From: a virus
Reading direction: 5' to 3' (one strand)
DNA length: 24,602 nucleotides
IMG/VR virus record: IMGVR_UViG_3300031957_002815
Span: 1 to 24,602 of that record
Under the pieces are notes generated by a model. The model worked only from the letters and a program-made list of their open reading frames with translations. It ran no database searches and was not told where the DNA came from. Positions 1-24,602 of this stretch are shown here, piece after piece. The position numbers and the translations under genes are program-made. Every line of letters begins with the position of its first letter. Position 1 is the first letter of the stretch.

Positions 1-466
1 TGTTGCACCATTTCTCTGGCGCATCTTTCATCCGCTGTATCTCATCGGTGCTGATACCTATCCACTGCTCGACTGTGTCTGCTGGGATACGTTGGCGCGG
101 TTTGTAGCCTGCCAGTTCGCGTAGCTTTCGTTGGATCGGCGTGACCTTGTAGTCGCGGGTACACTGACGCATGAGTATGCCCTCGCCCACCCCGCTTGGT
201 GATGCAGTGAAGAACGGCGGTGATGCGCTTCGATCTTCTGGGTTCATGATGTCATCGAGCAGACTGCCTCGTGTGACACGCAGCACCGGGAACGGCAGCT
301 GGCTTTCTAGCCAGTCGAGCCATTCGTATATGTGATCAGGTTCCGCTTGTGTGTCTGCAAAGATCGCATAATCAGGCATGGGTGTGATCTCACCCTTCGC
401 TGCCATCAACGCCATCACGCTTGACTGTACACCTGCGCCCAAGCTAATTACTGTGAGCTTGCTCAT
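1..466 (-). CDS. PAPS reductase-like / adenine nucleotide alpha-hydrolase family protein (C-terminus cut by window edge)
   Basis: About 155 N-terminal residues are visible, reading leftward from an ATG at 464-466; the frame stays open to the window edge. Residues 7-16 (ISLGAGVQSS) resemble the PP-loop that binds ATP pyrophosphate in N-type ATP pyrophosphatases, and FADTQAEP (about 36-43) fits the second nucleotide-binding strand. Later come RQCTRDYKVTPIQRKLRE and VEQWIGISTDEIQRMK, which match my memory of the PAPS-reductase-like family common in phages and actinobacteria. The family is named for sulfate reduction, but the role of phage members is unsettled; nucleotide or nucleic acid modification is possible. 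The Shine-Dalgarno GGGAG (471-475) lies inside a 45-bp repeat, four bases before the start. It is the last visible gene of the leftward unit. Family assignment is fairly sure, substrate unknown. Confidence 0.75.
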   Translation of the reverse strand, partial: MSKLTVISLGAGVQSSVMALMAAKGEITPMPDYAIFADTQAEPDHIYEWLDWLESQLPFPVLRVTRGSLLDDIMNPEDRSASPPFFTASPSGVGEGILMRQCTRDYKVTPIQRKLRELAGYKPRQRIPADTVEQWIGISTDEIQRMKDAPEKWCN

Positions 467-470
467 ATCA

Positions 471-515
471 CTCCCAAGGCTTTGTCATTTCATTTGATTC
501 TAGATAGTGCCACAC
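471..515. repeat. 45-bp perfect direct repeat, copy 1
   Basis: This stretch is identical over 45 bases to 828-872, exactly 357 bases away. Read on the minus strand it encodes the last residues of the primase-helicase (VWHYLESNEMTKPWE), followed directly by an in-frame TGA (468-470), and it carries the GGGAG ribosome-binding site of the PAPS-reductase-like gene. It lies in the short gap between that gene and the 100-aa orphan, so it looks like a leftover helicase 3' end. Confidence 0.95.
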
Positions 516-516
516 A

Positions 517-819
517 CTACGACTTCACTTTTTGATACCCATGCCTTCTCCAGTAGACGCCAGTCGCGCTGTCGTTTGCTTGTTCTATCTCCTCCTGATG
601 ATCAGCCCAAAAGATGTCATCGCTAACTAAGAAGTCGCCCCTCACTTGGGCCACTTCAAATCGCAGCATCGGGTATCGTTCTTCCATGCGCTTTTTGACC
701 TGCATGGCATAATCTTTTTCTGTGTACCGGCCATCCATATATGGTGTGCCAAGGAACAGAACAATCCATCCGACTTGATCTGTGACAGTTCTATTCCACT
801 GTGTGTTTGCTTCATTCAT
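517..819 (-). CDS. Hypothetical protein inserted between direct repeats (100 aa)
   Basis: I do not recognise this protein. It starts at ATG 817-819 rather than the TTG at 834, because GGGAGG (827-832) lies seven bases upstream of this ATG. It ends at TAG 517-519. The sequence is soluble-looking, with a short hydrophobic strand near the N-terminus (VGWIVLFLGTPYM), a charged middle (KDYAMQVKKRMEERYP) and a polar C-terminus; no cysteine cluster or membrane segment is seen. It lies two bases after the primase-helicase stop and is flanked on both sides by copies of a 45-bp repeat made of the helicase 3' end. This suggests it arrived as a small cassette by recombination. Function unknown. Confidence 0.8.
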   Translation of the reverse strand: MNEANTQWNRTVTDQVGWIVLFLGTPYMDGRYTEKDYAMQVKKRMEERYPMLRFEVAQVRGDFLVSDDIFWADHQEEIEQANDSATGVYWRRHGYQKVKS

Positions 820-821
820 CA

Positions 822-2861
822 CTATGCCTCCCAAGGCTTTGTCATTTCATTTGATTCTAGATAGTGCCACACGGCTGCGCCTGGGACGGCATGCGTCTTG
901 ACCACTGCCCCCTTATACTTTTGCACATAGGAAACCGCTTTCATTGCTGCTCTCTCACCGTTAGCTAATCCTGCATCACTGAGAGCTTCTCTCGCTAACA
1001 TCTCAAGTTCTTTGCGCTTGTAAAACTTGGTGCTACTCATGGCATCGACCACCACGCCTGCTATCTTGACCTCATCTTCTTCACTAAGCGGTGACTTCAC
1101 GTTTCGAGGTGTAAAATCGTTGACCTTCCACATGCCATCATCGAAGTCAAAACTTGCTAGATGTTCTTTTGGTTCACGGGCGTTACGCGCTTCGTAGAAA
1201 ACAGACACATCAGGCTTCTCGCCGCTGAGCTTCACGCCACTATCGAACCAACCGGCGAACACACTGCCGCCTCGTGCAGACATGAATGACTTATCATCTG
1301 CCCGCTCTTTGCCTGTATGATGAGCAATGATCACGCTGATACCGTGCATCTCTATCAGCATGTCAACACGATCAAGGAGCTTGCGTATCTCTGTGTTAGA
1401 GTTCTCCTCGCCATCGAAGAAGTTGATGATCGGATCGATCATGACAAGATCTGGTTTGTGAAACGCTATCTCTTGGCTGAACTGCTCGATGTCCTGATCT
1501 CGCATCAGGTTCTTTCGTAGCCTGCCGCTGATGATCAGATTGCTGTGACCCATCGACATGAGCTCTTGGTCGAACTCGAAGCGCCGATAGTAGGTGTCGA
1601 TACGCCGCTTCAAAAACTCTGCGATGATCTCGGCCTGGAACCACATCACCTTGAGCGGCCTGCTAAACTCGCAGTCCATGAAGTCTGTACCAGTGGTTGC
1701 CCCCGCTGCGAAGGCGCCTAGCCAATTGGACTTACCTATCTTTGGTTTGCCCAACAACAGCACCCGACTTTTTTGAAAGATAAACGCATCGCCCCAGAAC
1801 TGCTCGATGCCATCGTCTGTCATCGCAGACCACTGCTCTGCGTTGAACGGCTGGAGTCCTAGCGGCCCTTGATCTTGTTCTTTGTCACCTTCGCGCTTGA
1901 GTTCATCGAGCGGGTCTTCTTGTGACTGCAGTTGCTTGAGATCTTCGTTGATCTCTGTCTGCCACGTTGATGTCTGCCATGCGATGATGCCTGCGTTCAC
2001 ATCGTCTGGGTGCCGCTTGATGTGGCCGTTGACGATACTGATTGTCGTGCGCGTTACTTCGATCAAGTCCATGGGTGGCACACAGGACTGGTTCCAATCT
2101 TGAGCCTTGATCAGCACCTCGCGCATGCCCCAGCCTTCTTTGATCCACTTGCCAACCAGCCGTGCTAGTGTGTCGTTGCGACTGCCTTGTTCTTTCGGCT
2201 CCTCTGTCAGCTTGTCGCGGATGCTCTCGACTTTGTTGCCGGTGTTAAACACATGCACCTGTTGGATATCCGCTTCGCCCAGCAGTGGCAAGTCATCGAT
2301 TGAAGACACACCGTATGCTTGATCACACTTCATGTGATAGCCGACACTTGGTGCGACCATGATGTACCCGCCATCGCCTCGAACATCGAGCTTGTTCTGT
2401 CCGACGCTGTTGCGGATCAGCGGGTTGGCACCACCGATGGAATAGAAGTAGTGCTTCCCGCCTTTGGGCGAGGTTTGTGTTAGTGGTGTTCGCGTGATGC
2501 CACCTGCATCGATCCAGTTCACAGCATCGTCTGAGTCTGCATCGACCACGGCGAATGATATGCCGGTGATTGCAGCCCAGTTAGCACCAGGATATTGGGC
2601 ATGCCACTGGGTGATCTCGTCCTGGGATGGCTGGATCTTTTGATAGTGCTGCCATTTAACCCGTGGTGTTTTGGCCCACTTGGCTTTGAGATCTTCTTCG
2701 GCGTCGAATGGATGACGCTGTCTGAAATATTGTGGCACCACCTCGCTGGGCGAACCGCAGGGGATGATGTGCATGCCGTGCTCCCACATCGTGTGTAGGA
2801 GTTCTTCTTTTGCTTCGGGTGACATGGGCCCTTCAGTATCTGACGATAAGAAAGGCATCAT
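822..2861 (-). CDS. Bifunctional primase-polymerase / RepA-like AAA helicase
   Basis: A 679-aa replication protein expected to lay primers and unwind DNA at the phage fork. The N-terminal half has Prim-Pol features: VVDADS (105-110, catalytic DxD), GGKHYFY (134-140, histidine motif) and DVRGDGGYIMVAPS (159-172). A linker rich in charge and Gln (about 290-340) leads to a RecA-fold ATPase like RepA/AAA_25: Walker A GKPKIGKSN (371-379), Walker B LVMIDPI (472-478) and IIAHHTGK (511-518). The start is taken at ATG 2861, which overlaps the upstream stop as TGATG; a TTG at 2882 would add seven residues but lacks a better ribosome site. Its 3' end is duplicated downstream as a 45-bp repeat. The fused architecture is known from plasmids and phages. 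Confidence 0.9.
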   Translation of the reverse strand: MMPFLSSDTEGPMSPEAKEELLHTMWEHGMHIIPCGSPSEVVPQYFRQRHPFDAEEDLKAKWAKTPRVKWQHYQKIQPSQDEITQWHAQYPGANWAAITGISFAVVDADSDDAVNWIDAGGITRTPLTQTSPKGGKHYFYSIGGANPLIRNSVGQNKLDVRGDGGYIMVAPSVGYHMKCDQAYGVSSIDDLPLLGEADIQQVHVFNTGNKVESIRDKLTEEPKEQGSRNDTLARLVGKWIKEGWGMREVLIKAQDWNQSCVPPMDLIEVTRTTISIVNGHIKRHPDDVNAGIIAWQTSTWQTEINEDLKQLQSQEDPLDELKREGDKEQDQGPLGLQPFNAEQWSAMTDDGIEQFWGDAFIFQKSRVLLLGKPKIGKSNWLGAFAAGATTGTDFMDCEFSRPLKVMWFQAEIIAEFLKRRIDTYYRRFEFDQELMSMGHSNLIISGRLRKNLMRDQDIEQFSQEIAFHKPDLVMIDPIINFFDGEENSNTEIRKLLDRVDMLIEMHGISVIIAHHTGKERADDKSFMSARGGSVFAGWFDSGVKLSGEKPDVSVFYEARNAREPKEHLASFDFDDGMWKVNDFTPRNVKSPLSEEDEVKIAGVVVDAMSSTKFYKRKELEMLAREALSDAGLANGERAAMKAVSYVQKYKGAVVKTHAVPGAAVWHYLESNEMTKPWEA
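827..832 (-). promoter_or_regulatory. Ribosome-binding site that decides the start of the 100-aa orphan gene
   Basis: GGGAGG on the minus strand stands seven bases before ATG 819. Its first five bases belong to the 45-bp repeat, so the same repeat supplies Shine-Dalgarno bases to both the orphan and the PAPS-reductase-like gene. Confidence 0.7.
828..872. repeat. 45-bp perfect direct repeat, copy 2
   Basis: Identical to 471-515. This copy is the true 3' end of the primase-helicase gene, which here continues through one more codon (Ala) to TAG at 822-824. The two copies are in the same reading frame because 357 is a multiple of three. Confidence 0.95.
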
Positions 2862-3082
2862 CACTTCACCCGTTGTATCCAATAGAGTCCTTCACTGATC
2901 CGCCTTGATCTGATCTTCATGCCTAGCCTGTAGGCTGATGTCCTGATCGATCTGACCTCTTCTTCGCTTTTAACCGTGGTTGTATCTTTTACCTCCATTT
3001 TTGACAAAAGCTTTTGCCATTTGCCTGACCCTTTTGTAGGGTGTGGTGGCAAAGGGGAGTTCTTTTCGATCACATATTCCAT
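2861..3082 (-). CDS. Small basic hypothetical protein (73 aa), first gene of leftward unit
   Basis: Starts at ATG 3080-3082 with AGGAGA a few bases upstream, and ends in a TGATG overlap with the primase-helicase start, which implies translational coupling. The protein is rich in Lys, Arg and Ser, with a polar N-terminus (KNSPLPPHPTKGSGKW) and a C-terminal half (SIRTSAYRLGMKIRSRR...GLYWIQRVK) resembling small helical or winged DNA-binding folds seen in phage early genes. No definite family is recognised. As the first gene after a divergent control region, coupled to a primase-helicase, it may be a regulator or replication accessory protein; this is inference from position and charge. Confidence 0.75.
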   Translation of the reverse strand: MEYVIEKNSPLPPHPTKGSGKWQKLLSKMEVKDTTTVKSEEEVRSIRTSAYRLGMKIRSRRISEGLYWIQRVK

Positions 3083-3099
3083 TACTTCTCCTTATGAAG

Positions 3100-3123
3100 C
3101 CCGTCTTTTGGCACACGGACGGG
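3100..3123. promoter_or_regulatory. Inverted repeat in leader of leftward unit
   Basis: CCCGTC and GACGGG pair over six bases around a 12-base loop, 18 bases upstream of the start at 3082 on the minus strand. It could be an operator or a leader hairpin; no T-tract makes it a terminator. Confidence 0.35.
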
Positions 3124-3252
3124 AACGTGTAGTACTGAGGACTGGAGACCCTCTGCCAGGCCTGATACTAACCCTCCATATTATTTAATACAATTTTTTT
3201 TACAAAAGGTGTTGCACTTTTCTTTTGCCTAGTTCATTCTCCGTTTCGTAGA

Positions 3253-3267
3253 GAGTTGAGTTGAGTT
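3253..3267 (+). repeat. Tandem GAGTT x3 in the rightward leader
   Basis: Three perfect 5-base units sit directly before the AAAAGGAAAAGGAA purine-rich ribosome-binding stretch of the first rightward gene. It may be a slippage-prone repeat or a spacer; no function can be read from it. Confidence 0.6.
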
Positions 3268-3283
3268 AGAAAAGGAAAAGGAA

Positions 3284-3703
3284 ATGCAGGACGCTAACTG
3301 TTTGGCGCGGCAGATTGTCGGTGCGAGAAACAAAAAGGCAGAGCTAGACAAGCACATTAAAAAGCTTGAGCGAGATTTGCTCGATACCCAGTTGGTCAGT
3401 GCTCTACTGACTACGATCCATAACGAAGGCGGCGAAACCACAGACGGTCCTTACACCGTCGAGATTCCAAGGACTCACATTTGGGATCAGTCCATGGTCG
3501 ATGCAATCCTTGAGGCGATACCTCAAAGCGATTGGCCCTCCTTTGTTACCCAGCAGACCATCTACAAAATCGATATGCGTAAGTTCAAGGACTTTGCGGT
3601 CAACCATCCTAGCGAGGCTGGCCCATGGCACGCTGCGCACTCGATCAAGCTAGGTGATTCTAAAATCAAAAAAATCAACGCTGATAAACTAGAGGAGGAC
3701 TAA
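3284..3703 (+). CDS. Hypothetical protein of recombination unit, N-terminal coiled coil (139 aa)
   Basis: First gene of the rightward unit, starting at ATG 3284 after AAGGA about seven bases upstream. Residues about 8-40 are highly charged and helical (GARNKKAELDKHIKKLERDLLDTQ), likely a coiled coil. The rest is mixed, with THIWDQSMVDAILEAIP and a lysine-rich end (KLGDSKIKKINADKLEED). The stop overlaps the next ATG as TAATG, with GAGGAGG embedded in its last codons, so it is coupled to the Sak4-like ATPase. The placement and coiled-coil start recall nuclease-inhibitor (Gam-like) or recombination accessory proteins, but I see no diagnostic motif, so function stays unknown. Confidence 0.8.
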   Translation: MQDANCLARQIVGARNKKAELDKHIKKLERDLLDTQLVSALLTTIHNEGGETTDGPYTVEIPRTHIWDQSMVDAILEAIPQSDWPSFVTQQTIYKIDMRKFKDFAVNHPSEAGPWHAAHSIKLGDSKIKKINADKLEED

Positions 3704-4476
3704 TGTCTTTACTTCAGCAAATCACGAGCACCCGTCCAGCGGGTGGTCCGATACCACCAGTGCGGATGAACATCCAAGGTACAGACGGTATCGGCAAAAG
3801 CACCTTTGGTGCAGGGTCATTAGACCCGGTGTTCATCCAAGCGGAAGACGGCTTGTCTTTCATCGATGTGCCACGCTTCCCCCAGGCAAACACTTGGGGC
3901 GAGTTGCTAGAGCAGATCAAGACTCTGGTGCACGAGGAGCAGTCATTCAAGACTGTTGTGCTTGATACCACAGACGCTGCAGCCAAGCTTGGCGAAGAAT
4001 ATGTCTGTGAGCAGAACGGCTGGTCATCAGCAGCTGATCCCAAAGCAGGCTACGGTGCGTTCTACGTTGCCGAAGAAAACGCTTGGGTGCATCTGTTGTC
4101 AGGGCTCAATGTTCTGCACACACAGAAGGGCATGAACGTCATTCTGCTCAGCCACGTTGCTTCCAAGGCATACAAAGATCCTGAACTGGAGCCGTATGAC
4201 CGCTGGGAGATGCGTTGCAACAAGAAGGTCAACTCACTCATCAAGGACTGGGTGGACTTTAACTTGTTTGCAAACTACGAAACGCAGTTGATCAAGGATG
4301 GCCAGAAGGCCAGAGGTGTCAGCTACGGCAACCGTGGTTTGTTCACGCAGTTCGCTGCAGCTTATGACGCCAAGTCTCGTTTGGCTTTGCCAAGCAAGCT
4401 TGAGTTTTCATGGAACGCTTTCATGGAAGCATACACCGCAGCACTCGCTGCAAACACCAACACTGAAGCAGCTTGA
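3703..4476 (+). CDS. Sak4-like AAA/RecA-fold recombination ATPase
   Basis: A 257-aa protein with a single RecA-like ATPase core of the AAA_24/Sak4 kind: Walker A GTDGIGKST (26-34) and Walker B VVLDTTD (85-91). NVILLSHVAS in the middle fits the sensor strand that follows Walker B in this family. Sak4 proteins are RecA/Rad51-related single-strand annealing or exchange factors that work with a phage single-strand binding protein; the DUF669 gene directly downstream fits that pairing. The start at ATG 3703 overlaps the upstream TAA (TAATG) with GAGGAGG upstream. ATPase assignment is strong; the recombinase role comes from family and context. Confidence 0.87.
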   Translation: MSLLQQITSTRPAGGPIPPVRMNIQGTDGIGKSTFGAGSLDPVFIQAEDGLSFIDVPRFPQANTWGELLEQIKTLVHEEQSFKTVVLDTTDAAAKLGEEYVCEQNGWSSAADPKAGYGAFYVAEENAWVHLLSGLNVLHTQKGMNVILLSHVASKAYKDPELEPYDRWEMRCNKKVNSLIKDWVDFNLFANYETQLIKDGQKARGVSYGNRGLFTQFAAAYDAKSRLALPSKLEFSWNAFMEAYTAALAANTNTEAA

Positions 4477-4489
4477 GGAGTAATCAGCT

Positions 4490-4990
4490 ATGTCTTTAGA
4501 CGATCTAAACATCAATCTTGATGATGTAAAGGAAACTTCGGGGGGTTCTGCGCCGTTCCCGCCAGGTGAATACACGCTCTCTGCAGCGTTGTATGAGCGA
4601 AAAACGTCGAGCAACGGCAATCCTATGTTGGAGTTTGAATTCAACGTGGTTGGACCAACTCACGCAGGCCGTAAAGTCTGGGATCGGTTTGTACTTAACA
4701 ACCAAGTGGGCGTTGGGCGTCTTAAATCTTGGATGATTGCGTCAGGCGGTAACCCATCTGGGAACCTCAGTGAGGACATGGTGCGTGGCTGCATGGGCAA
4801 GCCCTTCTCAGCGAACATCGTGATTGAAAAGGGTGGTTCTAATCCTAGCGGCGGGACGTATGCAGACAAAAACAAGATCTCTTCGTTCAAGTCTGGTGCT
4901 GGCCCAGCACAACCACACGCTCAGACTGAGCAGCCACAACAGGCACCGGCACAACCTGCCGCTGGGCTGAACACGGCAAGCTGGTCGTAG
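4490..4990 (+). CDS. DUF669-type phage single-stranded DNA-binding protein
   Basis: 166 aa, starting at ATG 4490 with GAGGAG about ten bases upstream. PFPPGEYTLSAALYERKTSS, then GNPMLEFEFNVVGPTHAGRKVWDRFVL and the GRLKSWMIASGG helix follow the pattern of DUF669, an OB-fold-like family encoded beside phage recombinases. The C-terminal 40 residues are a flexible tail rich in Pro, Gln and Ala ending in NTASWS; it lacks the acidic tip usual in bacterial SSB. It probably coats single strands and loads the Sak4-like ATPase encoded just upstream. Family call is fairly sure, partner relation is inference. Confidence 0.82.
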   Translation: MSLDDLNINLDDVKETSGGSAPFPPGEYTLSAALYERKTSSNGNPMLEFEFNVVGPTHAGRKVWDRFVLNNQVGVGRLKSWMIASGGNPSGNLSEDMVRGCMGKPFSANIVIEKGGSNPSGGTYADKNKISSFKSGAGPAQPHAQTEQPQQAPAQPAAGLNTASWS

Positions 4991-4993
4991 CGA

Positions 4994-5089
4994 GTGCAGA
5001 TAGATGACGATACGAAGAAGGGCATCATCATGGGCGTGTGCATCGCTGCATCGGTCTACGCTGCTGCCTTTCTTCTATCGTTGTCATGA
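4994..5089 (+). CDS. Possible 31-aa single-span membrane micro-protein
   Basis: Starts with GTG 4994-4996, four bases after the DUF669 stop, and ends at TGA 5087-5089. The product begins MQIDDDTKKGI and continues as one unbroken hydrophobic segment (about residues 11-31: IIMGVCIAASVYAAAFLLSLS). Acidic then lysine residues before a 20-residue hydrophobic run is the pattern of a real single-span protein. No good Shine-Dalgarno is visible, so translation would depend on coupling with the upstream gene. It is too short for usual gene finding. Confidence 0.45.
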   Translation: MQIDDDTKKGIIMGVCIAASVYAAAFLLSLS

Positions 5090-5181
5090 ATTTGGCGGGG
5101 CATATCAGTCGGGTGAGTGGTGGCGTCCGACTGCTCTCAGCAAGGCTCCTACTGGCCTGCTTTAAAAAACAGATGAGATGA
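5086..5181 (+). CDS. Possible second 31-aa micro-ORF in ATGA overlap
   Basis: ATG 5086 overlaps the stop of the preceding micro-ORF as ATGA, and this frame closes at TGA 5179-5181. The product is basic and partly hydrophobic (GGVRLLSARLLLACFKK). The ATGA junction is the coupling form seen throughout the phage, but the internal hairpin at 5106-5133 and lack of family make this a weak call; it may be chance. Confidence 0.2.
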   Translation: MNLAGHISRVSGGVRLLSARLLLACFKKQMR

Positions 5182-5271
5182 AGTGCGCTCCCGCCACCCT
5201 TTCGAGGAGGGGAATAGAAGGCGCCAATCTCATCAACCACCACACTAACTATCATTACAAAAGGGATACTT
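5090..5271 (+). other. Probable non-coding gap with hairpin before coiled-coil genes
   Basis: About 180 bases without a confident gene. It contains a perfect 7-bp stem CAGTCGG/CCGACTG (5106-5112, 5127-5133) with a 14-base loop, and a GGTGGCG that could instead pair with CGCCACC further on (about 5119-5125 and 5192-5198), so alternative RNA folds are possible. AAAAGGG ahead of 5272 is the ribosome-binding site of the next gene. Confidence 0.4.
5106..5133 (+). promoter_or_regulatory. Hairpin in the 5090-5271 gap
   Basis: Seven perfectly paired bases around a 14-base loop, without a following T-tract. It could be a processing site, an operator or part of a leader that switches pairing with the downstream CGCCACC. 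Confidence 0.35.
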
Positions 5272-5958
5272 ATGAAGACGGAAACCAAGCAACAACTGCG
5301 TGAACAACTAGACGCAGCCAACGAGAAGTTGATTGATGCTGAGCGTCGTTTGAAAGACTCAGAGACTCAAAGAGAATCGACACGAAAGAGGTTCGTTGAG
5401 AAACGTGAGCGTGTTGAGGAACTGGAGGCTTTGTTAGGCGTTGAGAACAACGATCCAGACTTTTCAGAAAAATATAAGATCGTCCACCCAGACAATGCTT
5501 GGTGGATGGAATACTCCGATGCGTACATCACCATCAACACTCATGGCGATGGGGTTGATTGGCACCCAGGCCCGAAGCAGCGTGTTTGCACGATCCCGAT
5601 TCCTAACCTAAACCTTTCATCTACTTGGCACCACAAGGTGCCGAGCATTCGCACATACCAAGATGGTGAATGGGGGTGGGTTGAGTGTGAAGAGTGGGAG
5701 ATGATCAGCGAAGACGATAAGGGTCAGGTGTGGGAGAGACCTAGTGTCGAGATCGGTGACCGCACTTACCCATCTGAGACTGTTCTAGTTGAGACACGCG
5801 AGCAATTCTATGCCCGCAAAAAGATTGAGAACCAAGAGCACATCGCTCTGTTGATGGATACCGCTCAGCGCATTGGCGAATTGTATGCCAAGTGTGGCGG
5901 CTGGCCTGACAACGAAGTCACTGTCGATGTCGAAATCAACAACATAGAGAACATTTGA
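5272..5958 (+). CDS. Hypothetical protein with N-terminal coiled coil (228 aa)
   Basis: ATG 5272 follows AAGGGA at good spacing. Residues about 1-58 are a strong heptad coiled coil rich in Glu, Lys, Arg and Gln (QLREQLDAANEKLIDAERRLK). The middle is aromatic and beta-like (NAWWMEYSDAYITINTHGDG; GEWGWVECEEWEM), and the C-terminal 50 residues form an amphipathic helix and a short acidic tail. I do not recognise the family. It is one base away from a second, shorter coiled-coil protein, and the pair share the layout of coiled coil followed by a compact domain. It may be an early structural or adaptor protein; function unknown. Confidence 0.82.
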   Translation: MKTETKQQLREQLDAANEKLIDAERRLKDSETQRESTRKRFVEKRERVEELEALLGVENNDPDFSEKYKIVHPDNAWWMEYSDAYITINTHGDGVDWHPGPKQRVCTIPIPNLNLSSTWHHKVPSIRTYQDGEWGWVECEEWEMISEDDKGQVWERPSVEIGDRTYPSETVLVETREQFYARKKIENQEHIALLMDTAQRIGELYAKCGGWPDNEVTVDVEINNIENI

Positions 5959-5959
5959 G

Positions 5960-6439
5960 ATGACGGATTCAAAGGCCGACTTACTCAAGCGCATTGAAGT
6001 GCTTGAGAAGGAGAACAACGAGCTTGCAAATGCTAATTCACGTTACAAAACAGAGAACCACAATCTTCGAGACTTCAACAAAGAAGAAAGGCTTCGATTG
6101 GATCGTGATTATCTTGGGCCTAGCGCGGACAATTTTTTCTTCATAGAAAATATGGGAGCAGGCATTCATGGGTTTACGCATAACGAGGATGGTAAAGAGC
6201 GAAAGAATCTATTCATCATACCTTTTGTAGGTTTCTCCGAGGATGACCGTCATTTGTTGTTTGAACTTATGGATGCCCTTGCAAAATGTTATGAATCTAT
6301 ACCTTGGTGGGAAGATGGCGAAGGAAGATCTGTAGGCTTGAAAGCTGTATTCACAGACACCCATTTGGGCGAGTGGCATCCCACTAAATCTCTTCCTAAA
6401 CCAGCACCAGAACCAGCGCCAGAGGATAAAGATCAATGA
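5960..6439 (+). CDS. Hypothetical protein with N-terminal coiled coil (159 aa)
   Basis: ATG 5960 lies one base after the upstream TGA, implying coupling. Residues about 4-48 form a coiled coil (DLLKRIEVLEKENNELANANS), followed by a compact domain with FFFIENMGAGIHGF and LLFELMDALAKCYE, and a Pro-Ala-Glu tail (KPAPEPAPEDKDQ). The gene is more AT-rich than its neighbours by eye. Its layout parallels the preceding 228-aa protein, but residue similarity outside the coiled coil is not obvious. It ends in an ATGA overlap with the next gene. No family recognised. Confidence 0.8.
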   Translation: MTDSKADLLKRIEVLEKENNELANANSRYKTENHNLRDFNKEERLRLDRDYLGPSADNFFFIENMGAGIHGFTHNEDGKERKNLFIIPFVGFSEDDRHLLFELMDALAKCYESIPWWEDGEGRSVGLKAVFTDTHLGEWHPTKSLPKPAPEPAPEDKDQ

Positions 6440-6711
6440 AAGAAGATGACTTTGAAATGGAAATGGAAGGCGGCAGTGAGGATCACGAGTACGCCATGGA
6501 CTTGATCAGAAACTTGGTGAAGGTCAGCAAAGAGGAGCTAGAACCACGCATCCTGTTTGAGGTCATGATGGTGTATTCACTAGGCTGGAACCTAGCTCAT
6601 GGTGATCATGCGCTCATGACTCAATTGTTGCCACAGGTTGTGGAGAGCATCAATGATGGCTCTTACACCGATGTGGCAGAAATCATGGAGGACGAAAGGA
6701 TATGTCATTAG
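6436..6711 (+). CDS. Small acidic hypothetical protein (91 aa)
   Basis: Begins in an ATGA overlap with the previous gene. The N-terminus is strikingly acidic (KEDDFEMEMEGGSEDHEYAMD) and the rest reads as two or three helices (LIRNLVKVSKEELEPRILFEVMMVYSLGWNLA). Acidic early phage proteins of this size often bind host enzymes or mimic DNA, but there is no recognisable motif, so that is speculation. It overlaps the start of a 58-aa ORF by ten bases. Confidence 0.75.
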   Translation: MKEDDFEMEMEGGSEDHEYAMDLIRNLVKVSKEELEPRILFEVMMVYSLGWNLAHGDHALMTQLLPQVVESINDGSYTDVAEIMEDERICH

Positions 6712-6878
6712 CAACAGAAGACTCATCTAAGTTCAAAGAACGTAAGCGTGCCGTGCTGCGATGCATTTACAAATCACCAGAGGACAGTTGGGCCAAGAAC
6801 TATTGGCGCAACACCTACCGCAAACTCATGGAAGAAAGAAGAAATGGAGCTCAGGTACTATCAGCGCGAGGCCGTTGA
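6702..6878 (+). CDS. Small basic protein (58 aa) bridging to the helicase
   Basis: ATG 6702 overlaps the end of the acidic gene and is preceded by GGAGG about ten bases upstream and AAAGGA closer in. The frame runs to TGA 6876-6878, overlapping the helicase start (6844) by 35 bases. The product opens MSLATEDSSKFKERKRAVL and is rich in Arg, Lys and aromatic residues (SWAKNYWRNTYRKLMEERR), compatible with a nucleic-acid-binding helix pair. Without it, about 130 bases between the acidic gene and helicase would be an anomalous gap in a packed unit. Family unknown. Confidence 0.6.
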   Translation: MSLATEDSSKFKERKRAVLRCIYKSPEDSWAKNYWRNTYRKLMEERRNGAQVLSARGR

Positions 6879-8529
6879 TGCAGCGGTCCACTGGTTCAAC
6901 ACCCAGGACACGCACCCGCTCATCGTTCTACCGACAGGGGCTGGCAAGACAGTTGTTTTCGCCACACTAATCAAGGAGATTTTTGAGCGGGAGCCCGACT
7001 GCAGGATTCTGATCCTAGCTCACCGGCAAGAACTGGTCAGCCAGGCAGAGGATAAACTCAAGAAAGTATGGCCATGTGCGCCATCAGGCATCCTGGCTGC
7101 GGGATTGAACCAATACGAAGTCGATGGGCGTATCGTCATCGCCAGCCGAGATACCCTGGCTACGCCGACTAGGCTCAACACCGTTGGTGACTTTGACTAC
7201 ATCATCGTAGACGAGGCGCATCATGTGGCGCCAGATCCCAAGACCCGGTATCGCAAGATCTTTGATCACTTTGAGTCATCTATCTGGAAAACGCCGCGCA
7301 TACTGGGTGTAACCGCTACACCCTATCGTATGGGCCAGGGCTTCATATACGGCCTTGAGGAGCACTTTTTCTCAGGCGTTGCCTACCGTATAGGCATACC
7401 TGAAATGATCCAACAGGGCTTCCTGTGCCGCCTGTCGGCCTTCAAGGTAAACGATGAGGCTGTGATCGATGCATCAACTGCGCGGGTCAAGTTCAAGGGC
7501 GGCGACTATCGCGAGTCGGACATCGAGAAGCTGGCCATGGAAGATCAAACCATGCTGGCCATCATCGATGATTGGGTAGAGAAGGCTTACACCAAAGGCC
7601 GACTGAGCACAGTGTTCTTTTGTATCACGGTGGCTCATGCAGAAAAGATGTGCATGTATCTCAGACAAGCAGGCATAGAGGCTGCAGTTGTGACCGGCGA
7701 AACACCACAAGCGGAGCGAGAAGACATCCTTGAGCGATTCGAGGATGGCCAGATCAATGCGTTGTGTAACGTGGCTGTGTTAACTGAGGGCTGGGATGCG
7801 CCACGCACCGACTGCATCGCATTGCTCAGACCGACCAAGTCGCTAGGCTTATACGTTCAGATCTGTGGACGAGGCATGCGCACTTGGGGTGACAAGAAAG
7901 ACTGCATGCTGCTGGACTACGGCGAGAACATGCAGCGCCATGGGTGCATTGATACTGCTAGACCAGATAAACCTGTCAAAGAAGATGAAAGTCCATTTTG
8001 GGTTTGCTCTGAATGTGTTGGCGTTAATGATATTGATCGGAAAACCTGCATCGAATGTGGCGCGCTTAAACCTGCACCAATAAAGCAGCCGTCATTGTTA
8101 GGTGGTAGTGAAGAGCTATCGCCCGGATACAATGGGCGTGAAGCTGCAGCCACAAGAGAAGCGGCAGAAGGTCATGTTCTGTCAGATGAACTTCAAGATC
8201 CCGTTCAGGTGCATGAGCGAATCAAGAACGTAGAGTGGGTTTCAGCTGAGTTAAAAACATCGAAGAATGGCAACGACTATCTCAATGTTATGTTTTTAAG
8301 TCCCGGCGACTATTGGCCACAAAACATGCCAATCATGATTGGCATGAAAGGTAAGGCCGGTACGATGGCAGAGAAAAAGTGGCGGTCACTAACCAACGGC
8401 TTCCCGTGCCCAACTAACATTAATCACGCTGTTGATCTGGTGAAACATGTAAAGGTGATGAGCCACATCAAACAAATCACTGTAAGAAAAGAAGGAAAAT
8501 ACTGGAATGTCGTTAGCGTCCATTTTTGA
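6844..8529 (+). CDS. Superfamily 2 DEAH-box helicase with zinc-ribbon-like insert
   Basis: 561 aa from ATG 6844. Motifs in order: Walker A LPTGAGKT (29-36), motif Ia ILAHRQEL (57-64), DEAH box (123-126), TATP (157-160), motif V VLTEGWDAP (312-320) and motif VI QICGRGMR (339-346). After the helicase core a four-cysteine cluster, C388, C391, C402 and C405, looks like a zinc ribbon. The last 100 residues form a separate unidentified domain. A start at 6748 would add 32 residues with no family support that read across the 58-aa ORF, so 6844 is preferred. It probably unwinds or remodels DNA in recombination-dependent replication beside the nuclease, whose gene overlaps its 3' end by 23 bases. Confidence 0.9.
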   Translation: MELRYYQREAVDAAVHWFNTQDTHPLIVLPTGAGKTVVFATLIKEIFEREPDCRILILAHRQELVSQAEDKLKKVWPCAPSGILAAGLNQYEVDGRIVIASRDTLATPTRLNTVGDFDYIIVDEAHHVAPDPKTRYRKIFDHFESSIWKTPRILGVTATPYRMGQGFIYGLEEHFFSGVAYRIGIPEMIQQGFLCRLSAFKVNDEAVIDASTARVKFKGGDYRESDIEKLAMEDQTMLAIIDDWVEKAYTKGRLSTVFFCITVAHAEKMCMYLRQAGIEAAVVTGETPQAEREDILERFEDGQINALCNVAVLTEGWDAPRTDCIALLRPTKSLGLYVQICGRGMRTWGDKKDCMLLDYGENMQRHGCIDTARPDKPVKEDESPFWVCSECVGVNDIDRKTCIECGALKPAPIKQPSLLGGSEELSPGYNGREAAATREAAEGHVLSDELQDPVQVHERIKNVEWVSAELKTSKNGNDYLNVMFLSPGDYWPQNMPIMIGMKGKAGTMAEKKWRSLTNGFPCPTNINHAVDLVKHVKVMSHIKQITVRKEGKYWNVVSVHF

Positions 8530-9598
8530 TCGGATCGATGAGCAACTAGCGGAGAAAGAAAACCGCTTTCGTGGCCACCTGGGCTTTAGCGGCATTGGCG
8601 ATGACGATGAGTACAAACTGTGGATGGGCTTTCGCTGGTGCTTACCGGCAAGCTTCAGTGGCAGGATGCTGCGGCTGTTTGATCTAGGCAACCGCATCGA
8701 GGACCAGGTGGTTGAGAACATACGCGATACTGATGTGGTGTCCATCGCCTCACATGACAAAGACGGCAACCAGTTTCGAGCATCGTTCTTTGGCGGGCAC
8801 TTTGCAGGCTCCTGTGACGGCCTTCTCAAGGGCGTTCTGCCACCCCCTAGCGAAGAGGTGATCTTGCTTCTGGAAGTCAAGAGCGCCAACGACAAGCGGT
8901 TCAAAGAGCTCGTAAAGCTTGAAAGCTACGAAGCCTGGAGTGAAACCTATCGATGGCAGATCCATGCTTACATGGGTGCGCTTGGCCTGACCAAGTGCAT
9001 GGTAGTTGTAGTCAACAAGAACGACAGCAGTGTGTACACAGAGATCATCGACTTCAATCCACAGGTTTGGGAAAAGGCGCAAGCCAAGGCGCAGCGTATC
9101 ATCTGCAGTGATGCACCTGACAAGAGCACGCGCATGTCTGAAAAGGACTGGCGCATGAAGAACGAGTCGGAGTTGTATCGCAACGTCTACTTTGGTCGCC
9201 GCCTGCCTGAGTCGGTTAACTGCAGAAACTGCAAAAACGTGAAGCCACTAACTGAATCAAACGGCGCCGTGTGGTTTTGCAAACGCAAGCAGCAGTCGTT
9301 GTCGCTTGACGCACAAAGAGAAGGCTGCAAGGACCACTTGTGGATACCAGAGCTTGTGAATGCCAACCATCTGCCGGGCAAGAGCACAGAGGATTCTGTG
9401 GCCTATCAGGTTGGGATCATGGAGTTCTACAACTCAACGTCTGAGGTGACGGGTGAGTATCACTACAGCAGCGTAGAGATGCGTGAACTATCTAAGGCAG
9501 ACTTTGAAGCGGGCTTGATGATGACCGGCGAGAGCGTGAGGCGTGAGTTTCCTGGCAGCTATCTTGAGAATGTTGACGAGCGCAAGATGCCGTTCTAG
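8507..9598 (+). CDS. PD-(D/E)XK exonuclease of RecB/Cas4-like type with four-cysteine motif
   Basis: 363 aa; ATG 8507 lies inside the helicase 3' end, preceded by GAAGGAAAA. The nuclease core is visible as E65 (GNRIED), D104 (GSCDG), E123-V-K125 (LLEVKS) and the QIHAYM helix (Q151), the pattern of PD-(D/E)XK exonucleases that resect ends. Four cysteines follow, C239, C242, C258 and C274, spaced like the zinc or iron-sulfur clusters of Cas4/AddB relatives. With the Sak4-like ATPase, DUF669 protein and DEAH helicase it completes a plausible phage recombination set. Nuclease fold is confident; metal type and polarity are not determinable here. Confidence 0.85.
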   Translation: MSLASIFDRIDEQLAEKENRFRGHLGFSGIGDDDEYKLWMGFRWCLPASFSGRMLRLFDLGNRIEDQVVENIRDTDVVSIASHDKDGNQFRASFFGGHFAGSCDGLLKGVLPPPSEEVILLLEVKSANDKRFKELVKLESYEAWSETYRWQIHAYMGALGLTKCMVVVVNKNDSSVYTEIIDFNPQVWEKAQAKAQRIICSDAPDKSTRMSEKDWRMKNESELYRNVYFGRRLPESVNCRNCKNVKPLTESNGAVWFCKRKQQSLSLDAQREGCKDHLWIPELVNANHLPGKSTEDSVAYQVGIMEFYNSTSEVTGEYHYSSVEMRELSKADFEAGLMMTGESVRREFPGSYLENVDERKMPF

Positions 9599-9960
9599 GC
9601 CCACTCTCGTGGGTCTTTGACGATCAGTATCTTGAGACCAGGGTAGAGGGCTTCGACAAGTTTCTTCTTGAGCGTGAACACTTGGGTGATAATCCCCTTG
9701 GTGTCCTCTACCACCACCTCGCCATCGCGCTTGTATCGAAAGTCCGCAACGTATGAACAGATCTTTTTGTCCTCACCCTCAACGGTGATCACGCACGGGA
9801 AGTCTACTTGGACTTCAAGATCAGTGATCTCGCCAGCTTCTTCATGACGCTTGAGTATCTTGTATCGAGCAGCCTCAAGCTTGGAGTCAAACACGATCCC
9901 ATCGTATTCAACTCTCTTTGCAAAGTACTTGCTCTTCTTCGGGGCTCGCTTGGGAATCAC
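9595..9960 (-). CDS. DUF1064 family endonuclease / Holliday-junction resolvase-like protein
   Basis: 121 aa from GTG 9958-9960, with GGAAG five bases upstream. The pattern matches DUF1064, a PD-(D/E)XK-fold family often called phage Holliday-junction resolvase: VEYDGIVFDSKLEAARY (17-33, E29), SYVADFRYKRDG (69-80, D73) and VVVEDTKG (82-89, acidic residues 85-86 with K88), then the lysine-rich FTLKKKLVEALYPG helix. It probably cuts branched DNA before packaging, which fits its place at the end of the leftward late unit rather than with the other recombination genes. It converges with the nuclease gene, overlapping it by four bases. Confidence 0.82.
   Translation of the reverse strand: MIPKRAPKKSKYFAKRVEYDGIVFDSKLEAARYKILKRHEEAGEITDLEVQVDFPCVITVEGEDKKICSYVADFRYKRDGEVVVEDTKGIITQVFTLKKKLVEALYPGLKILIVKDPREWA
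9598..9618 (+). terminator. Possible rho-independent terminator of the rightward unit
   Basis: GGCCCAC pairs with GTGGGTC (one G-U) around a TCTC loop, then TTT. It begins on the last base of the nuclease stop codon, the expected place to end the rightward transcript. The T-tract is short and the hairpin also lies in the 3' end of the opposing DUF1064 gene, so the call is moderate. Confidence 0.45.
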
Positions 9961-9961
9961 G

Positions 9962-12900
9962 TTAGCTTCCGCCTAGTAGCTTCTCTTCTTCTTGTTGGCG
10001 TAGGAACTGTGATGCCCTTTGAGTTGCTTGATTAAACAACGATGGAGCAGACTCCGCAGCTCCCTGAACAGCCTCTCCTGCTCTTTCAAGAAGCGGAGCA
10101 GGCCTTTGTTGGGGCGCAGGCGGTTCTGGAAACCTTTGATTAGTTTCTCTTATGGACCTACTTATCTCATCAGATATTTGGCCTAAAGGAACAATATTTC
10201 TAATCTTAGTTTCGCTTGCTTCATAAGCGCCCACCGTAACACTAGGTGGTGGCGTGTAAGGGATAAACACGTTGTTCATTAGGGCACGCCAATCAGCGAT
10301 ACCGCCAACTTGTTTGCTTAGAACTTTAGCTATCTTTTCATTTGTAACGCCAAGCAGCCTAGCATCGTCTATTGCAATCGATAGATCTCTTGCAGCTTTA
10401 TATTTGCGCTCATTTGCTTTTTGAAATTTAACTAAAATTTCTTTTGGCGTGCGAGGGCCATAAGCTCTTTTTATTGCTCTAAAATCTTCTGTTGCAGAGG
10501 CAAGCTCATTTCTTGCCTCATAAGCTTTGTACATCAAGGATTTCTCCATATCGACCTTGATGGTTTTAACACCTGTGGTTGCTTGAGCAAGTTCGTTGAA
10601 AAAATCTAACTGTCTACCGCTTTCACTCATCCTATATCTAGGGTCTAATAGTTGGCTTTCTACTAGAACAGATCTAGTTAAGTTGCCTAACTTAACACTT
10701 CTCATGGGATCTCCGTAACCCTCATCAAACACACCCATGGAGTTTAAAATTGACTCCTTTGGGTTTAGCTCTACGGGAGAAACCACTGGGACAATACCGT
10801 TAAATAAATGCGCTCCTGCAGCCCACACCTTGTCGCCTATTTCATCATTTGGATTATAAACTTCAGAACCAAGTCTTGTTCTTCCACCACGAGCAAGCAA
10901 ATCAAATACTCGTTCAGTAATAATTGATTCCCCTAGAAATGGTTGAAAAAATTCAGCACTAGCATCTGTCATAGCATTGAAAGCTATCTTGCTTAATGTT
11001 TCTTCTTTTCTTTCACCATTCACAACAGCGTTCATCACTGCTTGATAAGGCCTGACGAGATAGTCATAAGGGAATGTGTAAGAACCATTCATGACCTCTA
11101 ACACATTGCCATCTTTATCTGTTCTTACAGGAATTATGTTGCCTGTTTTGTCCCAAGGGAATGCGCCAGATCGTTTGTATGCTTCAATCTGGTCTTGGCT
11201 TGATCCTGTGAGAGAGGTTCCCAAAGCAACGGTGGCTGATGGCAAGAACGTAGTCATCGTTCCAAACCCCATCAATCTTTCCATACCTCTTTGTCTTAGA
11301 TATGGATTGTCGCTTGCCAACTCTTTTATTGACTGTCCGAGTATGTTGCCGCTTGTTCTCAAGATCTCTGCCGGGTAAGCGATGAAGTTACCAACAGGGA
11401 GCATTCTCAAGTTTTGAATTAACGTTGGAACACGAGAGTAGTTAGGAACAACGTTCCTGGTGATCATCGCTGCTTCAGCGTCTACGAATTTATCAAAATC
11501 AGTTGGTGATTGAGGTTTGCTGAACTCATCAACCTTGCCTGAACTGGTTCCAAACTTTTTATAAAGTTGAGATACGTCAACGTTGTTTGGATCAAGACCA
11601 TTAGCTCTAGCTATCCGAATCTGCTCAATGGTCGTTGCTTTCATGTTAAAAGGTTGGCCCTTAACTTGAGAGCTTTGAATCATGCCAGTGATCTTTTTTC
11701 TTTCTGTCATGTAGTTTGCTACACGCCAGAAGTCATCACTTGCACGATATAGTCTTGAAGCAAAGTTGTTTTTTGCGCCTTGAGCAGCATCAAGAAGTCT
11801 TCCAAGCACAGGAACCTTGGTGGTTTTCCCAGCCGCTATCTCTATCAAATCTTCAAGCTCTCTTAATTGAGCTTGCTGTCCTACTAGGCCTTTTGAAATT
11901 AGATCGTCAAAAACTGCTTTCTTTCCAGCTTCAGTAGCAAAGCTTTGCTTCAGATCAACCATCAACAGTTGATATGCATCACTTAGCGTTTTGCCATTTG
12001 GCACATTGCCATTTGCAACGGCGAAGCCCATGGCAGTGGTAGCGTTTCTTATTTGTCCTGTCGGGTTGTAAACGGTTTTTGCCAACTGGCTTATACCTTT
12101 CAAGCCAAGCATGCTTGCATATATGCCAGACACTATAGGTACATTTTCAAACGGCATACTGGTGGCGTTTTTTTCTATGGCATTGATGTAGTCCTTTTTA
12201 ACCCACTTCCCAGCTAAACGTCCGTAACCTGGTCCGTTTGGCACTTGAATGTATTCTTGTAGTTTGCTGCCTTTTAACACATCAGACACAGGTTGGTTAT
12301 CAACAAACATCTTTGCGTCATCAGCGAGAAATCTGTTGTATTCTGCTAACTCGCTGAAGTATTTACCTTTAGCAATCAACGCTGATTGCCTACCAAGAGT
12401 TTCTGTGACGCCCTTCAGTAACCCTTCTGTTCTTTCAGAAATGGTTCCACGTTTAGCAGTGTATTCACCCAAGAAGTCTCTTATCTCTTTGCTCTGCAAG
12501 ATTCTTCCGCGCAGCGGACCTCTAGACACACCTCTTAATGTGTCATCAGAAATCAAATCCTCTGGAGAAACCTTTGCGTTATTGAACTGGCCTTTCTGAG
12601 TGATCAAAGACAGATTGGTTGCTGCCATCTCATCCAACTGCTCACGAGTTAGTTGACTTGCAGCGGATGGGTCACTTTTAACAATCGCGTCTTTTATTAC
12701 ACTAAGAGCAGCTTTGTACTTGGCAGGATCTGCTTCATAATTATCAGACAAAAAGGCTCTATACTGACGAGCGTTGTACAACCCCATCTGTCCTACAATG
12801 GTTTCTTCTGCCCCTTCTGGCAAATATTCTTTGCGACCTAGTATCTCTTCACTGTATTCATCAATTGTCTCTCGCACTCTTTTTGCTGATCTAAATAAAC

Positions 12901-14107
12901 TTAAATCAGACCTAATTGCACTAGATTTTGTATTCACATTGAGCCTGTCGCTCTTGACAAACCCCATCTTTCTATCCATTTCAATCAATAGTTTTGCTGC
13001 TTCATTTTGTTTGTTTTTCGCGTCAAGTTTTGCTTTTTGTAAAGCAGCAACATCTGATGGATCTATGTAGTCATCGGTCATTGGATTGATGAAGTCATCA
13101 AGAGCTTTAACTACCATCTCTTGGGTGTAGCCATTTTCCTTACCAGACTTCATCATGGTTTCTAAGGAGGTGTTTAAATCTTTAAACGCGACTTCGTTCT
13201 GATGAGAGAGTCTTGCCAGATTAGTTGCATACAAAGACTTTATTTCTGCAGTTGTATCATCTGGTAAGTCGCCTCTAAATCTCACTTGAGACAAAGCTTT
13301 TCTGACCAGCGGGCTAGACTTTTCCATGCGCCTAACAGTTTCGCCAAAACCCTCGCCAACAGCTGCGAGCCCATCAGCAACCTGGCTGACGCCCGGAACG
13401 TTTGCTGCGACTTTGGATGTTGTTTTGATTACTGCACCAGCGCCAGTTAAGGCTAAAGGGACGCCCATAGTTATTGCAGCCGCCTCAAGACCTGTTTTCC
13501 CTTTGTTGTACAAAGCAGCAAAAGCTCTTTCTTGACCTGAAAGAAACTCAAGTTCTTGTGTTTTGGTCAACGGGTTTGGCAGATAGGTGTCGCCAAAGGT
13601 CTTCATATCCTCTTCAGCAACAAGGCCTTCGGCAGCAGCAGTTGCTGCTATTTGCGTTGCTTTGTTTGCGCCTTTGGTGGCTCTAAAAACAAGTCCAGCA
13701 GGCAAGCCAAACTGAACCAAAGCTTTAGGTATCTCAGCAGCAAGGCCAAGTCCTTCTATGTCTGGAGCGAATCTTTCTCGAACAGCATTTGCTCGATCAA
13801 CAAGATCAGATCCAACTTCTTCCGCGCCAGCTGCCTGCAGCCCAAAACCGACTGCACTGGTGATGTTAGTTGGTATTGATACCAGTCCGTTCAAACCGCC
13901 CCTAAGCACCTTGCCGCCAAACTCTATGTTTTCTGGCTCAAGCGTTTCACCTGGTTGGTATTCTGCAGAGGCTTTGTATTCTTGTTGTTTGCGTTCAGAT
14001 CTCAAAGCAAGATTCTGTTCACGCAGCATTCGACTTGCTTCTTCGGGGCTATCAGCTTGAAGGTATAAGCTCCTACCGTCCTCTCTGACCTTGTGGTAAG
14101 TCGGCAT
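9962..14107 (-). CDS. Very large probable internal virion / ejection protein (1381 aa)
   Basis: The largest gene here, reading leftward from ATG 14105-14107. No enzymatic motif is clear; in particular I could not place a lytic transglycosylase signature. Two hydrophobic Gly/Ala-rich stretches near the N-terminus (about 125-141 and 207-227, AAITMGVPLALTGAGAVI) could insert in a membrane. Long helical, Ala/Lys/Glu-rich segments follow, and the C-terminal tail (PEPPAPQQRP) is proline-rich. Size, position next to virion genes and this profile fit a podovirus internal protein that lines the DNA ejection channel. Sampled stretches are strikingly AT-rich, such as around 10381-10440, unlike the flanking genes. 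Role is inference. Confidence 0.75.
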   Translation of the reverse strand: MPTYHKVREDGRSLYLQADSPEEASRMLREQNLALRSERKQQEYKASAEYQPGETLEPENIEFGGKVLRGGLNGLVSIPTNITSAVGFGLQAAGAEEVGSDLVDRANAVRERFAPDIEGLGLAAEIPKALVQFGLPAGLVFRATKGANKATQIAATAAAEGLVAEEDMKTFGDTYLPNPLTKTQELEFLSGQERAFAALYNKGKTGLEAAAITMGVPLALTGAGAVIKTTSKVAANVPGVSQVADGLAAVGEGFGETVRRMEKSSPLVRKALSQVRFRGDLPDDTTAEIKSLYATNLARLSHQNEVAFKDLNTSLETMMKSGKENGYTQEMVVKALDDFINPMTDDYIDPSDVAALQKAKLDAKNKQNEAAKLLIEMDRKMGFVKSDRLNVNTKSSAIRSDLSLFRSAKRVRETIDEYSEEILGRKEYLPEGAEETIVGQMGLYNARQYRAFLSDNYEADPAKYKAALSVIKDAIVKSDPSAASQLTREQLDEMAATNLSLITQKGQFNNAKVSPEDLISDDTLRGVSRGPLRGRILQSKEIRDFLGEYTAKRGTISERTEGLLKGVTETLGRQSALIAKGKYFSELAEYNRFLADDAKMFVDNQPVSDVLKGSKLQEYIQVPNGPGYGRLAGKWVKKDYINAIEKNATSMPFENVPIVSGIYASMLGLKGISQLAKTVYNPTGQIRNATTAMGFAVANGNVPNGKTLSDAYQLLMVDLKQSFATEAGKKAVFDDLISKGLVGQQAQLRELEDLIEIAAGKTTKVPVLGRLLDAAQGAKNNFASRLYRASDDFWRVANYMTERKKITGMIQSSQVKGQPFNMKATTIEQIRIARANGLDPNNVDVSQLYKKFGTSSGKVDEFSKPQSPTDFDKFVDAEAAMITRNVVPNYSRVPTLIQNLRMLPVGNFIAYPAEILRTSGNILGQSIKELASDNPYLRQRGMERLMGFGTMTTFLPSATVALGTSLTGSSQDQIEAYKRSGAFPWDKTGNIIPVRTDKDGNVLEVMNGSYTFPYDYLVRPYQAVMNAVVNGERKEETLSKIAFNAMTDASAEFFQPFLGESIITERVFDLLARGGRTRLGSEVYNPNDEIGDKVWAAGAHLFNGIVPVVSPVELNPKESILNSMGVFDEGYGDPMRSVKLGNLTRSVLVESQLLDPRYRMSESGRQLDFFNELAQATTGVKTIKVDMEKSLMYKAYEARNELASATEDFRAIKRAYGPRTPKEILVKFQKANERKYKAARDLSIAIDDARLLGVTNEKIAKVLSKQVGGIADWRALMNNVFIPYTPPPSVTVGAYEASETKIRNIVPLGQISDEISRSIRETNQRFPEPPAPQQRPAPLLERAGEAVQGAAESAPSLFNQATQRASQFLRQQEEEKLLGGS

Positions 14108-14109
14108 TG

Positions 14110-15858
14110 TTAACTTTGATCTTCAATCTTTGTTAGAAGTCTTGATACGTTGCCCAAACCAAGTTGATCAGAGAACTGTTGTAGAGTTAATCCTGCTTCT
14201 TCTGCGCTTGGCATTGCCTTATAAAGAGTGAGAAGTGCCTCAAGCTGAGCGTTTGCAGTCATGTCATCAAACAAGCTCTTAAATACTTTACGATCAACAT
14301 CAGCTTCTGTTTCACCTTCACTCGGTTGAGCGTACTGTCTGATTGCCTCAAACTGTTGAACAATTTCAGGCTTGGCGGCTTGCTCAAGACGATCAAGCTC
14401 AGCTTGTTGAATGTCATAGTCTCTTCCAGCCAGCGCAACATCGCTGAAGAAGTTGCGGGGCACAAAGCCTTCAGATGGTTGAGCGGCCTTGGCAAGAGCG
14501 TATTGAGTTCTAGGATCTTGAAGCTTTGATAAAATATTTCCAGCAAATCCAGACTGCTCTCCACCAATACCGTCTTCACCAAACAAGAACTTCTTGATGC
14601 CAGTAGCCTTTTGTTTGTACTCACCTGTTTCTGGATCTATGAAAACTTGAGCTTGGGCTGGAGGAACACCAAGTGGCGCTGGCCCTTGTGCTGCAGCTTG
14701 TTGTGCTTTTTGTTGAGCGGTTTGTTGAGCTTTTCCACCAGAAGCAGCAGCGGTTTCTTCTTCATCTTTTCTTCCTCTTAGATATTCACTAGCACCGTAT
14801 ACCCCACCCACACCTAAACCTAATACGCCTAATCCTTTTCCAATTCTTTTCCCAAGACTGGGTGGTGCAGGGGGAGTTGGCGCATCATCAAGCGCGTCGG
14901 CTACGTCATCAGCTTTCTTTGCCACAGCAGGTGAAATGCCAGGCAAATCCATCTGCGCCTGTATGATTGCATCACCATCTTCAACATCTATATCGCCCTT
15001 GCGAACAGCGTCAGAAACTTCATCAGTAACGTCTTCACCTTTGCGTGCGCGAGTGAATAAATTTCTAACAAACTCTATGCCCTTTTCAACAACTTTTCCG
15101 CCAAGAGCATAGCCTTGCACAGACGCAATGCCGCCTTCGGCTTTTCTCTGCGCTGCTCTGCTGCGACCACCAACAATCGTTGGCTTTTCTGTTTCAGGCA
15201 TCAAAGATTCAATGCCGCCACTAGCAACTTCTGGAGCAGGCATAGGCATCTCTTGCGCCATGGCCTCATCTTCTCCCATCACAGCCATTGGAACGCCAGC
15301 ACCTACTTGAACTTGTAGGCCAGTGGATGCACGAGAAGATCCTCCACCAAGCATGTTAGGTATCGCATCTTGCGCCCTAACCACTTTTTGAACTTGCTCA
15401 GCTGCCTTTTGACCCTTGATCCCCATGCGAGCTAATCGAGCAGCAACATATGCAGGAGGAAACGCCATAAGCCCTATGGTTGCGTAATCAATCGGATCTT
15501 CAGGATCAAAGAAAAAGTCTGTGACATCACGAAGGTTCATGCCAGAGCCTTCTTCGGTCTTCTCAAGTGTGAAGAAGTCATCTGACACAAGGTCACCTTC
15601 CGCATACCCACGAATCGGTGCAATGCCCGCCATGATGCCGCCACCTTCACGCATCTGTGGTGTTTGGAACATTGGCCTGTTCATGATTTCGTTGTACATC
15701 ATGCCACCTTGACTCATCTCGTTTGCTTCTGACAGCGCAATCGCTATCGCTTGCTTTGGATTTGTTACTTTTTTACCCGAACCGCCAGACTTGAGAGTTC
15801 CCTCTTTGAACTCTCCCATGACCTTGCTGATCTTTTTCTCACGCTTGCTTTCGGCCAT
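14110..15858 (-). CDS. Virion-associated protein with N-terminal DUF6496-like domain (582 aa)
   Basis: Starts at ATG 15856-15858, inside the 3' end of the S74 gene. The first ~46 residues (KISKVMGEFKEGTLKSGG then NPKQAIAIALSEA) match the DUF6496 pattern common in marine phages. A modular chain follows: repeated glycine motifs (REGGGI at 70-75, VASGGIESL at 211-219, AEGGIASV at 240-247, ALGGKV), an acidic segment, a Pro-rich linker (APTPPAPPS), a Gly-zipper hydrophobic run (342-358) that may enter a membrane, a Gln/Ala tract and a helical C-terminus. The AEGGIAS motif recurs in the upstream 388-aa protein. It probably belongs to the internal or tail structure; no exact function is known. Confidence 0.72.
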   Translation of the reverse strand: MAESKREKKISKVMGEFKEGTLKSGGSGKKVTNPKQAIAIALSEANEMSQGGMMYNEIMNRPMFQTPQMREGGGIMAGIAPIRGYAEGDLVSDDFFTLEKTEEGSGMNLRDVTDFFFDPEDPIDYATIGLMAFPPAYVAARLARMGIKGQKAAEQVQKVVRAQDAIPNMLGGGSSRASTGLQVQVGAGVPMAVMGEDEAMAQEMPMPAPEVASGGIESLMPETEKPTIVGGRSRAAQRKAEGGIASVQGYALGGKVVEKGIEFVRNLFTRARKGEDVTDEVSDAVRKGDIDVEDGDAIIQAQMDLPGISPAVAKKADDVADALDDAPTPPAPPSLGKRIGKGLGVLGLGVGGVYGASEYLRGRKDEEETAAASGGKAQQTAQQKAQQAAAQGPAPLGVPPAQAQVFIDPETGEYKQKATGIKKFLFGEDGIGGEQSGFAGNILSKLQDPRTQYALAKAAQPSEGFVPRNFFSDVALAGRDYDIQQAELDRLEQAAKPEIVQQFEAIRQYAQPSEGETEADVDRKVFKSLFDDMTANAQLEALLTLYKAMPSAEEAGLTLQQFSDQLGLGNVSRLLTKIEDQS

Positions 15859-17884
15859 GGTCAACTCTTGAATAATCTACACGGTAGTAGCCGTCTTCAC
15901 CCATGAGCACGGCTGAAGGGTCAACCTCAATCAACTCTTGAGCCATAACGCCCTCAGTTGGACCGCCTATGCCAAGCTCTTTAGCCGTGTCATTCCAACT
16001 CCATGTGTACCATCCAACACCAGGCTCAACCTCACCAACCTTCATGACGTTTTCTTTCAAACGAATGTCAGAAGGGAAGAATGGCGCAACTGTGGCTGCA
16101 ATGTTGGCTACTTTTGAAAATGTGCTTGGTTGTTGATAAGTCTGATTTTGTTGAGCGCCAACGCCGTAACCACTCTGGAAACTAGGCATAAACGGCTGAC
16201 CTTGCCCAAGAACCTGGAATCCTCTCTGCAAGCGCATGAATGGCTCATCTGACAACTGAGTTGCTGCCTTATACTGTGCATCAAGGCCACGTTGTTGTAT
16301 GCCTCTACCAGCTGCGCCTAGTCCGCCAAGGGTTCCTATCTGGCCAGTCAACATATCAAAGCCTTGTTGACCCAGACCAGCTATACCAGCAGCCCCAGCA
16401 CGAGCTCCTTGTTGGCCAGCCTGAAATGCACTCAATGCATCGCCAAACGCACCGCGAGATAGCCTGTCTAAGCCACCTGCCGCGCCAGCAATTCTGCCCA
16501 TTCTGTCGCTAAATATGCCAGAACCCAGTTGTTGCCCAGACTGGAAGTCTCTTGCCAAGCCAGAGGCGATGTCTGCACGTTGACCGGCCAGACCGCCAAT
16601 ACCTTGTTGTGCTTGCAAACCAAGAGCGCCACCTTGCTGAGCAAGCCTGCCCGCCAACTCTGAAGTAGATATACCCATCTGTGCAGCGCGTTGAGCTATA
16701 TCTGCTTGAGAGGTCAAACCACTAAGGCCAAGCTGTCCGCTTTCAAGTGCGCCACGTTGAGCAAGTTGCTCTGCACTCAAACCAAGGTTAGCTGCCTGTT
16801 GTGCGGCACTGATCCCTGTTTGAGCGCCTGCTTGGCCTAGTGACCCAGTTAATTGTGCGGCCTGCTGCCTACGCCCTTGTGCCTGCTCAAACGCCTGCTG
16901 AGCGGCCTGTTGAGCCTGCTGGAAGCCTTGTGAGCGCAACTCGGCGCCAGTCTTGGCTTGTTGCTGCAGGACGTTACGACCAATCTCTGCTTGTGCTATA
17001 GCGCCACGAGATCCGCCAAACGCGCCAGAGCGCACGGCTTGGTCACGCGCAGCAATCTTTTGCTGCTCGCCTAGTCGAGCAATCTCTGCTTGTTGAGCAT
17101 CAATCACGCTTTGAGTGAAGGGATCTTGGAATCTTGATATAGCTGAAGGATCAAACTGACCACCTGTGCCTGCAAGCCCAGCGATACCTTGGAGCGCAGT
17201 GGCTCTACCCATCTCGCCGGCAGAACGAAGATCTTGTCCTGCCATCTGCGTCTGCATTCTGGCTCTTTGTGCGGCATCCATAGCGCCTTCTTGAGCACCG
17301 CCCACTTGACCCATAATTCCTGAACCAGCGCGGCGCATAGCTCTTTGGCCAATACGAGACTCTCTACCTGCGCCCCTAGCAGCATCCATTAACCCTCTTT
17401 GAGCAATCGCGGCTTCTCTGCCCATACCTAGCTCAGCGCCACGGATATCACCGGCAGCGCCTCTCATCATGGCTCTAGCGCCTTGATCCATAAACTGTTG
17501 ACCCATGCGAGGGTCAAACACGCCCAAGCTTTGCTCGTATAGTTGTCTAGCACGAGGGTCTGCAAAAGCACCTGCAGATCGAGGGTCAAAACCACGAGCA
17601 GACTGCCTGAATAAATCTTGAGCTTCTGTTAATTGTCTACCAAATCCGCCAAGGCCACCGGCTAGGTTTCGAGCCTGCACCTCTAATGGTGAAAGACCAG
17701 CCACCTGTTGAACTGGCACAGGTATTTGTTGAGTTATCAACCCATATTCAGGATTGAAATATAAATCTTGAAGCTGTCTTGCTGCCAGTTCTTGTGCTGG
17801 ATCAGAAAAAAACTGTTGCGCTGTTGGCTGAACTACAGGTACAGATGTCTCAACTTCTTTTGTTTTTGAATCAAAGACACCCAT
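15839..17884 (-). CDS. Virion protein with C-terminal S74 intramolecular chaperone domain (681 aa)
   Basis: ATG 17882-17884 overlaps the upstream TAA as TAATG. Residues ~1-75 look folded (FNPEYGLITQQIPVPVQQV); about 80-600 is a long low-complexity rod rich in Ala, Gln, Gly and Arg. The last 77 residues begin SDIRLKENV (605) and include GVMAQELIEVDPSAVL and GYYRVDYSRV, the Peptidase_S74 signature. S605 and K610 have the five-residue spacing of the self-cleaving Ser-Lys dyad, so the tip is probably released by autocleavage after trimerisation. S74 domains normally cap tail spikes and fibres, suggesting a fibre-like trimer; the Ala/Gln rod is unusual for beta-rich fibres. This S74 domain is short and ends right after the core. 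Confidence 0.82.
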   Translation of the reverse strand: MGVFDSKTKEVETSVPVVQPTAQQFFSDPAQELAARQLQDLYFNPEYGLITQQIPVPVQQVAGLSPLEVQARNLAGGLGGFGRQLTEAQDLFRQSARGFDPRSAGAFADPRARQLYEQSLGVFDPRMGQQFMDQGARAMMRGAAGDIRGAELGMGREAAIAQRGLMDAARGAGRESRIGQRAMRRAGSGIMGQVGGAQEGAMDAAQRARMQTQMAGQDLRSAGEMGRATALQGIAGLAGTGGQFDPSAISRFQDPFTQSVIDAQQAEIARLGEQQKIAARDQAVRSGAFGGSRGAIAQAEIGRNVLQQQAKTGAELRSQGFQQAQQAAQQAFEQAQGRRQQAAQLTGSLGQAGAQTGISAAQQAANLGLSAEQLAQRGALESGQLGLSGLTSQADIAQRAAQMGISTSELAGRLAQQGGALGLQAQQGIGGLAGQRADIASGLARDFQSGQQLGSGIFSDRMGRIAGAAGGLDRLSRGAFGDALSAFQAGQQGARAGAAGIAGLGQQGFDMLTGQIGTLGGLGAAGRGIQQRGLDAQYKAATQLSDEPFMRLQRGFQVLGQGQPFMPSFQSGYGVGAQQNQTYQQPSTFSKVANIAATVAPFFPSDIRLKENVMKVGEVEPGVGWYTWSWNDTAKELGIGGPTEGVMAQELIEVDPSAVLMGEDGYYRVDYSRVDHGRKQA

Positions 17885-19050
17885 TAGGCTTTCCTCATCG
17901 CCTGCTCACCGGCACGCTGCAAGGCATACATCATGCGAGCACCCTCTCTGCGTTGCTCAGCCTTGGTCTTACCAGCGCCTTTCAAGCGACCAATCCCTCT
18001 TACTGCTTTTGCATTAACGACAAACTCGCCGTCACTAAGCATGGCGGGAATATCATCAGATGTTTCGGTGCCAGGTCCAGAGATAGGGCCGTTCATTCGA
18101 GGGAAGTCAACATCGCCGCCTTCAGCCATGCCTAACATGGATAGGTCGCCCATTTGACTTAATGCTGCGGTTCCGCCTGACGGTCTATTTTTGGCAAAAT
18201 CCACTATCGTGTTACCTATGTTTTTTAAGTCTGCGCCAAAGCCGCCAGATCCACCAGACCCACCAATCTTGCGAATGTAAGCGATCAACTCTTCACGAGT
18301 CATTTCTTCTATAGGTTTTTCAGAAAGGGCGCCAATGCCGCCAGAACGTGCAGCCATGTTTTCGTTGTAATTTTGCATGCCCTTCATTGCAATGTCTTTG
18401 AGGCCGCCTAACCCCGATGCAGCTGCACTACCAAGGGCACTGGCCCCTTGAGCAAGAGCGCCTCCTGCAGCTGCAGCGCCTTGGCCTATCGCGCTCATCA
18501 AACCACCTACAAACATTCTTTGTGGCTCAAGCGATGCAATACCGCCTTCGGCCATGCCTATGTAGCCAATACCTATATCGCCAATTTGGTCAGAAATGTA
18601 TTCTTGAAAAGTTTCATAAGGGTCTAAACCCCTTTCCATCCTTTCGTTGTTTATTTCATCCAAAAATTCTTGAGCCTCAGGGTTGGAAGAAATATCCTCT
18701 TCCATCACTGGGCCAGGACTTGGTGATGGAGAAGGTGAGGGCGTAGGTGTAGGCGCTGGTTGGCCAAAGCTAAAACCTGGAGGCATCGTGGGACGCATCA
18801 AAGGGCCACCAATATTTGGTGCGGCCATGGGGTAGTTAGCGAATTGAGTCCCTGGAGCTCTTTGATATTGAAAAAATCCAGCCAACTGGTTCTGCACATC
18901 GGGCGGGATGAAGCTGGTAGAACTAGCGAATCTAGGATCTATTGTTGCCAGAGGGCTAGGAGCGAACCTTTGCATTGATCCCGGTTGATCAAGGACCTCT
19001 AAGGTTCTTTGTTTAATTTTTTCTCTTAAATCTTGTGTTAGCTCTGACAT
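17884..19050 (-). CDS. Virion-associated 'EGG-motif' protein with SDGEFV segment (388 aa)
   Basis: ATG 19048-19050, one base after the upstream gene. The N-terminal 90 residues are polar; a Pro/Ser linker (98-113, TPTPSPSPSPSPGP) separates them from an acidic helix. Then IGMAEGGIASL (164-174) leads to a Gly/Ala-rich hydrophobic tract (183-215), and LGMAEGGDVDF (306-316) leads to ISGPGTETSDDIPAMLSDGEFVVN (323-346). The SDGEFV segment recurs, in my memory, in many marine-phage tail or internal proteins; its function is unknown. The C-terminus is a basic helix (KTKAEQRREGARMMYALQRAGEQ). It is coupled to the S74 gene by TAATG, hinting that the products are made together. No known family is firm. 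Confidence 0.72.
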   Translation of the reverse strand: MSELTQDLREKIKQRTLEVLDQPGSMQRFAPSPLATIDPRFASSTSFIPPDVQNQLAGFFQYQRAPGTQFANYPMAAPNIGGPLMRPTMPPGFSFGQPAPTPTPSPSPSPSPGPVMEEDISSNPEAQEFLDEINNERMERGLDPYETFQEYISDQIGDIGIGYIGMAEGGIASLEPQRMFVGGLMSAIGQGAAAAGGALAQGASALGSAAASGLGGLKDIAMKGMQNYNENMAARSGGIGALSEKPIEEMTREELIAYIRKIGGSGGSGGFGADLKNIGNTIVDFAKNRPSGGTAALSQMGDLSMLGMAEGGDVDFPRMNGPISGPGTETSDDIPAMLSDGEFVVNAKAVRGIGRLKGAGKTKAEQRREGARMMYALQRAGEQAMRKA

Positions 19051-19051
19051 T

Positions 19052-19378
19052 TCAACACTTCCACCTACGTCTAGCTTGTCGTAGCCTTGAGTTTGGATCT
19101 TTTGCAGCCTTGGGAAACTTCTTCATCTGCCCGGCAGATCGAGCACAAAACGACTTTCTACGCTTCGCACGCTTCCCTTTGGGATTATCCTCCGTCACCG
19201 CTGTCTGGAGTTTACTACCAGGATTTGCCCTACGATAGGCTTTTACACCCGCTTCTGTCATCCCCGCGCCTTCTTTTGTAGGGCGAAAATTCTTCTTATT
19301 ACGCTTTGGCATCTTGTCGCGCTTGCGTTTTCGCACTGCGCCACCGTTTGAAAACTCCTCGGCATAACGCTTAAACAT
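19052..19378 (-). CDS. Small highly basic protein, DUF6321-like (108 aa)
   Basis: Starts at ATG 19376-19378 (TGATG with the upstream stop); a GTG three bases earlier is an alternative. It is very rich in Lys and Arg. GAGMTEAGVKAYRRANPGSKL and SFCARSAGQMKK...DPNSRLRQARRRWKC match my memory of a family (DUF6321) widespread in marine phages. Near the N-terminus lies SNGGAVRKRKRDK, a glycine-glycine motif also seen in the two genes just upstream. Such charge suggests nucleic-acid or phosphate binding inside the capsid, but that is inference. It is the last of three adjacent small basic proteins. Confidence 0.75.
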   Translation of the reverse strand: MFKRYAEEFSNGGAVRKRKRDKMPKRNKKNFRPTKEGAGMTEAGVKAYRRANPGSKLQTAVTEDNPKGKRAKRRKSFCARSAGQMKKFPKAAKDPNSRLRQARRRWKC

Positions 19379-19752
19379 CACGAATACCTTGTTTTCTTGC
19401 GTCGATCAGACATGACAGCACCGCAACCCCTATGGTTACGACGGACTTCACCGCCTTCAAACTTCTTTACTATTCTGCGCCTTCTTGCGGATGCGGGCGA
19501 GGTAAATGTTTTCACGTTAGTGGGCTTGCCACCTACGCCTTGTGGTTTTGCACGCTTTCTCTGCACTGCGCTGCGGCGCTCACTCTCAGTCATTTGTTTT
19601 GCTTTTGACCTAGGCACACACTTTGGATACTTGCGTTTTGATCCTTTCACTTTGGCACGGCCACAGGCTTGGAACTTACCATTTTTCTTTGGTGCTCCAA
19701 TATCTACCCAGTCGCCTTTCGGGCCTTTGCCAAACCAATCTTGTAGACTCAT
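19378..19752 (-). CDS. Small highly basic protein, DUF5872-like (124 aa)
   Basis: ATG 19750-19752 overlaps the upstream stop as ATGA. The N-terminal half, with WFGKGPKGDWVDIGAPKKNG, CGRAKV, YPKCVPRSKAKQMTESERRS and QGVGGKPTNVKT, fits the DUF5872 pattern as I remember it from marine phages and some giant viruses; the paired cysteines could bind a metal. The C-terminus carries SPASARRRRIVKKFEGGEV, closely matching SPASARGRRVVRKNAGGFV in the neighbouring upstream gene, followed by RNHRGCGAVMSDRRKKTR. Strongly positive throughout. Probably packaged with or near the genome; unproven. Confidence 0.77.
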   Translation of the reverse strand: MSLQDWFGKGPKGDWVDIGAPKKNGKFQACGRAKVKGSKRKYPKCVPRSKAKQMTESERRSAVQRKRAKPQGVGGKPTNVKTFTSPASARRRRIVKKFEGGEVRRNHRGCGAVMSDRRKKTRYS

Positions 19753-20036
19753 GTCACGCCTGCCATCCTAGCTCTTTTGGCAACAAAGCCACCGGCATTC
19801 TTGCGCACCACTCTCCTACCTCTTGCAGATGCAGGAGATGTGCGAACTCTTTTGGCAGCTGCAGATGTGCCGCTACTCTTGGGTTTTGGCCCTTTGAAGT
19901 CTTTACGCTTCAAGCCAGATGGGTCTTTGATCTTGCCTGCACAGATCTTGCTGGCATAGGCATTTGCGTAAGCTGATGGATATACCTTGAACTTGCGCTT
20001 AGCTGCTGCTTTACCTCTAGGGCATAGTTTTGTCAT
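19749..20036 (-). CDS. Small highly basic protein (95 aa) sharing a C-terminal module with its neighbour
   Basis: ATG 20034-20036 overlaps the upstream stop as ATGA. The N-terminal domain (CPRGKAAAKRKFKVYPSAYA followed by NAYASKICAGKIKDP) is of a type frequent in marine phage contigs but without a known function; two cysteines (C5, C32) are present. Its C-terminal 35 residues (TSPASARGRRVVRKNAGGFV...) resemble those of the downstream DUF5872-like protein, so the two proteins seem to have different bodies with a shared tail. Strongly basic, so DNA or capsid-wall binding is a reasonable guess. Confidence 0.75.
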   Translation of the reverse strand: MTKLCPRGKAAAKRKFKVYPSAYANAYASKICAGKIKDPSGLKRKDFKGPKPKSSGTSAAAKRVRTSPASARGRRVVRKNAGGFVAKRARMAGVT

Positions 20037-20377
20037 GAACCTACACTCACTACTATATCGCCGTTAGTTATCACCTGAACCGAGCCTACAAGTGCTGTCG
20101 CTTCAAGCGGATCAGTCGTAAATGGCAAAGGCTCAGATAAGCTTATCCAGTTGTTACCATCGTACACCTGCAACACGTTTATCGACGTGTTCCAGATTAA
20201 GTCGCCTCTGTTAAACTTTAACTCATCTCGTTCTTTTCTGGTAAACAAAGGTGTCGAGTCTGGATCAAGAGAATCAAGGCTCAACTCCAGCAACCGCACT
20301 GTTCTGTTGAACGTGCCGCCATCGACCATCTGGCCATTTTGAACAAAAGGCAAACGGCCTTGTAATACTTTGCTCAT
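20033..20377 (-). CDS. Hypothetical virion-associated protein (114 aa)
   Basis: Starts at ATG 20375-20377 in an ATGA overlap with the upstream 631-aa gene and ends in another ATGA overlap. The sequence is acidic with beta-strand character (NRGDLIWNTSINVLQVYDGNNWISLSEPL), which resembles the short 'gives a label and a value' strands seen at the tips of tail-associated beta proteins. No family is recognised with confidence. Tight coupling to the stabilisation-like gene suggests they act in the same part of the particle. Confidence 0.72.
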   Translation of the reverse strand: MSKVLQGRLPFVQNGQMVDGGTFNRTVRLLELSLDSLDPDSTPLFTRKERDELKFNRGDLIWNTSINVLQVYDGNNWISLSEPLPFTTDPLEATALVGSVQVITNGDIVVSVGS

Positions 20378-22269
20378 CGCCTACCGTTTGGTTGCACATC
20401 TATACGAGTGCCACCAATCCTAAAACCAAGCCCTAATCTAGCGCCTGTTTCACCATCATCGTCTGATTCAAATCGCACAACCGCTTGTCTCCCACGAGCC
20501 CGCGCATCTATTTTTGTTGTGCTTGCTGTAAAAGCAGTGGTCTGATCTGTCGTTAGAGAGTCACCAGGAAAGTTTCTTGCCTTGATCACAAAATTCATGG
20601 CCTGAGTTGCGCCACTATCGCCCGTAAACTTAACGTCTGGTATGCACCTGCGTATAAACTGAAACTCTTCCCCATCACCTAGGTCAAAGTCGGCACTTTC
20701 GATAAACACGTTATCCATGGGTGAGCCGTCGTTATCAAACCCAGTTTCATGAGAATAAACGTAGTTTCTGGTGCCGTCGTTTCCTGTTGCACGAGGGAAG
20801 CTTTCAAGGCCTTCATCAAGCCAAGCTGTTCTAGAGAGGTTGCCTATGGCCCATGTTTGTTCGACATAGTTGTAGGTGACATATCGATCAATGACGGTGT
20901 TTGAGCCAGAGCAGTAGAACCAACCAACCTCATCAAACTGCTTGTTTAAGAAAGCAAACACCTGAAACGCCTGGCCTTCGTTAAAATCATCAAACACATA
21001 AGATCTAACGCTGCATGGCACTGGTTGAACGGCGCCTTGGTACGAATAGAAACCTTTCTTGTCCATCCAATACACACCAGCGGGGGTGTTGATGGGGGCG
21101 TTTGGTCCGATAAGGCTCACGCCTTCGTTGATTAGGTTCAAACCAAAGGTAAGAGGCGCCCCAATAAACTGTAGGCTGTATAGAGCAACGTCAGTCCATA
21201 TCAATGTCTCTTGTCTAGCCCGCAAGCCACCAATGATTTGTGAGCCAGCAGAACATCTCAGAGAACCGGCTGTGTTTGTGGCTGTTGGAAACCACTCAGC
21301 AGGATTCTCTTGATCAGAGAAAGCAATAAGAAGCGGATCTATGGTGCCTGTGCGGGCTGTTGCTGCATCGTTGATTGGGTCTGCGCCAAGGGCAATCACA
21401 TGTCGATCTACATCAGATACAAGAACTTGCAAAGCTGCAGTCGGCGTAAAGTTTGCGCCAGACAGATCAGCGATATCCACAGCCCTATCAGTCCCTAATG
21501 TTTTTGCGCTTGTATCCCAATAATAGATACGACCTGCTCGCACGTTTGCTATCAAGTCTTCGCCAAAACTATCTAAAGACCACAGCCGCAGTTGGTTTAA
21601 TTCGCTCAAAGGGCTAGATGAGCCCCATGTTCCCGCGCCCCATGTGCCAGCACCCCAACCTGTACCAGCAACAAATACATCAAGGCCTACGTTGATTTGG
21701 TATGCACCTACTACAGAGCTACCGCCGTTGCCACTGTCGCTGCTGTTGGCGGTAACAGTTGTGCCAGAGGTATCTTTTGCTGTAATCACATACACACTGG
21801 TGCTAGTGATGGAATCGATCTCATACTCTTGGTTGAGTACGGCGGCAGTAACGTTACCACCTAGAGAGGAAGCGCCACTAAAAGTAACAAAATCACCTTT
21901 TTGTGCGCCGTGTGCGGTGTCAGTTACGTTTATTGAGCTAGACCCGTCACTCGCTCCAAAGGTTACATCACCTGCAGATGTGGTAGATCGTATAGGAGTT
22001 ATGTCGTTGTAGTTTCCACCAGACTGTATGTAGAGTTTTGATCGAGTGCCAAGGCCGAGAAGTTTAGTGCCAGCTAAAGAGGTCCAGCCAAAAAGTTTTC
22101 TGCCAGTGCCCTCAAAAGAAGCAGTGATAAATTTTACCCAGCCACCTATCTTTTCAGGCAAGCCTTTGCGGAATCGAACAAGATTGCCATCAAACCATCC
22201 ACCTTCAGCGGTGTAGTCGGTGCCCTCTTTGTTGATGCCAGGGTTAAATATGTATTTCTGCAAAGGCAT
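20374..22269 (-). CDS. Large beta-rich virion protein, probable DNA-stabilisation / tail hub type (631 aa)
   Basis: ATG 22267-22269 (TAATG with the endolysin stop). The N-terminus (INKEGTDYTAEGGWFDGNLV, FRKGLPEKIGGW, KLLGLGTRSKLYI, DITPIR) matches a family I know from many marine and proteobacterial phages, and the later LRARQETLIWTDVALYSLQF and GVYWMDKKGFYSYQGAVQPV repeats look like beta-propeller blades, as in P22 gp10-type packaged-DNA stabilisation proteins. Residues ~98-185 (INVTDTAHGAQKGDFVTFSG) look like an inserted small beta-barrel (FCCH-like) domain. GTGWGAGTWGAGTWG (202-216) is a short tandem repeat. It likely sits at the head-tail junction and seals packaged DNA. The exact role is inference from fold and context. 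Confidence 0.72.
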   Translation of the reverse strand: MPLQKYIFNPGINKEGTDYTAEGGWFDGNLVRFRKGLPEKIGGWVKFITASFEGTGRKLFGWTSLAGTKLLGLGTRSKLYIQSGGNYNDITPIRSTTSAGDVTFGASDGSSSINVTDTAHGAQKGDFVTFSGASSLGGNVTAAVLNQEYEIDSITSTSVYVITAKDTSGTTVTANSSDSGNGGSSVVGAYQINVGLDVFVAGTGWGAGTWGAGTWGSSSPLSELNQLRLWSLDSFGEDLIANVRAGRIYYWDTSAKTLGTDRAVDIADLSGANFTPTAALQVLVSDVDRHVIALGADPINDAATARTGTIDPLLIAFSDQENPAEWFPTATNTAGSLRCSAGSQIIGGLRARQETLIWTDVALYSLQFIGAPLTFGLNLINEGVSLIGPNAPINTPAGVYWMDKKGFYSYQGAVQPVPCSVRSYVFDDFNEGQAFQVFAFLNKQFDEVGWFYCSGSNTVIDRYVTYNYVEQTWAIGNLSRTAWLDEGLESFPRATGNDGTRNYVYSHETGFDNDGSPMDNVFIESADFDLGDGEEFQFIRRCIPDVKFTGDSGATQAMNFVIKARNFPGDSLTTDQTTAFTASTTKIDARARGRQAVVRFESDDDGETGARLGLGFRIGGTRIDVQPNGRR

Positions 22270-22688
22270 TACTGATACTCACCGTCGCGGATCATTTCAG
22301 TAACTCTAATAGCGCGAGTGCCTACTTGCCGCGCCCACTTGCTATCCATGAACTCATCAGCTGCAATATCGAACTGTTCCCTGCTCATGGCAGTCAAAGC
22401 GTTTGTAAAACCACGCAGTTTGGTAAGACCAAGATTAAAACAAATATCGACCATCGCGTCGCGCCTAGCCTCATTTAGCCCACCGAACCAAAAATAAGTG
22501 TCTTGTAGCTCTTCTGTCACTCGCTTAATATCGTTCTCCAGAAGATAGTCTATCTCGTCATCAGACAATCCTAGGCCAGACTCTGAGATATTTCTGCCCA
22601 CGCCTATCGTTTCATAGCCAGCAGAACACAGGTAAACCTTTGATTTCACGCCCTCATGACGCTTAATCATTTCGACTAGCTTACTCAT
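22269..22688 (-). CDS. Endolysin, glycoside hydrolase family 24 (T4 lysozyme-like)
   Basis: 139 aa, close to a minimal GH24 domain, cutting the MurNAc-GlcNAc bond of peptidoglycan. E12 (in RHEG) corresponds to catalytic Glu11 of T4 lysozyme and T27 (YETIGVGRN) to Thr26. The third position, Asp20 in T4, is C21 here (VYLCSAGYETIG). Family members with Cys at this site are common, and the T4 D20C variant is reported active, so it is probably functional. FGGLNEARRDAMVDICFNLG and WARQVGTRAIRVTEM complete the fold. No signal peptide or SAR segment is seen, so release depends on the holin encoded just upstream. TAATG overlaps occur at both ends. Confidence 0.92.
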   Translation of the reverse strand: MSKLVEMIKRHEGVKSKVYLCSAGYETIGVGRNISESGLGLSDDEIDYLLENDIKRVTEELQDTYFWFGGLNEARRDAMVDICFNLGLTKLRGFTNALTAMSREQFDIAADEFMDSKWARQVGTRAIRVTEMIRDGEYQ

Positions 22689-23071
22689 TACTTTTCTCGC
22701 GCTACCTTGTTGACCTTCTCGTAACTACGCATCGCACCAAGCCCCAACATACCCATCATCACAGGAACTAAAAGCGTCGTATCCACTTCTGGCACTGCTA
22801 CCCATATACCTAATATGTTAACGATGATGGTGTTGTAGAGCAGGCCAAACGCACAGATCCATCCAATGCAGGGGCGCCATCCCCCGATAAACAACGAGCC
22901 TGTGGCGGCTTCTGCTTTGTTTATTTCTAGCTGAGCCAACATCGCTTCTTGCGAATGTTTTTCGCTCATGGTTGCTATCTCATGAGCGAGCTTTGCCTTT
23001 TGGTCTTTGTCTTCTATGAACTTATCTAGCAGTCCCGTTACTGGACCCACCAATGAAGCAACTATGCTCAT
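22688..23071 (-). CDS. Holin, three-TM type related to gene transfer agent holins
   Basis: 127 aa. The N-terminal 55 residues are amphipathic and charged (DKFIEDKDQKAKLAHEIATM); then GSLFIGGWRPCIGWICAFGLLYN and further hydrophobic runs (about 58-92 and 98-114) follow, ending MGMLGLGAMRSYEKVNKV. GGWRP..GW, the MLGLG motif and R-x-YEK are typical of the 'holin of 3 TMs, for gene-transfer release' family known from alphaproteobacteria. It should permeabilise the inner membrane to let the endolysin out, and its gene directly precedes the endolysin. The family is one reason to suspect an alphaproteobacterial host. Confidence 0.85.
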   Translation of the reverse strand: MSIVASLVGPVTGLLDKFIEDKDQKAKLAHEIATMSEKHSQEAMLAQLEINKAEAATGSLFIGGWRPCIGWICAFGLLYNTIIVNILGIWVAVPEVDTTLLVPVMMGMLGLGAMRSYEKVNKVAREK

Positions 23072-23412
23072 CTACCATTCCCTCTGTTTGACCACGCTTG
23101 CGCTCCAAAGAACGCTGCCAATATACCTGCGACTGACACAAAATAGACACTAGCCATATCGCCTAGAATACTTGCCGCCTGTACTAGACCAGCCCAACTA
23201 CTTACTACTACCAGGGAGGGGTACAAAAGCATGCCCCATAGAGCAAACCAACTCATACTGCGCTGAGCCTGCGCTCTTTCATTGCTGATCTTTAGTTCTT
23301 GTAGTTCCTTGCTAGTCTCTAGCTCGTCATCAGTAACAACACCATCACCATCAGTATCATACTGATTGTAATCTGATCCAGGCTCTAGTTTTTTTGCTGC
23401 CATGTCAGTCAT
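23068..23412 (-). CDS. EF-hand membrane protein in the lysis cassette (114 aa)
   Basis: ATGA overlap with the holin start. Residues 19-30 (DTDGDGVVTDDE) form a textbook EF-hand loop with Asp at positions 1, 3 and 5, Gly at 6, a hydrophobic residue at 8 and Glu at 12, so calcium binding is likely. A charged helix (ETSKELQELKISNERAQAQRS) leads to two hydrophobic spans (about 54-74 and 83-104). EF-hand plus two-TM proteins of this kind are, in my memory, common in marine phages but without an assigned role. Placed just before the holin, it may be an antiholin or second holin sensitive to calcium. A start at 23403 is also possible. Confidence 0.75.
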   Translation of the reverse strand: MTDMAAKKLEPGSDYNQYDTDGDGVVTDDELETSKELQELKISNERAQAQRSMSWFALWGMLLYPSLVVVSSWAGLVQAASILGDMASVYFVSVAGILAAFFGAQAWSNRGNGR

Positions 23413-23620
23413 AGAATGGTGTGTTTGGCGGTACTTTAACAGGGATACAATAGGCTGTAATGTTCTCTTGATTGTTCAAGCGCCTACCCTCTATCGGCTT
23501 AATAGTCCCTTGCTCTAGCCAATATGCAAATTGGTTGCATCTATGAATGTTGCGGAAGTGAAATCTGCCTGCGACTTGCTCGCCCTCGACCAGCATGACC
23601 AGCAGGAACGCCATAATCAT
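23405..23620 (-). CDS. Small hypothetical protein with hydrophobic N-terminus (71 aa)
   Basis: ATG 23618-23620 in an ATGA overlap with the upstream gene; a second ATG lies at 23614. The first 11 residues (MIMAFLLVMLV) are hydrophobic, too short for a confident membrane span, and are followed by a globular-looking stretch with histidines and two cysteines (RFHFRNIHRCNQFAYWLEQG ... AYCIPVKVPP). It could be a short signal-anchored protein. No family is recognised; the location between membrane proteins ties it to lysis or the envelope. Confidence 0.65.
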   Translation of the reverse strand: MIMAFLLVMLVEGEQVAGRFHFRNIHRCNQFAYWLEQGTIKPIEGRRLNNQENITAYCIPVKVPPNTPFYD

Positions 23621-24081
23621 CCGAAGGCTTTAAGAATCAAGACAAAGATCAAGACGGCGATGCCGCCGCCAATAATAAGAGTCGTGCCGCCAACAAGAAG
23701 TTGTTGAATAAGGATTTGTTTTTCGCGCTTACGTTTTGTCATTAGTCTCGCGTGTGCCCTCCTGTCTTGTTCCTGCTGCCTAATCGCCTGGTCATAATCC
23801 TCTAACAACTTAGGGTCTGCGACGAGGAGCAAATCTCTCAAATCTTTTTGGTATCGCTCTTGGTTCCTACGAAGCATCTGTAGCTTGAGAATGTCATTCT
23901 TTGAGAGCGCATTGAACGTCGAGCTTTTACGTTGTACCTCGAAGTTGTTAAGAGCTTCTCCGAAATCAGACACAAGAGCCATCGCTTGTTGCACGTTGGC
24001 TTTGCCTTCATTGACATTTTGAATCACCGAATTGATCTGCTGGAGAAGCATCCCGGCAGCTGCAACAGATTCGATAATCAC
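23617..24081 (-). CDS. Coiled-coil protein with C-terminal membrane anchor (154 aa)
   Basis: Starts at GTG 24079-24081 with GGGG upstream; there is no ATG nearby. Residues 1-125 are mainly helical and rich in Gln, Asn, Lys and Arg (QQINSVIQNVNEGKANVQQA; RRNQERYQKDLRDLL). A single strong hydrophobic span follows a basic cluster at about 128-151 (LLVGGTTLIIGGGIAVLIFVLIL). The topology, soluble helical body then C-terminal anchor, is the reverse of a normal i-spanin. It may be a tail-anchored cytoplasmic-side protein. Function unknown. Confidence 0.72.
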   Translation of the reverse strand: MIIESVAAAGMLLQQINSVIQNVNEGKANVQQAMALVSDFGEALNNFEVQRKSSTFNALSKNDILKLQMLRRNQERYQKDLRDLLLVADPKLLEDYDQAIRQQEQDRRAHARLMTKRKREKQILIQQLLVGGTTLIIGGGIAVLIFVLILKAFG

Positions 24082-24084
24082 GAT

Positions 24085-24273
24085 TTACCCCATGAAAAAC
24101 TGCGGCAATGCTGCCGCTGCAATCAATGCATACAGTCCGTAAATAAGATGTTCTAGGTGCTTAAACTTAGCAGAGCCTTCTGAAAGGCGCTCTTCAATAC
24201 GCTGGTAACGCAAGGCACACTCTCGCTCATGGGCGTTAACTTCATTTAATGCTTGTTCACCTTTGTCGCTCAT
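24085..24273 (-). CDS. Small membrane protein with coiled coil and one TM (62 aa)
   Basis: ATG 24271-24273, in an ATGA overlap with the upstream gene. Charged helical N-terminus (GEQALNEVNAHERECALRYQ) and one hydrophobic span near the C-terminus (43-60, LIYGLYALIAAAALPQFF). The pattern is like small holin-associated or accessory lysis proteins, and it heads a string of membrane proteins. No definite family. Confidence 0.65.
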   Translation of the reverse strand: MSDKGEQALNEVNAHERECALRYQRIEERLSEGSAKFKHLEHLIYGLYALIAAAALPQFFMG

Positions 24274-24473
24274 ACCGATATATTCACTCTCTGAGTAGGC
24301 GCTAGTGGTTGCGCTTCTACCTTGTTGCCTTCTTTGGTGTACATAGTCGGTATGATTGTTTCAACCGCCTCGCGCACAGTCTCGCCTTCAGCACCCGTTT
24401 TCAGGCGCTCCTGCTTTTGTACCGCTATCTGCTTCCAACTGATCTGAGCAGTATCATTAATGCTTATGTCCAT
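24270..24473 (-). CDS. Small polar hypothetical protein (67 aa)
   Basis: ATG 24471-24473 is preferred: GAGG stands nine bases upstream, whereas the GTG at 24482 would have no spacing from it. The start overlaps the 3' end of the 2OG-Fe(II) oxygenase gene by 17 bases. The sequence is polar and mostly helical with a beta-like tail (IIPTMYTKEGNKVEAQPLAP). It is not recognised. Confidence 0.6.
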   Translation of the reverse strand: MDISINDTAQISWKQIAVQKQERLKTGAEGETVREAVETIIPTMYTKEGNKVEAQPLAPTQRVNISV

Positions 24474-24602
24474 CTTGCTCACCCTCGACAGGAAAACAAT
24501 TGATATTGGCGGCTACTGTCCTTCGCTCGCCTTCACCCTGAAACGGATACACCATATGCTGCATCCAACTAGGAAACATATATAGCCTACCTACTTGCGG
24601 CC
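24457..24602 (-). CDS. 2OG-Fe(II) oxygenase family protein, C-terminal fragment (5' part beyond window)
   Basis: An open frame enters from the right edge and ends at TAA 24457-24459. The visible 47 residues, from VGRLYMFPSWMQHMVYPF through GEGERRTVAANINCF, match the C-terminal end of putative 2-oxoglutarate/Fe(II)-dependent oxygenases: the His in MQHMVYP would be the distal iron ligand and the ERRTVAAN arginine would bind 2-oxoglutarate. Such enzymes are frequent in marine phages, substrate unknown. The upstream HxD pair is outside the window, so the assignment rests on the C-terminal pattern. The following small gene overlaps its end. Confidence 0.75.
   Translation of the reverse strand, partial: PQVGRLYMFPSWMQHMVYPFQGEGERRTVAANINCFPVEGEQDGHKH

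Follow-up and report, generated by a model that had tools for sequence, protein, structure and literature searches.

The window analyzed here, the whole 24,602-nucleotide stretch of the virus record IMGVR_UViG_3300031957_002815, carries on its minus strand a primase-helicase gene with Prim-Pol, PriCT_1, and AAA_25 domain matches (822 to 2882, with a likely ATG start near 2861), a small accessory gene encoding a 100-amino-acid protein of family F5 (ATG at 819 to stop at 517; 517 to 819), and a PAPS-reductase-like gene (phrog_424; 2 to 466). The latter is cut by the window end but complete, with 267 amino acids, in the overlapping contig L001 (5330 to 6133). A longer, TTG-started open reading frame for the 100-aa gene was discarded as an artefact of the ORF finder. 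On the plus strand, a gene for a Sak4-like single-strand annealing recombinase (3703 to 4476; phrog_124, E 1.6e-33; Pfam AAA_24) adjoins a DUF669/single-strand DNA-binding protein gene (4490 to 4990), the arrangement of a Sak4-type recombination module, and a Cas4-domain/RecE-like exonuclease is encoded at 8507 to 9598 (phrog_1990, E 4e-61). An Rfam search of the region returned nothing, and the repeat region described below had no DNA match among annotated phages.

The 3' end of the helicase gene is present twice, as two identical 45-mers at 471 to 515 and 828 to 872, both in minus-strand coding orientation and spaced by 357 bp, a multiple of three that places both copies in one register. The match ends at the flanks of these 45 bp, its extended form amounting to 50 nt at 96%, and no other direct repeat in the window comes near it in length; we estimate the chance expectation of a perfect 45-base repeat in 24.6 kb to be of the order of 1e-19. 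Copy 828 to 872 is the true 3' end of the primase-helicase gene and reads VWHYLESNEMTKPWE-A-stop on the coding strand, the final GCA TAG being followed by TG and the ATG of the 100-aa gene. Copy 471 to 515 reads VWHYLESNEMTKPWE-stop in the register of the helicase and is followed by TGAT and the ATG of the PAPS-reductase-like gene. Since it lies behind the stop codon of the 100-aa gene (517 to 519), it is not read as part of the helicase and forms the untranslated leader of the gene that follows. Both copies terminate in GGGAG, a few bases ahead of the following ATG. Direct comparison of the copies confirmed what an earlier note on this DNA had read from the letters: identity and common frame of the 45-mers, a stop right after the common residues in one copy and Ala-TAG in the other, and a GGGAG ribosome-binding sequence supplied by each copy to its next gene.

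An assembly artefact might be suspected in a metagenomic record for which no reads are at hand. However, a second record, L001 (also L125; IMGVR_UViG_3300031972_002175), has 5,795 bp in common with the window with a single mismatch and contains both copies at the same places, and each of the two junctions occurs as a natural allele in relatives. The two-copy arrangement is thus not obviously an assembly error, and we consider this explanation highly improbable. L001 reaches past the window end and includes the whole PAPS-reductase-like gene, then a DNA (C5-type) methyltransferase gene, and later a small-terminase-like gene. Two long frames overlap in L001 at 6109 to 7238, where 6285 to 7238 encodes the DNA methyltransferase and the other frame is probably spurious.

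Relatives of the helicase were found in 248 viral stretches, 80 of which were retrieved for comparison; scanning for the helicase 3' end with a degenerate pattern yielded 92 stretches. Two copies occur in just one of these 92, the near-identical overlapping contig L001, so the outcome that the earlier note had named as fatal to its reading, two copies in all relatives, was not found. Its suggestion to look for relatives lacking the 357-base unit was borne out by 12 distinct contigs, L004 and L005 included, in which the helicase gene is directly followed by the PAPS-reductase-like gene. The junction in these empty slots is mostly GGGAG-TGAT-ATG (or GGGAA-TGAT-ATG) and corresponds to that behind copy 471 to 515 of the window. 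The 100-aa gene is carried by 16 distinct contigs besides the overlapping one, none of them with two copies. In one of these, L022, the filled junction reads GGGAG-GCATAGTG-ATGAATGAA, as behind copy 828 to 872 of the window (GGGAG-GCATAGTG-ATG); the leader GCATAGTG-ATGAATGAA is common to both, and the inserted gene and its L022 homologue share 90% identity. At the other end of the gene, the carriers depart from the window. L006, L007, L071, and L072 have the start of the PAPS-reductase-like gene within the end of the 100-aa gene, in L022 and L027 another gene comes next, and the right junctions of L006, L007, L022, and L027 are unlike that of the window. Since these carriers hold the 100-aa gene without a second copy, the repeat is unnecessary for its residence at this site. 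The N-terminal residues of the PAPS-reductase-like protein vary by lineage in L006, L007, L071, and L072, where its start codon lies inside the 100-aa gene end.

In a helicase tree of 68 rows, from which the repeat-coding tail was left out, the sister of the window is L004 (SH-aLRT 97) and the next by path is L005; both have an empty slot. Aligned to either of them, the window matches through the final base of GGGAG, 312 bases are then skipped (516 to 827, composed of the leader GCATAGTG and one gene), and the alignment restarts 45 to 46 bases earlier in the relative. From there it continues gap-free into the PAPS-reductase-like gene, with no recipient base lost. The simplest account by parsimony is that an empty site likely gained a 312-bp one-gene segment together with a 45-bp duplication. 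The ancestral order proposed in the earlier note, helicase and then PAPS-reductase-like gene with a later insertion, is supported by the 12 empty contigs, the matching junction letters, and the empty state of L004 and L005, although fast turnover at this slot makes two empty tree neighbors modest evidence for the ancestral state. Conversely, the two-copy state might be ancestral and the empty relatives might have arisen by deletion between the repeats, which, judged from the sequence, would yield the exact empty junction. We regard this as improbable: among contigs with this helicase end, only the window and its overlapping contig have two copies, the gene-bearing L006, L007, L022, and L027 combine a single copy with a different right junction, and the copies are still identical, which implies a recent duplication.

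Both copies contain a private base (CTATCTAGAATC) that is absent from all remaining contigs that share the ACAAAGCC end. This suggests a single template and a recent origin, or homogenization of the copies at a later time. Recombination between the repeats would restore the empty allele, so that an on/off polymorphism is possible; no contig with an empty slot and the private base of the window (CTAGAATC) was among those found. Over 200 bp, the left flank is nearest to L005 (95.5%), and the right flank, on the side of the PAPS-reductase-like gene, most resembles L007 (96.3%), followed by L005 (95.3%). With about 95% identity to L005 on either side, both flanks fit an empty-slot recipient. The right joint in the window is GTCGTAGTGTGTGGCAC, and the 100-aa protein ends in HGYQKVKS. 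Because none of the contigs found is a donor whose gene has this right end (the codons after HGY), the right joint and any microhomology in it are unreadable.

The same product might have arisen by unequal crossover between a filled and an empty genome, joining the end of the inserted gene to a point 45 bases before the slot and drawing the flanks from different parents. Filled and empty alleles do coexist in close relatives, and the product would be identical. However, the same private base in both copies and the closeness of both flanks to one empty-slot relative would demand parents of one lineage, or later homogenization, and we consider this route possible but rather less likely. Exchange of the ordinary kind has touched the helicase gene as well. 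Its body most resembles L004 (identity up to 99%), and its last ~300 bp are L005-like (in the two final bins, 95% versus 75 to 79% for L004), a mosaic implying at least one additional homologous exchange that ended in the helicase 3' region. The L005-like part (about 95%) spans window positions 873 to 1170 (minus strand), which implies a recombination breakpoint within the helicase gene.

Taken together, we think it probable that an empty-slot ancestor gained the one-gene segment from a related phage, duplicating the 45-bp helicase end, by the action of Sak4-type agents. The recipient would have been an ancestor with the helicase gene directly followed by the PAPS-reductase-like gene, and the donor of the segment a related phage, probably met in co-infection. 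The left join would have formed within the conserved helicase 3' end common to these phages and the right join about 45 bases upstream in the helicase end of the recipient, so that these 45 bases were doubled. Such an event would have cost the recipient no base and kept the helicase C terminus with one residue added, and each copy would supply a GGGAG ribosome-binding sequence to its next gene. Likely agents are the Sak4-type annealing protein, the single-strand DNA-binding protein, and the exonuclease of the phage itself, a role that we infer by association from the presence of these genes in the window; we also assume that the event was a single step. Paired with a single-strand DNA-binding protein, Sak4 performs single-strand annealing in vitro and recombination in vivo (PMC5928155), and phage annealing proteins are reported to recombine short or divergent sequences (PMC8093625, PMC5499656). 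A conserved 45-bp gene end would thus be a plausible substrate for an annealing protein.

Insertion at a gene 3' end with restoration of that end is also what a site-specific cassette integration would produce, as at att sites in gene 3' ends or integron attC sites. Yet the single gene of the 312-bp gain is not an integrase gene, the segment ends lack long inverted repeats and stable hairpins, other carriers have no second copy, and the right ends of the slot vary. We therefore judge site-specific integration very unlikely. The segment ends fold no better than shuffled sequence, giving no sign of an attC-like hairpin, and no integron integrase was seen among the part of the window ORFs that was scanned. 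Terminal inverted repeats, as expected of a transposable element, were likewise absent from the segment ends, and the usual transposon target duplications are shorter than 45 bp.

The 100-aa protein, called an orphan in the earlier note, is no orphan, as relatives are encoded in 53 viral contigs. The family has the invariant motifs F-GTP-MDG-Y and DDIFWA. More distant relatives (about 34 to 50% identical) are encoded by further uncultivated phages, mostly between DNA polymerase and exonuclease genes, neighbors that suggest a role near replication or recombination. In the contigs L180 to L209, distant relatives lie mostly directly behind DNA polymerase genes and belong to no known family. Neither Pfam nor PHROG holds a family for the 100-aa protein or its distant relatives, a moderately confident AlphaFold model (pLDDT 76) matched nothing in PDB or BFVD at E below 0.001, and no relatives were detected in bacterial or archaeal genomes by a pattern scan or in annotated phages. 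It is tempting to speculate that the protein is a useful accessory, perhaps related to replication or counter-defence.

The helicase 3' end is a recurrent gene-exchange slot in these phages. Among distinct contigs, the first gene after the helicase has 15 states, with at least 37 changes on the 68 tips of the helicase tree compared to a mean of 49.5 in shuffled data. Presence of the 100-aa family requires 14 changes, no fewer than the shuffled mean of 14.5, and the family is scattered on the tree as if shuffled. The first gene differs in 101 of 132 pairs with helicases at least 96% identical, and slot content differs even between contigs with ~99% identical helicases (L012/L016, L018/L061, L020/L022, and L081/L082). 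In 13 detailed pair alignments, the left edge of the difference lay at most about 12 bases from the helicase end, except where a gene is shared (window versus L022 or L006), and the right ends varied from case to case. The sequence TGGGAG at the helicase end is conserved in 64 of 75 contigs. Further along, the island contains genes for a Mom-family protein, a GIY-YIG protein, QueC, a radical-SAM QueE-like protein, a C5 methyltransferase, and a queuine-transglycosylase-like protein. Between helicase and terminase, as in L034, L082, L100, L022, and L102, DNA-modification genes appear interchangeable, the PAPS-reductase-like gene also among them. Since DNA-modification genes lie between helicase and small terminase, the island contents may track host restriction.

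A second case is probably preserved in L049 and L050, where the 100-aa gene lies between genes of family F13 and family F4. The 22-bp 3' end of F13, AAGAGAGGATCGAAGCGCATGA, reappears where the 100-aa gene ends, with 1 mismatch in L049 and 2 mismatches in L050, so that a near-perfect repeat is present on both sides of the gene (L049, 4478 to 5297; L050, 3516 to 4335). Flanking-repeat scores were at least 36 for the window, 19 for L049, and 16 for L050, compared to a best score of 11 among 869 control junction pairs from the same contigs, with the F13-F5-F4 trio set aside; L047 scored 12, a weaker, borderline trace. Judged from these letters, L049 and L050 seem to record an earlier event of similar form behind another upstream gene, although no F13-F4 contig lacking the 100-aa gene was found from which a direction could be read. 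We tentatively suggest a repeatable route by which small genes would enter packed operons in this phage group: whichever gene lies ahead of the insert would have its 3' end copied to the far side, a route that the 100-aa family would have used twice (45 bp of helicase, 22 bp of F13).

The window thus appears to have caught a gene gain in a packed operon of an uncultivated marine phage shortly after it happened. The empty parent type and a donor-like type are known, as are the two junctions, and the gain is tied to a slot where many different genes were exchanged while the helicase stayed nearly unchanged. This provides a testable case for the part played by annealing recombinases and short conserved gene ends in shaping the accessory genes of phages.

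Similar arrangements are known from mycobacteriophages. Gene 68 of mycobacteriophage Island3, an 85-aa orphan, is inserted after gene 67 relative to Brujita; the 3' end of this insert repeats about 60 bp from the 3' end of the upstream gene, and Brujita has a single copy of this repeat (PMC3029335). The window likewise has the upstream gene 3' end repeated behind its insert and one copy in relatives. However, the Island3 repeat lies inside the inserted gene and encodes its last 18 residues, whereas that of the window lies beyond the stop of the inserted gene; and gain and loss are not separable for Island3, whereas relatives point to gain in the window. Mycobacteriophage LRRHood, in the same text, has a 1.35-kb insertion with 29-bp direct repeats on each side, resembling the window in that its accessory genes lie between direct repeats located at a gene 3' end, of which relatives have a single copy. 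Its insert comprises four genes including a repressor, compared to one gene in the window, and the passages considered describe no recurrent slot for it. Like a moron, the extra gene of the window lies between genes that are adjacent in relatives. Morons typically have their own promoter and terminator (PMC3029335), whereas the gene of the window relies on the operon and a duplicated ribosome-binding sequence: from the spacing, an 8-bp leader before the ATG and a repeat right after the stop leave no room for either element. Lambdoid and T4-like phages have short conserved boundary sequences and PeSL cassettes, according to PMC3029335 and PMC4503421, and in both settings short conserved module edges serve as recombination sites; the conserved edge in the window, however, is the coding 3' end of a helicase gene and has no promoter-stem-loop. 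The window case is of the same kind as Island3 and LRRHood; beyond these, it offers a likely direction of change, a slot that is used recurrently, and possibly another event involving the 100-aa family.
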